Source: Planosporangium mesophilum
GTDB taxonomy: Bacteria > Actinomycetota > Actinomycetes > Mycobacteriales > Micromonosporaceae
DNA length: 64,000 nucleotides
Direction of reading: 5' to 3'
Assembly: GCF_016863255.1 (NCBI RefSeq)
Contig: NZ_BOON01000003.1
Span: 1 to 64,000, forward strand
Part shown: positions 1 to 64,000 of the stretch, piece by piece
Layout: each line of letters begins with the position of its first letter
Position numbering within the stretch: position 1 is the first letter of the stretch
Position numbers and translations under genes: made by a program
The notes under the pieces: generated by a model
Told to the model about the DNA's origin: nothing
The model's input: the letters and a program-made list of their open reading frames with translations, nothing else
The model's database searches: none

Positions 1-390
1 CAGGCCCAGCGCGACACCGAGGAGGCGCTGCGCCTGGAGGAGGAGTACGAGACCAAGGCCATCGAGGCCCAGCGTCGCGCGGAAGAGGCCGAGGAGCGCA
101 CCCGTGGCGCTGCCGAGCAGTCGCCGACGCCGGTCACCGTACCGGCGAGCGCGGACGGGGACGCGGTGGTCGGCGAGGCCACGGCGACCACCGCCACGGC
201 GACCACCGCCAAGACGGCCGACGCCAAGGCCACCGACGGCACGACGGCAGTCGCCACCAAGCCCGCCGAGGCGAAGACGGCCGCGGATGGTCACACCAAC
301 GGCAAGGCGAGCGCCAACGGCGCCGCGACCAAGTCCAAGGTGGCCGGTGACGGAGGCAAGCGCGGCCCCCGGAAGGTGCCGGTCGACTAA
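1..390 (+). CDS. C-terminal part of an unidentified protein, cut by the window edge
   Basis: Frame 1 is open from the first base to a TAA at 388-390, giving 129 visible residues. The first 40 or so are rich in Glu, Arg and Ala with a helical, coiled-coil look. The rest is a low-complexity Ala/Thr/Lys tail ending in KRGPRKVPVD. No domain is recognisable, so I give no function. The gene starts to the left of the window. Its stop overlaps the stop of the convergent hydrolase gene by two bases. The coding call rests on the open frame and the third-position GC bias; shadow frames across the same stretch look arginine/proline-rich and unnatural. Confidence 0.6.
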   Translation, partial: QAQRDTEEALRLEEEYETKAIEAQRRAEEAEERTRGAAEQSPTPVTVPASADGDAVVGEATATTATATTAKTADAKATDGTTAVATKPAEAKTAADGHTNGKASANGAATKSKVAGDGGKRGPRKVPVD

Positions 391-1193
391 CGGGCCGTCT
401 GCTCGGTCCCGGGCGCCGGCACGTCCGAGAACGCGGCGACGGTCCGATCGGCGTAGGCGCTGGCGTCGCCGTACTCCATCGGGCCGTCCCACTCGCGGGG
501 CAGCGGGTACGCGGACGGGTTGACCCGGCGCACGATCTCGTCGAGCACGGTCTCCGCGTCGCCGACCCACAGGTGCTTCGCCCCGGGTACCCCCACGACC
601 TCGGCCTGAGGGATCGCGGCGAAGCGTACGCGAGCCTCGTCCGGGCGCAGGTAGTCGTCGAACTCCGGTACCAGCGCCGTGAGCGGCTTGTCGGCGCGCG
701 CCCAGACGGCGAGGTCGTCCTCGGTGGACGTGCGCAGCGGCGGGGACAGCAGGATCGCGCCCACGACGTCCGGTTCGCAGCCGTACCGCAGGGTCAGGTC
801 GGTACCGAACGACCAGCCGACCAGCCACACCGACGGCAGCTCGGCGAACTCGGCGTACTCGATCGCCGCGGCCACGTCGAAGCGCTCGGTGACCCCGCCG
901 CCGAACTCGCCCTCGCTGGTGCCGCGCACGCTGCTGGTACCCCGGGTGTTGAAGCGCAGCACGGCGAGGTCCGCCAGCGCCGGCAACCGCCAGGCCGCCT
1001 TGCGGTACACGTGACTGTCCATCATCCCGCCGTGGGTCGGGAGCGGGTGCAGGCAGATCAGCGTGGCGACCGGTGGACGGTCGGCGGGTACGGCCAGCTC
1101 ACCGACGAGCGTGAGCCCGTCGGCGGTGGTCAGGGTGATGTCTTCGCGTCGGGCGGGCAGGATCGAGTTGGCCCTGATGGGCTGGGTCGACAA
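387..1193 (-). CDS. Alpha/beta hydrolase fold protein
   Basis: This is a probable soluble serine hydrolase or esterase of unknown substrate. It shows the alpha/beta-hydrolase pattern: an N-terminal strand followed by an LHPLPTHGG oxyanion-hole-like stretch, a GWSFG nucleophile elbow near residue 128, and a late GAKHLW stretch giving the catalytic His. I chose the TTG at 1193 (268 aa). It is preceded by GAGAGG six bases upstream, it begins just before the conserved fold, and it avoids overlap with the upstream gene ending at 1204. A longer reading from 1307 adds a Gly/Ala/Pro-rich, poorly protein-like N-terminus. It is downstream of, and probably co-transcribed with, the zinc-ribbon gene. Confidence 0.8.
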   Translation of the reverse strand: MSTQPIRANSILPARREDITLTTADGLTLVGELAVPADRPPVATLICLHPLPTHGGMMDSHVYRKAAWRLPALADLAVLRFNTRGTSSVRGTSEGEFGGGVTERFDVAAAIEYAEFAELPSVWLVGWSFGTDLTLRYGCEPDVVGAILLSPPLRTSTEDDLAVWARADKPLTALVPEFDDYLRPDEARVRFAAIPQAEVVGVPGAKHLWVGDAETVLDEIVRRVNPSAYPLPREWDGPMEYGDASAYADRTVAAFSDVPAPGTEQTAR

Positions 1194-1203
1194 CGGATAC
1201 CTC

Positions 1204-1530
1204 TCAGCCGTACCGGGGGGCGCTGCGGGAGCGCTGGATGTTGGGGCTACGCCGGTCCCGCGCCCGCCAGCAGCCGGCGTGCCAGTGCCGCCGGTTCTCC
1301 GGGCCACCGAGCCCGTCGGCCGGCCAGGCGACCACGTGCGCCACGCCCGGCGCTATCTCGTGGTCACAGCCGGGGCACCGGTAGGCTTTGGTCGCCGAGC
1401 CGCCGGGGATCGTGCGTACCGCGAACTCGCCGTCACCCCACGCCTGAACGCCCTCGACGCCGCGGCGGACCTGACTGTCGTCGAGGTCGCGCGCGGCGTC
1501 GGGTCGACGGTGATGGCGACGCGGGCTCAC
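1204..1530 (-). CDS. Small conserved actinobacterial protein with a Cys/His zinc-binding pattern
   Basis: This 108-aa protein starts at GTG. The central part has a CPGCDHE pair followed by HVVAW and a later RRHWHAGCW, so Cys-x2-Cys plus His/Cys residues could bind a metal ion. I recognise the type as a common, uncharacterised actinobacterial small protein, sometimes labelled ATP/GTP-binding without evidence. The N-terminus is basic (SPRRHHRR). It lies 10 bp upstream of the hydrolase start on the same strand, so the two are likely one transcript. Its function is not known. Confidence 0.7.
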   Translation of the reverse strand: MSPRRHHRRPDAARDLDDSQVRRGVEGVQAWGDGEFAVRTIPGGSATKAYRCPGCDHEIAPGVAHVVAWPADGLGGPENRRHWHAGCWRARDRRSPNIQRSRSAPRYG

Positions 1531-1612
1531 GCTTCAAGGGTACGGGTGAGCCGCGCCACCCCCTCGTGGGTCACCCCACCGCGCGGGTCGCCGCCCGTTG
1601 ACGAGGACCGAA

Positions 1613-1673
1613 ACGACGTCGGGGAAGTCGTGGCCGAGGACTTTCCCTGCGGCCGCGACTTCCCCGACGTCGT
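1613..1673 (-). terminator. Strong inverted repeat downstream of the hydroxyacyl-CoA dehydrogenase gene
   Basis: There are perfect 18-bp arms at 1613-1630 and 1656-1673 with a 25-base loop. The structure begins 16 bases past the stop of the leftward dehydrogenase gene. There is no clear U-tract, as is common for actinobacterial stem-loop terminators. It could also protect the 3' end of the mRNA. Confidence 0.7.
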
Positions 1674-1688
1674 GGAGTCAGCGCCGGA

Positions 1689-3479
1689 TCAGCGGGAGTG
1701 AGCCCGGAAGCCCCGGCCGACCTTGCGGCCCAGGTATCCGGCGGTCACCAGGTGCTCCAGCAGCGGCGCCGGGGCGAAGCCGGGCTCGCGCAGCTCGTTG
1801 TACAGCTCGCGCTCGATGGCCAGCGACACGTCCAGGCCGACGACATCGAGCAGCTTGAACGGGCCCATCGGGTAGCCGCAGCCCAGCTCCATGGCGAAGT
1901 CGATGTCGTCGGCGTTCGCGTAGCTCGCCTCGAGCATCTTCACGGCGTCGTTGAGGTACGGGAAGAGCAGCGCGTTGACCACGAAGCCGGACCGGTCGGC
2001 GCAGACCACCGGGTACTTGCCCAGGCTCTCGCAGAGGGCCCGGGTGGTGGCGACGGTCTCCTCGGAGGTTCGGATGGTCCGGACCACCTCGACCAGGTTC
2101 ATGATCGGCGCCGGGTTGAAGAAGTGCATCCCGATCACATCGGCCGGCCGGTTGGTGGCGACGGCGCACTCGACCACCGGCAGGCTCGAGGTCGTGGTGG
2201 CGAGGACGACGCCCGGCTTGCAGATCTCGTCGAGATTGGCGAAGAGCGCCTTCTTGATCGACAGTTCCTCGACGATCGCCTCCACGACCAGGTCGACGTC
2301 GCCCAGGTCCTCCAGGGAGGACGACCAGGTGACGCGGCCCAGGGCAGCGTCGCGGTCGGACTCGCTGAGCTTGCCTCGCACCACGGCCTTGTTCAGCGAC
2401 GCGGCCATCTTGTCGCGCGACCTGGCCGACTTCTCGGCGCCGCGGGCGACCGCGATGACCTCGTACCCGTTCTTGACGAACACCTCGATGATGCCGTTCG
2501 CCATGGTGCCGGAGCCGACCACGCCGACCTTGGCGATCCGCCGGCCACCGGCCGGAGCCTCGTGCGAGCCCGGGGCGCTCGGGGTCAGCTCGTCGGGTAC
2601 GACCACCGGGGAGCCCGGCTTCTCGTACGTGTAGAAGCCCCTGCCGGACTTGCGGCCGAGCAGGCCGGCGGTGACCATCTGCTTGATCAACGGCACCGGC
2701 GCGTGCCGGCGGTCACGGCCACCCCGGCGGTACATCGTGTCGAGGATCTCGTACGCGGTGTCCAGACCGATCAGGTCCATCAGCGCGAGCGGGCCCATCG
2801 GCAGGCCGCAGCCCAGCCGCATCGCCGCGTCGATGTCCTCGCGGGTGGCGTACCTGGACTCGAACATCTGCACCGCGTGGTTGAGGTACCCGAACAGCAG
2901 CGCGTTGGCGATGAAGCCGGCCCGGTCGTTGATGGTGACGTCGACCTTGCCGAGCCGCGCGCACAGCGCCTCGATGTCGGCGACCACGTCGTCCGCGGTG
3001 ACCACGGTCCGGACGATCTCGACCAGCTTCATGACCGGCGCCGGGTTGAAGAAGTGCATCCCGATCACCTGGTTGGGCCGGCTGGTCGCGACCGAGATCT
3101 CGGTGACCGACAGCGACGAGGTGTTCGTGGCGAGGACCGCCTCGGGCTTGCAGACCTTGTCCAGCTCCGCGAAGATCGCCTGCTTGAGGTCCAGGTGCTC
3201 GGGCACCGCCTCGATGACCAGGTCGACGTCGCGCAGCTCGGTCAGCCCGGTCGCGAAGCGCACCCGGTCCAGCAGCGCGCCCCGGTCGGCCTCGCTCAGC
3301 TTGCCCCGGGCCACCGCCCGGTCGGTGGAGCCGGTCAGCACGGCCCGGCCGCGCTCCAGGGCCGGCTCATTGACCTCGACGGCAACGACGTCGACGCCGT
3401 TGCGGGCGAAGACCTCGACGATCCCGGCCCCCATGGTGCCGAGCCCGACGACCCCTACCGATTTGAATTCGCGCGCCAA
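1689..3479 (-). CDS. Tandem-duplicated 3-hydroxyacyl-CoA (3-hydroxybutyryl-CoA) dehydrogenase
   Basis: This 596-aa protein is made of two consecutive 3-hydroxyacyl-CoA dehydrogenase units. Unit 1 has the NAD-binding GLGTMGAGI near the N-terminus and unit 2 has GSGTMANGI near residue 320. Each is followed by the GMHFFNPAPVMKL or GMHFFNPAPIMNL motif that carries the catalytic His, and by a helical C-terminal dimerisation domain with FI(A/V)NALLF. Single-domain homologues are about 285 aa, so this is a head-to-tail fusion. It oxidises (S)-3-hydroxyacyl-CoA with NAD+ in fatty-acid or butanoate metabolism. The start is TTG at 3479 with GGGAGG six to seven bases upstream. A strong hairpin follows the stop. 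Confidence 0.9.
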   Translation of the reverse strand: MAREFKSVGVVGLGTMGAGIVEVFARNGVDVVAVEVNEPALERGRAVLTGSTDRAVARGKLSEADRGALLDRVRFATGLTELRDVDLVIEAVPEHLDLKQAIFAELDKVCKPEAVLATNTSSLSVTEISVATSRPNQVIGMHFFNPAPVMKLVEIVRTVVTADDVVADIEALCARLGKVDVTINDRAGFIANALLFGYLNHAVQMFESRYATREDIDAAMRLGCGLPMGPLALMDLIGLDTAYEILDTMYRRGGRDRRHAPVPLIKQMVTAGLLGRKSGRGFYTYEKPGSPVVVPDELTPSAPGSHEAPAGGRRIAKVGVVGSGTMANGIIEVFVKNGYEVIAVARGAEKSARSRDKMAASLNKAVVRGKLSESDRDAALGRVTWSSSLEDLGDVDLVVEAIVEELSIKKALFANLDEICKPGVVLATTTSSLPVVECAVATNRPADVIGMHFFNPAPIMNLVEVVRTIRTSEETVATTRALCESLGKYPVVCADRSGFVVNALLFPYLNDAVKMLEASYANADDIDFAMELGCGYPMGPFKLLDVVGLDVSLAIERELYNELREPGFAPAPLLEHLVTAGYLGRKVGRGFRAHSR

Positions 3480-3685
3480 CTCAGACCTCCCATGGGTACC
3501 CGAACGGTCCTTAAGTTAGTGCTCTCCCCCACGCCGCGTCACGAGGTGTGACGTATTCCGCCCAGTTGAACGGGTGAACGAGCGCATCGATGCCCGTGAG
3601 GCCGCGGCGCGGGGTTGTCTCGGGGCCACCGCCGATATCTCTCCGCTGCGCGGGGCTCCACACCGGCCGACCCGGGTCCATTTTA

Positions 3686-3734
3686 TTGAACCTTTAACAA
3701 TCTACCCGTACGCTTCGTTTAAGCATCAACTAAA
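3686..3734 (+). promoter_or_regulatory. Candidate promoter and MarR-type operator for doxX-marR
   Basis: TTGAAC at 3686-3691 and TACGCT at 3709-3714 are 17 bases apart, a good sigma70-like pair. The pair is followed by the AT-rich dyad TTTA-N9-TAAA at 3718-3734, just upstream of the DoxX ribosome site. The placement near the expected transcription start suits a repressor operator, and a MarR regulator is the next gene but one. The rest of 3480-3755 holds no gene. Confidence 0.45.
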
Positions 3735-3755
3735 TGAGACCAAGGAGACCGCACC

Positions 3756-4127
3756 GTGAACGTGTTTCTCTGGGTCCTCCAGGCCCTACTCGCACTGGCC
3801 TTCCTCGGTGCGGGCGCGATGAAGCTGGCCAAGCCGAAGGAGCAACTGCGCGAGAAGATGGGGTACGTCGACGACTTCTCGCAGGGGACGATCAAGTTCA
3901 TCGGCGCCGTCGAGGTGCTCGGCGCGCTGGGTCTGATCCTGCCCGCCATCAGCGGCATCGCCCCGATCCTCACCCCGCTCGCCGCGACCGGCCTGGCGAT
4001 CGTCATGATCCTCGCCGCCGCCGTCCACATCCGGCGGAGCGAGCTCAAGCAGACGCCCGTCAACGCCGTCCTGTTCGTGATCGCCGCGATCATCGCGTGG
4101 GGTCGGTTCGGCCCGTACCACTTCTGA
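3756..4127 (+). CDS. DoxX family membrane protein
   Basis: This is a 123-aa integral membrane protein with about four hydrophobic segments and a DoxX-like pattern: an N-terminal LLALAFLGAGAMKL segment, and VLGALGLILP in the second half. DoxX-type proteins are small quinone- or redox-associated membrane proteins whose exact role is mostly unknown. It starts at GTG 3756 with AAGGAG eleven bases upstream. The MarR regulator begins seven bases after its stop, so the two form an operon in which the regulator may control its own promoter. Confidence 0.85.
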   Translation: MNVFLWVLQALLALAFLGAGAMKLAKPKEQLREKMGYVDDFSQGTIKFIGAVEVLGALGLILPAISGIAPILTPLAATGLAIVMILAAAVHIRRSELKQTPVNAVLFVIAAIIAWGRFGPYHF

Positions 4128-4134
4128 TAGCACC

Positions 4135-4623
4135 ATGGACTGCATGGCCGAGCCCCACTGGTTGGACGAGACCGAACGACGCGCCTGGTTGTCGCTGATG
4201 ACCCTGGTGATCGTCGGCCTGCCGGACATCGAGCGCACCTTCCGCGCCCACGGACTCGTCCACGTCGAGTACGGGCTGCTCGCCGCCCTGAGCGAGCAGC
4301 CCGAAGGGCTGCGGCTGTGCGACCTCGCCGGCTCCATGAACGTCTCGCCGAGCCGGCTCAGCCACCGGATGCGCAAGCTCGTCGACCGGGGCTACGTCCA
4401 GGTACGTGGCAGCGCCGACGACGGCAGGGTGAGCATCGCGGTCCTCACCAGCGCCGGGCGACGCCTGATGGAGGAGGTGGCGCCGCAGCACGTGGCGGAC
4501 GTACGCCGGCTGCTGTTCGACCGGCTCGACTCCGACCAGACGGCCGCGCTCGCCGACGCGCTGTCAGCGGTCGCCGAAGACCTGGGAGGGTGCCCGCGCG
4601 CCGACGCCACCCCCGCCTCATAG
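4135..4623 (+). CDS. MarR family transcriptional regulator
   Basis: This 162-aa winged-helix protein has the MarR core. A helix at EYGLLAALSEQPEG is followed by the recognition helix region AGSMNVSPSRLSHRMRKL and a wing with RGSADDGRVSIAVLT, the family's basic DDGR wing signature. The C-terminal helix would dimerise. It follows doxX by seven bases. No good ribosome site precedes either ATG 4135 or ATG 4144, so translation may be coupled to doxX. The likely targets are its own operon and possibly the divergent dehydrogenase. The inducer is unknown. Confidence 0.85.
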   Translation: MDCMAEPHWLDETERRAWLSLMTLVIVGLPDIERTFRAHGLVHVEYGLLAALSEQPEGLRLCDLAGSMNVSPSRLSHRMRKLVDRGYVQVRGSADDGRVSIAVLTSAGRRLMEEVAPQHVADVRRLLFDRLDSDQTAALADALSAVAEDLGGCPRADATPAS

Positions 4624-4632
4624 GGTTGCCGT

Positions 4633-5328
4633 ATGCGTTCGGTCGTCATCACCGGCATCTCCCGCGGCCTGGGTGCCGCCCTCTTCGCCGAGCTGGCCGG
4701 TCACGGTGACCGGATCCTGGGCATCGGCCGCCGCTTCGCCGACGAGCAGGTCGCGCTCGCGGTGACCCACGCCAACCGGATCCGACTGTACGAGGCGGAG
4801 CTGGCCGACCCCACCACGCTGCCCACCGACGACACCCTGCGCGACTTCCTGGCAGGCGGTGACGAGAGCGTGCTCATCCACAACGCGGGCATGGTCGAGC
4901 CGATCGGCCGGATCGGGGAGCTGCCCGACGCGGCCATCGTCACCGCCGCCGGGGTCAACCTGACCGCTCCGATGCTGCTGACCGACGCGTTCATGAACGC
5001 CCGGCCGGAGGCCACCACGACCCGCGTCCTGTACGTGTCGTCCGGCGCGGCGCACCGGGTCATCGAGGGGTGGTCGGTGTACTCGGCGACCAAGCGGGGC
5101 GCCGAGATGTTCTTCGACGCGCTCGCGGTCGAGCACCCCGAGGCGTACGTGGTCAACATCAACCCCGGCGTGATGGACACCGGGATGCAGGCGGCCATCC
5201 GCGCGGCGGAGTTCCCCGACCGTGACCGGTTCACGGGCCTACACGAACGCGGCGAACTGCCCGAACCCGTCGACGTGGCGCGGCGGATCATCGCCGAACA
5301 TGTCGATCGGCCTATTACCCGCGAGTAG
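4633..5328 (+). CDS. Short-chain dehydrogenase/reductase (SDR)
   Basis: This 231-aa protein has the SDR cofactor motif TGISRGLG at residues 8-15, an HNAG motif (IHNAGMVEPIG) and the catalytic YSATK motif preceded by a Ser-rich strand (YVSSGAAH). The C-terminal NPGVMDTGMQ is typical of sepiapterin-reductase-like SDRs. It catalyses NAD(P)-dependent oxidation or reduction of an unidentified substrate. It lies nine bases after the MarR gene and may belong to the same transcript. Confidence 0.85.
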   Translation: MRSVVITGISRGLGAALFAELAGHGDRILGIGRRFADEQVALAVTHANRIRLYEAELADPTTLPTDDTLRDFLAGGDESVLIHNAGMVEPIGRIGELPDAAIVTAAGVNLTAPMLLTDAFMNARPEATTTRVLYVSSGAAHRVIEGWSVYSATKRGAEMFFDALAVEHPEAYVVNINPGVMDTGMQAAIRAAEFPDRDRFTGLHERGELPEPVDVARRIIAEHVDRPITRE

Positions 5329-5373
5329 GTATGTGATTAAGCTGACGGGCATCCAGCACGATGGGAGCCCGAC

Positions 5374-6879
5374 ATGACCTCCACGCGCACCCCCGGCGTA
5401 CCCGTCGTCGAAGACGGCGCGCTCGTCTCGACGAACCCGGCCACCGGTGAGGAGGTCGGCCGCTTCCCGGTGGCGACCGCCGCCGACGTCGACGCGGCCG
5501 TTGCCCGCGCCCGGGAGGCGGCGACCTGGTGGGTGGGGCTGGGGCACGCCGGCCGGCGCCAGCGGCTGCTGCGGTACCGCAGCGTGCTCGCCAACCGGAT
5601 CACGGAACTGGCCGACGTCATCCACCGCGAGGGCGGCAAGCCCGCCGCGGAGGCGGTCGTCGAGGCGGCGGCCGCCATCGACCACATCGCCTGGGCCGCC
5701 GGAAACGCGCGCCGGGTGCTCGGCCAGCGCAAGCTGCGCGGCTCCCTCATGGTGGCAGAGCACGCGGCCTACCTGGAGTACCAGCCGTACGGCGTGGTCG
5801 GCGTGATCGGGCCGTGGAACTACCCGGTCTTCACCCCGATGGGCTCCATCGCGTACGCCCTGGCTGCCGGCAACGCGGTCGTCTTCAAGCCCAGCGAGTA
5901 CACCCCGGCCGTCGGCCAGTGGATCGTCGACCGGTTCAACGAGGTCGTGCCCGAGCACCCGGTCCTGCAGATCGTGCACGGCACCGGCGAGGTCGGCGCC
6001 GCGCTGTGCCGCTCCGGGGTCGGCAAGCTCGCGTTCACCGGCTCCACCGCGACCGGCAAGAAGGTGATGGCCGCCTGCGCGGAGACGCTGACTCCGGTAC
6101 TCGTGGAGTGCGGCGGCAAGGACGCCATGATCGTCGAGGCGGACGCCGACCTCGACGCGGCGGTGTCCGCGTGCGTCTGGGGCGGCATGACGAACGCCGG
6201 CCAGACCTGCGTCGGGATCGAGCGGGTGTACGTGGCCGAGCGCGTGTACGACGACTTCCTCAAGCGCCTGGTGGACCGGGCGAGCAAGCTCACGGTGGGC
6301 GTCGGCGACGACGCCGACTTCGGCCCGGTCACGATGCCCAGCCAGATCGAGATCATCCGTCGCCACATCGACGACGCGATCGCCAGCGGCGGCCGGGCCG
6401 TGCTGGGCGGCCCCGAGGCCGTGCAGCCGCCGTACGTGAAGCCGACGATCCTGGTCGACGTGCCCGAGGACAGCGCGGCGGTACGCGAGGAGACGTTCGG
6501 CCCCACGCTCACGGTCACCCGCGTCCGCGACGGCGACGAGGGGGTGGAGCGGGCCAACGCGTCGGTCTACGGACTGGGCGGCTCGGTCTTCTCGCGGTCG
6601 CGCGGGATGGAGCTGGCCCGCCGGCTGCGCTCGGGCATGACCTCGATCAACGGGGCCATCTCGTTCGCCGGCGTGCCGAGCCTGCCGTTCGGCGGGGTCG
6701 GCGACTCCGGCTTCGGGCGCATCCACGGCGAGGACGGCCTGCGCGAGTTCGCCCGGGCCAAGGCGATCACCCGCCGCCGGGCGCCGTCGCTGATCCCGGC
6801 GATGTCGTTCGACCGTACGCCGAAGGCGGTCGCCATGATCATCCGCTCGGTCAAGCTGCTCCACGGCCGAAGCCGCTAA
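5374..6879 (+). CDS. NAD(P)-dependent aldehyde dehydrogenase
   Basis: This 501-aa protein has all the aldehyde dehydrogenase landmarks: GVIGPWNYP for cofactor entry, FTGSTATGKK for the Rossmann loop, the catalytic Glu in VLVECGGKD, the catalytic Cys in NAGQTC, and the late PFGGVGDSGFGR stretch. It oxidises an aldehyde to the carboxylate. The C-terminal extension (RRAPSLIPAMSFDRTPKAV) resembles class-3-like, membrane-associated or fatty-aldehyde enzymes, which is an inference. It follows the SDR by 45 bases, so an alcohol-to-aldehyde-to-acid relay is possible. A large dyad follows the stop. Confidence 0.9.
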   Translation: MTSTRTPGVPVVEDGALVSTNPATGEEVGRFPVATAADVDAAVARAREAATWWVGLGHAGRRQRLLRYRSVLANRITELADVIHREGGKPAAEAVVEAAAAIDHIAWAAGNARRVLGQRKLRGSLMVAEHAAYLEYQPYGVVGVIGPWNYPVFTPMGSIAYALAAGNAVVFKPSEYTPAVGQWIVDRFNEVVPEHPVLQIVHGTGEVGAALCRSGVGKLAFTGSTATGKKVMAACAETLTPVLVECGGKDAMIVEADADLDAAVSACVWGGMTNAGQTCVGIERVYVAERVYDDFLKRLVDRASKLTVGVGDDADFGPVTMPSQIEIIRRHIDDAIASGGRAVLGGPEAVQPPYVKPTILVDVPEDSAAVREETFGPTLTVTRVRDGDEGVERANASVYGLGGSVFSRSRGMELARRLRSGMTSINGAISFAGVPSLPFGGVGDSGFGRIHGEDGLREFARAKAITRRRAPSLIPAMSFDRTPKAVAMIIRSVKLLHGRSR

Positions 6880-6880
6880 C

Positions 6881-6928
6881 GATCTCGGACAGTTGTGCGA
6901 GCCGTACGCCGCACAACTGTCCAAGATC
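6881..6928 (+). terminator. 19-bp inverted repeat after the aldehyde dehydrogenase gene
   Basis: Arms at 6881-6899 and 6910-6928 match at 18 of 19 positions, with a 10-base loop. The dyad starts one base after the dehydrogenase stop and lies just upstream of the kinase-like gene. It may act as a terminator or as an operator for the gene at 6945. No U-tract is present. Confidence 0.6.
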
Positions 6929-6944
6929 CGGGTAGGAACCCGGC

Positions 6945-7460
6945 ATGGCCGAAGTCGCGATCCTGAGCGGGCTCCAGGCGTCCGGCAAGTCGACGTTCTT
7001 CCGCGAACGCCTGGCCGACACCCACGTCCACGTCAGCAAGGACAACTGGCCCAACGCCCGGCACCGCGAGCAGCGGCAGCGGCGCGTGATCGGCGAGGCG
7101 CTGGTCGAGGGGCGCGACGTCGCCGTCGACAACACCAACCCTTCGCCGCACGAGCGCGAGCCGCTGATCGAGATCGCGCACAAGGCCGGCGCCAAGGCCG
7201 TCGGGTACTGGTTCCCGCCCGACCCGGGCGTGTCACTGGAGCGCAACGCGCAGCGGGAGGGCCGGCAGCGGGTACCGAACGTGGGCCTCTTCTCGACCTT
7301 GAAGCGCCTCAAGCGGCCGTCCTACGCCGAGGGCTTCGACGAGCTGTACAAGGTGCACTCCGACGGCCAGGGCGGCTTCACCGTGGAGCACTGCCCCACC
7401 GACACCGACCTCGAGGAGAAGCCCGCCCCGGTCAGAACAGGGTCAGCTCGTCGCGGGTGA
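6945..7460 (+). CDS. P-loop ATP-binding kinase-like protein
   Basis: This 171-aa protein has an N-terminal Walker [10 protein letters not shown]. It is followed by a basic segment and the strand [13 protein letters not shown], as in polynucleotide-kinase/Pnkp-like and YorR-type P-loop kinases. The region [17 protein letters not shown] looks like a lid with Arg residues. It probably phosphorylates a nucleotide, polynucleotide end or small substrate; which one cannot be told. Its last 29 bases overlap the 3' end of the convergent nucS gene. Confidence 0.75.
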
Positions 7461-8091
7461 CGCCACGCAGCGCGTTGTAGTCGACGACGACACAGCGAAT
7501 TCCGCGGTCCTGAGCCAGTACCCTCGCCTGGGGTTTGATCTCCTGGGCGGCGAAGACTCCACCGACCGGGGCGAGCAGCGGGTCCCGGCCGAGCAGCTCC
7601 AGGTAGCGGGTCAACTGCTCCACGCCGTCGATCTCGCCGCGTCGCTTGACCTCTACCGCCACCGTGCCGCCGTCGCCGTCACGGCACAGCAGGTCGACCG
7701 GGCCGATCGCGGTCGGGTACTCGCGCCGGATCAGCGTGAACCCCTCCCCCAGCACGGACGGGGCCGCGGCCAGCAACTCCTGCAGGTGAGCCTCGACGCC
7801 ATCCTTGATCAGGCCGGGATCGACGCCCAGCTCGTGCGAGGAGTCGTGCAGCACCTCCTCGATCGTGATGCGCAGCTCCTCGCCGGCCTTGTTGACCACG
7901 CGCCAGACGCCTGGGGCCTCCTCGACCCTGCAGGGCGGGCTCATCCAGTTGAGCGGCTTGTACGCGCGGTCGTCGGCGTGGATCGACACCGACCCGTCGG
8001 CCTTCACCATGAGCAGCCGGATGGCGAGCGGGAGATGGGCCGTGAGCCGGCCGATGTAATCCACCGAGCAGCGGGCTATGACTAAGCGCAC
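7432..8091 (-). CDS. nucS: Mismatch/branched-DNA endonuclease NucS
   Basis: This 219-aa protein matches the NucS/EndoMS family. It has the N-terminal [16 protein letters not shown] beta-rich binding domain. It also has a C-terminal restriction-like nuclease core containing [13 protein letters not shown] and the EVKRR motif, which supply the Asp and the Glu-x-Lys of the active site. In actinobacteria, which usually lack MutS/MutL, NucS cuts mismatched DNA with the help of the sliding clamp. I chose GTG 8091 because it gives the canonical N-terminus; the much longer open frame upstream is antisense to other genes. It is convergent with the kinase-like gene and divergent from the DUF4259 gene. 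Confidence 0.93.
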
Positions 8092-8163
8092 CGGGAGAGG
8101 GTACCCATTGGCGGACAGCCGGGCGCTGCCACCGGCCGGTTGTCGAGGCTGGAGGGGAGTCCG

Positions 8164-8574
8164 ATGCACGTCTGGGGTACCGGCCCGTTCGACAACGACG
8201 TCGCCGACGCGTTCGCGACCGAACTGGACGACGCCGACCCCGACCAGCGTCTGGTGATGCTCCGCCGGGTCGAGCAGGAGGCGATCGACGCCGACGACGG
8301 GCTGGACGTCGAGCGTGCCCTCCGCGCCTTCGCCGCCGCCGCCGTCGTGGCGGCGAGCTGCCCGGGCGCGCCCCGGATCGAGTCCGACTACGCGCCGGAG
8401 TTCCTGGTGCTCGACGACCCGCCCCAGCTCCACCCGGACCTCCCGCCGCTGGCCCGCGACGCGCTCGACCGGATCGAGGAGCGCGACTCGGGCTGGTACG
8501 AGATGTGGGACAAGGCCGACAACCTCCACGAGGCGGTGGAGACGCTGGAGTTCATCCGCGACGCGCTGTGTTGA
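8164..8574 (+). CDS. DUF4259 domain-containing protein
   Basis: This 136-aa acidic cytoplasmic protein opens with [17 protein letters not shown], the hallmark of DUF4259, a small family of unknown function. The start ATG 8164 follows GGAGGGGAG closely; an ATG-like start 24 bases earlier would add a non-conserved leader. The body is rich in Asp and Glu, with several [11 protein letters not shown]-type helical segments. Nothing suggests an enzymatic role. It is divergent from nucS. Confidence 0.8.
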
Positions 8575-8596
8575 CCAACACTGGCATGCTGTACCT

Positions 8597-9220
8597 GTGC
8601 TCGAAGCGCTCACCGGAGCCGGCCTGGCCACATCGGCAGGGCTCAACGCATACATCCCACTGCTCGCCATGGGGCTGCTCGACCGGTACACGGGCCTGGT
8701 CAATCTCCCGCCGTCCTGGCAGTGGCTGGCCAACGGCTGGGTCGTCGCGATCCTCGCCGTGCTGCTGGCCGTCGAGGTCGTCGCCGACAAGGTGCCCGTG
8801 GTCGACCACGTCAACGACGTCGTCCAGACCTTCGTACGGCCGACCGCCGGCGGGCTGGCCTTCGGCGCGGCATCGGACACCCAGACGGTCATGGTCTCCG
8901 ACCCCGGCCAGTTCTTCTCCGGCCACCAGTGGGTACCGATCGCCATCGGGGTGCTGATCTCGCTGACCGTGCACGGCGCGAAGGCGACGGCGCGGCCGGT
9001 GGTCAACACCACCACGGCGGGGTTCGGCGCCCCGGTCGTGAGCACCATCGAGGACATCAGCAGCGCCGTGCTCTCCGTAGTGGCGATCATCTTTCCGGTA
9101 CTGGTGCTGGTCGGAATCGTCGCGATCGTCGCCGGCTTCTGGACCTTGATCAGGCGCCGCCGCCGGCGCAAGGCCGAAAAGCGGGCCGCCCGGTACGAAC
9201 AGGGGACCACGAGAATCTGA
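8597..9220 (+). CDS. DUF4126 domain-containing membrane protein
   Basis: This 207-aa membrane protein has hydrophobic segments near residues 5-25, 45-60, 110-130 and 155-180. A glycine-rich central part contains [11 protein letters not shown], and the C-terminal tail is very basic ([17 protein letters not shown]), probably cytoplasmic. I chose GTG 8597, which gives the family-typical start [24 protein letters not shown]4126 has no established function. It lies 22 bases after the DUF4259 gene, so co-transcription is likely. Confidence 0.8.
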
Positions 9221-9242
9221 TCTCTCTGCCATCCTGTGCGCC

Positions 9243-10100
9243 GTGGTGCGTACCCCTCGGCTGTTGCTCCTCGCCGCCTCGGTGCTGGCTCTCGCGCTGA
9301 GCGCCTGTGCCCGTGGCGCGACCGCTGATCCCGGCGGATTCGGCCGCTCCGGCGCGTCGGCGTCCCCGGCCAGCCCGACCCCCAGCCCCAGTCCGTCCGC
9401 CCTTCCCGGCGCCACCCGTGCCGGTCTGCGCCCGCCGGTGGTCACCAACGGCCCGCGGACCGGCAACAAGGTCGCGTTGACCTTCGACGCCGACATGACC
9501 GACTCCATGCTGTTCAACCTGGCCAGCGGCCGGGTGAAGTCGTACGCGAACATCAAGGTCATCGACATCCTGGAGAGCCGCCAGGTGCCGGCCACGTTCT
9601 TCCTCACCGGCGAGTGGGCCGAGCGGTACCCGGACGTGGCCCGGCGGCTCGCTGCCGACCCGCGCTTCGAGCTGGGCAACCACTCGTACAAGCATCAGGG
9701 CTTCACGCCGAACTGCTACCAGCTCGGTCAGGTGCCGCCGAACCTGATGACCGAGGACGTGGCGCGCACCTTCCGGGTGATCGAGCCGTTCGGTGGGCAC
9801 CAGACCAGGTACTTCCGCTTCCCAGGCGGCTGCCACGACGAGGCGGCCCTGGCGGCGCTGGCCCCGCTCGGCGTGACCGTCATCCAGTGGGACGTGGTCA
9901 GCGGCGACCCGTTCGCGACCGCGGCGGCGCCGATCGTGCACGCGGTGCTCTCCCAGGTCAAGGCGGGCTCGATCGTGGTGCTGCACGTGACCGAGGCCAA
10001 CGCGCAGTACACCGACGAGGCCCTGCCGCCGATCCTCGACGGCCTGCGCGCCAAGGGCCTGCAGCCGGTGACGCTGTCGGAGCTACTCAGCCAGCAGTAG
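9243..10100 (+). CDS. Lipoprotein polysaccharide deacetylase (NodB domain)
   Basis: This 285-aa protein has an N-terminal lipoprotein signal: a basic start, a hydrophobic run and the lipobox LSAC near residue 22. A Ser/Pro linker follows, then a NodB-type carbohydrate esterase domain. Metal-binding and catalytic motifs are visible: [11 protein letters not shown] (motif 1), GNHSYKH (the HxxxH of motif 2), RYFRFPGG (motif 3), and a late IVVLHVTE motif. It probably removes acetyl groups from peptidoglycan or another surface glycan outside the cell. The start is GTG 9243, followed at once by a second GTG. Confidence 0.88.
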
Positions 10101-11096
10101 GACCGCGTAGCACGCCAGCCAGTGCTCCACCATGTAGTCGCCCCCGGCGACGTGCGGCAGCGCCGCGTCCGCGTGCCGCCTGGCCGCCGTGAGCGCCGGC
10201 TCGATGCGCGGGTCGCCGTCGGGTAGCTCCTCGGCGATGCGCCGCCAGCACCAGGCCCGGCTGGCGTTGAGCCCGTGCAGGTGGGCGATGTAGCCGTCGC
10301 TGGAGTCGGAGACGATCGCCGGGGTGAACAGGCTCGCCGGCTCGCCGTCGGCGATGCCGGGCAGGAACGCGCCCAGCCAGTCGGCGAAGTCCGGCTGCGG
10401 CAGGAGCTTCGACATCAGCTCGGCCTCGGTGAGCGCCGGCGAGAGGAAGTCCGTCCCCGACGGCTCCCAGCCGCCCGGGTAGTCGGTGTCGGTGGCGTAG
10501 AACCGGTTCGCGAGCGCCGTTATGCCGTCGCGCAGCCTCTTGTCGGCGTGTGTCCACGCCAGCGACAGCCCGAACGCGGTGTTGCTGTGCACCCCGTAGC
10601 GCACCGGGTAGGTCGCCTTCGGGAACCAGTCGAGAAAGTTACCGGTGATCGCCTCAGTCAACGGCGTGAGGCGCTCCGCCCAGCGCGCGCCGTCCGGGTC
10701 GTCCCACGTGGCCAGCTCGCCAGCGAGCTTCAGCGCCCAGCCCCAACCGTACGGACGCTCCCTGACGCCGTCGTGCGGGCGGGTGATGAACCGCGCCTCG
10801 GCCGCCAGCCCGTCGGGATTGAACTGCCCCTCCAGCGCGGCCCGGATCTCGTCGGCCGGTACGGCGTCACCCGCGACCTTCAACAGCCGTACGAGCATCC
10901 AGTGCATCTCGACGCAGGAGTGCCAGTCGAAGCTGCCGTAGAAGACCGGCGTGCGCTCGCGGGGGCGCCGCGGGAAGTCGCCCGGTCCGGTCATCAGGTG
11001 GTGGATGTCCGACGGGAACTCGCGCTCGATGTTCGTCAGCGCCACCCGGGCGTACTCGCCCGCGTGCGCGCGGAGTACGTCGCCCCATTCACCCAT
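10083..11096 (-). CDS. DUF2891 domain-containing protein
   Basis: This 337-aa soluble protein has an all-helical toroid-like pattern. The motifs FYGSFDWHSCVEMHW, ENRFYATDTDYPGGWEPSG and HLHGLNASRAW are typical of DUF2891. The family looks like a six-hairpin glycosidase-type fold, but its activity is not known. It starts at ATG 11096. Its 3' end overlaps the convergent deacetylase by 18 bases, and its 5' end overlaps the small Cys protein upstream by eight bases, suggesting it is the last gene of the leftward cluster that begins at 11806. Confidence 0.85.
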   Translation of the reverse strand: MGEWGDVLRAHAGEYARVALTNIEREFPSDIHHLMTGPGDFPRRPRERTPVFYGSFDWHSCVEMHWMLVRLLKVAGDAVPADEIRAALEGQFNPDGLAAEARFITRPHDGVRERPYGWGWALKLAGELATWDDPDGARWAERLTPLTEAITGNFLDWFPKATYPVRYGVHSNTAFGLSLAWTHADKRLRDGITALANRFYATDTDYPGGWEPSGTDFLSPALTEAELMSKLLPQPDFADWLGAFLPGIADGEPASLFTPAIVSDSSDGYIAHLHGLNASRAWCWRRIAEELPDGDPRIEPALTAARRHADAALPHVAGGDYMVEHWLACYAVLLLAE

Positions 11097-11346
11097 GCCG
11101 CTGACCCTGTCCGGCAGCCGCAGAGGCGCGGGTCCAGCCCAGGAACCGGGTGTACAGCAGGCCGGACGCGTGCGACGACAGGTCCTCGGCCGCGTCGACG
11201 AAGTACGCCGACATCAGCAGTCCGAGGCTGACCCGTGCCCGTTCGTACTCGGCGAGAAGCTGAACTCTCTTGGTACGGCACGGCCAGTCCGCTCCGCAGC
11301 CGGCGCAGGTCCACGCCGGCCGCATCGGTACGTGAAGGCCGGTCAT
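11089..11346 (-). CDS. Small Cys protein with a WPC motif (third of three)
   Basis: This 85-aa protein starts at ATG 11346. After HVPMRPAWTC comes CAGCGADWPC, so Cys-x2-Cys and Trp-Pro-Cys form a tight putative metal or redox site, followed by a helical remainder. Such short proteins are common in Streptomyces and Micromonospora beside XRE/DUF5753 regulators and have no demonstrated role; automatic labels such as flavin reductase should not be trusted. Its start overlaps the previous gene's stop (ATGA), which indicates translational coupling. Confidence 0.7.
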   Translation of the reverse strand: MTGLHVPMRPAWTCAGCGADWPCRTKRVQLLAEYERARVSLGLLMSAYFVDAAEDLSSHASGLLYTRFLGWTRASAAAGQGQRHG

Positions 11347-11543
11347 CGCCCGTACTGCCGCTTGATGATCATCCGCATCCGCTCCTCCATCGCCGGTTGG
11401 TTCGCGCGGCTCTCGGCATCCCTCGCCGCCAGGACGGCATCGCAGGGCCAGTGCTTCGCGCCGCAGGTACAGCCGTGGCGTAGCAGCCACCATGGCCGGG
11501 GCCTGTGGTAGGCCTTGATCCGGGCGATGTCCGCCGCTTCCAT
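11343..11543 (-). CDS. Small Cys protein with a WPC motif (second of three)
   Basis: This 66-aa protein starts at ATG 11543. It has a basic, Trp-rich N-terminus (HRPRPWWLLRHG), then CTCGAKHWPCDA, the same CxC/WPC pattern as its two neighbours, then a charged helix ending in IIKRQYGR. It ends in an ATGA overlap with the next gene. A role in metal binding or as an adaptor is possible, but that is inference only. The longer open frame upstream is antisense to nothing useful and lacks typical composition. Confidence 0.6.
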   Translation of the reverse strand: MEAADIARIKAYHRPRPWWLLRHGCTCGAKHWPCDAVLAARDAESRANQPAMEERMRMIIKRQYGR

Positions 11544-11548
11544 GGCCG

Positions 11549-11806
11549 CTATGTCCTCGCGTCCCGTCGCTTGCGACCGGGAAGCTCGACCAGTGGCCAG
11601 GCCGCTGCCAGCAGGCCACCGTCGGCGAGGCTGCGCCGGCGGCAGGGCCACAGCTCGGACTCCTTCACACAGGTACGCGCCACGCAGAACCCGTCCACGC
11701 CCGGCTCGTGCTCGGCGCGCAACGCGTACGCGACCATCCACAGGAGACGGTCGGTACGGGCGGGCGGCTCCTCGGGAGGGTTGTCCCGGTCGAACGGATA
11801 GTTCAC
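11549..11806 (-). CDS. Small Cys protein with a WPC motif (first of three)
   Basis: This 85-aa protein starts at GTG 11806 behind a strong GGAGAGGGG site. The N-terminus is VNYPFDRDNPPEEPPART, then a helix, then FCVARTCVKESELWPCRRR, again a Cys pair followed by WPC, and a helical end. It ends five bases before the next small gene. It is the promoter-proximal gene of the leftward cluster and diverges from the DUF6879 module. Family function is unknown. Confidence 0.65.
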   Translation of the reverse strand: MNYPFDRDNPPEEPPARTDRLLWMVAYALRAEHEPGVDGFCVARTCVKESELWPCRRRSLADGGLLAAAWPLVELPGRKRRDART

Positions 11807-11928
11807 GACGCCCCTCTCCTCCCGGCTCCTGTCGCCGTGACCGTACGGCGGCTGGGAATACGGCTTCAACGAAGATGCGATGAGTTGCGGCGGCACGCTT
11901 GCCGTCGCGCACCTTGCTCGATGGGAGC

Positions 11929-11953
11929 GCAACTTTGTGCACACTCCTTGAGC
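11929..11953 (+). repeat. Upstream direct repeat, copy 1
   Basis: These 25 bases reappear at 12533-12557 with a single mismatch. Both copies contain the dyad GTGCAC and lie upstream of a DUF6879 module. This copy sits in the divergent gap between the WPC genes and the first DUF6879 gene, so it may be a promoter element or the operator of the local XRE regulator. Confidence 0.75.
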
Positions 11954-11988
11954 CCCTTGCGGACTTCAGTGGAGACTCGGCCACGGCA

Positions 11989-12030
11989 ACGCGGTTCCTT
12001 CCGGAGGTAGCCGATGTCGATCCCCGGATT
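11989..12030 (+). pseudogene. Remnant of the small partner gene upstream of DUF6879 copy A
   Basis: Reading from 11989 gives TRFLPEVADVDPRI, which matches the C-terminus MRFFPEVADVDPRV of the intact small gene at 12618-12842. The rest of that gene is absent here and its stop codon is lost. This points to a deletion within one copy of a tandemly duplicated module. Confidence 0.6.
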
Positions 12031-12520
12031 CGAGGCGCTCATGGGCTCGGCCCAACACCGGGCCCTGCATCTGGAGATGCGCGACACGTACGCCGGGACT
12101 GATGCGTCGTTCGCGGATTGGCTGGCCGGGCGGCCGTTCGATGACAGTGACCTGGACGCCTGGTGGCACAGCATCATCGGCCCGTTGGTGGAGCGCGGGG
12201 TGGATGTGCGCCGCGCCCGCATCGTGTCGGAGCCGGTCACCGACTACATCAGATACGAGTACGAGATAACACGCGCGGCGAGCCTCGCGGCCGGCGAACG
12301 GGTGCGGTGGCTGCCACGGCAGCAGGCGTCGGACCTGAGGCTGCCCGGCAACGACTTCTGGCTGGTCGACGACCAGGCACTGTTCAACTTCTTCAGTGGC
12401 GACGGCAAATGGACCGACAGCGAGATAGTTACCGATCCGGTAATCGTCACGTTCTGCGCATCGTCGTTCGAGTCCGTCTGGGGGCGCGCGATCGACCACG
12501 AGGACTACCGACCGCGCTAG
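12014..12520 (+). CDS. DUF6879 family protein, copy A
   Basis: This 168-aa soluble protein starts at ATG 12014 after GGAGG. It shares most of its sequence with copy B at 12823: FEALMGSAQHRALHLEMRD at the start, then DYIRYEYE, VRWLPRQ, LPGNDFWLVDD and a C-terminal AIDHEDYRP. DUF6879 proteins are found beside XRE/DUF5753 regulators in actinobacteria and may be partner or effector proteins of them; this is inference from context. The two copies are clearly a local duplication that has diverged in the middle (residues 45-60 and 85-95). Confidence 0.8.
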   Translation: MSIPGFEALMGSAQHRALHLEMRDTYAGTDASFADWLAGRPFDDSDLDAWWHSIIGPLVERGVDVRRARIVSEPVTDYIRYEYEITRAASLAAGERVRWLPRQQASDLRLPGNDFWLVDDQALFNFFSGDGKWTDSEIVTDPVIVTFCASSFESVWGRAIDHEDYRPR

Positions 12521-12532
12521 CGCATGAGCACC

Positions 12533-12557
12533 GCAACTTCGTGCACACTCCTTGAGC
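12533..12557 (+). repeat. Upstream direct repeat, copy 2
   Basis: This is the second copy of the 25-base element (24 of 25 identical to 11929-11953). It lies 60 bases before the intact small partner gene, so it probably carries that module's promoter or operator. Confidence 0.75.
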
Positions 12558-12617
12558 TTCAATCGATCCGAGCCGCACTCGGGCACAGCCACCGCCAGTA
12601 CGGCAAAGGAGGCCACC

Positions 12618-12842
12618 ATGGCGCTGCGATTCCTGGGCAAGGACCCCAACTCCAATGGCGGCAATTCGCCGACCCTCTACTACGACGATGAGCGCGATAC
12701 GTACGTGTTCCAGAGTTGGAAGGTCCTCGATCCGGAGCGGCTGGCGCAGTTGAGCCTGCCGGAGCACGAGACGGTGATCGAGTTCCCCAGGCGCATGATG
12801 CGGTTCTTCCCGGAGGTAGCCGATGTCGATCCCCGAGTTTGA
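12618..12842 (+). CDS. Small partner protein of the DUF6879 module
   Basis: This 74-aa protein starts at ATG 12618 behind a perfect AAAGGAGG. It begins MALRFLGKDPNSNGG and continues with SPTLYYDDERDTYVFQSWKV and LPEHETVIEFPRRMM, a compact beta-rich small protein. I have seen such proteins as neighbours of DUF6879 and DUF397 genes in actinomycetes; the role is unknown. Its last 20 bases overlap the start of DUF6879 copy B, whose ribosome site lies inside this gene, which implies coupled translation and a joint function. Confidence 0.75.
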   Translation: MALRFLGKDPNSNGGNSPTLYYDDERDTYVFQSWKVLDPERLAQLSLPEHETVIEFPRRMMRFFPEVADVDPRV

Positions 12843-13329
12843 GGAGCTCATGAGGTTGGCCCAGCACCGGGCCCTGCACCTGGAGATGCGCGATACGTAC
12901 GCGGGCACCGATCTGACGTTCGCCGACTGGTTAGCCGGACGCCTCTTCGACAACAGCGAACGCGCTACGCACTGGCACGCGGTCATCCGCCCGATGGTCA
13001 ACCGCGATGTCGACGTACGACGGGCCCGGATCGTGTCGGAGCCGGTCAGCGACTACATCCGGTACGAGTACGAGGGGACACCGCTCTTCGCCGTGGGGGC
13101 AGGTGAACAGGTGCGATGGCTGCCCCGGCAGCGGGCGTCAGACCTGATGCTGCCCGGCAACGACTTCTGGCTGATCGACGATCAGGTGGTGTTCAGCTAC
13201 TTCCGTGGCGACGGCAAGTGGGTGGGCGGCGAGATCGTCACCGACGCGACGGTCGTGGAATTCTGCGCGTCGGCGTTCGAAGCTGTCTGGAAGCGCGCGA
13301 TCGACCACGAGGAATACCGGCCAAGCTGA
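12823..13329 (+). CDS. DUF6879 family protein, copy B
   Basis: This 168-aa paralogue of copy A starts at ATG 12823 inside the preceding gene, with CCCGGAGG upstream. Conserved blocks are LAQHRALHLEMRDTYAGTD, RRARIVSEPVSDYIRYEYE, LPGNDFWLIDDQVVF and RAIDHEEYRPS. It lies 29 bases before the XRE/DUF5753 gene and is probably in the same operon. It is the intact representative of the duplicated module. The proposed role is a partner of that regulator (inference); no catalytic motif is visible. Confidence 0.8.
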   Translation: MSIPEFEELMRLAQHRALHLEMRDTYAGTDLTFADWLAGRLFDNSERATHWHAVIRPMVNRDVDVRRARIVSEPVSDYIRYEYEGTPLFAVGAGEQVRWLPRQRASDLMLPGNDFWLIDDQVVFSYFRGDGKWVGGEIVTDATVVEFCASAFEAVWKRAIDHEEYRPS

Positions 13330-13358
13330 TACGACCCTCAAGCCGTCACACTCATTCC

Positions 13359-14222
13359 GTGTCGTCGTCGCCTTCATCCAATGTGCAACAGGCCAGGCAG
13401 GCCCTCGGCCAGCGGCTGCGTGACATCCGCGTCGAGGCTGGCCTGTCCGCACGTACCCTCGGCCGTCTGATGGGGCGCCATCCATCAAAAGTCTCCCGGA
13501 TCGAGCATGGGGTGACGCCCCCCTCGGCAGCCGACATCCGCGCCTGGTGCGGCCACTGCGGTGCGACCGATCAGGTGGACGACATGGTCGCCTCGCTCCG
13601 TGCGGTCGAGGGGATGTATGTCGAGTTGCGGCGCCTGACGCGCACCGGCATGCGCCACCATCAGAAATCCCGGGTCCCGCTCTATGAGCGGACCCGCCTG
13701 TTCCGCATTTACGAGCCAGGCGCGATCCCCGGCCTGTTCCAGACGCCCAACTACGCGAGGACGCTGCTGGGGCGGATCATGGCCTTCAACGGCATCCCTG
13801 ATGACCGGGAGGAGGCGGTGGCCGCGCGGATGGACCGGCAACGGGTCGTCCACTCCGGCGAGCACCGGTTCGCCGTCATCCTGGAGGAGTGGGCGCTGCG
13901 GTGCAGGATCGGCAGCGCGGAGATGATGGCCGGACAACTTGGCCACCTGATCAACGTCGCCTCGTTCCCGTCGGTCTCGCTCGGGATCATCCCGGCGAAC
14001 ATCGACCGGACCATGTGGTCGAGCCCGGGCTTCTGGATCTTCGACGAAGATCGGGTCGAAATCGAGACTCCGAGCGCTGAACTGACGATCACTCAGCCAC
14101 GCGAGATCGCCGTCTACGCGCGTACCTTCGCAGAGCTGTCTTCGATGGCCGTCTACGGCGCGGCGGCCAGGTCGTTGATCACCGCAGCGATCAACGACCT
14201 GGGCGCGGACGAGGACGGTTGA
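13359..14222 (+). CDS. XRE-family helix-turn-helix regulator with DUF5753 domain
   Basis: This 287-aa protein starts at GTG 13359 (SSSPSSNVQQAR, the family's usual opening). An N-terminal XRE helix-turn-helix (ALGQRLRDIRVEAGLSARTL, then SKVSRIEHG) is followed by the large DUF5753 domain. DUF5753 landmarks are IYEPGAIPGLFQTPNYAR, ARMDRQRVV, EEWALRCRIG and a C-terminal LITAAINDL. Proteins of this type control development and secondary metabolism in actinomycetes and are often paired with small DUF397-like proteins. Here the DUF6879 and small partner genes take that place. The start favoured is the upstream GTG rather than GTG 13383. Confidence 0.88.
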   Translation: MSSSPSSNVQQARQALGQRLRDIRVEAGLSARTLGRLMGRHPSKVSRIEHGVTPPSAADIRAWCGHCGATDQVDDMVASLRAVEGMYVELRRLTRTGMRHHQKSRVPLYERTRLFRIYEPGAIPGLFQTPNYARTLLGRIMAFNGIPDDREEAVAARMDRQRVVHSGEHRFAVILEEWALRCRIGSAEMMAGQLGHLINVASFPSVSLGIIPANIDRTMWSSPGFWIFDEDRVEIETPSAELTITQPREIAVYARTFAELSSMAVYGAAARSLITAAINDLGADEDG

Positions 14223-14238
14223 ACGCCCATGGGCCGAC

Positions 14239-16245
14239 TCAGGCCAGCCCGTTGGCCTCCCGTACCACGGTCACCAGTTCGCCCATGATGTCGTTGAGCG
14301 CGAAGTCCTTCGGCGTGAACACCCGCGCCACTCCGGCCTTGCGCAGCGTCTCGGCATCGTCGGATGGGATGATGCCGCCGACCACGACCGGCAGGTCGGG
14401 ACGGCCGGCCTGACGAAGTCCCTCGAGTACGGCCGGCACGGCGTCCAGGTGCGAGCCGGACAGCACGGACAGCCCGACCAGGTCGACGTCCTCGGCCACG
14501 GCCGCGGACACGATCTGCGCCGGAGTCAGCCGGATGCCCTGATACACGACCTCGAAGCCGGCGTCGCGGGCGCGTACCGCGATCTGCTCGGCGCCGTTGG
14601 AGTGCCCGTCCAGGCCCGGCTTGCCGACCAGCATCCGCAGCCGGGCGGCGCCCAGGTCGGCGGCGGTCGCCTGTACCCGTGACCGGACCTCAGCCAGCGC
14701 GGAGCCGGCGGCGGTCTCACCCAGAGCGCCGCCGGAACTCAGGCCGGTCGGGGCGCGGTACTCGCCGTACGCCTCCCGCAGCGCCCCGGCCCACTCCCCC
14801 GTCGTCACGCCCGCGCGGACGCATTCGAGGGTCGCCTCCATCAGGTTGGCGGTACCGGCGGCGTCCGCCCGCAGCCGGTCCAGCGCGGCGGCTGCCGCCG
14901 CCTCGTCACGCTGGGCGCGCCACGCCTTGACGCCCTCGATGGCGGCGGCCTCCACGGCCGGGTCGACCTGCTCGATGTGGTTGGCGCCGCTGGCGGTCAG
15001 CGGGCTCGGCTCGGTCTCGGTGAACTTGTTGACCCCGACGACGACGTCGGTACCGGACTCCATCCGCCGCCGCCGTTCGGCCAGCGAAGCGACCAGGGCG
15101 CTCTTGAGGTAGCCGGTCTCGACCGCGGCGACCACGCCGCCCATGTCGAGCACGGTCGAAAGCTCCGCGCGGGCGCCGTCGGCGATCTCCGAGACCAGCG
15201 CCTCGACCACGTGCGAGCCGTCGAAGAGGTCCGGGTACTGCAACAGGTCGGACTCGAACGCCAGCACCTGCTGCATCCGCAGCGACCACTGCTGGTCCCA
15301 CGGGCGGGGCAGGCCGAGCGCCTCGTTCCAGGCCGGAAGCTGTACGGCGCGGGCGCGGGCGTTGCGCGACAGGGTCACGCCGAGCATCTCCAGCACGATG
15401 CGCTGGATGTTGTTCTCCGGCTGCGCCTCGGTCAGGCCGAGTGAGTTGACCTGTACGCCGTACCGGAAGCGGCGCTGCTTGGCGTCGGTGACGCCGTACC
15501 GTTCGCGGGTGATCTCGTCCCACAGCCGGCCGAACGCCCGCATCTTCGCCATCTCCTCGACGAAGCGCACGCCGGCGTTGACGAAGAACGAGATCCGCTC
15601 GACGACCCGGCCGATCTGATCGGGCTCGACCTGGCCGGAGTCGCGCACCGCGTCGAGCACCGCGATCCCGGTCGCGAGGGCGAACGCCACCTCCTGGACC
15701 GGCGTCGCGCCGGCCTCCTGGAGGTGGTACGAGCAGATGTTGACCGGGTTCCACTTGGGCGTGTTCGCGACGGTCCACGCGATCACGTCGGTGGTCAGCC
15801 GCAGCGACGGCCCCGGCGGGAAGATGTACGTCCCGCGGGACAGGTACTCCTTGATGATGTCGTTCTGCGTGGTGCCGGCGAGCTTCTCACGCGGCGCAGC
15901 CTGCTCGTCGGCGACGGTCACGTAGAGCGCGAGCAGCCACATCGCCGGCGCGTTGATCGTCATGGACGTGTTCGCGGCGGCGAGATCGATGCCGTCGAAG
16001 AGCGCGCGGGCGTCGCCGAGGTGGGCCACGGGCACGCCGACCCGCCCGACCTCACCGCGGGCCATCTCGTCATCCGGGTCGTACCCGGTCTGCGTCGGCA
16101 GGTCGAACGCCACCGACAGGCCGGTCTGCCCCTTGGCGAGGTTCCGGCGGAACAGTGCGTTGCTTGCCGCGGCCGAGGAGTGGCCGGCGTAGGTGCGCAT
16201 CACCCACGGTCGGTCGGGCTGCTCAAGCCGGATTGCGTCGGACAT
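14239..16245 (-). CDS. meaA: Ethylmalonyl-CoA mutase-type B12-dependent acyl-CoA mutase (MeaA)
   Basis: This 668-aa protein has an N-terminal TIM-barrel mutase domain and a C-terminal cobalamin-binding domain in one chain. TGYDPDDEMARGEVGRVGV, GTTQNDIIKEY and SRGTYIFPPGPSLRLT are the mutase core. LDGHSNGAEQIA, near residue 545, is the DxHxxG motif whose His ligates B12. This architecture fits MeaA/ethylmalonyl-CoA mutase of the ethylmalonyl-CoA pathway rather than the two-subunit methylmalonyl-CoA mutase. The start is ATG 16245 behind GCGGAGG. The cobalamin adenosyltransferase at 20786 could supply its cofactor. The Ecm versus other acyl-CoA mutase assignment is by motif only. Confidence 0.88.
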   Translation of the reverse strand: MSDAIRLEQPDRPWVMRTYAGHSSAAASNALFRRNLAKGQTGLSVAFDLPTQTGYDPDDEMARGEVGRVGVPVAHLGDARALFDGIDLAAANTSMTINAPAMWLLALYVTVADEQAAPREKLAGTTQNDIIKEYLSRGTYIFPPGPSLRLTTDVIAWTVANTPKWNPVNICSYHLQEAGATPVQEVAFALATGIAVLDAVRDSGQVEPDQIGRVVERISFFVNAGVRFVEEMAKMRAFGRLWDEITRERYGVTDAKQRRFRYGVQVNSLGLTEAQPENNIQRIVLEMLGVTLSRNARARAVQLPAWNEALGLPRPWDQQWSLRMQQVLAFESDLLQYPDLFDGSHVVEALVSEIADGARAELSTVLDMGGVVAAVETGYLKSALVASLAERRRRMESGTDVVVGVNKFTETEPSPLTASGANHIEQVDPAVEAAAIEGVKAWRAQRDEAAAAAALDRLRADAAGTANLMEATLECVRAGVTTGEWAGALREAYGEYRAPTGLSSGGALGETAAGSALAEVRSRVQATAADLGAARLRMLVGKPGLDGHSNGAEQIAVRARDAGFEVVYQGIRLTPAQIVSAAVAEDVDLVGLSVLSGSHLDAVPAVLEGLRQAGRPDLPVVVGGIIPSDDAETLRKAGVARVFTPKDFALNDIMGELVTVVREANGLA

Positions 16246-16384
16246 GGCCAACCTCCGCCGTCCCAGGACTTCGTCACCGAAGTTTACTAAGCGGTAACTT
16301 GGCTTGGACCCGTGACAATCCTCACCGCTGCCGGGGGCGCGCGACAAGGCCCCGGTCCGTGTTCTTGCGGAGCCGCGAGACATA

Positions 16385-17248
16385 GTGGACGCCGTGAAGG
16401 AAAACCTGGCGATCGAGGTGCGCGGTCTACGCAAGGCGTACGGGTCGACCGTCGCCGTCGACGGCCTCGACCTCGCGGTACCGCGAGGCGAGGTGTTCGC
16501 GCTGCTCGGACCGAACGGCGCGGGCAAGACCACCACCGTGGAGATCCTGGAGGGCTTCCGGCGGGCCGACGCCGGCGAGATCCGGGTACTGGGTACCGAT
16601 CCCCGCGCCGCGACGGCGGAATGGCGGTCCCGGGTCGGCATCGTGCTCCAGAGCACCGGCGAGTTCGAGGAGCTCACGGTGGCCGAGGTGGTGCACCACT
16701 TCGCCCGGTACTACGGAGGCGCCGACGACCCCGACAAGGTCATCGACCGGGTCGGGCTGACCGGCAAGCGCGACGCCCGCGCGGAGAAGCTCTCCGGCGG
16801 GCAGAAGCGGCGCCTGGATGTGGCGCTCGGCATCATCGGCCGCCCGGAGCTGTTGTTCCTCGACGAGCCGACCACCGGATTCGACCCGGAGGCGCGCCGG
16901 GAGTTCTGGGAGCTGATCCGGGGCCTGGCTGCCGCGGGTACCACGATCCTGCTCACCACGCACTACCTGGACGAGGCCGAGGCGCTGGCGGACCGGGTGG
17001 GCGTCATCGCGAAGGGTCGGATGGTGGCCCTGGCCGCCCCTGCGGACCTGGGCGACCGGCGCACGGCGACGGCGACCGTGAGCTGGCAGGGCCCGAACGG
17101 TACGGAGTCGGAGCGCACCCACACGCCCACGGCGGTGGTGAACGCGCTCGCCGAGCGGTTCGGCGGCGAGGTACCGGGCCTCACCGTCAGCCGGCCCACG
17201 CTGGAAGACGTCTACCTGGCGATGATCGGTAAGGAGGAGGCGGCATGA
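16385..17248 (+). CDS. ABC transporter ATP-binding protein (DrrA/ABC-2 type)
   Basis: This 287-aa nucleotide-binding subunit has Walker A GPNGAGKTTT near residue 43, the Q-loop region VGIVLQSTGEFEELT, the signature LSGGQKRRLDVALGI, Walker B LLFLDEPTTGFD and the switch His in LLTTHYLDEAEAL. The C-terminal extension, with TERTHTPTAVVNALAE-like sequence, is typical of daunorubicin-resistance-type exporters. It starts at GTG 16385; GTG 16394 is an alternative. Its last four bases overlap the permease start (ATGA). Export of a drug or lipid is likely, but the substrate is unknown. Confidence 0.9.
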   Translation: MDAVKENLAIEVRGLRKAYGSTVAVDGLDLAVPRGEVFALLGPNGAGKTTTVEILEGFRRADAGEIRVLGTDPRAATAEWRSRVGIVLQSTGEFEELTVAEVVHHFARYYGGADDPDKVIDRVGLTGKRDARAEKLSGGQKRRLDVALGIIGRPELLFLDEPTTGFDPEARREFWELIRGLAAAGTTILLTTHYLDEAEALADRVGVIAKGRMVALAAPADLGDRRTATATVSWQGPNGTESERTHTPTAVVNALAERFGGEVPGLTVSRPTLEDVYLAMIGKEEAA

Positions 17249-18078
17249 CCACAGTCGCTGACCAGTCGGTCACCCGCGCGGCCAACCGGCGCCCGGGTGC
17301 ACTGGCCCTCGGGCTGAGCCGAGGCGTCCTGGAGCTCAAGCAGTTCGCGCGCACCCGCGCGTACCTGGTCTTCACGCTCCTCTTCCCGGTCGTCATCGTC
17401 CTGATCTTCGGTGCTGCCTTCCACGGCTCCGCCGGCGGAGGCGTGAGCCTGTCGCAGTACTTCGTTACCGGCATGATCGCCTCCGGCTTCCTGGCCACCG
17501 GCTTCCAGAACCTGGCGATCCAGATCCCGATCGAACGCAGCCGGGGCGTACTGAAGCGGCTGGTCGGTACGCCGATGCCGCGGTCGGCGTACTTCATCGG
17601 CAAGATCGTGATGGTGCTGGTGATCAGTGCCATCAGCACCGCGGTCCTGCTCGCGATGGCGGTCGCGTTCTACGACCTGCCGCTGCCGTCGAGCCCGACG
17701 AAGTGGCTCACGTTCGGCTGGGTGAGCCTGCTCGGCGTCACCGCCTGCACGCTGCTCGGCATCGCGTACTCGTCGCTGGCCCGCAGCGGCCGCGCGGCGC
17801 CCTCGATGACGACCCCGGTGGCGCTGGTACTGCAGATCATCTCCGGGGTGTTCATCGTCTTCACCGCGCTGCCCGGGTGGATGCAGCAGGTCGCGGCGCT
17901 GTTCCCGCTGAAGTGGATGACCCAGGGGCTGCGGTCGGTGTTCCTGCCGGACTCGTTCGCGCAGCGCGAGGTCGCGCACTCGTGGGAGCTGGGCCGGGTC
18001 GCGCTCGTGCTGGGCGTCTGGTGCGTCGCTGGCCTGATCCTGTGCCTGCTGACGTTCCGCTGGACCGACGAGGACTGA
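17245..18078 (+). CDS. ABC-2 type transporter permease
   Basis: This 277-aa membrane protein has six hydrophobic segments. The first covers YLVFTLLFPVVIVLIFGAAF. Later ones include VLVISAISTAVLLAMAVAF, LLGVTACTLLGIAYSSL and VALVLQIISGVFIVF, followed by PLKWMTQGLRSVFLPDSF, a conserved ABC-2 loop, and a last helix at VLGVWCVAGLILCLLTF. It pairs with the overlapping ATP-binding subunit to form a homodimeric-permease exporter. Nothing nearby identifies the substrate. Confidence 0.9.
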   Translation: MTTVADQSVTRAANRRPGALALGLSRGVLELKQFARTRAYLVFTLLFPVVIVLIFGAAFHGSAGGGVSLSQYFVTGMIASGFLATGFQNLAIQIPIERSRGVLKRLVGTPMPRSAYFIGKIVMVLVISAISTAVLLAMAVAFYDLPLPSSPTKWLTFGWVSLLGVTACTLLGIAYSSLARSGRAAPSMTTPVALVLQIISGVFIVFTALPGWMQQVAALFPLKWMTQGLRSVFLPDSFAQREVAHSWELGRVALVLGVWCVAGLILCLLTFRWTDED

Positions 18079-18086
18079 AACCAGGA

Positions 18087-18935
18087 TCAGTACGAGTAGA
18101 AGCCCTGACCCGTCTTGCGGCCCAGATCGCCGGCGGTGACCATGCGCGCCAGCAGCTCCGGCGGGAAGAACTTCTCGTCCGCGGTGTCGTTGTAGATGTT
18201 CTTCGTCGCGTGCAGCAGCACGTCGACCCCGGTCAGGTCGGTCGTGGCCAGCGGCCCCATCGCGTGGCCGAAGCCGAGCTGGCAGGCGGTGTCCAGGTCC
18301 TCCGGGCTGACCACGCCGCTCTCCACCAGCTTGACCGCCTCCACGACCAGCGCGGAGATGAGCCGGGTGGTGACGAAGCCGGCGATGTCCCGGTTGACCA
18401 CGATGCAGGTCTTGCCGATCTCCTCGGCGAAGGCGCGCGCCCGGGCCAGGGTATCGTCCGAGGTCTTGTAGCCGCGTACCAGCTCGCAGAGCTTCATCAT
18501 CGGTACCGGCGAGAAGAAGTGGGTACCGACGACCGACTCGGGCCGCGAGGTGGCCGCCGCGATCTGGGTGACCGGGATGGCCGAGGTGTTCGTCGCGAGT
18601 ACCGCGTCGGTCTTGCAGATCCGGTCCAGCTCGCGGAAGACATCCTGCTTGATCTCGAGGCGCTCGAACACGGCCTCGACGACGATGTCCGCGTCGGCGG
18701 CCGCCTCCAGGTCGGTGGTCGGCGTGATCCGGTCCAGCGCGGCCTCGACGTCCTCGCCCGTGATCGTGCCCTTGGCGGCGAACTTCTCCAGCGACGTGCG
18801 GATGCCGGACAGCCCACGCCGTACCGCCGCGTCGTCCAGGTCGCGCAGCGTGACCTCCCAGCCCGCCCGCGCGGCGACCTGAGCGATTCCGGCCCCCATC
18901 AGACCGGCTCCGATGACCGCCAGTCGACCCGCCAT
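18087..18935 (-). CDS. 3-hydroxybutyryl-CoA dehydrogenase
   Basis: This 282-aa single-domain enzyme has NAD-binding GAGLMGAGIAQVAA at the N-terminus, the catalytic-His motif VGTHFFSPVPMMKL, and the C-terminal domain with FVTTRLISALVVEA and GFGHAMGPLATTDLTGVDV. It starts at ATG 18935 with GGGAGGG eight bases upstream; the longer open frame to 19118 adds a non-conserved leader. It is a normal-length version of the fused double enzyme at 1689-3479, and the best fit for interconverting acetoacetyl-CoA and 3-hydroxybutyryl-CoA, the first steps that feed the ethylmalonyl-CoA route. Confidence 0.9.
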   Translation of the reverse strand: MAGRLAVIGAGLMGAGIAQVAARAGWEVTLRDLDDAAVRRGLSGIRTSLEKFAAKGTITGEDVEAALDRITPTTDLEAAADADIVVEAVFERLEIKQDVFRELDRICKTDAVLATNTSAIPVTQIAAATSRPESVVGTHFFSPVPMMKLCELVRGYKTSDDTLARARAFAEEIGKTCIVVNRDIAGFVTTRLISALVVEAVKLVESGVVSPEDLDTACQLGFGHAMGPLATTDLTGVDVLLHATKNIYNDTADEKFFPPELLARMVTAGDLGRKTGQGFYSY

Positions 18936-19125
18936 CTGCAGACCCTCCCTCGCATCCGTTGGCGCCATCTCCACGCACCGTGCTGGGGCGCCGCCGCCTC
19001 CACACCGCGGTGGGCCGGCATTCGCAGGCACCTTACCGCTCGTTAAGTCGTGTCCCCGCATGAGGCCGGAGGTATGGCCGTTTGGACGAATACGAAAAGT
19101 AGTGATTTGCTGACACACTGTTACG

Positions 19126-19458
19126 GTGCTTGTCTACGTCGCTGTCTACTGCCTGGCCGCATTGATCGCTCTCGCCACCGGCGTGGCGCTCACCGTCATC
19201 CTGCGCGCCCTCGCGGCCTCCCGCGAGACGCCTCCGGCCAGGCGCCCGTCTCCCCGAGGGGCCCGACTCGACGACTACGGCCTCCTGCGCACCGTCGTCC
19301 TGGTCGAGTCACTCGACACCGGCCGCCGGGTCCGCGACCTGCTCAAGGCCGGCGGGGTACGCGCGACCGTCGCCAGCGGTGGCGACGGGCTGACCCGCGT
19401 GCTGGTCTTCCCCCGTGAGTATGAGCAGGCGCGCCGGATGGTGAGCTGGGTTCTGTAA
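19126..19458 (+). CDS. Small membrane-anchored protein with a DUF2007-like C-terminus
   Basis: This 110-aa protein has one N-terminal membrane helix (VAVYCLAALIALATGVALTV) and then a basic, Pro-rich linker. The C-terminal alpha/beta module, LVESLDTGRRVRDLLKAGG followed by VLVFPREYEQARRM, resembles the putative signal-transducing DUF2007 fold; this is my inference. It starts at GTG 19126 and is convergent with murA. No function can be assigned. Confidence 0.65.
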   Translation: MLVYVAVYCLAALIALATGVALTVILRALAASRETPPARRPSPRGARLDDYGLLRTVVLVESLDTGRRVRDLLKAGGVRATVASGGDGLTRVLVFPREYEQARRMVSWVL

Positions 19459-19469
19459 CCGGCAGCCGG

Positions 19470-20756
19470 TCAGAACCCGAACTGCTCCTCATCGGGGACG
19501 CTGACCCGCTCCACCGGCACTCCCAGCGCCAGCAGGTCCGCGACGAAGTTCGGGTACCCCCGGTCGATGTGGTACACGTCGCCGACCTCGGTCACGCCCT
19601 CCGCGCACAGCCCGGCGATGACGAGCCCCGCACCGGCCCGGATATCGGTCGCGCGCACCGGCGCACCGGAGAGGCGCTCCCGTCCCCGTACCACCGCGTG
19701 GTGGCCGTCGGTACGGATGTCGGCCCCCAGCCGGGACATCTCGTTGATGAACGAGAACCGGCCGTCGAAGATGTTCTCGGTCACCAGCGAGGCGCCCTCG
19801 CTGACCGAGGCCAGGCCGATGGCCATGGGCAGCAGGTCGGTGGCGAACCCCGGGTACGGCAGGGTGACGACGTCGACCGCCCTGGGACGCTCGTCCATCC
19901 GTACCCGGAACTGCCCGGCACCGGCGTCGACCCGCGCGCCGGCGTTCGCGAGCTTGTCCAGGGCGATCTCCAGGTGGCTGGGCTCGGCCCCGACCACGTT
20001 CACGTCACCGCGGGTCATGGCCGCCGCGAACGCCCAGGTACCGGCGACGATGCGGTCCCCGACCGTACGGTGGGTGACCGGCTCCAGGCGGTCGACGCCC
20101 TCGACGACGAGCTGTGACGTGCCGGCCCCGTCGATCTTCGCGCCCATCGCGATGAGCATGTCGCAGATGTCGACGATCTCCGGCTCCCGCGCCGCGTTGT
20201 CGATCTCCGTCGTCCCCTTGGCCAGTACGGCCGCCATCAGCAGGTTCTCGGTGGCGCCGACGCTGGGGAAGTCGAGCCAGATCGTGGCGCCGTGCAGCCG
20301 CGGCGCGGACGCGATCACGAATCCGTGCTCGCTGGTCACCTCGGCGCCCATCCGCCGCAGGCCGTCGACGTGCATGTCGAGGCCGCGCGAGCCGATGGCG
20401 TCACCGCCGGGGTAGGCCACCCGCACGTACCCGCAGCGCGCCACCAGCGGGCCGAGCACACAGATCGAGGCGCGCAGCCGGCGTACGAGGTCGTAGTCGG
20501 CCTCGCTGCCCAGCTCCTCCGGGGTGTCGATCAGTGCCCGGTGGTCTTCCAGGGTGACGTCGCAGCCCAGGCGCCGCAGCACCTCGGCCATGATCGCGAT
20601 GTCGGTGATGCGCGGCACGTTCGTCACCACGGTTCGGCCCGGCGCGAGCAGCGCCGCGGCCATCAATTTGAGCGCCGAGTTCTTCGCGCCCACGACGGGC
20701 ACCTCGCCAGCCAGACGGGCACCACCAACAACACGGATCAGGTCCACGCGGGCCAT
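19470..20756 (-). CDS. murA: UDP-N-acetylglucosamine 1-carboxyvinyltransferase MurA, Cys-to-Asp type
   Basis: This 428-aa enzyme transfers enolpyruvate from PEP to UDP-GlcNAc, the first committed step of peptidoglycan synthesis in the cytoplasm. Family motifs are [15 protein letters not shown] with the catalytic Lys, [18 protein letters not shown], and a late [13 protein letters not shown]. The loop [11 protein letters not shown] carries Asp119 where fosfomycin-sensitive enzymes have Cys (E. coli Cys115). The same change is known in Mycobacterium tuberculosis and makes the enzyme insensitive to fosfomycin. I chose ATG 20756. It is divergent from the cobalamin adenosyltransferase with 29 bases between the starts. 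Confidence 0.95.
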
Positions 20757-20785
20757 CGTAGAGCCGTCTCCGTACCCTTGCAGAC

Positions 20786-21367
20786 ATGGCCGTCCACCTG
20801 ACCCGCATCTACACGAAAACCGGCGACGCCGGCACAACCGGACTAGGCGACTTCAGCCGGGTGCCGAAGACGCACCCCAGGATCGCCGCGTACGCCGACG
20901 TCGAGGAGTGCAACGCCGCGCTCGGAGTGGCGCTCGCGCTTGGTCAACTCCCCGATGACCTGCGGCGCGTCGTCGGGATCGTGCAGAACGACCTGTTCGA
21001 CGTCGGCGCGGATCTGTGCAATCCGATCGTCGAAGAACCGCAGTACCCGCCGCTGCGGGTCACGGAGGACTACATCACGCGGCTCGAGGGCTGGTGTGAC
21101 GAGCACAACGCCAAGCTGTCCAAACTGGACTCCTTCATCCTGCCCGGCGGTACGCCCGGCGCGGCGCTGCTGCACGTGGCCCGGGTGGTGTGCCGGCGGG
21201 CGGAGCGCGCGGCGTGGGCGGTGTACGAGGACGACCCGCAGCGCACCAACCCCCTGACGGCCAAGTACCTCAACCGCCTGTCCGACCTGCTGTTCATCCT
21301 GGGCCGGGCCGCCAACCCCGACGGCGACGTGAAGTGGGTCCCCGGCGGCGAGCGGCCCTCGTCGTGA
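20786..21367 (+). CDS. pduO: Cob(I)alamin adenosyltransferase, PduO type
   Basis: This 193-aa protein has the PduO-type signature [17 protein letters not shown] for ATP binding, then [36 protein letters not shown] and the C-terminal [12 protein letters not shown]. It transfers the 5'-deoxyadenosyl group from ATP to cob(I)alamin to make adenosylcobalamin, the cofactor for mutases such as the one at 14239-16245. It is divergent from murA. A VOC gene follows ten bases after its stop. Confidence 0.93.
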
Positions 21368-21377
21368 GCCCTCTCCC

Positions 21378-21767
21378 ATGAGCGGAATCCACCACGTCGA
21401 GTTGTGGGTGCCCGACCTCGACCGCGCCGAGGCGAGCTGGGGCTGGCTGCTCGGGGCGCTCGGCTGGCAGCCGTACCAGCGCTGGGACGCCGGGCGCTCA
21501 TGGCGCCTCGACGGCGCGTACATCGTCATGGAGCGTTCGCCTGCGCTGAGCGCCCCCGAGCACGACCGGCTCCGGCCCGGCCTCAACCACCTCGCGCTGC
21601 ACGCCGGCCCCCGGGACCGGGTCGACGCGCTCGCCGTCGAGGCGCCTGGGCACGGCTGGTCACCGCTGTTCGCCGACCGGTACCCGTACGCCGGCGGTTC
21701 CGACCACTACGCCGCCTACCTGGTCGACCGGGACGGGTTCGAAGCGGAACTCGTGGCGGAGGGTTGA
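21378..21767 (+). CDS. VOC (glyoxalase/dioxygenase) superfamily protein
   Basis: This 129-aa protein has the paired beta-alpha-beta-beta-beta pattern. MSGIHHVELWVPDLDRAEASWGWLL holds the first metal-ligand His region, GLNHLALHAG the second, and the Glu-rich YAAYLVDRDGFEAELV closes the fold. Residues at the usual metal positions are present, so an active metalloenzyme is possible; the substrate is unknown. It is probably co-transcribed with the cobalamin adenosyltransferase. Confidence 0.8.
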   Translation: MSGIHHVELWVPDLDRAEASWGWLLGALGWQPYQRWDAGRSWRLDGAYIVMERSPALSAPEHDRLRPGLNHLALHAGPRDRVDALAVEAPGHGWSPLFADRYPYAGGSDHYAAYLVDRDGFEAELVAEG

Positions 21768-21802
21768 AACATCCGTGCCTGAGCCGGCCCGGGAAAGGCG
21801 CT

Positions 21803-21820
21803 ACCTGACCCGGGTCAGGT
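21803..21820. terminator. Palindrome between convergent VOC and DUF2550 genes
   Basis: This 18-base perfect palindrome (ACCTGACCC and its complement) lies between the stops of two converging genes. It is well placed as a bidirectional terminator. With no loop it could equally be a protein site. Confidence 0.5.
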
Positions 21821-21844
21821 GACCCGACAACGGACGGGAAGGTG

Positions 21845-22285
21845 CTACTGGGCCGCCATACGCGTCGAGACCGTCCCTGGTGGGACGGCCTCGATCCACG
21901 ACAGGAATCCGGCGAGCGTCGACTCCGCCATGGCGATCTCGACGAGCGTGTCGTCGCTGACGCACCGGAGGATCATCCAGTCGGGTGCGAGCGCGAGACA
22001 CTCCGGCCCGTCCGGCACCCGACGGCTCTCGATCATCAGGGCCCGGCGCGACAGCGTGCGCCGGGGGCGCGGCGAGAAGCTGAACATCCGGTACCACCGG
22101 AGGTCGTCGCCCATGAACCGGCCGATGCCGGGCGACCAGCCCCGGCCGGGTACGACCGTGTTGAGCCGCCAGCTCATCTCGATGGTGCCGACGCTGCGGG
22201 CGATGAACCCGCGCCGGAGGAAGAGCAGGGCCAACCCCAGGAGCAGGGCGAACACACCGATGCCGATCAACTCCAAGATCTTCAC
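21845..22285 (-). CDS. DUF2550 domain-containing membrane-anchored protein
   Basis: This 146-aa protein has one N-terminal membrane helix (ELIGIGVFALLLGLALLF), a basic segment (RRGFIAR) and a soluble domain with GRGWSPGIGRFMGDDLRWYRMFSFS and PDWMILRC. DUF2550 genes sit directly downstream of atpC across actinobacteria, as here, but the function is unknown. I chose GTG 22285 so that the membrane helix is at the N-terminus. It begins 16 bases after atpC and is likely in the atp transcript. Confidence 0.85.
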   Translation of the reverse strand: MKILELIGIGVFALLLGLALLFLRRGFIARSVGTIEMSWRLNTVVPGRGWSPGIGRFMGDDLRWYRMFSFSPRPRRTLSRRALMIESRRVPDGPECLALAPDWMILRCVSDDTLVEIAMAESTLAGFLSWIEAVPPGTVSTRMAAQ

Positions 22286-22301
22286 CGGCGCCGCCCCCGG
22301 C

Positions 22302-22589
22302 TCAGTGCGCGGTGGCCTGGGTGGCGGCCGGTGCACAGTCCTCAGCGAGGACCGTGACGCCGTTCTCCGTCACGGAGAGGAAGCCGCCGGAGACGTCGTA
22401 AGCCTCCTCGCCACCACCGGAGAGCTTGATCCGTACCTGGCTCGGCTCGGCCAGCTGCCCCAGCAACGGAGCGTGACCGGGCATGACACCGAGCTCACCC
22501 TCGGTCGTGCGTGCGATCAGCATGTCGGCCTCGCCGGACCACACCTTTTCCTCGACGGACACGACCTCGACGTGCACCTGACTGGCCAC
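22302..22589 (-). CDS. atpC: ATP synthase epsilon subunit
   Basis: This 95-aa F1 epsilon subunit has the N-terminal beta-sandwich: VHVEVVSVEEKVWSGEADML, GELGVMPGHAPLLGQL and a GGFLSV strand. It is short, since the C-terminal helical hairpin of longer epsilon subunits is almost missing, as in other actinobacteria. Epsilon couples the rotor and damps ATP hydrolysis. It is the last atp gene, separated from atpD by 145 bases that contain a hairpin. Confidence 0.93.
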   Translation of the reverse strand: MASQVHVEVVSVEEKVWSGEADMLIARTTEGELGVMPGHAPLLGQLAEPSQVRIKLSGGGEEAYDVSGGFLSVTENGVTVLAEDCAPAATQATAH

Positions 22590-22691
22590 GCGGTTTCTCC
22601 TCTAGCGCCAGGACGGGATCGTCCGAGTGTAATCAACGGCCCGGATCACCGGGCCAGTGGGGCCAACCGAACGTGACGGGCCCAATGTACG

Positions 22692-22721
22692 AGCGGGCCG
22701 GCCCACAAGGACCGGCCCGCT
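22692..22721 (-). terminator. Hairpin between atpD and atpC
   Basis: Perfect 10-bp GC-rich arms at 22692-22701 and 22712-22721 have a 10-base loop. The hairpin lies 13 bases downstream of the atpD stop and well before atpC. In the transcript it could reduce read-through into atpC or set an RNA-processing site. No U-tract follows. Confidence 0.55.
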
Positions 22722-22734
22722 TGCGCACAACGTA

Positions 22735-25097
<2,363 letters not shown>

Positions 25098-25100
25098 CCG

Positions 25101-26747
<1,647 letters not shown>

Positions 26748-26802
26748 CCTCTGCTTCCTCTAGTCTCGGCTCGGGCTACCCGAGGAAAATCGATTCTCAT
26801 CG

Positions 26803-27624
26803 TTATCTGGCGAGCAGGGCGCGCGCCTCGGCGAGCCTGCGCTGCACGGTCCCGTCGTAGAGGTCAGATCCGATCCGAACCCTCATCCCGCCGATGACCT
26901 CGGGCTTGACCTCGACTTTCAGGGATACCTGACGACCGTACATCTGGGTCAGCTTGTCGGCCAACGCCCGCTCCTCGGCCTCGGTGGGCACCACCGCCGC
27001 GACGACGTAGGCGACCGAGGCGTCGCGCCGGGCGGCCGCCAACTCGACGAGCCGGGTGAGCGCGGTGAGCAGCGAACGCCCGCCGAAACCGGTCAGGGCC
27101 AGCTCCGCCAGGCGTACGGTCGTCGGCTTCGCCCTGCCCTCCAGCAGCGAACGCAGCAGTTCGGCGCGCCGCTCGACCTCCACTGTGGGATCACCGAGCG
27201 CCAGGGCGAGCGACTGGCTGCCCTCGACGATCTGCCCGAACCGGAACAGCTGGTCCTCGACGTCGGTCAGCTCGCCGTCGCGCTCCGCGGCGGCGAGCAG
27301 CAGGTCGACACCGAGCCGCTCGGTGGCGTCGAGCAGCGCGCTCGGCACCGCCCAGCGCCCGCTGACCAGGTCGGTCAGCAGGGCGAGGGTGTCGTCGCTG
27401 ACCTTGTCGGACAGCAGCTGCCGCAGCAGGTCGACCCGGGCGACGGTCGGCCGGCTGATGTCGGCGAGCGCCCGGCGCAGCCGGGGCTCACGGTTCATCA
27501 GCCGGGCGACCATCAGCACCTCGTCGGCGAGCTGCCGCAGCCGCTCCGGGTCAGCACCGGCGGCGAGGCCGTCGAGCCGATCCTGAACCGCGGCGTACTG
27601 CTCGCGGATGGCGGCCGGCTCCAT
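26803..27624 (-). CDS. atpH: ATP synthase delta subunit
   Basis: This 273-aa protein is about 95 residues longer than E. coli delta, the usual actinobacterial form with an N-terminal extension. The C-terminal half carries the OSCP signature VVPTEAEERALADKLTQMYGRQ and the ending IGSDLYDGTVQRRL. It ties the peripheral stalk (AtpF) to the F1 head. Its start overlaps the atpF stop (ATGA). Confidence 0.94.
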   Translation of the reverse strand: MEPAAIREQYAAVQDRLDGLAAGADPERLRQLADEVLMVARLMNREPRLRRALADISRPTVARVDLLRQLLSDKVSDDTLALLTDLVSGRWAVPSALLDATERLGVDLLLAAAERDGELTDVEDQLFRFGQIVEGSQSLALALGDPTVEVERRAELLRSLLEGRAKPTTVRLAELALTGFGGRSLLTALTRLVELAAARRDASVAYVVAAVVPTEAEERALADKLTQMYGRQVSLKVEVKPEVIGGMRVRIGSDLYDGTVQRRLAEARALLAR

Positions 27625-28190
27625 CAGCGCCGACCCCCAGCCCCGGCCGGCTCCGTACCCTCACCCAGTTCGGCGAGGAAGCGCTCGACCGTGCCGCGAC
27701 GACGGGCCTCGTCCTCCAGGGACTCACCGACGATGCGGCTGGCCAGGTCGACCGCGAGCTTGCCCACCTCGGCGCGCAGCTCACGGACGGTCGTCGAGCG
27801 CTCGGCGGCGAGCGCCTCCCGGCCGGCGTTGATGATCCGCTCGGACTCCTCGCGGGCACCGGCCAGGATCTCGTCCCGGATGCCGGCCGCGTCGGCGCGC
27901 GCCTCGTCCCGGATGCGCGCCGCCTCGCTGCGCGCATCGGCCAGCTGCTCGCGGTACTGCTGCAGCAGCGTGCTCGCCTCTGCCTGCGCCTCCTCGGCCC
28001 GCTTGATGCCACCCTCGATGGCCTCGACGCGGGCCCGGAACGTCTCCTCCATGCGGGGGAAGACGTACTTCATCAGGACGAAGCAGAGCAGGGCGAAACC
28101 GACCGCGCCGACGACGATCTCCTGCCAGATCGGGATGATCGGGTTCGGAGGCTGTTCGGCAGCGCCCTCAGCGAGAAAGTAAAGGTGCAT
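27624..28190 (-). CDS. atpF: ATP synthase b subunit
   Basis: This 188-aa protein has one membrane helix near residues 20-45 (IWQEIVVGAVGFALLCFVL). A long charged coiled coil follows (RVEAIEGGIKRAEEAQAEAS and onward), forming the stator stalk. The ending GAGGRR is flexible. It lies between atpE (26 bases) and atpH (overlapping). Confidence 0.95.
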   Translation of the reverse strand: MHLYFLAEGAAEQPPNPIIPIWQEIVVGAVGFALLCFVLMKYVFPRMEETFRARVEAIEGGIKRAEEAQAEASTLLQQYREQLADARSEAARIRDEARADAAGIRDEILAGAREESERIINAGREALAAERSTTVRELRAEVGKLAVDLASRIVGESLEDEARRRGTVERFLAELGEGTEPAGAGGRR

Positions 28191-28216
28191 GGGGTACTCC
28201 CCTCGTTACTGACGGA

Positions 28217-28498
<282 letters not shown>

Positions 28499-28531
28499 TT
28501 ATTGCCAGGGGTTGCGCAAGTCAGTTGTGGA

Positions 28532-29320
28532 TCAGTGTTCTTCGGCGAGCGCGCCCTGCAGGTACGCGGCGGTGAGCAGGACGAAGACGTACGCCTGCAG
28601 CACCGCGATGACCGCCTCGAACAGCGTCAGTCCGACCGCGAGCACCCACGACACCAGCGAGACCGGCTTCAGGATGACCGCGTTGGCGCCGAGCAGCGCG
28701 AAGCCGCCGAGCGTGAAGACGAGCAGGATCAGGTGGCCGGCGAACATGTTGGCGAAGAGCCGGATCGCGAGCGTGATCGGCCGGAGGACCAGGTTCGAGA
28801 AGAACTCGATCGGGATCAGGATCGGCGCGACCCACCACGGCGTCCCCGGGGGGAGGGTGTTCAGCCTGATGTACTTGGCGAAGCCGTGCTTGCGGATGCC
28901 GACGTAGTTGTACATCACCCAGGAGAGCAGGCCGAGGAGAGCCGGGAAGGCGATGTGCGACATCGGCGAGATCTGGGCCAGCGGGATGATGCCCCAGATG
29001 TTCGAGACCAGGATGAACAGGAACAGCGACGTCAGGTACGGCGCGAAGCGCAGACCCTCACGGCCGATCACGTCCCGGGCGACGCCGTCGCGGACGAAGC
29101 CGTAGATCGACTCGGCGATCCACTGCCCCTTCGACGGGACCAGCTTGGGGCTGCGGTAGGCGATCAGGAAGAACAGGATCACCAACGCGATGCCCGCCCA
29201 CAGCAGCACCGTGATCTTGGAGACCCATGGCTGCCCACCGAGTCCAGGCAGGAAGAACTCCTCGACACTCGGCGGGAAATGTGCCCCGCCCTCGGCGAGT
29301 ACCGCCGGTAGCTGCCTCAC
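28532..29320 (-). CDS. atpB: ATP synthase a subunit
   Basis: This 262-aa membrane subunit forms the proton half-channels. The essential Arg lies in ITLAIRLFANMFAGH and the last helices contain AVIAVLQAYVFVLLTAAYL. Early features include FFLPGLGGQPWVSKITV. It starts at GTG 29320 and is followed by atpE 90 bases later, matching the conserved operon order. Confidence 0.96.
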   Translation of the reverse strand: MRQLPAVLAEGGAHFPPSVEEFFLPGLGGQPWVSKITVLLWAGIALVILFFLIAYRSPKLVPSKGQWIAESIYGFVRDGVARDVIGREGLRFAPYLTSLFLFILVSNIWGIIPLAQISPMSHIAFPALLGLLSWVMYNYVGIRKHGFAKYIRLNTLPPGTPWWVAPILIPIEFFSNLVLRPITLAIRLFANMFAGHLILLVFTLGGFALLGANAVILKPVSLVSWVLAVGLTLFEAVIAVLQAYVFVLLTAAYLQGALAEEH

Positions 29321-29345
29321 CGCACCACCCTTCGTTCGCCCGGCG

Positions 29346-29561
29346 CTATGCGCCCAGTCTCTTGACGATCAAGTAGATCGCCGCCGCAGTGCCGACGACC
29401 AAACCAAGGATCAGTCCGATGTGCGGCAGCCCGAGCCAGCTGTCGAGCAGCCAGCCGAGGAAGCCCCAGATACCGATCCCGCCCATCAGATAACCGAGCG
29501 CCGCGTAACCGGCGTTCGCGCCGGCGGCACCCTGCTGCTGGGGGGACTGGTCATCGGACAT
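29346..29561 (-). CDS. AtpZ/AtpI-like small membrane protein
   Basis: This 71-aa protein has two membrane helices: GYLMGGIGIWGFLGWLL and LILGLVVGTAAAIYLIV. They are separated by DSWLGLPHIG, the AtpZ/AtpI-like pattern. The N-terminus is Gln/Gly-rich and soluble. Such proteins assist c-ring assembly or magnesium/calcium handling in other bacteria. It precedes atpB by 25 bases. Confidence 0.85.
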   Translation of the reverse strand: MSDDQSPQQQGAAGANAGYAALGYLMGGIGIWGFLGWLLDSWLGLPHIGLILGLVVGTAAAIYLIVKRLGA

Positions 29562-29604
29562 GACGCGGGAAACATATCAGCCGGGAATCCGCGCCCGTGA
29601 CTCG

Positions 29605-29630
29605 ACCCCCGCGTGTTGACGCGCGGGGGT
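29605..29630 (-). terminator. GC hairpin upstream of the AtpZ-like gene
   Basis: Nine-base perfect arms at 29605-29613 and 29622-29630 have an eight-base loop. The hairpin lies between the AtpI-like gene at 29759 and the AtpZ-like gene. It may separate two transcripts or process the message. The 197-base gap holds no other clear signal. Confidence 0.4.
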
Positions 29631-29758
29631 GTGCGATGCATCTCCGGGGGCTCAACCGGCGAGCGACAACATTACTCCGCGTGGCGCAGGAGTCCAGATG
29701 TCCGTCGTTGCAAGTCGTGAACGTGACCCGCGGGGGCGACTACCGCCGGGCCGCTCGA

Positions 29759-30193
29759 CTACTGAGGGTCGATCTCCACGTACGGGATCTTGGCGTGGGT
29801 GATCCACCACAGGTGGGCGCCGTTCCAGCCGAACACCGCGGCGAGGATCGCGAACGCCATCGGGTGCAGGCCGGGCCACGTGCTTCCGCCCACCGCGATG
29901 AGCAGGGCGCCGAGCAGGCTGAACTTGATCGCGTACGTCGCCAGCCCCACCGGCATGGCGAGCTGGGTGTCGATCGAGTCCGCCCACGCCACGGCCAGGC
30001 CGGAGAGGACGTAGCTCACCGCGACCCCGAGCACGCCGATGGCGGCACCGAGGGCACCGGACGCCCCGTGCGTCATCGCGGCGATCGGGACGGCGGCCAC
30101 CAGTACCACCGCGCACCCGACCAGGCCGGCCGGCACGTGGTTGAGCCGCCGGCGGATCCGCCCGGGCCCCGCTGAGGTCGCGATGGTGGTCAT
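29759..30193 (-). CDS. AtpI-like ATP synthase accessory membrane protein
   Basis: This 144-aa protein has four hydrophobic helices, starting with LVGCAVVLVAAVPIAAM and including ATYAIKFSLLGALLIAV and PMAFAILAAVFGWNGAHLWW. Size, topology and position at the head of the atp operon fit the ATP synthase I / accessory family. I chose ATG 30193 (MTTIATSAG). Only 40 bases separate it from the divergent SDR start, so the operon promoter overlaps that region or lies downstream. Confidence 0.75.
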   Translation of the reverse strand: MTTIATSAGPGRIRRRLNHVPAGLVGCAVVLVAAVPIAAMTHGASGALGAAIGVLGVAVSYVLSGLAVAWADSIDTQLAMPVGLATYAIKFSLLGALLIAVGGSTWPGLHPMAFAILAAVFGWNGAHLWWITHAKIPYVEIDPQ

Positions 30194-30233
30194 TCCGGAA
30201 AGTCTACGGCCACCTTGGAGAGATCCTTGAGGT

Positions 30234-31712
30234 ATGCGCTGTCTGGTCACCGGAGCGACCGGCTACGTCGGCGGCCGGCTCGTACCCCGACTGCTCGCCG
30301 CCGGCCACGACGTACGGTGCCTCACCCGGGACGCCCGGCGGCTGCGCGACGTGCCGTGGGCCGGCCAGGTGGAGATCGTCACCGGCGACGTGAACGATCC
30401 GGCGACGCTGCTGCCCGCGTTCGCCGGGGTCGACGTCGTCTACTACCTGGTCCACTCGCTCGGTCGGAGGGATTTCGAGGAGATCGACCGGGCAGGCGCG
30501 ACCAACGTCGCCGCCGCTGCGGCCTCGGCCGGGGTACGCCGGATCGTCTACCTCGGCGGCCCCGCACCCACCGGCCACGGTGCCGGTTCGGCGCACCTGC
30601 GCTCCCGGGCCGAGGTCGCCGGCATCCTGCTCGCCGGCGACGTCCCCGCGGTCGTGCTGCGGGCACCGGTGATCATCGGCTCGGGGTCGGCGTCGTTCGA
30701 GATGCTGCGGTACCTGACCGAGCGGCTGCCGGTCATGGTCGCACCGCGGTGGGTGCGCAACCGGATCCAGCCGATCGCGATCCGGGACGTGCTGTACTAC
30801 CTCGTCGCGGCGGCCGGGTCGTTCCCGGCCGAGACGAACCGCGCCTTCGACATCGGCGGTCCGGACGTCCTCACGTACGCCGACCTCATGCAGCGGCACG
30901 CGGCCGTGGCCGGCCTGCGGCGACGGGTCCTCCTGCGGGTACGGCCGCTCACGCCGAACCTGTCCGCGCTGTGGGTCGGGCTGGTCACGCCGGTACCGAA
31001 CGCGATCGCCCGCCCCCTGGTGGCGAGCCTGATCCACGAGGCGGTCTGCGACGAACACGACATCGCCAAGTACATACCGGACCCGCCCGAAGGGCCGACC
31101 GGGTTCGACGAGGCTGTCCGGCTCGCGCTGCGCCGCATCCGCGACGCCGACGTCGAGACCCGCTGGTCGACGGCGACGTGGTGGGGCGCGCCGAGCGAGC
31201 CGTTGCCGACCGACCCGACCTGGTCGGGCGGGACCACCTACACCGACGACCGGGAGCGGACCGTGCACGCCCCGGCCGGGCGTCTGTGGCGGGTGATCGA
31301 GGCGATCGGCGGCGAGCACGGCTGGTACTCGTTCCCCCTCGCGTGGTCCGTACGCGGCTGGCTGGATCGGCTGGTCGGCGGGGTCGGGCTGCGCCGTGGC
31401 CGGCGCGACCCGCACCGGTTGCAGGTCGGCGAGGCGCTCGACTTCTGGCGGGTCGAGGAGATCGAGCCCGGCTCGCTGCTGCGGCTGCGCGCGGAGATGC
31501 GGCTGCCGGGACGGGCCTGGCTGGAGATGCGCGTGTGCGACGAGCACGATCGCGACGGACGCAGCCGGTACCGCCAGCGGGCCGTGTTCCTCCCCCGCGG
31601 CCTGGCCGGGCACGCGTACTGGGCCGCGGTCCGGCCGTTCCACGCGGTGATCTTCGGCGGGATGGCCCGCAACATCGCCCGTACCGCCGAGCGGGCGGAC
31701 CCCGCGGCTTAG
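30234..31712 (+). CDS. NAD(P)-binding SDR-like protein fused to DUF2867
   Basis: This 492-aa protein has residues 1-300 as an extended/atypical SDR: CLVTGATGYVGGRLV for NAD(P), GDVNDPATL, YYLVHSLG and VVLRAPVIIGSGS. Residues about 330-490 are a DUF2867 domain: WYSFPLAWSVRGWLDRLVGGVGLRRGRRDP and RAWLEMRV with PFHAVIFGGM. The combination is common in actinobacteria and often annotated as a nucleoside-diphosphate-sugar epimerase, but the classical YxxxK is not evident. Activity is unknown; it may bind a lipid or quinone in the DUF2867 part (inference). Confidence 0.82.
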   Translation: MRCLVTGATGYVGGRLVPRLLAAGHDVRCLTRDARRLRDVPWAGQVEIVTGDVNDPATLLPAFAGVDVVYYLVHSLGRRDFEEIDRAGATNVAAAAASAGVRRIVYLGGPAPTGHGAGSAHLRSRAEVAGILLAGDVPAVVLRAPVIIGSGSASFEMLRYLTERLPVMVAPRWVRNRIQPIAIRDVLYYLVAAAGSFPAETNRAFDIGGPDVLTYADLMQRHAAVAGLRRRVLLRVRPLTPNLSALWVGLVTPVPNAIARPLVASLIHEAVCDEHDIAKYIPDPPEGPTGFDEAVRLALRRIRDADVETRWSTATWWGAPSEPLPTDPTWSGGTTYTDDRERTVHAPAGRLWRVIEAIGGEHGWYSFPLAWSVRGWLDRLVGGVGLRRGRRDPHRLQVGEALDFWRVEEIEPGSLLRLRAEMRLPGRAWLEMRVCDEHDRDGRSRYRQRAVFLPRGLAGHAYWAAVRPFHAVIFGGMARNIARTAERADPAA

Positions 31713-32305
31713 GCGCCCAACAGCGCCGCCGCCAGGGGTCGTACCGTCTCCTCGATCTCGTCGGCGACCCGGCCGAAGTAGCGGTGGCCGCGGCCCCAGG
31801 GATCGTCCAGGTCGTCCCCGGGCCGCGGCGGCTGGTCGGCGCGCAGGTCCGCGACCGCGGACACCAGCGCCACCCCACGGGCGTACACCGCGTCGGGCGC
31901 CGGCTCGGCGGGCGGCAGCGCCGACAGGTCGACCTGCCGCAGCAGCCGGCCGAACTCCCCCAGCACGAAGGCGCGGTCGGCGGCGTCCGGGGCGAGAACC
32001 TGTACGAACTCGTGCTGCTCGGCGGTCGCGGTCAGGATCAGATCGGACGCCTCGATGTGCTCGGCGGCGAGCTGGCGGGCGCGGAACGTCTCGATCTCAC
32101 CACCGCGGGCGAGCACCTGACGGGCCGCGGCGGCGTCCATCCTGTCCCCCGCGTGCCAGCCGCCGGTACCCGTGCTGTGTACGAACAGCAGGTCGTCGGC
32201 CTTGTCCCCGGCCAGGTCCCGGGCGGCGACGACGAGCAGCCGCTCGGCCATCGGCGACCGGCAGATGTTGCCCATGCAGACGTGCAGGATCGAGAACGGC
32301 GGCAC
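31709..32305 (-). CDS. Low-molecular-weight protein-tyrosine phosphatase family
   Basis: This 198-aa protein has the P-loop CMGNICRSPMAERL (Cys-x5-Arg) near the N-terminus, HSTGTGGWHAGDRMD, and a late Asp-Pro (LDDPWGRGH) that supplies the general acid. These match active LMW-PTPs. It may dephosphorylate tyrosine, or arginine as YwlE does in Bacillus. It is longer than the 150-aa classical enzymes. I chose GTG 32305; no ATG precedes the P-loop and the longer open frame is antisense to the next gene. It is divergent from a YrdC paralogue, a typical association. Confidence 0.85.
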   Translation of the reverse strand: MPPFSILHVCMGNICRSPMAERLLVVAARDLAGDKADDLLFVHSTGTGGWHAGDRMDAAAARQVLARGGEIETFRARQLAAEHIEASDLILTATAEQHEFVQVLAPDAADRAFVLGEFGRLLRQVDLSALPPAEPAPDAVYARGVALVSAVADLRADQPPRPGDDLDDPWGRGHRYFGRVADEIEETVRPLAAALLGA

Positions 32306-32453
32306 TACGAGTCCGAGGCGATGGAAGATCCGGTCATCATGGCGTCGAAAGTCTACGCTCGGGACGCCACAGTACGATTGACGGATCACAGACTGTCGCG
32401 ATTTGTCGCACCAGCGGTACGAGCTGCCGCAGGCGATGTCGATTGGGAGAGCA

Positions 32454-33119
32454 GTGACCAAGTTTGAGTACGCCTCGGCCACACCTGGCAAGTTGCTCAC
32501 GTTCGGCGAAGCCGCTCGGATCGCGGACATCCTGCGACGGGGTGGGCTCGCCGTGCTGCCGACCGAGACCGGGTACATGATCGCGGCCGCCGCGACCGAT
32601 ACCGCCGCGGTCTCGAAGGTCTTCCACGCCAAGCAACGCAGCCTGTCCAACCCCATGCATGTGGCCGTCGCGTCGCTGGCGATGGCCCAGCAGTTCGCGG
32701 AGATCTCCCCGCTGGCGGCGCGCCTGATGGGCGAGTTCACGCCCGGGCCGCTGACGATCGTCGTCCCCCAGTCCGGCCGTCTCCCCACCTCACTTGTCAC
32801 CCTCAACGGCACCGTCGGTATCCGCGTGCCGGATCATCCGGCGACGCTCCAGGTCGTCGCGCTGCTCGGTGAGCCGGTGACCGCGACCAGCCTCAACCGC
32901 TCGGGCGAGGAGAGCCTGCCCCTCGATCGCACCCAACTCGAGTCGCTGGAATGGCCCGACGACGAGATCGTTCCCGTACTGGAGGACAAGACCTCCATCA
33001 CGCAGAGCTCGGCGTCGACCCTCGCTCGCATCACCGCCGGTGACGTCGAGATCCTGCGGGTCGGGCCGGTCAGCGAGGCCGCCGTCCGCCGCGCGGTGGA
33101 GAACGAACAGATCGCCTAG
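32454..33119 (+). CDS. Divergent YrdC/Sua5 domain protein
   Basis: This 221-aa protein has the YrdC fold: VLPTETGYMIAAAATDTAAV, FHAKQRSLSNPMHVAV, LMGEFTPGPLTIVV and VGIRVPDHPATLQV. The usual Ser-Ala-Asn near the nucleotide site reads TSLNRSGEE, so it is a diverged paralogue of the enzyme at 33146-33790. It may bind nucleotide or RNA, or act in modification, without being the main t6A enzyme (inference). I chose GTG 32454 behind GGGAGA; ATG 32436 is an alternative. Confidence 0.72.
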   Translation: MTKFEYASATPGKLLTFGEAARIADILRRGGLAVLPTETGYMIAAAATDTAAVSKVFHAKQRSLSNPMHVAVASLAMAQQFAEISPLAARLMGEFTPGPLTIVVPQSGRLPTSLVTLNGTVGIRVPDHPATLQVVALLGEPVTATSLNRSGEESLPLDRTQLESLEWPDDEIVPVLEDKTSITQSSASTLARITAGDVEILRVGPVSEAAVRRAVENEQIA

Positions 33120-33145
33120 CCCGGTCCGCCGACTCCGACGCGAGG

Positions 33146-33790
33146 TCAGGCTTCCTCCGGCGCCCGCATCTCGGGCACGACCGTCCGCAGGGTCTCCAGC
33201 GATATCGCCCCCGGCCTCAGCATGCGGGGCGTGTCACCGGTGAGGTCGACGATCGTGCTCGACGGAAGATCCAAGAACTGCGGCGATTCCAGGTAGACGC
33301 TGACCGCGTAGCCCAACTGTTCCCGCGCTTCCTCGACCGTCCGGGGCAGCGGCTGCCCCGCCTTGTTGGCGCTGGAGACGGCCATGGGGCCGGTCTCACG
33401 GAGCACCTCCAGGGCGACCGGGTGCAGCGGCATCCGCACCGCGACCGTACCGCTGCCGCCGTCGCCCAGGTCCCACTGGAGACTCGGCGCGTGCTGGACC
33501 ACGATCGTCAGAGCGCCCGGCCAGAACGCCTCCACCAGGTCGCGCGCCGCGGGCGACAGCGAGTACACCAGGCCGTCGAGGGTGTGCCGGGAGCCGACGA
33601 GTACCGGCGTCGCGCTGTCGCGGCCCTTGGCGTTGAGCAGCGAGCGCACGGCCCACGTCTTGAAGGCGTCGGCACCGATGCCGTACACCGCGTCGGTCGG
33701 CATCACGACCAGGTCTCCGCGCTGGACGGCCTCCACGGCCGCCGCGATCCCGCGAGCCCGCTCGTCAGGCTTGGTGCAGTCGTAGAGCAT
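33146..33790 (-). CDS. L-threonylcarbamoyladenylate synthase (Sua5/TsaC)
   Basis: This 214-aa enzyme makes threonylcarbamoyl-AMP from threonine, bicarbonate and ATP for the t6A37 modification of tRNAs reading ANN codons. It has VVMPTDAVYGIGADA, the Lys-Gly-Arg motif in NAKGRDSATP, EAFWPGALTIVV, VAVRMPLHP and MAVSSANKAGQP, all intact. Its ATG 33790 overlaps the prmC stop (a GTG at 33793 is also possible), so it is the next gene in the prmC operon, as in many actinobacteria. Confidence 0.9.
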   Translation of the reverse strand: MLYDCTKPDERARGIAAAVEAVQRGDLVVMPTDAVYGIGADAFKTWAVRSLLNAKGRDSATPVLVGSRHTLDGLVYSLSPAARDLVEAFWPGALTIVVQHAPSLQWDLGDGGSGTVAVRMPLHPVALEVLRETGPMAVSSANKAGQPLPRTVEEAREQLGYAVSVYLESPQFLDLPSSTIVDLTGDTPRMLRPGAISLETLRTVVPEMRAPEEA

Positions 33791-34677
33791 CACGACGAAG
33801 AGTCTGTCACGTGAGTTCTCAGGCGTTGCGCCGTGGCGAACCGCGGCCGCCCCGCCAGGTCCCGGTGATCCGCGATCGCCTCGAAGCGACCCTCCGCGCG
33901 CAGCAGCGCCGGCACGGCCTCGCCGTGGGTGTCGTCGTGCTCGACGCCGAACCAGCCGCCCGGCCGCAACAGCCGGGCCACCCGGGGCGCCAGGTCGCGG
34001 ATCAGGTCCAGGCCGTCCTCCCCCGAGAAAACCGCGGGGTACGGGTCGAAGCCGGCGACCTCCGGCGGTACCGGGGTGCCGGCGGGCACGTACGGCGGGT
34101 TGCACAGCACCAGGTCAACCGTGCCGTCCAGGTCGGCCAGCACGCCGGGGTCGGTGACGTCGCCCGCCACGACCCGGACGTTGCTGCCGGACGCGTTGCG
34201 GCGCAGCCACTCCAGCGCCGCCGGGTCCCGCTCGACCGCGTACACGGTCGCGGCGGGGCGGGCGGCGGCGACGGCGAGGGCGATCGCGCCGGACCCGCTG
34301 CACAGGTCGACGACCACGGGGCTGAAGAGCACGGCCCCGGAGAGCGCGCCCAGGCCCCACTCGACGAGCAGTTCCGTCTCGGGGCGCGGTACGAACACCC
34401 CCGGCCCGACCGCGACCTCGACGTGGTGGAACGGCGCGACTCCGGTGAGGTGCTGGAGCGGTACCCGCCGGGCCCGTGCCGCGACGAGATCGCGCAGCCG
34501 TCCGGCGCGGGCCGGGTCGAGATCCGGCGCGAGGGCCAGCTTCGAACGGGGCAGTCCCAATACGTGGGCGGTGAGAATTTCGGCATCCACGCGCGGCGAG
34601 GCCACTCCGGCCGCCGACAAAACGGCCACCGCTTCCCGGATCGCCCTTGAGGTATTGATCAACTGCTCCGTGTGCAT
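33790..34677 (-). CDS. prmC: Release factor glutamine methyltransferase PrmC
   Basis: This 295-aa SAM-dependent enzyme methylates the Gln of the GGQ motif in release factors RF1 and RF2. It has an N-terminal helical domain, the SAM-binding DLCSGSGAIALAVAAA and the catalytic LCNPPYVPAG with GEDGLDLIRDLAPR. ATG 34677 gives the usual N-terminus (MHTEQLINTSRAIREAV). The target gene prfA lies about 2 kb upstream on the same strand. The two are normally neighbours but are here separated by a GGDEF gene and a small gene. Confidence 0.94.
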   Translation of the reverse strand: MHTEQLINTSRAIREAVAVLSAAGVASPRVDAEILTAHVLGLPRSKLALAPDLDPARAGRLRDLVAARARRVPLQHLTGVAPFHHVEVAVGPGVFVPRPETELLVEWGLGALSGAVLFSPVVVDLCSGSGAIALAVAAARPAATVYAVERDPAALEWLRRNASGSNVRVVAGDVTDPGVLADLDGTVDLVLCNPPYVPAGTPVPPEVAGFDPYPAVFSGEDGLDLIRDLAPRVARLLRPGGWFGVEHDDTHGEAVPALLRAEGRFEAIADHRDLAGRPRFATAQRLRTHVTDSSS

Positions 34678-34746
34678 GTCGTCAGGGGCTGGGGACACCC
34701 CATAATCATGGGGCACCGTTGCGTACGCGCGAGGGGGGGCCTGCGG

Positions 34747-36276
34747 GTGGGTCATGGCGTTGACAGCGCCGTCGAACTGGAGCAGGTCCGCATGCTTCTT
34801 CTCGCGGGACACTGCACCGAGGCGGGCGCGCTCATCGGACGCATCCTCACGAACACCGACGGAGCCGAGCGGGCCGACGCGCTGACGCAGTACCTCGCCG
34901 TGCTGATCAACCTGCGGTACAGCGACGAGTACGGCCCGGCCATGGACGCGGCGTTCGAAGCCGCCCGCGGCCACCCCGACCCCGCCCGCGCCGGCGTGCT
35001 GCACGCGTACGCCGCGGTGATCGCGCTGCACGACCGCTCGCTGGAGACGTGCGTGTGGCACCTCGTCCTGGCGGCGCGCACGCTCAACGCCGTCGAGCTG
35101 ACCGATTCCGAGATCGTGCGGGCCTGGCACAACCTCGCCATGGCGTACTCGTACGCCGGCTTTCACGGTCACGCGCTCGCCGCCATCGAACGGACCCGTA
35201 CGATCGCCGGCTCGCTCGGGATGGAGACCGGCTTCTTCGCCGCGCCCGGCATCCGGGTGCGGCACGCGGTCTCCCTCGACCAGCACGGCGACACCGAGGG
35301 CTGCACCCGGATCCTGCGCGACGTGGTGCACGACCTCGGCCTGCGCCAGATGGGCGGCGAGCTGAAGCTGCTCCGCCCGATCAGCCTCCGGGCGTACGGG
35401 TACGCGATCGCCCGGCTCGCCGCGCTCGGCCACCACGGGCCTATGGTCGACACCGACCCGCGGGTACTGCTGCTGGCCGAGGACGACTCCGTGACGGCCC
35501 GGGACTTCGCGGTGCTCGGCGCCGTGTGCCTCGCCATCGCCGAGCACCGGCCGATCGAGGCTCTCGCCCGGTTGGAGACGGCGCAGGTGTCCCACGAGAC
35601 GCTGGGCGCCGCCGAGGGGCACCGGCTGCGCGCCCTCGCCTACCTCGCCGCCGGCGACATGGGCTCCGCGTACTCCGCCGACCGGCAGGCGTTCCGCATC
35701 GCCGGCGGCTCCAACGAGAAGCTGCGCGACCTGTTCGTCGAGGGCATGGCCGCCCGCGTCGACCGGGAGGACCTGCGCCGCCGCGCCGACTGGTACGCCG
35801 GGGCGGCCAACACCGACCCGCTGACGGGGCTACCCAACCGGCGGTCGCTGGAGCAGTACGTGCACGCCATGGTCGCCAGGGGCGAGTCTCTCGTGCTCGG
35901 CGTCTGTGACCTCGACGGCTTCAAATCGGTCAATACCGTTCACGGGCACCTCTCCGGCGACCTCGTTCTGCAACGCGTCGCCGGGGTGCTCAACCGGGTG
36001 ATGCGCCGGGGCGACTTCGTGGCCCGGTACGGCGGCGACGAGTTCGTGGTGGTGCTCGCGACGACGTCGCAGGAGGAGGCGAGCGAGATCGCCCGCCGGG
36101 TCGTCACCGCGGTGTCCAGTGAGGACTGGGAGTCGCTGGTACCCGGTACGCCGGTCAGCGTGACGATCGGCTGGGCCGGGATCTCCGAGGACGGCCCGTT
36201 CACCACGGTGGCCGACGCGTTCGTGGCCGCCGACCACGAGATGCTGAAGGCCAAGGAGATGCCCCGGGCCTGCTGA
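34747..36276 (+). CDS. GGDEF-domain diguanylate cyclase with N-terminal TPR-like region
   Basis: This is a 509-aa protein. Residues 10-350 look like helical repeats of TPR type (EAGALIGRILTNTDGAERAD, AWHNLAMAYSYAGFHGHALAAIERT). The C-terminal GGDEF domain begins with NTDPLTGLPNRRSLEQY and has the intact active site GGDEF at residues 429-433 (RYGGDEFVVV). That predicts synthesis of cyclic di-GMP. No clear RxxD inhibitory site is seen before it. I chose GTG 34747 after a GAGGGGGGG tract; ATG 34708 is an alternative. It is inserted, opposite strand, between prmC and prfA. Confidence 0.85.
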   Translation: MGHGVDSAVELEQVRMLLLAGHCTEAGALIGRILTNTDGAERADALTQYLAVLINLRYSDEYGPAMDAAFEAARGHPDPARAGVLHAYAAVIALHDRSLETCVWHLVLAARTLNAVELTDSEIVRAWHNLAMAYSYAGFHGHALAAIERTRTIAGSLGMETGFFAAPGIRVRHAVSLDQHGDTEGCTRILRDVVHDLGLRQMGGELKLLRPISLRAYGYAIARLAALGHHGPMVDTDPRVLLLAEDDSVTARDFAVLGAVCLAIAEHRPIEALARLETAQVSHETLGAAEGHRLRALAYLAAGDMGSAYSADRQAFRIAGGSNEKLRDLFVEGMAARVDREDLRRRADWYAGAANTDPLTGLPNRRSLEQYVHAMVARGESLVLGVCDLDGFKSVNTVHGHLSGDLVLQRVAGVLNRVMRRGDFVARYGGDEFVVVLATTSQEEASEIARRVVTAVSSEDWESLVPGTPVSVTIGWAGISEDGPFTTVADAFVAADHEMLKAKEMPRAC

Positions 36277-36293
36277 GGGTGCGGGCGGAACCG

Positions 36294-36527
36294 CTACCGG
36301 TCGCGCCGCTGGCGGCCGGTGGCGAGCCAGCGCTCGAGTTCGGCGCGCTCCTGGGCCCGCTGCCGGTCGGCGCACACCGCGGCCCAGGCGTTCGCCTGCG
36401 CGGTGGGGATCCGGCTCTGCCCCAGGACGGAGCAACCAACACGGTAGATCAGGCCGGCCGTAGCGCCGATCACGGCGCGAGGGGCGGCAGTGATATCGAC
36501 TGGTGCGTTCCGCATCGGCGAAGACAT
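36294..36527 (-). CDS. Small hypothetical protein
   Basis: This 77-aa protein starts at ATG 36527 after AGGGGGAA. A mildly hydrophobic N-terminal half (PRAVIGATAGLIYRVGCSVLG) is followed by QSRIPTAQANAWAAVCADRQ and an Arg/Glu-rich helix. Composition and third-base use look coding, and I believe related small proteins exist in Micromonosporaceae, but I cannot name a family. It lies between the GGDEF gene and prfA. Confidence 0.5.
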   Translation of the reverse strand: MSSPMRNAPVDITAAPRAVIGATAGLIYRVGCSVLGQSRIPTAQANAWAAVCADRQRAQERAELERWLATGRQRRDR

Positions 36528-36688
36528 GACCGCGGTTTCCCCCTGGGAAGACTGATGCCCAACAAACCGTACCGGACACAATGCTGCCCAGCCCCGGTTT
36601 CGCGAGTGTGACGGTGACGTCAATCAAGCATTGCGGCCCAGATCACGATCATCGCTGTCTGGCAGCGAAGCGTGCTGATCGGCGGAGA

Positions 36689-37780
36689 TTACTTGCGCAC
36701 CAACTGCGTCTCTCCGGCGAGACGGGCCTGCCGGTCCGCCTCGGTCAGAGCCTCGAGCACCCCGTCCATGTCACCGGCGAGCGCCAGGTCGAGGTTGTAC
36801 GCGGTGTACCCGATCCGGTGGTCGGTAACCCGGTTCTGCGGGAAGTTGTACGTGCGGATCCGCTCGGACCTGTCGACGGTACGGACCTGCGCCTTGCGCG
36901 CGTCGGAGGCGGCCGCGGCGGCCTGCTCCTCGGCCAGCTGCGCGAGCTTCGCCCGCAGCATGCGCATGGCCCGGTCCTTGTTCTGCAGCTGGGAACGCTC
37001 GTTCTGACAGGAGACAACGATCCCGGTCGGAATGTGGGTGATCCGCACGGCCGAGTCGGTGGTGTTGACGCTCTGCCCACCGGGACCCGACGAGCGGAAC
37101 ACGTCGATCCGCAGGTCACCCGCGTCGATCTCGACCTCGGCCTCCTCGGCCTCGGGCGTGACCAGTACGCCGGCGGCGCTGGTGTGGATGCGCCCCTGCG
37201 ACTCGGTGACGGGTACCCGCTGAACGCGGTGGACGCCGCCCTCCCACTTCAGCCGCGACCACACGCCGTGGCCGCCCTCGGGCATGCCGCGCGTCTTGAT
37301 CGCGACCGCGACGTCCTTGTACCCGCCGAGGTCGGAGTCCTGGGAGTCGAGCACCTCGGTGACCCAGCCGTGCCGCTCCGCGTACCGGAGGTACATCCGC
37401 AGCAGGTCACCGGCGAACAGGGCCGACTCCTCGCCGCCCTCTCCCGCCTTGATCTCCAGGATCACGTCCTTGGCGTCGTTGGGGTCGCGCGGCATGAGCA
37501 GCTCCGCCAGCCGCTCCTCCAGCTCGGGCAAGCGCGCCTCGATCTCGGCGGCCTCGGCGGCGAAGTCGGGGTCTTCCGCGGCGAGTTCGCGCGCGGCGGT
37601 CAGGTCGGCACGGGCCTCCCCCAGTTCGGTCGCGGTCTTCGCGATCGGGGTGAGCTCGGCGAACCTGCGACCGACCTTGCGGGCTGCGTTCTGGTCGGCG
37701 TGGATGGCCGGGTCGGCAAGGCGCTGCTCCAACTCGGCATACTCGGCGAGGAGGGACTCCAGGCGCTCGCTGTTCATCAT
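36689..37780 (-). CDS. prfA: Peptide chain release factor 1
   Basis: This 363-aa factor recognises UAA and UAG and triggers peptide release. The GGQ motif is in [17 protein letters not shown]. The codon-recognition tripeptide is PVT ([17 protein letters not shown]), a normal variant of PxT in actinobacteria. The C-terminal [13 protein letters not shown] and [11 protein letters not shown] are RF1-type. It starts at ATG 37780 or 37777 behind AGGAAG. It is the target of PrmC, encoded two genes downstream. Confidence 0.96.
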
Positions 37781-37830
37781 CTTCCTATCTGGGCCGGCCC
37801 GGTCACGTCTACGGAGGTGCTGAATACGAA

Positions 37831-37879
37831 GACGGCGCCCGCCCGCGGCCCCGGAGGGCAGCGCGGTGCGGGCGCCGTC
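37831..37879 (-). terminator. rpmE terminator hairpin
   Basis: Perfect 12-bp arms at 37831-37842 and 37868-37879 have a 25-base loop. The hairpin lies directly after the rpmE stop and is followed on the minus strand by TTCGTATTC. It would separate rpmE from prfA. Confidence 0.65.
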
Positions 37880-37886
37880 GGCGCAG

Positions 37887-38114
37887 CTACTTGTCGGCCT
37901 TCTTGGCCTGAGCCTTGGCGTACTTCTGCTGGAACTTGGCGACCCGGCCGGCGGTGTCGAGGACACGCTGCTTACCGGTGTAGAACGGGTGGCACACGTT
38001 GCAGGTCTCAACGTGGATCTGGCCGTTGCTCGCCGTACTGCGAGTGGTGAAGGTGTTGCCGCAGGAGCAGGTGACCTGCGTCACGTCGTACTGCGGGTGA
38101 GCGTTGGGCTTCAA
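37887..38114 (-). CDS. rpmE: Ribosomal protein bL31
   Basis: This 75-aa 50S protein has a zinc-binding form: VTCSCGNTF and [14 protein letters not shown] provide four Cys. The tail is Lys-rich ([12 protein letters not shown]). It starts at TTG 38114 ([11 protein letters not shown]), eight bases after AGAGGA; no ATG fits the conserved N-terminus. The Cys-containing form can release zinc under starvation. It lies between rho and prfA, as in other actinobacteria. Confidence 0.95.
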
Positions 38115-38349
38115 AGCTGGCGGTCCTCTCGTGTGTGGTCGCCGGGTCGCCGTCTGCACCACCGCCTGGGGCGGCTCGGGCGTGAACCGGTACCTGGCCG
38201 ACGTACCAGTGTGCCATGCCGGCTTGACCGATGTGTCGGTGCTACCCGCTCAGCACACCCGGAGTACACAACGCCGTCGGCGGCCGGGGCATTCCGCAGG
38301 TCCGCGACCTGTCCCGTCACCGGGAGGGGCCGGCAGGAGAACCGGGAAA

Positions 38350-38392
38350 GGAGAAGGGGCGGCCGCGCTCCTCGCGCGACCGCCCCTTCTCC
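38350..38392 (-). terminator. rho terminator hairpin
   Basis: Perfect 13-bp arms at 38350-38362 and 38380-38392 have a 17-base loop. The hairpin lies nine bases downstream of the rho stop, and its minus-strand continuation starts CTTTCCC. The remaining 38115-38349 upstream of rpmE shows no gene and should hold the rpmE promoter. Confidence 0.75.
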
Positions 38393-38401
38393 GACGTGCT
38401 G

Positions 38402-40477
<2,076 letters not shown>

Positions 40478-40752
40478 TGGATTCCTTCCCTCGATAGGCC
40501 GGGACTGCCCGGGTCGAGATTCGACGGCCGGGGCGGTCCGCGGATACACCCGCTTCGCGTGGGCGTTACGGGAGTCTGTGCAGCCGTGCGGAGGCCGGGC
40601 CACCCGTGCGGTCAAGCCCCGCCAATGCAGGCGATCCGTGGAGACTGCGGTTGGCGGCCGGGGCTTTAGCAATGAGGTGCCACGGGTAAATTGGGGTACG
40701 CCGCCCGCTCGAGATCGCCGCACTTGAAGCGGCTACTAGCTCTAGAGCGTAG

Positions 40753-41703
40753 TCAACCGGCCCAACCTGCGGCAACAGAGTCCCGCTCGGCGTGTCCAAG
40801 GGTACCCGATCTCGTGCTGCTCGTCACTGTCGCCCCCCTCGTGTCGATGTCGAGGGGCCACACCTTCCAGCCCGGTACCAGCGGCGACGTCCATCCGTCC
40901 GTCACCAGCGCCAGCACGGTCGGGCCGGCGCCGCTGATCACGGCGGGGATGCCCTCGGCGCGCAGTTGCGCGACCAGGGCCGCGCTGGCCGGCGCTCCGG
41001 ACGCCCGGTACGGCTGGTGCAGCCGGTCCTCCGTGGCGGGAAACAGCAGCTCAGGGGCTCTGGTAACGGCGTGTACCAGCAACGCCGAACGGCCGGCGTT
41101 GAAGGCGGCGTCGCCGTGCGGTACCGATTCCGGCAGGGCCGCACGGGCGACCTCGGTCAGTCCGCGCTCGGACGGCACGAACACCACCGGACGGATGGCG
41201 GGCGCCGGGTCCTCGCGGACCGCGCGCGCCCCGTCGTCCTGCGTCCAGGCGATCGTGAACCCGCCCAGCAAGCAGGGCGCGACGTTGTCGGGGTGCCCTT
41301 CCAGCCGAGCGGCGAGCCGTAGTACCGCCTCGTCGGACATCCGGGCTGCACCATCCACAACAAGCGCCCGGCCTGCGAGTATTCCGGCCACGATGGCCGC
41401 CGAGGACGATCCGAGCCCCCGCGCCTGCGGTATGCGGTTGTGGCACCGCAGCGCCAGCCCGCTCGGGTGTTCGCCCAGCTCGTCGAAGGTTGCCTTCATC
41501 GAGCGCACCACCAGGTGATCGGCGTCGGTCGGCAGGTCGCCCTCGCCCTCGCCGGTCACTTCGACGCTGACGCCGCCCGCCGTGACCCGCGCCGTCACCT
41601 CGTCGTGGCACGCGAGCGCGAGCCCGAGCGCGTCGAAGCCTGGCCCCAGGTTTGCGCTGGTGGCGGGTACCCGTACCGATACCGGGTCGGTCAGCAGTGC
41701 CAT
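40753..41703 (-). CDS. thrB: Homoserine kinase
   Basis: This 316-aa GHMP-family kinase phosphorylates homoserine for threonine synthesis. It has VRVPATSANLGPGFDALGLAL at the N-terminus, the ATP-binding PQARGLGSSSAAIVAG, and the C-terminal VISGAGPTVLAL. It starts at ATG 41703. It is the last gene of the thr cluster, separated from thrC by an MFS gene. Confidence 0.95.
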   Translation of the reverse strand: MALLTDPVSVRVPATSANLGPGFDALGLALACHDEVTARVTAGGVSVEVTGEGEGDLPTDADHLVVRSMKATFDELGEHPSGLALRCHNRIPQARGLGSSSAAIVAGILAGRALVVDGAARMSDEAVLRLAARLEGHPDNVAPCLLGGFTIAWTQDDGARAVREDPAPAIRPVVFVPSERGLTEVARAALPESVPHGDAAFNAGRSALLVHAVTRAPELLFPATEDRLHQPYRASGAPASAALVAQLRAEGIPAVISGAGPTVLALVTDGWTSPLVPGWKVWPLDIDTRGATVTSSTRSGTLGHAERDSVAAGWAG

Positions 41704-41779
41704 GCCGCCATGCTAGGCAACCGACGCGGCGGCACCGCTCACCGACCCGCGCACCGCCCGCATGGTGATCACCACCGGG

Positions 41780-43015
41780 TCACTGCGTGGACGTCGCCAT
41801 CGGCTGCGACGAGTCGAGCCGCCGCAGTACCCGCCGGGTCACCAGGCGCCAGCAGACCGCGTACCCGAGCGTGACCGCACCGCAGCAGGCGATCAGGACC
41901 CGGGTGTTGACGTGGTCGATGAACACGCTGACCAGCAGCTGGCTGATGGTGATAGCCACCGTCGTGATCATGTAATTCGTCGCGAGCACCCGGCCCCGCA
42001 ACCCGTCCGGCACCTCCGACTGCAGGGCGTAGGTCGCCATCGCCCAGTTGCCGCCACCGCCCGTGTGCGCCAGCACGACCAGCACCACGACCAGCCAGAA
42101 CCACGGCACCACCGCGACTCCGAAGTACGCCAGCCCATAGGTGGCCATGGAGACCGCCATCCCCGGCAGCAGCCAGGGCCGGTCCGCCAGTACCCGCCGC
42201 AGCAGCAGCGGCCCGATGACCGCGCCCAGCCCGCGGGCGGCGAACAGCGCGCCGGTACCGGTCGCGCCCGCGGCGAAGACGGCCGTGGTGAGCAGCGGGA
42301 ACGCCGTGAGCACGCCGTTGCCCAGCCCCACTCCGGACTGGACGGTCACCAGCGACGCGACCCGCGGCCGGGCCCGGATGTAGCGCAGCGCCTCCCCGAT
42401 GGCGGCGAACGTCCGTACCGCCGGTCGTGCGGAGCCGGCCTGCATCGGCCGGCGGACCAGCCATACCAGCGCCGTCGCCGCCGCAAGGCAGACCGCGGTG
42501 ATGACGAAGCAGGCGTACGCGCCGACGTGAGCGGCGAGCACGCCACCGAGCGAGGCGGCGACGACGGCCATCGTGCCCCACGCCGAGCCCGCGATCGCGT
42601 TCGCGGTGGCCAGGTCCACGGGCTCGACGAGGTTGGGCAGCGCCGCGGAGGCGGCCGGGGTGTAGAACGCCTTCGCGACGGCCAGCGCGGCGACGGCGGC
42701 GGGCGCGATCCAGGCGGTGCCCGGCGACCGTACGAGCAGCAGCGCGGCGACGGCCAGGATGCTGGCGGCGCTGGACACCAGCATGATCCGCCGGCGGTCG
42801 AACCGGTCGGCGACGGTACCGGCGAACGGCAGCAGTACCGCCTGGATGCCGGTGTCGACGGCGAGCACCAGCCCGCCCCACAGCCCGCTGCCGGTCAGCT
42901 TGGGCAGCAGGACCAGCAGCGGGACCATGACGAACCAGTCGCCGCCGAACATGACCAGTTCGGCGGCGAACAGGTGGCGGAAATCCCGGTTGCGGCGGAG
43001 GACGGAAAGGATCAA
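41780..43015 (-). CDS. MFS transporter inserted between thrC and thrB
   Basis: This 411-aa integral membrane protein has about 12 hydrophobic helices and the MFS loop signature [15 protein letters not shown] between helices 2 and 3. A later repeat of the type [14 protein letters not shown] lies in the second half. It resembles EntS-like exporters (MFS_3). I chose TTG 43015, which overlaps the thrC stop (TTGA), with GGGAG upstream, so it is coupled to thrC. Its position makes a threonine or homoserine exporter plausible, but this is inference only. Confidence 0.85.
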
Positions 43016-44061
43016 GCGAGGCCGAGCTCCCGGGCGGCCGCGAACGCGTCGGCCGGGATGGTGGTCGGCGCGGGGGCGGTCGAGATCGCCCACTCCGGGT
43101 CCTTGAGGCCGTGGCCGGTGACGGTGCAGACGACCGTGGAGCCCCGCGGCACCAGGCCGGCCTCGGCCGACTGGAGCAGCCCGGCGACGCTCGCCGCGCT
43201 CCCCAGCTCGACGAAGACGCCGACCTTGCGGGCCAGCAGCCGGTACGCGTTGAGGATGTCCCGGTCGCTGACCGCGTGGATCAGGCCGCCCGACTGGTCG
43301 CGCGCGTCCACCGCCCTCGTCCAGGACGCCGGGTTGCCAATCCGGATCGCGGTGGCGATCGTCGAGGGCTCGCGTACCACGGCGCCGTTCACGATCGGCG
43401 CGGCGCCGGAGGCCTGGAAGCCGTACATCTTCGGCTTACGGCTCGCCTCGCCGGCGTTGAACGCCTCGTTGTAGCCCATCCAGTACGCGGTGATGTTGCC
43501 GGCGTTGCCGACCGGCAGGCAGTGGATGTCGGGGGCGTTCCCGAGCGCCTCCACGATCTCGAACGAGGCGGTCTTCTGCCCCTCCAGCCGGTCCGGGTTG
43601 ACCGAATTGACCAGCGCTACCGGGTAGTCGATGGACAGCTTCGACGCGAGCGCGAGGCAGTCGTCGAAGTTGCCGTTGACCTGGAGCAGCCGGGCGCCGT
43701 GCACGAGCGCCTGGGCCAGCTTGCCCATCGCGATCTTGCCGCTGGGTACCAGGACCGCGCAGGTGAGACCGGCGCGGGCCGCGTACGCCGCCGCCGACGC
43801 CGAGGTGTTACCGGTCGAGGCGCAGATGACCGCCTTCGCGCCGGACTCGACCGCCTTGGAGACGGCCATCGTCATGCCCCGGTCCTTGAACGAGCCGGTC
43901 GGGTTGGCGCCCTCGACCTTGAGGTACACGTCGCAGTCGAGCCGTGCGGACAGCTCAGGCGCCGGTACCAGCGGCGTGTTCCCCTCCAGCAGGGTCACCA
44001 CCGGGGTGGACTCGGTCACCGGCAGACGGTCCCGGTACCGCTCGATCAATCCGCGCCACAT
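43012..44061 (-). CDS. thrC: Threonine synthase
   Basis: This 349-aa PLP enzyme converts O-phosphohomoserine to threonine. The PLP lysine is in [37 protein letters not shown] and [19 protein letters not shown] bind the cofactor phosphate and substrate. It is the short, actinobacterial class. It starts at ATG 44061, two bases after hom ends. Confidence 0.96.
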
Positions 44062-44063
44062 GG

Positions 44064-45353
44064 CTACTCCCCTTCGACGCGCAGAACGCTGGCGACCGAC
44101 CGGACGATGTCCAGGCCGCGCAGTTCGGCGACGGTCGCGGCCAGAGCCGCGTCCGGCGCCCGGTGGGTGACGATCACGAGTACGGCCTCGTTGCCGCGCC
44201 CCGACTGGTGGACCGTGGCGATGCTCACGCCGTGGTCCGCGAATACCCCGGCCACCGCGGCCAACACGCCGGCCCGGTCGGCCACGTCCAGGCTGATGTG
44301 GTACCGGGTGGTGACCTCGCCGATCGGGCGGATGCGCAGATCGGCGTAGGCGGACTCGCTGGCCGCCCGGACTCCGGCGAGGCGGTTGCGGGCGACGGCG
44401 ACGATGTCGCCGAGCACGGCGCTCGCGGTCGGGGCGCCGCCGGCGCCGGGGCCGTAGAACATGAGCTGCCCGGCCGCCTGCGCCTCGACGAAAACGGCGT
44501 TGAACGCGTCGCCCACGCTGGCCAGCGGATGGGTACGCGGGATCATCGCCGGGTGCACCCGCACGCTCACCGCGTCACCGGAGCGTTCTGCCAGGCAGAG
44601 CAGCTTGATCGTGCAGCCCATCGCCTTCGCGCTGGCCACGTCGGCCGCGCTGACCTCGGTGATGCCCTCGCGGTACACGTCGGCGGCTCGTACCCGGGTG
44701 TGGAAGGCCAGCGACGCGAGGATGGCCGCCTTCGCGGCGGCGTCGAAGCCCTCCACGTCGGCGGTGGGGTCGGCCTCGGCGTACCCGAGCACGGTCGCCT
44801 CGTCGAGCGCCTCGGAGAAGCCGGCGCCGCTTTCGTCCATCGCCGACAGGATGAAGTTGGTGGTGCCGTTGACGATGCCGGTGACCCGGGTGATGCGGTC
44901 GCCGTGCAGCGACTCGCGCAGGGGCCGCAGCAGCGGGATCGCACCGGCGACGGACGCCTCGTAGTAGAGGTCGGCGTGCCCGTCCACGGCCGCGGCGTGC
45001 AGCGTCGGGCCGTCCTCGGCCAGCAGCGCCTTGTTCGCGGTCACCACGCTCTTACCGGCCCGCAGCGCCTCGACCAGCCAGGTACGGGACGGCTCGATGC
45101 CACCCACGACCTCCACGACCACGTCGACGTCCTCGCGCTTGACCAGCCCCAGTGCGTCGGTCGTGAACAGGGCCGGGTCGACCGGCAGGTCGCCCCGCTC
45201 GCGGGTGGGGCGGCGCACGGCGACGCCGACCAGTTGCAGCGGGGCGCCGATCCGGGCGGTCAGGTCGGCGGCCTGCTCGTGCAGCAGGCGCACCACCTCG
45301 GTACCGACCGTGCCGCAGCCGAGAAGCGCAACCCTGACCGGATCCATGCTCAC
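44064..45353 (-). CDS. hom: Homoserine dehydrogenase
   Basis: This 429-aa protein has the NAD(P) fold ([17 protein letters not shown]), the substrate region [16 protein letters not shown] with [16 protein letters not shown], and a C-terminal ACT domain ([20 protein letters not shown]). The ACT domain normally mediates threonine feedback inhibition. It reduces aspartate semialdehyde to homoserine. It starts at GTG 45353, overlapping the lysA stop, or at ATG 45347. Confidence 0.96.
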
Positions 45354-46735
45354 CCCATGTCCAACGCGAGAAGGTCGTCCTCGGTCTCCCGCCGGACGAC
45401 CAGCCGGGCGGTACCTTCGGCGACAGCCACGACCGGCGGCCGGGGCACGTGGTTGTAGTTGCTCGCCATGCTCCGGCAGTACGCCCCTGTGCCCGGTACG
45501 GCGAGAAGATCTCCCGGCTGGACGTCGGCCGGCAGGAATTCATCCTTCACGACGATGTCCCCGGCCTCACAATGCTTTCCCACCACGCGGGCGAGCATCG
45601 GTCCGGCGGCCGAGGCGCGGCCGGCGACCGTGCACGAGTACGACGCGTCGTACAGGGCGGTACGGATGTTGTCGCTCATGCCGCCGTCGACGCTGACGTA
45701 ACTGCGGATCCCGTCGACGTCCTTGACGGTGCCGACCTCGTACAGCGTGAACACCGCCGGGCCGACGATGGCCCGGCCGGGCTCGATCGACAGCCTCGGC
45801 ATGGTCAGCCGGTCGGCCTCGCACTCGTCCTCGACGATCTTGCGGATGCGCTTGGCCAGGTCGCCGGGCTCGGCCGGGTCGTCCTGGCTGGTGTACGCGA
45901 TGCCGAAGCCGCCGCCCAGGTCGAGTTCGGGCAGTTCGACGCCGCGCGCGTCGCGGATCTGCGACTGTAGGCCCAGCACCCGCCGCGCCGACACCTCGAA
46001 GCCGCCGGTGTCGAAGATCTGCGAGCCGATGTGCGAGTGCAGCCCGCGCAGGTCCAGGACGTCCTCGTCAATGATCTTGAGTGCGGCGGCGAGCGCGGCG
46101 CCGCCGGCCAGCGAGAAGCCGAACTTCTGGTCCTCGTGCGCGGTCGCGATGTACTCGTGGGTGTGCGCCTCGACGCCGACCGTCACCCGGATCAGCACGC
46201 CGGGGCGTACCCCGCGCTCCCGCGCGATGGCCGTCAGCCGGTCGATCTCGTGGAACGAGTCGACGATGATCCGGCCCACCCCGGCCTCGACCGCCCGGGT
46301 CAGCTCGGCGACCGACTTGTTGTTGCCGTGGAAGCCCAGCCGCTCGGGCGGGAACCCGGCGGTCAGCGCCACCGCCAGCTCACCGCCGGAGCAGACGTCG
46401 AGGAAGAGCCCCTCCTCCGCGATGATCCCGACCACGGCGCGGCACAGGAACGCCTTGCCGGCGTAGTACACGTCACAGTCGTCGAAGGCCGCCCGGAAGT
46501 CGCGGCAGCGGGCCCGGAAGTCGGCCTCGTCGAGGATGTACGCCGGGGTGCCGTACTCCTCCGCGATCTCCCGGACGTCCAGGCCGCCGACGGTCAGGGC
46601 GCCGGCGTCGCCGCGGGTCACCGTCCGCGGCCAGAGCAGCGGCATGAGGGCGTTGACGTCTTCGGGGGTACGCAGCCAGCCCGGCCCCCGGTGGCCGATG
46701 TCGGCGTGCAGTGCCCCTGCTTCGTGTGCGCGCAT
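45350..46735 (-). CDS. lysA: Diaminopimelate decarboxylase
   Basis: This 461-aa PLP enzyme makes lysine from meso-diaminopimelate. It has the PLP Lys in VYYAGKAFLC, GFHGNNKS, the HSHIGSQIFD stretch, the PLP phosphate loop LGGGFGIAY and the substrate Cys region VCSGGELA plus CRSMASNYN. It is followed by hom with a four-base overlap and preceded by argS, so lysine and threonine genes share a transcript. Confidence 0.96.
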   Translation of the reverse strand: MRAHEAGALHADIGHRGPGWLRTPEDVNALMPLLWPRTVTRGDAGALTVGGLDVREIAEEYGTPAYILDEADFRARCRDFRAAFDDCDVYYAGKAFLCRAVVGIIAEEGLFLDVCSGGELAVALTAGFPPERLGFHGNNKSVAELTRAVEAGVGRIIVDSFHEIDRLTAIARERGVRPGVLIRVTVGVEAHTHEYIATAHEDQKFGFSLAGGAALAAALKIIDEDVLDLRGLHSHIGSQIFDTGGFEVSARRVLGLQSQIRDARGVELPELDLGGGFGIAYTSQDDPAEPGDLAKRIRKIVEDECEADRLTMPRLSIEPGRAIVGPAVFTLYEVGTVKDVDGIRSYVSVDGGMSDNIRTALYDASYSCTVAGRASAAGPMLARVVGKHCEAGDIVVKDEFLPADVQPGDLLAVPGTGAYCRSMASNYNHVPRPPVVAVAEGTARLVVRRETEDDLLALDMG

Positions 46736-46742
46736 TCCTTCT

Positions 46743-48398
46743 CTACATCCGTTCCGGGGCGGAGACGCCCAGCAGTTCGAGCCCGTTGGCGAACACGGTC
46801 CGGGCGGCCTCCACCAGCCAGAGCCTCGCCCTTGTCAGGTCGGTCGCCTCTTCATCGCCCTGAGGCAGAACGCGGCACGAGTCGTAGAACTTGTGGTACG
46901 CCGGCGCCAGCGTCTCCTCGAGGTAGCGGGCCACCCGGTGCGGCTCCCGCAGCTCCGCGGCGGCCGTCACGATCGCCGGGAACTCGCCGAGCGCCTTGAG
47001 TAGCTCGTTCTCCTTCTCGTGGCTGAGCAATGACGGATCGTAGTCGTCTCCGCGCGTAACGCCCAGTTCGTCGGCGTTACGCAGCAGACTCGCGATGCGG
47101 GCGTGCGCGTACTGCACGTAGAAGACCGGGTTGTCGTTGCTGCGTCGGGTCCACAGCTCGATGTCGATGTCGATCGGCGAGTCGACCGAGTACCGCCCCA
47201 GGGCGTACCGGGCCGCGTCGACGCCGATCGCCTCGACCAGGTCCTCCATGGTCACCACGGTGCCGGCGCGCTTGCTCATGCGGACCGGCTGGCCCTCCCG
47301 TACCAGGTTGACCATCTGGCCGATCAGGATCTCCAGGTTGCGGTCCGGGTCGTCGCCGAAGCACGCCGCCATGGCCTTCATCCGGCCGATGTACCCGTGA
47401 TGGTCGGCGCCGAGCATGATCACGACCCGGTCGAAGCCGCGCTCCCGCTTGTCCAGGTAGTACGCGCAGTCCGCGGCGAAGTACGTCCAGGAGCCGTCGG
47501 ACTTGCGCAGCACCCGGTCCTTGTCGTCACCGAAGTCGGTGGTGCGCAGCCAGGTCGCACCCTCGGCCTCGTACACGTGGCCCTGTTCGCGCAGCCGGTC
47601 CAGCGCCTGCTGAAGCTCGCCCCGCTCGTGCAGGTCCTTCTCGTTGAAGTACCGGTCGAAGTGCACGCCGAACTGCGCCAGCGACTCCTTGATCTCGTCG
47701 AACATCAGCGCGATGCCCTCGACCCGGAAGATCTCCTGCGGGTCGGGCGCGCCCAGCGCGTCGGGGCGCTTGGCCAGCACCGCCTGGGCGATGTCGTTGA
47801 TGTACGCGCCGCCGTAGCCGCCCTCCGGCGTCGGCTCGCCCTTCGCCGCGGCCAGCAGCGACGCGGCGAACCGGTCGATCTGGGCGCCGGCGTCGTTGAA
47901 GTAGTACTCGGTGCCCACCTGCGCCCCGACCGCGCGCAGCAGCCGGCTCAGGGCGTCACCGACGGCGGCCCAGCGCACCCCGCCGATGTGGACGGGGCCG
48001 GTCGGGTTGGCCGACACGAACTCCAGGTTGATCGTCTGGCCGGCGAGGGCGGCGGTCCGCCCGTACTCTCGGCCGGCCTCGACCACGACGCGGGCCAGCC
48101 GGCCCGTGGCGGCCGGGTCGAGCCGGATGTTGAGGAAGCCCGGACCTGCGATCTCGGCGGCCTTGATGCCGTCGACGCGCTCCAGCTGCCCGGCGATGGC
48201 CGTGGCGAGCTCCCGGGGGTTGGCACCCACCCGCTTCGCGACCTGCAGGGCCAGCGTGGAGGCATAGTCCCCGTGCTCGGGATTGCGGGGTCGCTCGACG
48301 GTGGTCGTCGCGGGAAGGACGGACGCGTCGAGGCCGCGCTCGGTCAATACGGTGCGAGCGGCGTCGAGAATGGTTGCGGCAAGGTCGGCGGGAGTCAC
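46743..48398 (-). CDS. argS: Arginyl-tRNA synthetase
   Basis: This 551-aa class I synthetase has an N-terminal tRNA D-loop-binding domain, the HIGH-type motif [19 protein letters not shown], a KMSKS-type RMSKRAG and a C-terminal helical anticodon domain with DALSB-type features. It charges tRNA-Arg, including the CCG species encoded 2 kb away. It starts at GTG 48398. It lies seven bases before lysA. Confidence 0.96.
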
Positions 48399-48520
48399 CG
48401 AGTAATGCTATCGAGGGTAGACTCCTCAATCTGGCGGCGACCCAATGTGCTGGTCATATTGCGGGACGCCGCCGGACGCCCCGGGTCCGACTCCCCGACC
48501 ACCCATGTTGATGAGGCCCT

Positions 48521-49414
48521 ATGAGCATCAGTACGCCGCACGGCGGCGGCAGCCGCCGACCGTCGAGCATCAAGCCGGGCGGCAAGCCCAAGGACGGTCC
48601 GACCGAGAAGTCCGGTTCGACCAAGTCTACGCCGGGTGCGTCCGGCTCAGCCAAGTCTGGCGCCGCAAACAAGGGCGCCCGTCCGGCTGCGGGCGGCAAG
48701 GGCGGCGGACGCCGGCCGGTGACCCCGGTCAAGGTCAACCAGGGTCGCAACTGGGGACCGATCGGCATGTTCGCCGCGGTCGGCCTCATCGCGCTGGGCA
48801 TCATCAGCTTCGGCGCCTACCAGGTCTACCAGAACGGCATGTCGTGGGAGGACCGGGCGGCGAAGATCTCCGGGATCCAGAACTTCCGCAAGTCGAACCC
48901 GAACATGCTCAAGTACGAGAAGCACCAGCCGGGTAAGATCAGCTACCCGATGGCGCCTCCGGTGGGCGGCGCGCACAACGACAACTGGCAGCGCTGCCTC
49001 GGCGACGTCTACAGCGCGCCGATCGCGAACGAGCACGCCGTGCACAGCATGGAGCACGGGGCGATCTGGATCACGTACAAGCCGGACCTGCCCAAGGCTC
49101 AGGTCGACGAGCTCGCCAAGAAGGTCAAGGGCCACGACTACACGCTGATGAGCCCGGACCCGGACCAGAGCTCGCCGATCTCGGTGCAGACCTGGGGCTA
49201 CCAGCTCAAGGTCGACAACGCCAGCGACCAGCGGATCGACGACTTCATCAAGGCGCTGCGCGAGGTCTCCAGCATGGAGCAGGGCGCGACCTGCTCGGCC
49301 GGTAGCTACATCACCGAGACCGGTACCACGCCGCGCGACCTCGCGCCCGCCCAGACCGACCCGAACGGCGGCATGCCGGGCGGTGGCGCCGTACAGCCTG
49401 GCGGCACCGGCTGA
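48521..49414 (+). CDS. DUF3105 domain-containing membrane protein
   Basis: In this 297-aa protein, residues 1-80 are a low-complexity Gly/Ser/Lys tail. One membrane helix follows at IGMFAAVGLIALGIISFGAYQV. The outer domain is DUF3105, with PVGGAHNDNWQRCLGDVYSAPIANEHAVHSMEHG and WITYKPDLPKAQV. Conserved His and Cys suggest metal binding, but the family has no proven role. It overlaps the DUF305 gene by one base. Confidence 0.87.
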   Translation: MSISTPHGGGSRRPSSIKPGGKPKDGPTEKSGSTKSTPGASGSAKSGAANKGARPAAGGKGGGRRPVTPVKVNQGRNWGPIGMFAAVGLIALGIISFGAYQVYQNGMSWEDRAAKISGIQNFRKSNPNMLKYEKHQPGKISYPMAPPVGGAHNDNWQRCLGDVYSAPIANEHAVHSMEHGAIWITYKPDLPKAQVDELAKKVKGHDYTLMSPDPDQSSPISVQTWGYQLKVDNASDQRIDDFIKALREVSSMEQGATCSAGSYITETGTTPRDLAPAQTDPNGGMPGGGAVQPGGTG

Positions 49415-50049
49415 TGTCCGCCGCGATCGTCCCGTCATCGCGGCGGGTCCGGCTCCTACTGGCCGGGCTCGCCGCGGTGGCGGTGCTGCTCCTGACGTAC
49501 GCCTCCGGCGTCGTCTCCGCAGGGCTCTACTCCCCCGGCGACAACTCACCCGAGGCGGGCTTCGTCCGCGACATGTCGCTGCACCACGCGCAGGCCGTCG
49601 AGATGGGCATGCTGGCCTACCAGAAGGCCACCGACCCCGAGGTGCGCAAAGAGGGGTACGACATCGCCCTGACCCAGGAGAACCAACGGGGCATGATGAA
49701 GGCCTGGCTGGACAAGTGGCACGTCAGCCGCACCAGTATCAATCCGCCGATGTCCTGGATGCCCGGCGGCTCGGCCATGATGAGCCAGGACGGCCGCATG
49801 CCGGGCATGGCCTCGGACGAGGAGCTGACCAAGCTCAACACGGCCACCGGCAAGGACTTCGACATCCTCTTCTGCCAGCTGATGACCCGGCACCACCTGG
49901 GCGGCATCCACATGGCCGACGAGATCCTGAAGCAGAGCGACAACCCCGACATCCTCATGCTGGTGCAGTCGATGAAGTCGGGTCAGCAGAACGAGATCAA
50001 CATCTTCAACAGCATCCTGGCGCGGCTGGGCGCCAAGCCCACCCAGTAG
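49414..50049 (+). CDS. DUF305 domain-containing His/Met-rich protein
   Basis: This 211-aa protein has an N-terminal membrane anchor (LLLAGLAAVAVLLLTYASG) and a helical DUF305 domain with two HH motifs: DMSLHHAQAVEMGM and LMTRHHLGGIHMAD. A Met-rich loop (PPMSWMPGGSAMM, GRMPGMA) lies between them. This is the pattern of copper- or other-metal-binding four-helix proteins. It lies outside the membrane and is coupled to the DUF3105 gene. The metal is not established. Confidence 0.88.
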   Translation: MSAAIVPSSRRVRLLLAGLAAVAVLLLTYASGVVSAGLYSPGDNSPEAGFVRDMSLHHAQAVEMGMLAYQKATDPEVRKEGYDIALTQENQRGMMKAWLDKWHVSRTSINPPMSWMPGGSAMMSQDGRMPGMASDEELTKLNTATGKDFDILFCQLMTRHHLGGIHMADEILKQSDNPDILMLVQSMKSGQQNEINIFNSILARLGAKPTQ

Positions 50050-50074
50050 CTGTGCTTCATCATCCAGCTCGTCT

Positions 50075-50257
50075 TCATGATCGTTGAGGCGGCTGGCCTG
50101 CCTCGACCTCTTTGCGATCGGCCTGTGCGGCTCTGCGGTCGGCCTGGACGACGTTGTGCTTCGCCCAGGTGACGAGCGGAGGGGCGTACGCGAGCACGGA
50201 CAGGGCCGCACTAGCGGCACTGACCGCCGCCACCGCGGCGATGCGGTAGCTCGTCAT
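50075..50257 (-). CDS. Small single-helix membrane peptide
   Basis: This 60-aa protein starts at ATG 50257 behind GGGAGG. An Ala-rich membrane helix (IAAVAAVSAASAALSVLAYA) is followed by a charged tail (QADRRAAQADRKEVEAG). It has good coding composition and a strong ribosome site. It is convergent with the DUF305 gene. No family is recognised. Confidence 0.55.
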   Translation of the reverse strand: MTSYRIAAVAAVSAASAALSVLAYAPPLVTWAKHNVVQADRRAAQADRKEVEAGQPPQRS

Positions 50258-50437
50258 GGTTGCCTCCCGGGAGCACATTGGTTGCAGAGGGAGATCCTGC
50301 CGGGAGGCGAGGCGGGAGCAAGTCCCCTGAACAGGCAGTATTCTCGTCTGGGTACCGGGTAGCAGGCCGCTGGGGGTGCACCGCGATCCGGCGCGCAGGT
50401 CGCGTCGCGCCTCTGCTACAGTTCTGTGGTCGCCAGG

Positions 50438-50512
50438 GCCCCCGTAGCTCAGGGGATAGAGCACCGCCCTCCGGAGGCGGGTGCGCAGGTTCGAATCCTG
50501 CCGGGGGCACCA
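50438..50512 (+). tRNA. tRNA-Arg (anticodon CCG)
   Basis: The full cloverleaf is visible: acceptor GCCCCCG paired with CGGGGGC, D stem GCTC/GAGC, anticodon stem CCGCC/GGCGG with loop CTCCGGA (anticodon CCG at 50471-50473), T arm GCAGG-TTCGAAT-CCTGC, and an encoded CCA at 50510-50512. The 3' half is a common attachment site for actinomycete integrative elements. Confidence 0.96.
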
Positions 50513-50528
50513 ACGCTGAACAGCCAAA

Positions 50529-50567
50529 AGAAGCCCTTGACCAGGGGTTACCCGGTCAAGGGCTTCT
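50529..50567 (+). terminator. Strong hairpin after tRNA-Arg
   Basis: Perfect 14-bp arms at 50529-50542 and 50554-50567 have an inner GGGT/ACCC extension. The hairpin lies 16 bases past the tRNA, followed by CTCGTCTGTCC. It is well placed as the tRNA terminator. Confidence 0.8.
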
Positions 50568-50647
50568 CTCGTCTGTCCGGCTGTATCCGGCTGTACCCGG
50601 CGGTCACCGACTGGTCTTGCCGAATACATGCCGAAGTTCAGCAGGCG

Positions 50648-50836
50648 CTAGCTCCTGAACCACAGAGCCAAGAGCCCGGTGATCGCGATCACCAACGATG
50701 TCAGCGCCACGATGAGACGTGTGGCTGCCCGTAGGTAGTCAAGCGACTTCCCCCCGCGACGACCGACACCACTGGGACTACGGCCAGCCGCTTCGCGCTG
50801 CTCTTTGCCGGCCTCTTGCTGAGTTGATACCGTCAT
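50648..50836 (-). CDS. Small hypothetical membrane protein
   Basis: This 62-aa protein starts at ATG 50836 behind GGAGGAG. A basic, polar N-terminal half (QQEAGKEQREAAGRSPSGVGRRG) is followed by one membrane helix (LIVALTSLVIAITGLLALWF). It lies between tRNA-Arg and the integrase, so it is either the last chromosomal gene or the first gene of the element. No family is known. Confidence 0.55.
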   Translation of the reverse strand: MTVSTQQEAGKEQREAAGRSPSGVGRRGGKSLDYLRAATRLIVALTSLVIAITGLLALWFRS

Positions 50837-50883
50837 GACGGCTCCTCCAACGCGTACCCACTACGTGACACGCGGAGCCCCGC

Positions 50884-50910
50884 GGAGCCTGAGCTGATCC
50901 CTCAGGCTCC
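50884..50910 (+). terminator. Hairpin with T-rich tail
   Basis: Perfect 10-bp arms at 50884-50893 and 50901-50910 have a seven-base loop and are followed by GTTCTTTGATT on the plus strand. It is the only stem-loop here with an intrinsic-terminator-like tail. No plus-strand gene precedes it closely other than the tRNA. Confidence 0.55.
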
Positions 50911-51067
50911 GTTCTTTGATTGGCTTGGGGTCATCCGCGCCGGTTACTCATTGCAGCGGGTCGGGCAAGGCAGCGCAAGTAAGGAACCGCGGCGCTTAAC
51001 GTTACTCAGCGTAATAAATCTTGCCCCTTTTAACGTCTTATGCGCCTCAGCTGCCTCTTGACAGCAG

Positions 51068-51104
51068 GCTCAGCCGTGCTAAACGCTTCGCAGCACGGCT
51101 GAGC
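51068..51104 (-). terminator. 13-bp hairpin downstream of the integrase gene
   Basis: Perfect arms at 51068-51080 and 51092-51104 have an 11-base loop, about 200 bases past the integrase stop. It could end the long leftward operon of the element or be part of its end structure. Confidence 0.55.
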
Positions 51105-51301
51105 ATAGTCACGGACGCTGCGCCACAACGCGTAGCCACACCGAGGATTGACTGTGACTCGCGACACATTTTCGAGGGCGGCCCGCTCCTACTAGCCCCG
51201 TTTTCCGGTTACGGGTAGTGACAGTGATGACCGTCGGCACTCAGTCATACAATCGACTGTTGTCGATCAGAACAACTTGCACCCCTTCGCTCATCGGACC
51301 G

Positions 51302-52684
51302 TCAACCCGCATGGGACATTGGATGGCCAAGCGCGGCCTGTATCCGCTGGCGTAGCACCTCACCCCCGCCGTCGAGGCACTTGGCGTAGATCTTCAGAAG
51401 GATCTCGACTGAGTGACCGGCCCACTCTGCAACCTGGGTTGGCGGCACTCCCCCGTTGAGCCAGGTCGACACTGCCGCATGCCGCAGGTCGTACGGCGTC
51501 CGGGCCAGCGGCGATGCTGCAACCTCGGGCGCGAACACCTCGGCGCGTGCCCTCTGCCAGGCACGGACGATGGTCAGCTTCGGCAGCTCGCCGTGGTTAC
51601 GCTCGCCCGTGAACAGCCGGCCGTCCGGCGCCGTACCGAAACGGTCGATGTGCTCATGCAGGAGCGCGGTCAACTCCGGTGGGCACGGCACCGTCCGAAT
51701 CTCGCCGCGTGCTCGCTGCTTGAGTTGTCGCCGGTCGCGGTTCTTCCCGCTGTCGGTCCACTCCTTGCCAGCGTGCGGCTCGGCCACGTCCAGGTGCAGC
51801 TCTCCCCACCCCTCGGCCGGGAGGGCCAGGTTGTGCCTGGCGAGGCTGACCGCCTCTTCGGGTCTAAGCGCCGCGAAGTAGAGGCAGCCGAAGAAGGCGA
51901 CCAGGCGGGGGCCGCTGCGCTGCTGTGCGCGTACGGCGTTGAGCAGCGTGCGGGCCTGAATCGGGTTGGCTACGGATCGGCGGTCGACGGCATGCACCGT
52001 CTTCGGCGCGGTCCACTTCAGAGCCGGTATCGGATTGGTGCTCAAGAGCTTTACCTCGACCGCGTATTCGGCGGCGGCGTTGAGGATCTTCCGTTTCCGA
52101 CTGACCACGCTCGGCGCGGCCGGGCCGCCGTCGAGTCGTACGGTCAGGGCGTCCAGTACCGGCCGCAGCACCTCCGGTTTGCTGAGCGCCGATACCGGCC
52201 GCGTGTGGGTTTGGACCCACCGCAGCGCGCTGCGAATGTCGGAGGGGCAGTCAGGGTCGTTGCGCTTGTTGGTGTTGAATGCCCAGCGGCACAGCGCCGA
52301 CCGGATTAGCTTGTCATCCGGCTTGCCCTTGTCGTTGACGAACATCGCGGTCGTCACCGCGGTCAGCGCCTCGGCGTGGGTGCGGCGGGTAGTGGCCGCT
52401 ACGCGGGGCCACTTCATGTCGACGTACGCGCAGGCGAACTCGTACCACGACATGTCACCGGCTGCCCGCCGCATCGACACCGGGCGGCCCGACTCGGTAT
52501 CGAAGGCCTCGCCTTTCCTGGCCGCCGACACCAGCTCGGAGCGGAAGCTCTCGGCTAGCGCCTTTTGCTTGAACGGCTCCTTCCATGGCTTGCCGGCCAC
52601 GCCCCATCGCACCCAGTAGGTGTTGCCCCGCGCTCCCTTGTAGACCTCGGTCTTCCAGATCCGAACGTCGTACGTGTTGCCCAT
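51302..52684 (-). CDS. int: Tyrosine recombinase (site-specific integrase)
   Basis: This 460-aa integrase has an N-terminal arm-binding/SAM-like region (FACAYVDMKWPRVAATTRRTH). The C-terminal catalytic domain has the Arg of AALRPEEAVSL, PYDLRHAAVSTWLNGG, AEWAGHS and the nucleophilic Tyr in LLKIYAKC. It catalyses integration at an attachment site, probably the 3' end of a tRNA gene. ATG 52684 overlaps the xis stop (ATGA), so the pair is translationally coupled. The longer open frame to 52837 lies out of phase over xis. Confidence 0.93.
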   Translation of the reverse strand: MGNTYDVRIWKTEVYKGARGNTYWVRWGVAGKPWKEPFKQKALAESFRSELVSAARKGEAFDTESGRPVSMRRAAGDMSWYEFACAYVDMKWPRVAATTRRTHAEALTAVTTAMFVNDKGKPDDKLIRSALCRWAFNTNKRNDPDCPSDIRSALRWVQTHTRPVSALSKPEVLRPVLDALTVRLDGGPAAPSVVSRKRKILNAAAEYAVEVKLLSTNPIPALKWTAPKTVHAVDRRSVANPIQARTLLNAVRAQQRSGPRLVAFFGCLYFAALRPEEAVSLARHNLALPAEGWGELHLDVAEPHAGKEWTDSGKNRDRRQLKQRARGEIRTVPCPPELTALLHEHIDRFGTAPDGRLFTGERNHGELPKLTIVRAWQRARAEVFAPEVAASPLARTPYDLRHAAVSTWLNGGVPPTQVAEWAGHSVEILLKIYAKCLDGGGEVLRQRIQAALGHPMSHAG

Positions 52685-52962
52685 CAGGCGGCCTCCTCTT
52701 CCAGGGATGCGAGCCAGTTCTCGTAGTCGCTGCGGCGGATGCGGAGGTCGCCGTTGGGCAGCTTGAGGCACGGGGGCGCCTTCCGCTTCGTCCGCCAGTC
52801 GTAGAAGGTCGACCGGGTGATGCCGAGGTCCTCGCATACCTCGGCGATCGTCAGGTGCCTAGGGTTGGCGCTTCGCTGCTGACGGCCACCGGCACGGGTC
52901 GCGGGCACAGCGGCGAGGCCGGTCGTCTTCTGAGCGGCCCTGTCGGGCGGACTGGTTCGCAC
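52684..52962 (-). CDS. xis: Excisionase-like helix-turn-helix protein
   Basis: This 92-aa protein ends with a MerR/AlpA-type helix-turn-helix: LTIAEVCEDLGITRSTFYDWR, then RIRRSDYENWLASLEEE. Its role would be to bend DNA and steer the integrase to excision. I chose GTG 52962 (VRTSPPDRAAQK) behind GGAAAGG. The frame stays open up to ATG 53178, which overlaps the repA stop and would give 164 aa, but that extension has unusual composition and crosses a hairpin and the iteron block. Confidence 0.75.
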   Translation of the reverse strand: MRTSPPDRAAQKTTGLAAVPATRAGGRQQRSANPRHLTIAEVCEDLGITRSTFYDWRTKRKAPPCLKLPNGDLRIRRSDYENWLASLEEEAA

Positions 52963-53015
52963 GGTGGGCGCCTTTCCGGTCGCGGGGGTCTGCGGGGAAG
53001 TGGCGGGGGTCGATG

Positions 53016-53047
53016 CTCTTAGCGGGCCGTAGGGAGCCCGCTGAGAG
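53016..53047. repeat. Inverted repeat between repA and xis
   Basis: Twelve-base arms at 53016-53027 and 53036-53047 pair with one G-T wobble on the plus strand. The hairpin lies between the RepA-like gene and the preferred xis start, where it could tune expression of xis-int. Confidence 0.45.
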
Positions 53048-53157
53048 CCACGGAGAGCCAAGATCTGTGCGTGTTTGGTGTGATAGGTACCGGTAACCCC
53101 GCATCCGCGAATCTGCGGGCCTCGCTCGGCGACCGCCGGGCGACGGGCGGCTGATCT

Positions 53158-53266
53158 TGTCACTCGGGTGTCACTCATGATCAGAACCGTTTCCGCAGGT
53201 CAACATGGGTTGAGTGACACGAGTGACACGAGTGACAGTGCCGGCCAGGTCGGTTGTGTCACTCGG
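53158..53266. repeat. Iteron block 1 (TGTCACTCG family) at the 3' end of repA
   Basis: Six copies of TGTCACTC(G) occur in both orientations: 53158, 53169 and 53257 forward, and three abutting GAGTGACAC/G copies at 53212, 53221 and 53230. The abutting copies lie inside the repA gene and encode its VTRVTRVT ending. A related block lies at 62698-62810 in the opposite orientation. Confidence 0.85.
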
Positions 53267-54286
53267 CGGCAGGGCGTACCGGCCGGCGGCGTCGCAGGTC
53301 ACCTGCGCGTCGGCGAGCATCCGGGTACAGGTCTGGCGGATCGTGGCGGCGTTGAGCCCGGTGCCCTCCGCGATCGCCTTCGGCGTGCTGGCGGGATGGG
53401 CGCGCAGGTAGCGGGTGATGGCGGCGCGGGTGTCGCTGCGGGTGTAGTCCTCGGGCGGCCCGTCGAGTAGCCGCCACGCCCCGGACGCGGGCTGGAAATC
53501 CAAGGCGTACTCGGCCTCTTCCACGTCGCGGCCGGTGACGTGCAGCGCCCCGCCGGCCTCGCCGCGTGCCCGCTTGAGTACGAGGGTGGCGTCGGCGGCC
53601 CCTGCGATGCCGTTGGTACCGGACACCTCGGCGAGGAAGTCATCCGAGCTGGCCTTGCGCACGTGGTGAACCAGGAGAATCGCGACGCCGTAGGCGTCGG
53701 CCACTTTCTTGATCCGCCCGACGGCGGCATAGTCAGCGTCGTACGCCGAGGCCCCCGGCGGGGACATGCCGCGAATCTTGGCGAACACGTCGATGCAGAC
53801 CATGCGGGCGTCGCGGTTGCGGTCCAGCCACGCCGCGATGGCTTCATCCCCACCTTGGGTCAGCGGCGGGCACGCGACGGCGAGGGTGAGCCCGGCCGGG
53901 GCCGGCTGACCGCCGAGGATCTTTCCCATGCGCGACTGCAACCGGCGCGGGGTGTCTTCCAGCGCGAGGTAGAGCACCGGGCCGCCGTCGACCGGGATGG
54001 AGTCGAACGCGTAACCACCGGCCGCGACGGCCAAGCCGAGGCCGAGCGACAGCCACGACTTGCCGACCTTCGGCGGGCCGGCGAGCAGGTTGACGCCCTC
54101 GGCGAGTACGCCGGGTACGGCCCAGTTCGGCGGCGGGAACTCCATCGCCATGAGGTCGGCCGCGCTCCACGAGGTGGGCAGCCGGGCCGGGCCGCGCCGG
54201 GCCGACACCGGTTGCGGTGTCAGAACTTCGGCGGCGTCGTCGGCGTCCACGATGTGCAGACGGGGTGCCTGCTCCGGACTGGTCAT
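53171..54286 (-). CDS. RepA-like AAA ATPase (replication helicase-type)
   Basis: This 371-aa protein has Walker A GPPKVGKS at residues 70-77, then LYLALEDTPRRLQSRM, Walker B MVCIDVFAKI, and VAILLVHHVRKA with SGTNGIAGAAD. These match hexameric RepA/DnaB-like ATPases encoded on plasmids and phages. The C-terminal winged-helix region (SDTRAAITRYLRAHPASTPKAIAEGTG) is followed by a tail built from DNA iterons. I chose ATG 54286, overlapping the upstream stop. It most likely unwinds or loads at the element's origin, with the Prim-pol gene two places upstream. Confidence 0.85.
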   Translation of the reverse strand: MTSPEQAPRLHIVDADDAAEVLTPQPVSARRGPARLPTSWSAADLMAMEFPPPNWAVPGVLAEGVNLLAGPPKVGKSWLSLGLGLAVAAGGYAFDSIPVDGGPVLYLALEDTPRRLQSRMGKILGGQPAPAGLTLAVACPPLTQGGDEAIAAWLDRNRDARMVCIDVFAKIRGMSPPGASAYDADYAAVGRIKKVADAYGVAILLVHHVRKASSDDFLAEVSGTNGIAGAADATLVLKRARGEAGGALHVTGRDVEEAEYALDFQPASGAWRLLDGPPEDYTRSDTRAAITRYLRAHPASTPKAIAEGTGLNAATIRQTCTRMLADAQVTCDAAGRYALPPSDTTDLAGTVTRVTRVTQPMLTCGNGSDHE

Positions 54287-55128
54287 GCGGCTGCCTCCAG
54301 GTCGAACAGGGCCGGTTGGTCGCTGTGGGTGTGCGCGGCGGTGAGGACGTTGGTGCGCCAGAGCAGGGCGAAGCGCAGGCAGTTGGCGCAGTTGGCATGT
54401 GCGGTGCAGCCGGGTAACGGTCGGCCGCGGCGGCGGGCGTCTACCGACCACGCCATGGAGTCGGCCGAGGTCAGCCGGCTCCCGTGCCCGGTGAGGCCGA
54501 GGATTTTGAACCCGAACCCGTGTAGTCGGGTGACTCCGGCGGTGTGCAGGGCGGCGATGATGCGTCCGGCCTCGGCGGTGCCTTGCCGGCGGCAGACCGA
54601 CCCGAGGCCGACCAGCGGCGCGGCGGTGAGGTCGACGCGGGCGAGGGTCCAGTACAGGTCGACGCAGCGCAGGTAGTCATCGCGGGTGAAGCCCTGCACG
54701 ACCGGAATCACCGGCAGCTCGGGGGCCAGGTCGCGCAGCTGCGCGAAGTTGGCCACGGTGCGGCGCTGATGTTCGGCCACCGACAGCCGGGTACCGGCGA
54801 AGACGACCGGCCCCACCCGGCCGCCGTTGATGACAATCGGTTCGCACATCCAGTCCTGCGGGGCAGCCCACATCAGGTTGCCGATCTCGTCGCGGTAACG
54901 GCGTAGCCGGGCCACGTACGCGGCCGGGGTCACGGTCCACCGGCCGCACGTCTGCAACTCGGTGAACCCGCCCGAGTCGCACGCCCACGGCGCAGCTGCG
55001 ACCGGCAGCCGCTTGTAGACGCGCAACCGGCGGTCGGACACGAACAGCGCCACCTGCGCGGCGGCAACCTCGGGCTTGGCCAGCCAGCCCGGTTGGTGGG
55101 TGCCGAGCATGAACAGCGGCCCGCTCAT
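54283..55128 (-). CDS. TGT/DpdA-like deazapurine base-exchange family protein
   Basis: This 281-aa protein resembles tRNA-guanine transglycosylase/DpdA proteins. It has ACDSGGFTEL with Asp51 at the position of the general catalytic Asp, VIPVVQGFTRDDY (compare PVLQG), GLGSVCRRQGT (compare GVGS), LHGFGFKILGL, and a Cys cluster (PGCTAHANCANC) of possible zinc-binding type. DpdA relatives insert 7-deazaguanines into DNA, while TGT acts on tRNA. Here the gene is locked between Prim-pol and RepA by ATGA overlaps, which suggests a DNA role for the element (inference). No deazaguanine synthesis genes are in the window. Confidence 0.75.
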   Translation of the reverse strand: MSGPLFMLGTHQPGWLAKPEVAAAQVALFVSDRRLRVYKRLPVAAAPWACDSGGFTELQTCGRWTVTPAAYVARLRRYRDEIGNLMWAAPQDWMCEPIVINGGRVGPVVFAGTRLSVAEHQRRTVANFAQLRDLAPELPVIPVVQGFTRDDYLRCVDLYWTLARVDLTAAPLVGLGSVCRRQGTAEAGRIIAALHTAGVTRLHGFGFKILGLTGHGSRLTSADSMAWSVDARRRGRPLPGCTAHANCANCLRFALLWRTNVLTAAHTHSDQPALFDLEAAA

Positions 55129-56066
55129 GCCGCCACGCTCCGCGGCCGGTTGGCCCCGGCGCGGAAGCCGGAGTGGATGGTGCGCCGGGCGCCCGCGACC
55201 GGGTGGCCCTTGGCGACGGCGGCGCGTAGCAGCAGTTCCTCGGTGTCGGCGGCGTCCAGGGCGCCCCCGGCAACGAGTTGGCCGAGCGCGACCGCCGCGC
55301 CGTAGAGGGTGCGGTTGAGCGTGCCGTCCGGGGCGGCGGCGATGGCGTCGAGACTGTGTCCGATCGCGGCGTCAAGGTAGGCGGCCTGCCGCCCGGTGCC
55401 CAGCTCCACCGCGACGGGTTGCTGCGGTGGCAGAGGTGTGGGCGTGAGCCTGTCGGCCAGCCACGCGGGCAGCGGGGCGGGGTCGGCGTCGCGGGCGACG
55501 GTGTAGGGGTAGCTGCCGGCGACGCTGCCGGCGGCGACGACGTAGCCGCCGTGGGCGCGGGTGTCGATCAGCCAGCCCAGCAGCCCGGCGGTGTTCCGCA
55601 GCTGCGGGCCGGTGTCGGGGTGGCGGTAGTACAGGTGGGTGCCGCCGCGCCCGGTGGTGACGGCGTAGGTGTCGGCCGGGTAGGGCTGGCCGGCGCGATG
55701 GCACATACCGGCGAACACAGCGTCGCCGTCGCCGCACGGGCCGGCCTCCGGCGGCGGAGTCTGGCCCGGCTTGGGTACATCGAGGTCGACCACGACCAGC
55801 CCGGACGGGCCGCACGCGATCCCAACGTTGAACGAGGTGATGCGCCAAGCGCGGGTGATCCGGTCGGGGTCGGTGGTGGCGCGGGCCTCCCAACCGACGT
55901 GGGTCCCGACGGCGCGGCAGCGCGGGTCGCGGCCGGTGCAGTGCTCGGCGGCGTGGTCGGGGAAGGCGGGCCGCTTGTCGTTGTGGCGCAACGGAAAGAC
56001 GTGCCAGCCGCGCGCGGCGGCGTCCAGCGCCACCCGGCACAGCGCGGCCTTGCTGACGATGTTCAT
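55125..56066 (-). CDS. Bifunctional DNA primase/polymerase (Prim-pol)
   Basis: This 313-aa protein has the Prim-pol signature: WHVFPLRHNDKRPAF, the catalytic Asp pair in VVVDLDVP (Asp94, Asp96), and TGRGGTHLYYRHP with the catalytic His. The AHGGYVVAAGS motif closes the domain. The rest is helical. It makes primers, and possibly DNA, for replication of the excised element. Its stop overlaps the TGT-like gene start. Confidence 0.9.
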   Translation of the reverse strand: MNIVSKAALCRVALDAAARGWHVFPLRHNDKRPAFPDHAAEHCTGRDPRCRAVGTHVGWEARATTDPDRITRAWRITSFNVGIACGPSGLVVVDLDVPKPGQTPPPEAGPCGDGDAVFAGMCHRAGQPYPADTYAVTTGRGGTHLYYRHPDTGPQLRNTAGLLGWLIDTRAHGGYVVAAGSVAGSYPYTVARDADPAPLPAWLADRLTPTPLPPQQPVAVELGTGRQAAYLDAAIGHSLDAIAAAPDGTLNRTLYGAAVALGQLVAGGALDAADTEELLLRAAVAKGHPVAGARRTIHSGFRAGANRPRSVAA

Positions 56067-56084
56067 GCGGGGTCCTCCGTTCGC

Positions 56085-56360
56085 TCAGGCAGCACGGCGG
56101 GCGGCGCGCGGCGGGCCGATCAGGGTCCGTAGGTGGGTGAGCAGGGCTGCGAGGCGTAGCCGGGCGGCGGGCTCGTCGGCGGGCAGCGCGGCGGACAACC
56201 GGATGTCGGCGTGGTCGGTGCCGTCGGCGGCGCGCACGCGGGTGAGCACGGCGGTGCCGGCGCCGGGGATCGTGATGCTGATGGGGTCGGATCGGTGCTC
56301 GCCGAGTCCGCAGCGGTGGCCACCGGCACACCAGTCCGGGCAGCGAGGGCGGCGGGTCAT
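56085..56360 (-). CDS. DUF6907-type small zinc-binding protein
   Basis: This 91-aa protein has an N-terminal RRPRCPDWCAGGHRCGLGEHRSD with Cys/His residues for one metal ion, then a beta-rich DUF6907-like body. It is common in AICE and plasmid replication clusters, with no known role. It lies 18 bases upstream of Prim-pol and overlaps the preceding gene by four bases. Confidence 0.75.
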   Translation of the reverse strand: MTRRPRCPDWCAGGHRCGLGEHRSDPISITIPGAGTAVLTRVRAADGTDHADIRLSAALPADEPAARLRLAALLTHLRTLIGPPRAARRAA

Positions 56361-56608
56361 CGGGTGCCGTCCTTACGCAGGCGGGTGAGCTGGTTGTAGA
56401 TCCAGCGGCCGGCGCGCAGGCGCAGGCCGGTGCCCCGGCAGCGGCGGCACAGCCGGATGCCGCGGCCGGACGGGGAGCGGCGTTTGCCGGTGCCGGCGCA
56501 GCGGCGGCAGGCCCGGAACGGCCAGATCCAGCAGCCGACCGCGTAACCGAGAGTGACGGCCAATAGGGCGAGGACGGGCAGGCTAGCGGCGGTGACGTGG
56601 GGGTCCAC
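56357..56608 (-). CDS. Small membrane protein with two DnaJ-type CxxC zinc motifs
   Basis: This 83-aa protein starts at GTG 56608 behind GAGGAGG. One membrane helix ([20 protein letters not shown]) is followed by CRRCAGTGKRR and CRRCRGTGLRL, two CxxCxGTG knuckles as in DnaJ zinc fingers, and a basic tail. It heads the rep part of the operon, just downstream of the CTAG palindromes. Its function is unknown. Confidence 0.75.
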   Translation of the reverse strand: MDPHVTAASLPVLALLAVTLGYAVGCWIWPFRACRRCAGTGKRRSPSGRGIRLCRRCRGTGLRLRAGRWIYNQLTRLRKDGTR

Positions 56609-56652
56609 GGACGCCTCCTCAGGCGTTTTTGGGTGCACGAGGCCGTGGGCTG

Positions 56653-56738
56653 CTAGTTGCTAGAGCCCAGGTGATGTTTGGGATCGGGTGCTAGCGGGGC
56701 TGCTAGCGCTAGCAGGGTTGGCCGCTAGCGCTAGCAGC
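56653..56738. promoter_or_regulatory. CTAG-rich twin palindromes beside traB
   Basis: Seven CTAG tetramers lie in 82 bases, including CTGCTAGCGCTAGCAG (56700-56715, a perfect 16-base palindrome) and GCTAGCGCTAGC (56724-56735), 24 bases apart. CTAG is rare in such GC-rich DNA. The block lies in the 140-base gap between the traB stop and the rep genes, so it may be an operator, replication origin or TraB transfer site. Confidence 0.75.
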
Positions 56739-56748
56739 CCGCGCGGGG

Positions 56749-58971
56749 TTAGTCGGTGGCCGTTCTGCGGTTACGCTCCGCGATCGCGGCCAACAGGTCG
56801 GTGTGCTTGACGCCGCGCCGGGTGGTGGCCTTGCCGTCGATGCGCCGGCCCACATCTGCGACCTTCACCAGCGGGTGCGGCTTGAGCGCGGTGGTCAGCT
56901 GCGCGGCCTCCCACCCGCCGTATACGTCGGGGCGCAGCTCGGCCAGCAGCGCGCACAGCGTCTCGTTCCACGCGGCCTTCTCGTCGCCCGGCCAGATCTG
57001 CGCCAGGTCGGCGAGCACATCGGACACCGGGCCAACGGCGCGGGTCTGCTCGTCCGGGTGGGGCAGCGTGCCCGCGGCCACGCGCAGGGCGACCGCGCGG
57101 GCCACGATGCGGGCGGCGGCGGTGGTGTCGACGTAGAACGAGCGCACCGCCACCGGCTTGCCGAACCCGGCGAGGATGCCCCACCCGGCCTCGATGACCG
57201 GCTGGAAGACCGTCGCCCGGTGGCCGTTCTTGTACGCCGACGTGCCCAGGATCATGTCGTTGGCGGTCTGATCCGCGACGGACAGGCAGAACCGGGAGTT
57301 GACGTTGCGGGTAATGCCGGTGGGCAAGCTGTCCTTGTCCGGGATCTGGGTACCGATCAGGATGATCACGCCCAGCGCCCGGCCGAGCTTGATGACCTTC
57401 TCCAGGATCTCCCCGGCGTCCTTGCCGTACTTGCTGGTCATCAGCTCCTGCAACTCGTCAAACCACGCCACCAGCGGGTGCAGCCCCGACCCCTTCAACG
57501 ACGCCAACTCCGGGGTCACCTTGTTCTCCGGGGCCTTGCCTAGTCGGGCGTAGTGCTCGATGCGCTTGGAGCGGCGGCGGCACTCCTCATACAGCCACTC
57601 GATGAACGCGAAGCAGCGGGCCAGGGTCTCGTCATCGAAGCCGTTGCCGTACTCGGCCATCACCGGCTCCAACACCGCGAAGTCGCCCACGCCCTTGAGT
57701 TCGTAGCCCCGGATCTCGGCACGGGCATCCAGCGCGGCGGCCAGCACCAGGTCGCGCAGGGCGAACGTCTTACCCGAGCCCGGCTGACCGCCGAAGAGGT
57801 AGTTGCGGAACATCAGGTCGATGTCGACGGTGTTGAGCCGGGGGTCGGTGGCGAACGCGAACGCCTTGAACACGTCCACGCGGGCCGAGGTCGACAGCAG
57901 CGGCCACGCGGGCTGCTTCATCTGCGACGCGGGCTCGTAGCCCACCCACAGGGCCAGGCGGCCAGTGTGCCCCGGTGCCGGTTCGGGCCACACCTGATCC
58001 AGCGGCAGGCGCATAGCCGAGGCGAGCTTGCCCCGTCGGGCGACGACGTCGGCGGCCTCCACCCCATAGGGCAGGTCCACGATCGCGAGGTGGCCGGGGC
58101 CGTCGCGGTGGATGTCGACAGGGAACGAGATGGCCTTCGGGTCCTTGGCAACCGCCGAGTTGATGGCGGCCAGTTGCAGCGAGGTGAGCGCCCGGCGCAC
58201 CAGCTCGGCGGTCAGCTTGCGGTAGGTACGGGCCTCCGACACCCGGTCGGTCAGCCGCTTGTCGTCCGGGCGGCCCACCCGTGCCAGCAGCGGCACGGCG
58301 ACGGCCAGGGCGAGCCAGCGCCACCAGGCCGGTCCGACCGCCAGCGCGACCGCGCCGGTGGCGAGGGTGCCGGCGCCGAACGCGAGTACCCACCAGCGCC
58401 ACACCGACTGCCGCTGCCGGCGGGCGTCGAGCTTGAGCCAGGCGTCGGCGTCGCCCTTCGAGGCGGCGGCCTGGCGTAGTGCCCAGTTGCCCTCCTCGGC
58501 GGTGGCCCAGTGCAACACGCGGCCGGTGCCCCGGAACAGTCCGGCCGGCGCGTAGACGGCGGTCTTCGCCGCGTACTTCGGCGTCCGGACGGCGTGATAG
58601 GCGGCCACGTAGCCGGCGTACTTGGCCCACCACTTCGCGGCGGCCATCAGGGTTGCCCGCGAGCGTGCCCAATCAGCCAGGATCGGGCGACGCCGACCGG
58701 GGTCGAACGCCGACACCGGGATGTCGTCGGCGGCGTCGACCGGGCCGCCCACCCGCTGCGGGCTGTCGTCCACCGACTCCGCGTCGTCGGCGTCGAAGTC
58801 GTCGGTGATGTCGTCACGGTCAGCGTCGCCGGTGTCGTCACGGCTAGGCGTGCGGCGGGTCCGGGCGGCGTTGAGGTCGACCACGTCCGCGCCTTCGGCG
58901 TCGCTGGACAGGTCGGCTTCGGCGCGGGTCCAGTCGAACCCGTCGTGCGGTTCGGGGATGTTGCTGGTCAT
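56749..58971 (-). CDS. TraB/FtsK-SpoIIIE-type conjugative DNA translocase
   Basis: This 740-aa protein has an acidic N-terminal region, two membrane helices at about residues 192-212 and 216-232, then an FtsK-like motor. The motor has Walker A GGQPGSGKT (394-402), Walker B LVAWFDELQEL (Asp505, Glu506) and ILIGTQIPDKDSLPTGITRNVNSRF. The C-terminus is winged-helix-like (VADVGRRIDGKATTRRGVKHTDLL), the part that binds repeated transfer sites in known TraB proteins. It pumps double-stranded element DNA between mycelial cells and is the only large transfer protein here, as expected for an AICE. Confidence 0.93.
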   Translation of the reverse strand: MTSNIPEPHDGFDWTRAEADLSSDAEGADVVDLNAARTRRTPSRDDTGDADRDDITDDFDADDAESVDDSPQRVGGPVDAADDIPVSAFDPGRRRPILADWARSRATLMAAAKWWAKYAGYVAAYHAVRTPKYAAKTAVYAPAGLFRGTGRVLHWATAEEGNWALRQAAASKGDADAWLKLDARRQRQSVWRWWVLAFGAGTLATGAVALAVGPAWWRWLALAVAVPLLARVGRPDDKRLTDRVSEARTYRKLTAELVRRALTSLQLAAINSAVAKDPKAISFPVDIHRDGPGHLAIVDLPYGVEAADVVARRGKLASAMRLPLDQVWPEPAPGHTGRLALWVGYEPASQMKQPAWPLLSTSARVDVFKAFAFATDPRLNTVDIDLMFRNYLFGGQPGSGKTFALRDLVLAAALDARAEIRGYELKGVGDFAVLEPVMAEYGNGFDDETLARCFAFIEWLYEECRRRSKRIEHYARLGKAPENKVTPELASLKGSGLHPLVAWFDELQELMTSKYGKDAGEILEKVIKLGRALGVIILIGTQIPDKDSLPTGITRNVNSRFCLSVADQTANDMILGTSAYKNGHRATVFQPVIEAGWGILAGFGKPVAVRSFYVDTTAAARIVARAVALRVAAGTLPHPDEQTRAVGPVSDVLADLAQIWPGDEKAAWNETLCALLAELRPDVYGGWEAAQLTTALKPHPLVKVADVGRRIDGKATTRRGVKHTDLLAAIAERNRRTATD

Positions 58972-59017
58972 GATGGGGGTTCCTCCTGTGACGTCTTGCG
59001 GACGGATCGGAGAGGGA

Positions 59018-59063
59018 CCGGAGCGCGGCCATCGGTTTCCTAGGCCTGCGGGCCGCGCTCCGG
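59018..59063 (-). terminator. Hairpin between the small gene and traB
   Basis: Perfect 13-bp arms at 59018-59030 and 59051-59063 have a 20-base loop. The hairpin starts seven bases after the small gene's stop and lies 47 bases before traB. It may reduce traB transcription relative to the upstream genes. Confidence 0.6.
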
Positions 59064-59069
59064 GTGGGC

Positions 59070-59336
59070 CTACGGGTGGTCGAGGTCGTTGACCAGGTCG
59101 GTGAGGTCGGACAGCAGTTCCTCGATCAGGTACTGCCGGTCCCGGTCGTCGTGGTTGAGCTGTTCGTCGGCGGTCTGAATGAGCCGGGCGAGGGTGGCGC
59201 GGACGTGGCGGACCTGCTCCGCGGCGGTACGCGTCCGGCGCGGCGCCGGGCGGCCGATGTGCCCGGCGACGCTGCCAGCGACGGTCACGGTGCCGGTGCC
59301 GGTCTGCATGACGCCGACGTTGACGATCTCGGCCAT
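59070..59336 (-). CDS. Small hypothetical AICE protein
   Basis: This 88-aa protein starts at ATG 59336 behind AAGGAGC. A beta-like N-terminus (EIVNVGVMQTGTGTVTVAGSVAG) is followed by a long charged helix (AEQVRHVRATLARLIQTADE) and the acidic end LLSDLTDLVNDLDHP. Small proteins of this kind sit upstream of traB in AICEs; no family name is known to me. It may bind the TraB N-terminus or act as a regulator (inference). Confidence 0.65.
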   Translation of the reverse strand: MAEIVNVGVMQTGTGTVTVAGSVAGHIGRPAPRRTRTAAEQVRHVRATLARLIQTADEQLNHDDRDRQYLIEELLSDLTDLVNDLDHP

Positions 59337-59347
59337 GGCTGGCTCCT

Positions 59348-60124
59348 TCAGGCGACGGCGGACAGGGCCGGGGCGGTGGGCGCTGTCGACACGCTGTCGT
59401 CAGCCGGGCGGGGCATGTGGCGCTGCACGGTGCGCTCGGAGAGCTTGAGCCGGGCGGCGATCTGCGCCGGGGTCGCGTTCGGGGTCTTGGCGACAGCGCG
59501 GGCCACCCGGTCGGCGGCCGACGGCTGGCGTTTGGGCGTACGGGCCGGCTTGGGCTTGGGCGTGTTACGCGGTGCGAGAGTCGGCGCGGCGTCGCCGGCC
59601 GCGATCGGCGGTGTCGGGGTACCGGGGGCGGGGGCGGCGGCAGGCGCGGGCGGTGCCGCGTCGGTCGCCGTTTCGGCCACCTGCTCGGCGGCGGTGCCGG
59701 CGGCCCGGCGGGAGCCGGTCGCGATCAGGGCGCCGGTGGCCATCACCATCAGCCCGTCGACGGCGAGTGGGCCGATCGTGGCGGTGAGGGTGTCTTCGCG
59801 GTAGAAGGTGAGCAGCCCGGACAGGTGCCGGTAGGACACGACGGCGGCGACCAGCGCGACCGGGAGCAGGCCTAGGAAGCGCAGCGCGGTCCACCGGCGG
59901 CCGTCGGGCCAGGCGATCCGGGCGAAGATCTCCACGGCGACGAACAGAGCGATCGGCCAGAACACTGCGCCAACGACCGCACCGGTGTGCGGCGTCCAGT
60001 CGGCCGGCGCGTACTCGGGTGGAACGTAGGAGTGGGCGACGTTGGCGGCGACCGACACCGCGCCGCCGAGGATCGCGCCGGTGTAGGCCCAGCCGCGCCC
60101 GGACAGCTTCGCGACGGTGCGCAT
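59348..60124 (-). CDS. DUF2637 membrane protein with C-terminal helix-turn-helix
   Basis: This 258-aa protein has four membrane helices within residues 1-150 (including YTGAILGGAVSVAANVAHSY, IALFVAVEIFARIAW, PVALVAAVVSYRHL and AVDGLMVMATGALI), the DUF2637 pattern. A long Ala/Pro linker follows, then a helix-turn-helix-like end (ATPAQIAARLKLSERTVQRHM). Such spread-type proteins help distribute conjugative DNA along the mycelium. It overlaps the 55-aa gene by one base. Confidence 0.88.
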   Translation of the reverse strand: MRTVAKLSGRGWAYTGAILGGAVSVAANVAHSYVPPEYAPADWTPHTGAVVGAVFWPIALFVAVEIFARIAWPDGRRWTALRFLGLLPVALVAAVVSYRHLSGLLTFYREDTLTATIGPLAVDGLMVMATGALIATGSRRAAGTAAEQVAETATDAAPPAPAAAPAPGTPTPPIAAGDAAPTLAPRNTPKPKPARTPKRQPSAADRVARAVAKTPNATPAQIAARLKLSERTVQRHMPRPADDSVSTAPTAPALSAVA

Positions 60125-60291
60125 CAGTGGCCACCACCCGTCAGGGCGGTGAAGAAGTCACCGAGGCTGGTGCCGACGTGGGCGAGGGTGCCGCCGAGGT
60201 TCTGGGCAGTGGCGGCGGCGTGGGTCGGGTTGCTGACGACGAAAAACAGCACGAACGCCAGCAGCAGGTAGCCGAGGAACTTGTGCTTCAC
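60124..60291 (-). CDS. 55-aa membrane or secreted peptide
   Basis: This gene is too short for most gene finders. GTG 60291 follows ACGGAG and reads MKHKFLGYLLLAFVLFFVVS, a perfect signal or anchor segment, then a small polar domain ending in FFTALTGGGH. The TGA overlaps the DUF2637 start by one base. Position, ribosome site and coupling support a real gene; tiny spread-type membrane peptides are found at this point in other AICEs. Confidence 0.7.
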   Translation of the reverse strand: MKHKFLGYLLLAFVLFFVVSNPTHAAATAQNLGGTLAHVGTSLGDFFTALTGGGH

Positions 60292-60304
60292 GGTGGTCTC
60301 CGTT

Positions 60305-60664
60305 TCAGGCGTCAGAACAGGTCAGGCACTCGGCCAGCGAGCGCGGGATGTAGTAGGGCCGCACCTCGCGGCAGGTTGGACAGGTTCGCCGGGCGGCCAG
60401 CGCGCGCTCGATGGCGCGCAGCTGCGCGGGAGTGGCGGTGCGCTTGGGCTTGGCGGCGTCGATGCGGTACAGGTACGCGGCGCGGGTGCCGCCGATTCCG
60501 CGCCACAGGATCTGCGCGGCGACAGGCTGACCGCCGGGGCGCAAGCCCTCGGCGCGCAACTGCCGCGCGGTGGCGTAGCCGGTAGGGGCGCCCCGCCACG
60601 GGAACGTGGGGATGCCGTACCGGTCGCCGGTCGGGTCGACGTAAGCCGTGCGGTAGCGAGGCAT
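60305..60664 (-). CDS. RRQRL-motif zinc-binding protein family
   Basis: This 119-aa protein has GIPTFPWRGAPTGYATARQLRAEGLRPGGQPVA, the family's opening with the RRQRL variant ATARQL. It is followed by LWRGIGGTRAAYLYRIDAAKPKRTATPAQL and a C-terminal zinc knuckle (RTCPTCREVRPYY, ECLTC). It is nearly always found in AICEs and related plasmids; the function is unknown but RNA or DNA binding is likely. Its ATG overlaps the DUF6284 stop. Confidence 0.85.
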   Translation of the reverse strand: MPRYRTAYVDPTGDRYGIPTFPWRGAPTGYATARQLRAEGLRPGGQPVAAQILWRGIGGTRAAYLYRIDAAKPKRTATPAQLRAIERALAARRTCPTCREVRPYYIPRSLAECLTCSDA

Positions 60665-60933
60665 CAGGCCGCGCTCCGGCGCGGGAACGTGGAGGGCCGC
60701 GACGCCAGCGCGGCGGCCTCGCGCAGCACACGCGCCTCGGCGCGACGAAGCCGACGCCAGTCCAGCGCCGACGGACCACCCTCGGCGGTCAACATGCGGA
60801 TCTCGGCGTCGACCAACGCCACCTCTGCCTCGATCAGCGGCATTTCACGCTCGATCGCGACCAGTTCATTGGGGGTCGGATCGGCCTCATCGCTGAGGAA
60901 GCCGGATCCTTTGGTAGGTGAGGTGGTACCCAT
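60664..60933 (-). CDS. DUF6284 family protein
   Basis: This 89-aa mostly helical protein contains ELVAIEREMPLIEAEVALVDAEI and LDWRRLRRAEARVLREAA, with a strongly charged pattern. It is the first gene of the leftward AICE operon, starting at ATG 60933 behind AAGGGAG. DUF6284 proteins are AICE companions without known function. Confidence 0.8.
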   Translation of the reverse strand: MGTTSPTKGSGFLSDEADPTPNELVAIEREMPLIEAEVALVDAEIRMLTAEGGPSALDWRRLRRAEARVLREAAALASRPSTFPRRSAA

Positions 60934-61003
60934 CGCGGTAGCTCCCTTGCCGTCATGAGATCGGCACCTATAGATGCCGGCGACTCCTACCCAGCTATCG
61001 TCA

Positions 61004-61017
61004 GTCCTTCGAAGGAC
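61004..61017. promoter_or_regulatory. Operator 1 of the GntR regulator (candidate)
   Basis: The perfect palindrome GTCCTTCGAAGGAC lies in the 182-base divergent gap between the tra operon and the regulator. Its centre is 52 bases, about five helical turns, from the second, related site. GntR/KorSA proteins commonly repress their own and the tra promoter from such sites. Confidence 0.7.
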
Positions 61018-61055
61018 CTAAGGTGACACTAGGCACGCTGTAGCGGCTGCGTCAA

Positions 61056-61069
61056 CCCCTTTGAAGGAC
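61056..61069. promoter_or_regulatory. Operator 2 of the GntR regulator (candidate)
   Basis: CCCCTTTGAAGGAC matches operator 1 at 11 of 14 positions. It directly abuts the -10-like TATGCT at 61070-61075 of the regulator gene, where bound repressor would block polymerase. Confidence 0.6.
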
Positions 61070-61115
61070 TATGCTGAGTTGCGAAGCTCGTGACGGCAGG
61101 AGGCAGTGGTCACTG

Positions 61116-61913
61116 ATGGCGGCGAAGTACGACAGCATCGCGGCTGACCTGCGACGCAGGATTCAGACCGGCGAGTGGAGCCCGGGTGCACGGTTGCCCA
61201 ATGAGGAGCCCGATCTGACCACGGAGTACAAGGTCAGCCTGAACACCCTGCGGAGAGCGCTCGACCTACTCGTATCCGAAGGACTGATCGACAAGCGACA
61301 GGGCATCGGCAACTTCGTTCGGCCGGCCCGGCAGCGCACGCGCCGGACGACCGAGCGCTACCAGTGGGAGAAGGACCGCGTTCACCTCCCGGAGTCGGAG
61401 CGCCGCGCCACTGGCGCAACCGAGCAGGACACCGGGCTGTCCCCGGCGGATCTTGCTTTTGCCGTCGAGTACGGCACCGAGGCGGCAAACGTAGAGCTAG
61501 CCGAGGCGTTCGGCGTCGCGGCCGGTACGCGTCTCCTTCGACGCGTCTACCGCACCGGCAAAAAGGGGGAAGGTGCGCCCCTCGGTGAGTCCACTTCTTA
61601 TCTCCTATACGACATGGTGTCAGCGAACCCGGATCTTCTGTTCGCCGAAAACGAACCGTGGCCCGGCGGAACAATGCACCAGCTATCGACGGTCGGAATC
61701 GAGATAGACCACATCGTTGATGAGGTAACGGCCCGGCCACCGACCGCCGACGAGATCGATAGGTTGGAGATACCGCCGGGTGTGGCGGTTATCGCACTCA
61801 GAAAGACTTCCGTAGACACGACGGGTCGCGTCGTTGAAGTCGCCGACATCGTATGGCCGGGAGACCGAACCACACTCGTGTACACGACCCAACTGAAGCG
61901 GTGGCAGCCTTGA
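61116..61913 (+). CDS. GntR-family (KorSA-like) transcriptional regulator with UTRA domain
   Basis: This 265-aa protein has an N-terminal winged helix-turn-helix, with YDSIAADLRRRIQTGEWSPGARLPNEEPDLTTEYKVS and NTLRRALDLLVSEGLIDKRQGIGNFV. The C-terminal UTRA ligand domain has GTRLLRRVYRTG and AVIALRKTSVDTTGRVVEVADIV. I chose ATG 61116 (MAAKYDSIA), with AGGAGG upstream. It is divergent from the transfer operon. By analogy with KorSA of pSAM2 it would repress transfer and excision. It is coupled to the glycosyltransferase gene (TTGA). Confidence 0.88.
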   Translation: MAAKYDSIAADLRRRIQTGEWSPGARLPNEEPDLTTEYKVSLNTLRRALDLLVSEGLIDKRQGIGNFVRPARQRTRRTTERYQWEKDRVHLPESERRATGATEQDTGLSPADLAFAVEYGTEAANVELAEAFGVAAGTRLLRRVYRTGKKGEGAPLGESTSYLLYDMVSANPDLLFAENEPWPGGTMHQLSTVGIEIDHIVDEVTARPPTADEIDRLEIPPGVAVIALRKTSVDTTGRVVEVADIVWPGDRTTLVYTTQLKRWQP

Positions 61914-62674
61914 ATAGCACCATCTCGATCATCACGCCGGTATTAGCGTCGGGCGCGAAGTACTTGGCCGAGGCGTACACGTCCATTCTGGCGCAGCAAC
62001 TTCCGGACGGTTGGGAATGGGAGTGGATCGTCCAGGAAGACGACGAGACCGGGAGCGTCGCGACACTCATTCCGCAGGATGATCAGCGGATCAGCTTTGG
62101 CCAGGGGCGGCACGGCGGTCCCGGCGTCGCGCGGACGCTCGCACTTGAGCGAGCCACCGGCAGCCTGATCAAGGAGTTGGATGTAGACGACCAACTGCTA
62201 CCCGGCGCACTCGCTCGTGATATCGAGATCCTGACGAGCCATCCCGACATCGGATGGACAACGTCAAAAGCTCTTGACCTGCTTCCGGACGGATCGACGG
62301 TTTGCTGGGATCAGGACGATCCACCCGGCGGGCGGCTGTCGGGTGAGTTTCTCTTCCAATTCTGGCTAGACCACGACTACCGACTCCCGGTCCTTCCCGC
62401 AACGATCTGTATCAAGCGGGAATTGCTTCTCGCGGTAGGCGGATGGATGGCCCTGCCGGCCTCTGAAGACTCCGGGATGCTGCTCGCGGCGAGCGTAATC
62501 CGTGACGGCTACTTCATTCCGGATAGTGGGCTGCTGTACCGGAAATGGCCCGGCCAAGCTACGGCCCAGGCAGCACACCTCGACCCTGTCGAGAGAAACG
62601 CGCGCATGGAGATAATTAAGGCGCGGGTCATGGCGATGCGCTCGGTGCCCCCGTTCTCTCCGCGACCGGCATAG
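61910..62674 (+). CDS. Glycosyltransferase family 2-like protein carried by the element
   Basis: This 254-aa GT-A-fold protein has STISIITPVLASGAKYLAEAYTSI, an EDDETGS stretch, GGPGVARTLALERATGSLIKELDVDDQLLPGAL with the Asp-x-Asp metal motif, and KRELLLAVGGWMALPASEDSGML. A nucleotide-sugar donor is likely; the acceptor is unknown. I chose TTG 61910, overlapping the regulator's stop. A GTG at 61901 is possible. Similar genes follow GntR genes in other actinomycete elements, and may modify the cell surface or a metabolite. Confidence 0.78.
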   Translation: MNSTISIITPVLASGAKYLAEAYTSILAQQLPDGWEWEWIVQEDDETGSVATLIPQDDQRISFGQGRHGGPGVARTLALERATGSLIKELDVDDQLLPGALARDIEILTSHPDIGWTTSKALDLLPDGSTVCWDQDDPPGGRLSGEFLFQFWLDHDYRLPVLPATICIKRELLLAVGGWMALPASEDSGMLLAASVIRDGYFIPDSGLLYRKWPGQATAQAAHLDPVERNARMEIIKARVMAMRSVPPFSPRPA

Positions 62675-62697
62675 TCAATCGCGGCAAGGGAGCGAAG

Positions 62698-62810
62698 TGT
62701 CACTCGTGTCACTCGTGTCACTCGTGTCACTCGTGTCACTCGATTGGCTTTGACCTGCAGAAACGCATTTGATCTTGAGTGACACTCGTGGCGCCGCGTC
62801 ACTCAAGATC
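62698..62810. repeat. Iteron block 2: five TGTCACTCG repeats plus 13-bp dyad
   Basis: Five exact, abutting copies of TGTCACTCG occupy 62698-62742. GATCTTGAGTGAC (62771-62783) and its complement GTCACTCAAGATC (62798-62810) form a perfect 13-bp inverted repeat with a 14-base loop and the same core. About 70 bases match iteron block 1 in inverted orientation. It looks like an origin or transfer site; no gene is apparent in 62675-62894. Confidence 0.88.
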
Positions 62811-62894
62811 GAGCAAGAAGAGGCCATGGGCCGTTCCATCGAGGCCTGGCCACGCGTATCACGCTTGCCGTCGCCATCCTGAAGGGCCAAGGTC

Positions 62895-63923
62895 TTGTTT
62901 GACCGCCAAGTACCCCGTACCGTTGTTGCTACTTTTGCGGCGATCGCTCTAATTTCCTTCGTTGTCGGCTCAGCGCTAGAGTTGAGACAGCATACCCTCC
63001 TCGCTGACCACCCCTACTGGGGAAACCTGTTGTCGGGAATAACGGGCTTCTCCTTTAGTGGCTTCGTTCTCGCAACTGTGCTTCGCTGGGTAATTGAGCA
63101 TGATCAGCGTCGCAAAAACGCCAACCTTCGTGTAGTCACTTATAAGGAAATCGCGGATCAGTCATGGAGAATTCTCTCCGCTGTAACCGTTGAGTGGACG
63201 AGGAAGGAAAGTGTTTCCAGACTGCGGAATGAGATTCAGTTGCCAAGTATCGATGGACTATTATTTATGGTTAAAGAGTCTATTGGCCACTTGGTCGACC
63301 ATGCCAACCGTATGTCCGAAGTGCATCACTTAATGAAATCTCTAATCGCAACCAATAATTATGGCCGTACGTTGATCGACCCCCGAATGATTAAAACTGG
63401 CGGCACATATCCCGCCCCGGTCCGCCTCATAGTTGCGGATGTGCCACTAATTCTCTCATGGGTAGGCGAGTCAGTTCTGCCTACCAGTCCTGGGTTCGCC
63501 CAGATGTCCGGCCGGCTAGCGCACCTACTCGACGGAGACGAACTGCGTGACGTTGTGGACGATGCCGACTTTCGCGCTGTATATCGCCCACTTCACAACA
63601 ATCTAAGTAACGTGAATATGCCGGTAACAATTGTGCACAACGCCCGCATTTCTGTCACTACTTCAGGTGAACGGGCAGTCCACATTGAGCATGATAGCTA
63701 CGTAACTGGCCTGTTTTCTGAAAGCGGTACAGAAATGGAGGCACTGGAGACATACGACAGGCTCTGCGATTATGTTGAATCTACCTTGAATGCATTGCGT
63801 GCTCGAGTTAGAACAATAGCCCTTCTGGCTATCCTCGCCGCCATTTGCGAACATCGAACAGGAAGAAATGAAAAAGTATTGCGGCGGGCGAGGGATCTTG
63901 TCAGCGTTTACCTCGACTTCTAG
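62895..63923 (+). CDS. AT-richer hypothetical protein with two N-terminal membrane helices
   Basis: This is a 342-aa protein. Helix 1 is about residues 8-27 (VVATFAAIALISFVVGSALE) and helix 2 about 45-65 (LLSGITGFSFSGFVLATVL). A large, mixed cytoplasmic domain follows with no recognised motif (RWVIEHDQRRKNANLRVVTYKE, later HIEHDSYVTGLF). Base composition and codon use are clearly more AT-rich than everything before it, pointing to transfer. It starts at TTG 62895 with only a weak AAGG upstream. It may be element cargo; a surface or defence role would be guesswork. Confidence 0.6.
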   Translation: MFDRQVPRTVVATFAAIALISFVVGSALELRQHTLLADHPYWGNLLSGITGFSFSGFVLATVLRWVIEHDQRRKNANLRVVTYKEIADQSWRILSAVTVEWTRKESVSRLRNEIQLPSIDGLLFMVKESIGHLVDHANRMSEVHHLMKSLIATNNYGRTLIDPRMIKTGGTYPAPVRLIVADVPLILSWVGESVLPTSPGFAQMSGRLAHLLDGDELRDVVDDADFRAVYRPLHNNLSNVNMPVTIVHNARISVTTSGERAVHIEHDSYVTGLFSESGTEMEALETYDRLCDYVESTLNALRARVRTIALLAILAAICEHRTGRNEKVLRRARDLVSVYLDF

Positions 63924-64000
63924 TTGCGATCGCCGCAAGCCGCGCCGCGCCGCATAGTGGTGCGGGCAGAGTGAAACGCTTGCGTGACTGGCGCCGAGCG

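Follow-up and report, generated by a model that had tools for sequence, protein, structure and literature searches.

A DpdA-like gene of an AICE replication operon from Planosporangium mesophilum and its recurrence in related elements

Organization of the element

We analyzed a stretch of 64,000 nucleotides from Planosporangium mesophilum (the window), which contains an AICE with the following features.

50438..50512, plus strand: tRNA-Arg (ccg) gene, the attachment site; its segment 50465-50512 is repeated exactly at contig positions 64330-64377
51302..52684, minus strand: tyrosine integrase, adjoining the tRNA attachment site (PF00589, 23.4 bits, below the cut-off of 27.1; Xer-type models, 15.8-18.6 bits)
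52684..52908, minus strand: excisionase-like HTH protein (HTH_17, 38.2 bits)
53171..54286, minus strand: AAA_25 (RepA-like) ATPase (PF13481, 124.5 bits); its start overlaps the stop of the DpdA-like gene by ATGA
54283..55128, minus strand: DpdA-like gene, 281 residues (PF23859, PHROG 1279; AlphaFold model with a TGT/DpdA barrel)
55125..56066, minus strand: Prim-Pol primase/polymerase (PF09250, 149.1 bits); ATGA overlap with the start of the DpdA-like gene
56749..58971, minus strand: FtsK/TraB-like transfer protein (FtsK_SpoIIIE, PF01580, 19.2 bits, cut-off 24; TraB, 24.9 bits, cut-off 800; both below cut-off)
59348..60124, minus strand: membrane protein, weakly matched and presumably SpdB-like (DUF2637, 17.0 bits, below cut-off)
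61116..61913, plus strand: GntR/UTRA regulator (GntR, 61.9 bits; UTRA, 50.6 bits)

The 3' part of the tRNA-Arg gene forms an exact 48-bp att repeat, and its two copies are located 13,865 bp apart, giving an AICE of approximately 13.9 kb. The second copy is located 330 bp beyond the end of the window, and none was found inside it. The element has an integrase, although its match is below the cut-off, together with a tRNA attachment site and an AICE-type replication gene (Prim-Pol). Because the profile matches of the transfer protein and the integrase are below the model cut-offs, these two assignments rest on synteny and the att repeat. The FtsK/TraB-like protein is 25-30% identical to genes in three other loci (L018, L019, and L021) and 94% identical to one in L014. 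The integrase, Rep (Prim-Pol, RepAM, or RepSA), and Tra layout is shared with the AICEs described in the available part of the survey by Ghinet et al. 2011 (PMC3218068). An initial annotation of this DNA had placed the gene within an AICE replication operon, joined by ATGA overlaps to Prim-Pol and the RepA-like ATPase. Both overlaps are read in the sequence, and the att repeat substantiates the element.

The neighbors of the DpdA-like gene are Prim-Pol, the AAA ATPase, Tra, the integrase, and small genes, with no dpdB, dpdC, dpdD, or preQ0 genes among them, and a tblastn search of the window found no QueC, QueD, or QueE. Dpd islands, unlike this AICE, possess DpdB, DpdC, and DpdD together with preQ0 genes. 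The locus is not a Dpd restriction island.

Two genes at the right end of the AICE are likely to be cargo; they encode a glycosyltransferase-2-like protein (61901-62674) and a 342-residue protein without a Pfam match (62895-63923), and the G+C content of this stretch is lower (0.52-0.61).

Fold and putative active site of the DpdA-like protein

The gene has an ATG start and is a real open reading frame. Its 281-residue translation contains every motif block listed in the initial annotation, namely DSGGF with Asp51, PVVQGF (residues 142-147), GLGSVCRR (174-181), HGFGFK (203-208), and the cysteine cluster (Cys241, Cys247, and Cys250). In a Streptosporangiaceae group (L048, L052, and L061), the Asp51 motif reads DSRGF instead of DSGGF. 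The protein matches the Pfam DpdA family (PF23859) with 270.5 bits (E = 1.8e-80; cut-off 27) and PHROG 1279, 'queuine tRNA-ribosyltransferase', with 274 bits. The dN/dS values were 0.25-0.41 in the six pairs compared, as estimated by NG86, a crude method, in GC-rich genomes. These profile matches and dN/dS values indicate that the gene is more than a chance reading frame.

The AlphaFold model (pLDDT 94) displays a TGT/DpdA barrel. Its top match in Foldseek is the solved DNA preQ0 insertase DpdA (PDB 7ui4), which we take to be an island-type DpdA and which is longer than the window protein (413 versus 281 residues). Neither TGT nor DpdA was found when the solved structures were searched by sequence; fold comparison alone revealed them. 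The tRNA TGT model PF01702 did not match the protein at an E-value of 1, and identity to tRNA-guanine transglycosylase is about 12%. The PADLOC models of DpdA also gave no match to the window protein.

Asp51 and Asp223, presumably the catalytic residues, and the conserved His203 are invariant in 58 of 58 and in 80 of 80 sequences. They align with Asp72, Asp215, and His196 of the 9g class, respectively. The 9g/Rosebush-type DpdAs have the aligned D/H/D residues and the predicted fold in common with the window protein, whereas PF23859 did not match the proven 9g DpdA at an E-value of 0.01. The Q/H/D residues of the Dpd-island DpdA also line up with the window protein, in a profile alignment of low probability (11.6%). 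Two outcomes had been named as refuting a TGT/DpdA-like enzyme, the absence of a TGT-like barrel and the loss of both catalytic Asp residues. Both were checked; the barrel is present in the AlphaFold model and the Foldseek comparison, and both putative catalytic Asp residues are conserved. As judged from the PF23859 profile and the predicted fold, which back the original assignment, the protein is a DpdA-like enzyme of the TGT superfamily, and its putative active site is intact.

An enzyme of this superfamily might, like TGT, have tRNA or a different RNA as its target and alter decoding in a host without its own TGT. We consider such a target quite unlikely, since the operon is shared with replication genes, the top structural match is a DNA enzyme, and the 281-residue protein is without the additional RNA-binding portions found in archaeal TGT (577 residues in the matched chain).

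Recurrence beside AICE replicases

PF23859 was found in 9 of the 296 genomes of a class panel (8 above the cut-off), 37 of 392 Streptomyces genomes, and 25 of 270 genomes of the host family Micromonosporaceae. It also occurs in 399 phage records, 391 of which are of Mycobacterium, and in 86 plasmid records. We examined 80 named genome loci, and 62 of them have at least 5 kb on either side. Among these 62, integrase and Tra are present in 40, and an integrase or excisionase together with Tra and Prim-Pol is present in 33; integrase, Tra, and Prim-Pol are all absent from 16. Prim-Pol is located within 7 kb in 51 of 90 loci, 27 of which also have a RepAM-like gene, while 8 of the 90 have RepSA and 31 have none of the three. 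In its relatives, the gene adjoins unrelated AICE replicases, namely Prim-Pol with AAA or with RepAM, or RepSA. In a tree of the loci, the starred branches force at least three changes of the RepSA label. Ten neighboring genes were scanned, and they comprised six RepSA, one DUF3631 (RepAM), one DUF3987, one serine recombinase, and one without a match. The host genome itself carries three PF23859 copies, all of them open, on contigs C3, C82, and C50 (L002, L014, and L013). The second copy is 78% identical to the window gene and has the same Prim-Pol/DpdA/AAA arrangement, and the third adjoins a RepSA replicase.

A DpdA-like enzyme thus recurs in AICE replication operons. The arrangement had been called unusual; it recurs in dozens of AICE-like loci, although our literature search, conducted largely below the full-text level, found no description of a DpdA-like gene in such operons. 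The available part of the AICE survey names no TGT/DpdA gene and states that the other proteins associated with Prim-Pol had no resemblance to known proteins of replication or DNA processing (PMC3218068).

The repeated placement beside unrelated replicases is more readily explained by an action on element DNA than by a role in one replication mechanism. A structural or DNA-processing role, in which the release of a base, or a covalent intermediate with DNA, would aid the replicase at the origin and leave no lasting modified base, could account for the gene order and the overlaps with the replication genes. However, the gene occurs with unrelated replicases and also in phages without replicases beside it, and it is absent from most genomes (genomes were counted here, not AICEs); such a role is very unlikely.

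preQ0 genes in the host and near viral relatives

The host genome is 98.55% complete and was searched for QueC, TGT, and YhhQ with a match threshold of E = 0.001. There was no match to QueC, to tRNA-TGT (PF01702), or to YhhQ, while the same searches were positive in 12, 14, and 9 of 14 control genomes, respectively. Because all three are without a match, the host is without any known means of preQ0 synthesis or import. The proposal in the initial annotation that host genes elsewhere make the precursors was therefore rejected for the P. mesophilum genome. A preQ0 supply in the element or its host, as expected of DpdA, was not found here and was seen near 3 of 80 viral relatives. Such a supply is not strictly defining, since orphan DpdAs are a known class in the available part of a 2019 survey and formed its largest group (76 phages of 182 viruses; PMC6884629).

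The absence of QueC, TGT, and YhhQ from the present host would be understandable if the gene were a relic or a useless passenger in hosts without preQ0. The dN/dS of 0.25-0.41 in the six pairs, the three open copies in the genome, and the invariant putative active site make this most improbable.

Among the viral relatives, 80 loci were kept of 252, and three of them (L223, L231, and L225) have QueC, QueD, or QueE matches nearby. In L223 (8947-10768), the overlapping genes are in the order QueC-QueD-DpdA, and in L231 (7749-10873) the order is QueC, a 131-residue gene, QueE, QueD, and DpdA. In L225 (around 10000-11500), a piece of QueC is located downstream, with a QueE match close by. Among the called genes of these three contigs, no DpdA of another class was recognized, and their PF23859 proteins have the same residues as the window protein at the 30 positions checked, except that Cys241 is His in L225. 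Beside the gene in 91 genomic loci, including the window, no QueC, QueD, or QueE was found within the stretches examined.

The mycobacteriophages Yuna and Frankicide have proteins of the same Pfam family (585 bits for Yuna) that are 48-52% identical to the window protein, and no preQ0 gene is annotated beside them in the stretches examined. These genes belong to phage genomes, whereas the window gene belongs to an AICE replication operon; the gene in Yuna is located two genes from an integrase gene. Frankicide, with its PF23859-class gene without Que neighbors in that stretch, is a Pegunavirus, and we assume that Orion belongs with this group. In contrast, Arbiter (species Rosebushvirus rosebush) carries a gene of the 9g class with QueC, QueD, QueE, and FolE after it, and the 9g gene is likewise accompanied by FolE/QueD/QueE/QueC genes.

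According to the available parts of the phage studies, the insertion of 7-deazaguanine into DNA by the 9g DpdA has been demonstrated, and the DNA of Orion, a phage with an orphan DpdA, contained no 7-deazaguanine in a mass spectrometry table that covers 7-deazaguanines only (PMC6884629). The latter result is expected because neither Orion nor its host makes preQ0. Phages 7-11 and MED16, which carry orphan DpdAs, have low levels of dADG in their DNA (about 0.02% and 0.13% of G; PMC6884629 and PMC8306585). The authors of the MED16 study proposed host or environmental preQ0 as the source, and dADG hardly affected the restriction enzymes tested, as far as the available text states (PMC8306585). 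In the 2019 survey, dPreQ0 alone failed to stop EcoRI (PMC6884629).

QueC and Dpd islands in carrier genomes

QueC is absent from 30 of 37 carriers in Streptomyces, 18 of 25 in Micromonosporaceae, and 44 of 74 in a sample chosen by similarity. In the class panel, QueC of at least 60 bits was found in one of the eight carriers above the cut-off and in 9 of 296 genomes overall. The many carriers without QueC would suit an enzyme of the same type that inserts another base, one not derived from QueC, and that is active in hosts without preQ0. The family is also distinct from the proven 9g class, its invariant Lys208 corresponding to a Thr in 9g, and the Orion table is confined to 7-deazaguanines in the part of the source available (PMC6884629). 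However, the viral members located by preQ0 genes agree with the window protein at the 30 positions checked, save Cys241 in L225, and we regard a different base as unlikely.

When all QueC matches were counted, QueC was present in 7 of 37 carriers and 41 of 355 other genomes in Streptomyces (p = 0.19) and in 7 of 25 carriers and 38 of 245 others in Micromonosporaceae (p = 0.15), with a pooled odds ratio of 1.94 (p = 0.065). When only the top QueC class (at least 240 bits) was counted, the corresponding numbers were 5/37 versus 18/355 (p = 0.054) and 5/25 versus 20/245 (p = 0.066), and the pooled odds ratio was 2.87 (p = 0.0098), with a threshold chosen after the classes had been seen and statistics that ignore phylogeny. 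Because of this post hoc threshold and the lack of phylogenetic correction, the association between carriers and Dpd is suggestive only. DpdB and the island DpdA are present in 35 of 38 top-class QueC regions and in all 10 overlap genomes (four of them via an identical contig and coordinates under another handle), and the island genes of representative loci were confirmed with PADLOC and Pfam. These data suggest that PF23859 carriers lean modestly towards genomes with preQ0-making Dpd islands. Three loci (L137, L172, and L173) have a top-class QueC and no Dpd genes in the stretch fetched.

In the similarity-only sample, QueC was found at E = 1e-10 in 30 of 74 genomes. The raw contrast with 9 of 296 (Fisher p = 2e-16) was set aside, since the 74 genomes come from close relatives and have another taxonomic mix, and the cut-offs of the two counts differ. 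Among the Streptomyces of this sample, which partially overlaps with the panel, the top class was found in 7 of 29 genomes, compared with 23 of 392 in the panel (p = 0.002). In the class panel, low-scoring QueC matches (about 18-30 bits) were discounted as related ATPases, since most of them span short parts of long frames and a real QueC is itself matched by families such as Asn_synthase and NAD_synthase. Genome size was rejected as an explanation of the Streptomyces association (means of 9.3 Mb for the 37 carriers, 8.4 Mb for the 23 top-QueC genomes, and 8.5 Mb for 20 of the listed non-carriers).

Where the element gene and a Dpd island share a contig, no close linkage was found; they are at least 0.3 Mb apart in G517, G797, G833, and G931. 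In G983 and G678, a lower-class QueC is located 38 kb and about 59 kb, respectively, from weak or broken PF23859 matches.

Discussion

In this study, computation revealed the predicted fold, the conserved residues, the operon, its recurrence, the absence of the searched host genes, and the preQ0 genes located by a few viral relatives. The reading that we favor, to which we give an even chance, is that the protein acts as a DNA preQ0 transglycosylase dependent on its host, working only where the host makes preQ0 and perhaps evading Dpd restriction. We infer here that DNA is the substrate, that preQ0 is the base, and that restriction is evaded. By the TGT mechanism, the enzyme would replace guanine in DNA with preQ0 or a closely related 7-deazaguanine. 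Since its translation is coupled to that of the replicase genes of the element, it would act on AICE DNA that has just been replicated. Having no preQ0 genes, the element would depend on a preQ0-making host, which among these actinomycetes would usually be one with a Dpd restriction-modification island. With this mark, the multicopy element could be taken for self by Dpd, or could withstand other restriction. Because the present host is without known preQ0 genes, the enzyme would be expected to be idle here, or to swap G for G.

Modification of the DNA to evade restriction, as originally proposed, is plausible and has modest comparative support. Several observations count against our favored reading. 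Most carriers and the present host are without QueC, and no Que gene is located near the gene in the 91 genomic loci. PF23859 misses the 9g DpdA, and Orion DNA is without 7-deazaguanine, although this is expected in a host without preQ0. Modification need not protect, as seen for dADG in MED16 and for dPreQ0 against EcoRI. In a Dpd host, the DpdAB of the island itself could already mark the element.

A more specific version of the preQ0 reading, a counter-defense by a 'borrowed self-mark', is offered tentatively and is rather doubtful. The AICE DpdA would write the preQ0 of a Dpd-island host onto its own newly replicated DNA and pass as self; it would have arisen with several unrelated replicases and be silent without preQ0.

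A relative of the orphan DpdAs, which are not accompanied by a precursor pathway, recurs here in AICE replication operons and is itself an orphan enzyme. The Pfam label 'DpdA' (PF23859) covers a subfamily for which no proven activity was found. Since the present host is without the known genes for making or importing preQ0, marking of the element DNA may be possible only in other hosts. If the preQ0 reading is true, mobile elements would rely on a defense metabolite of the host itself for their self-protection.
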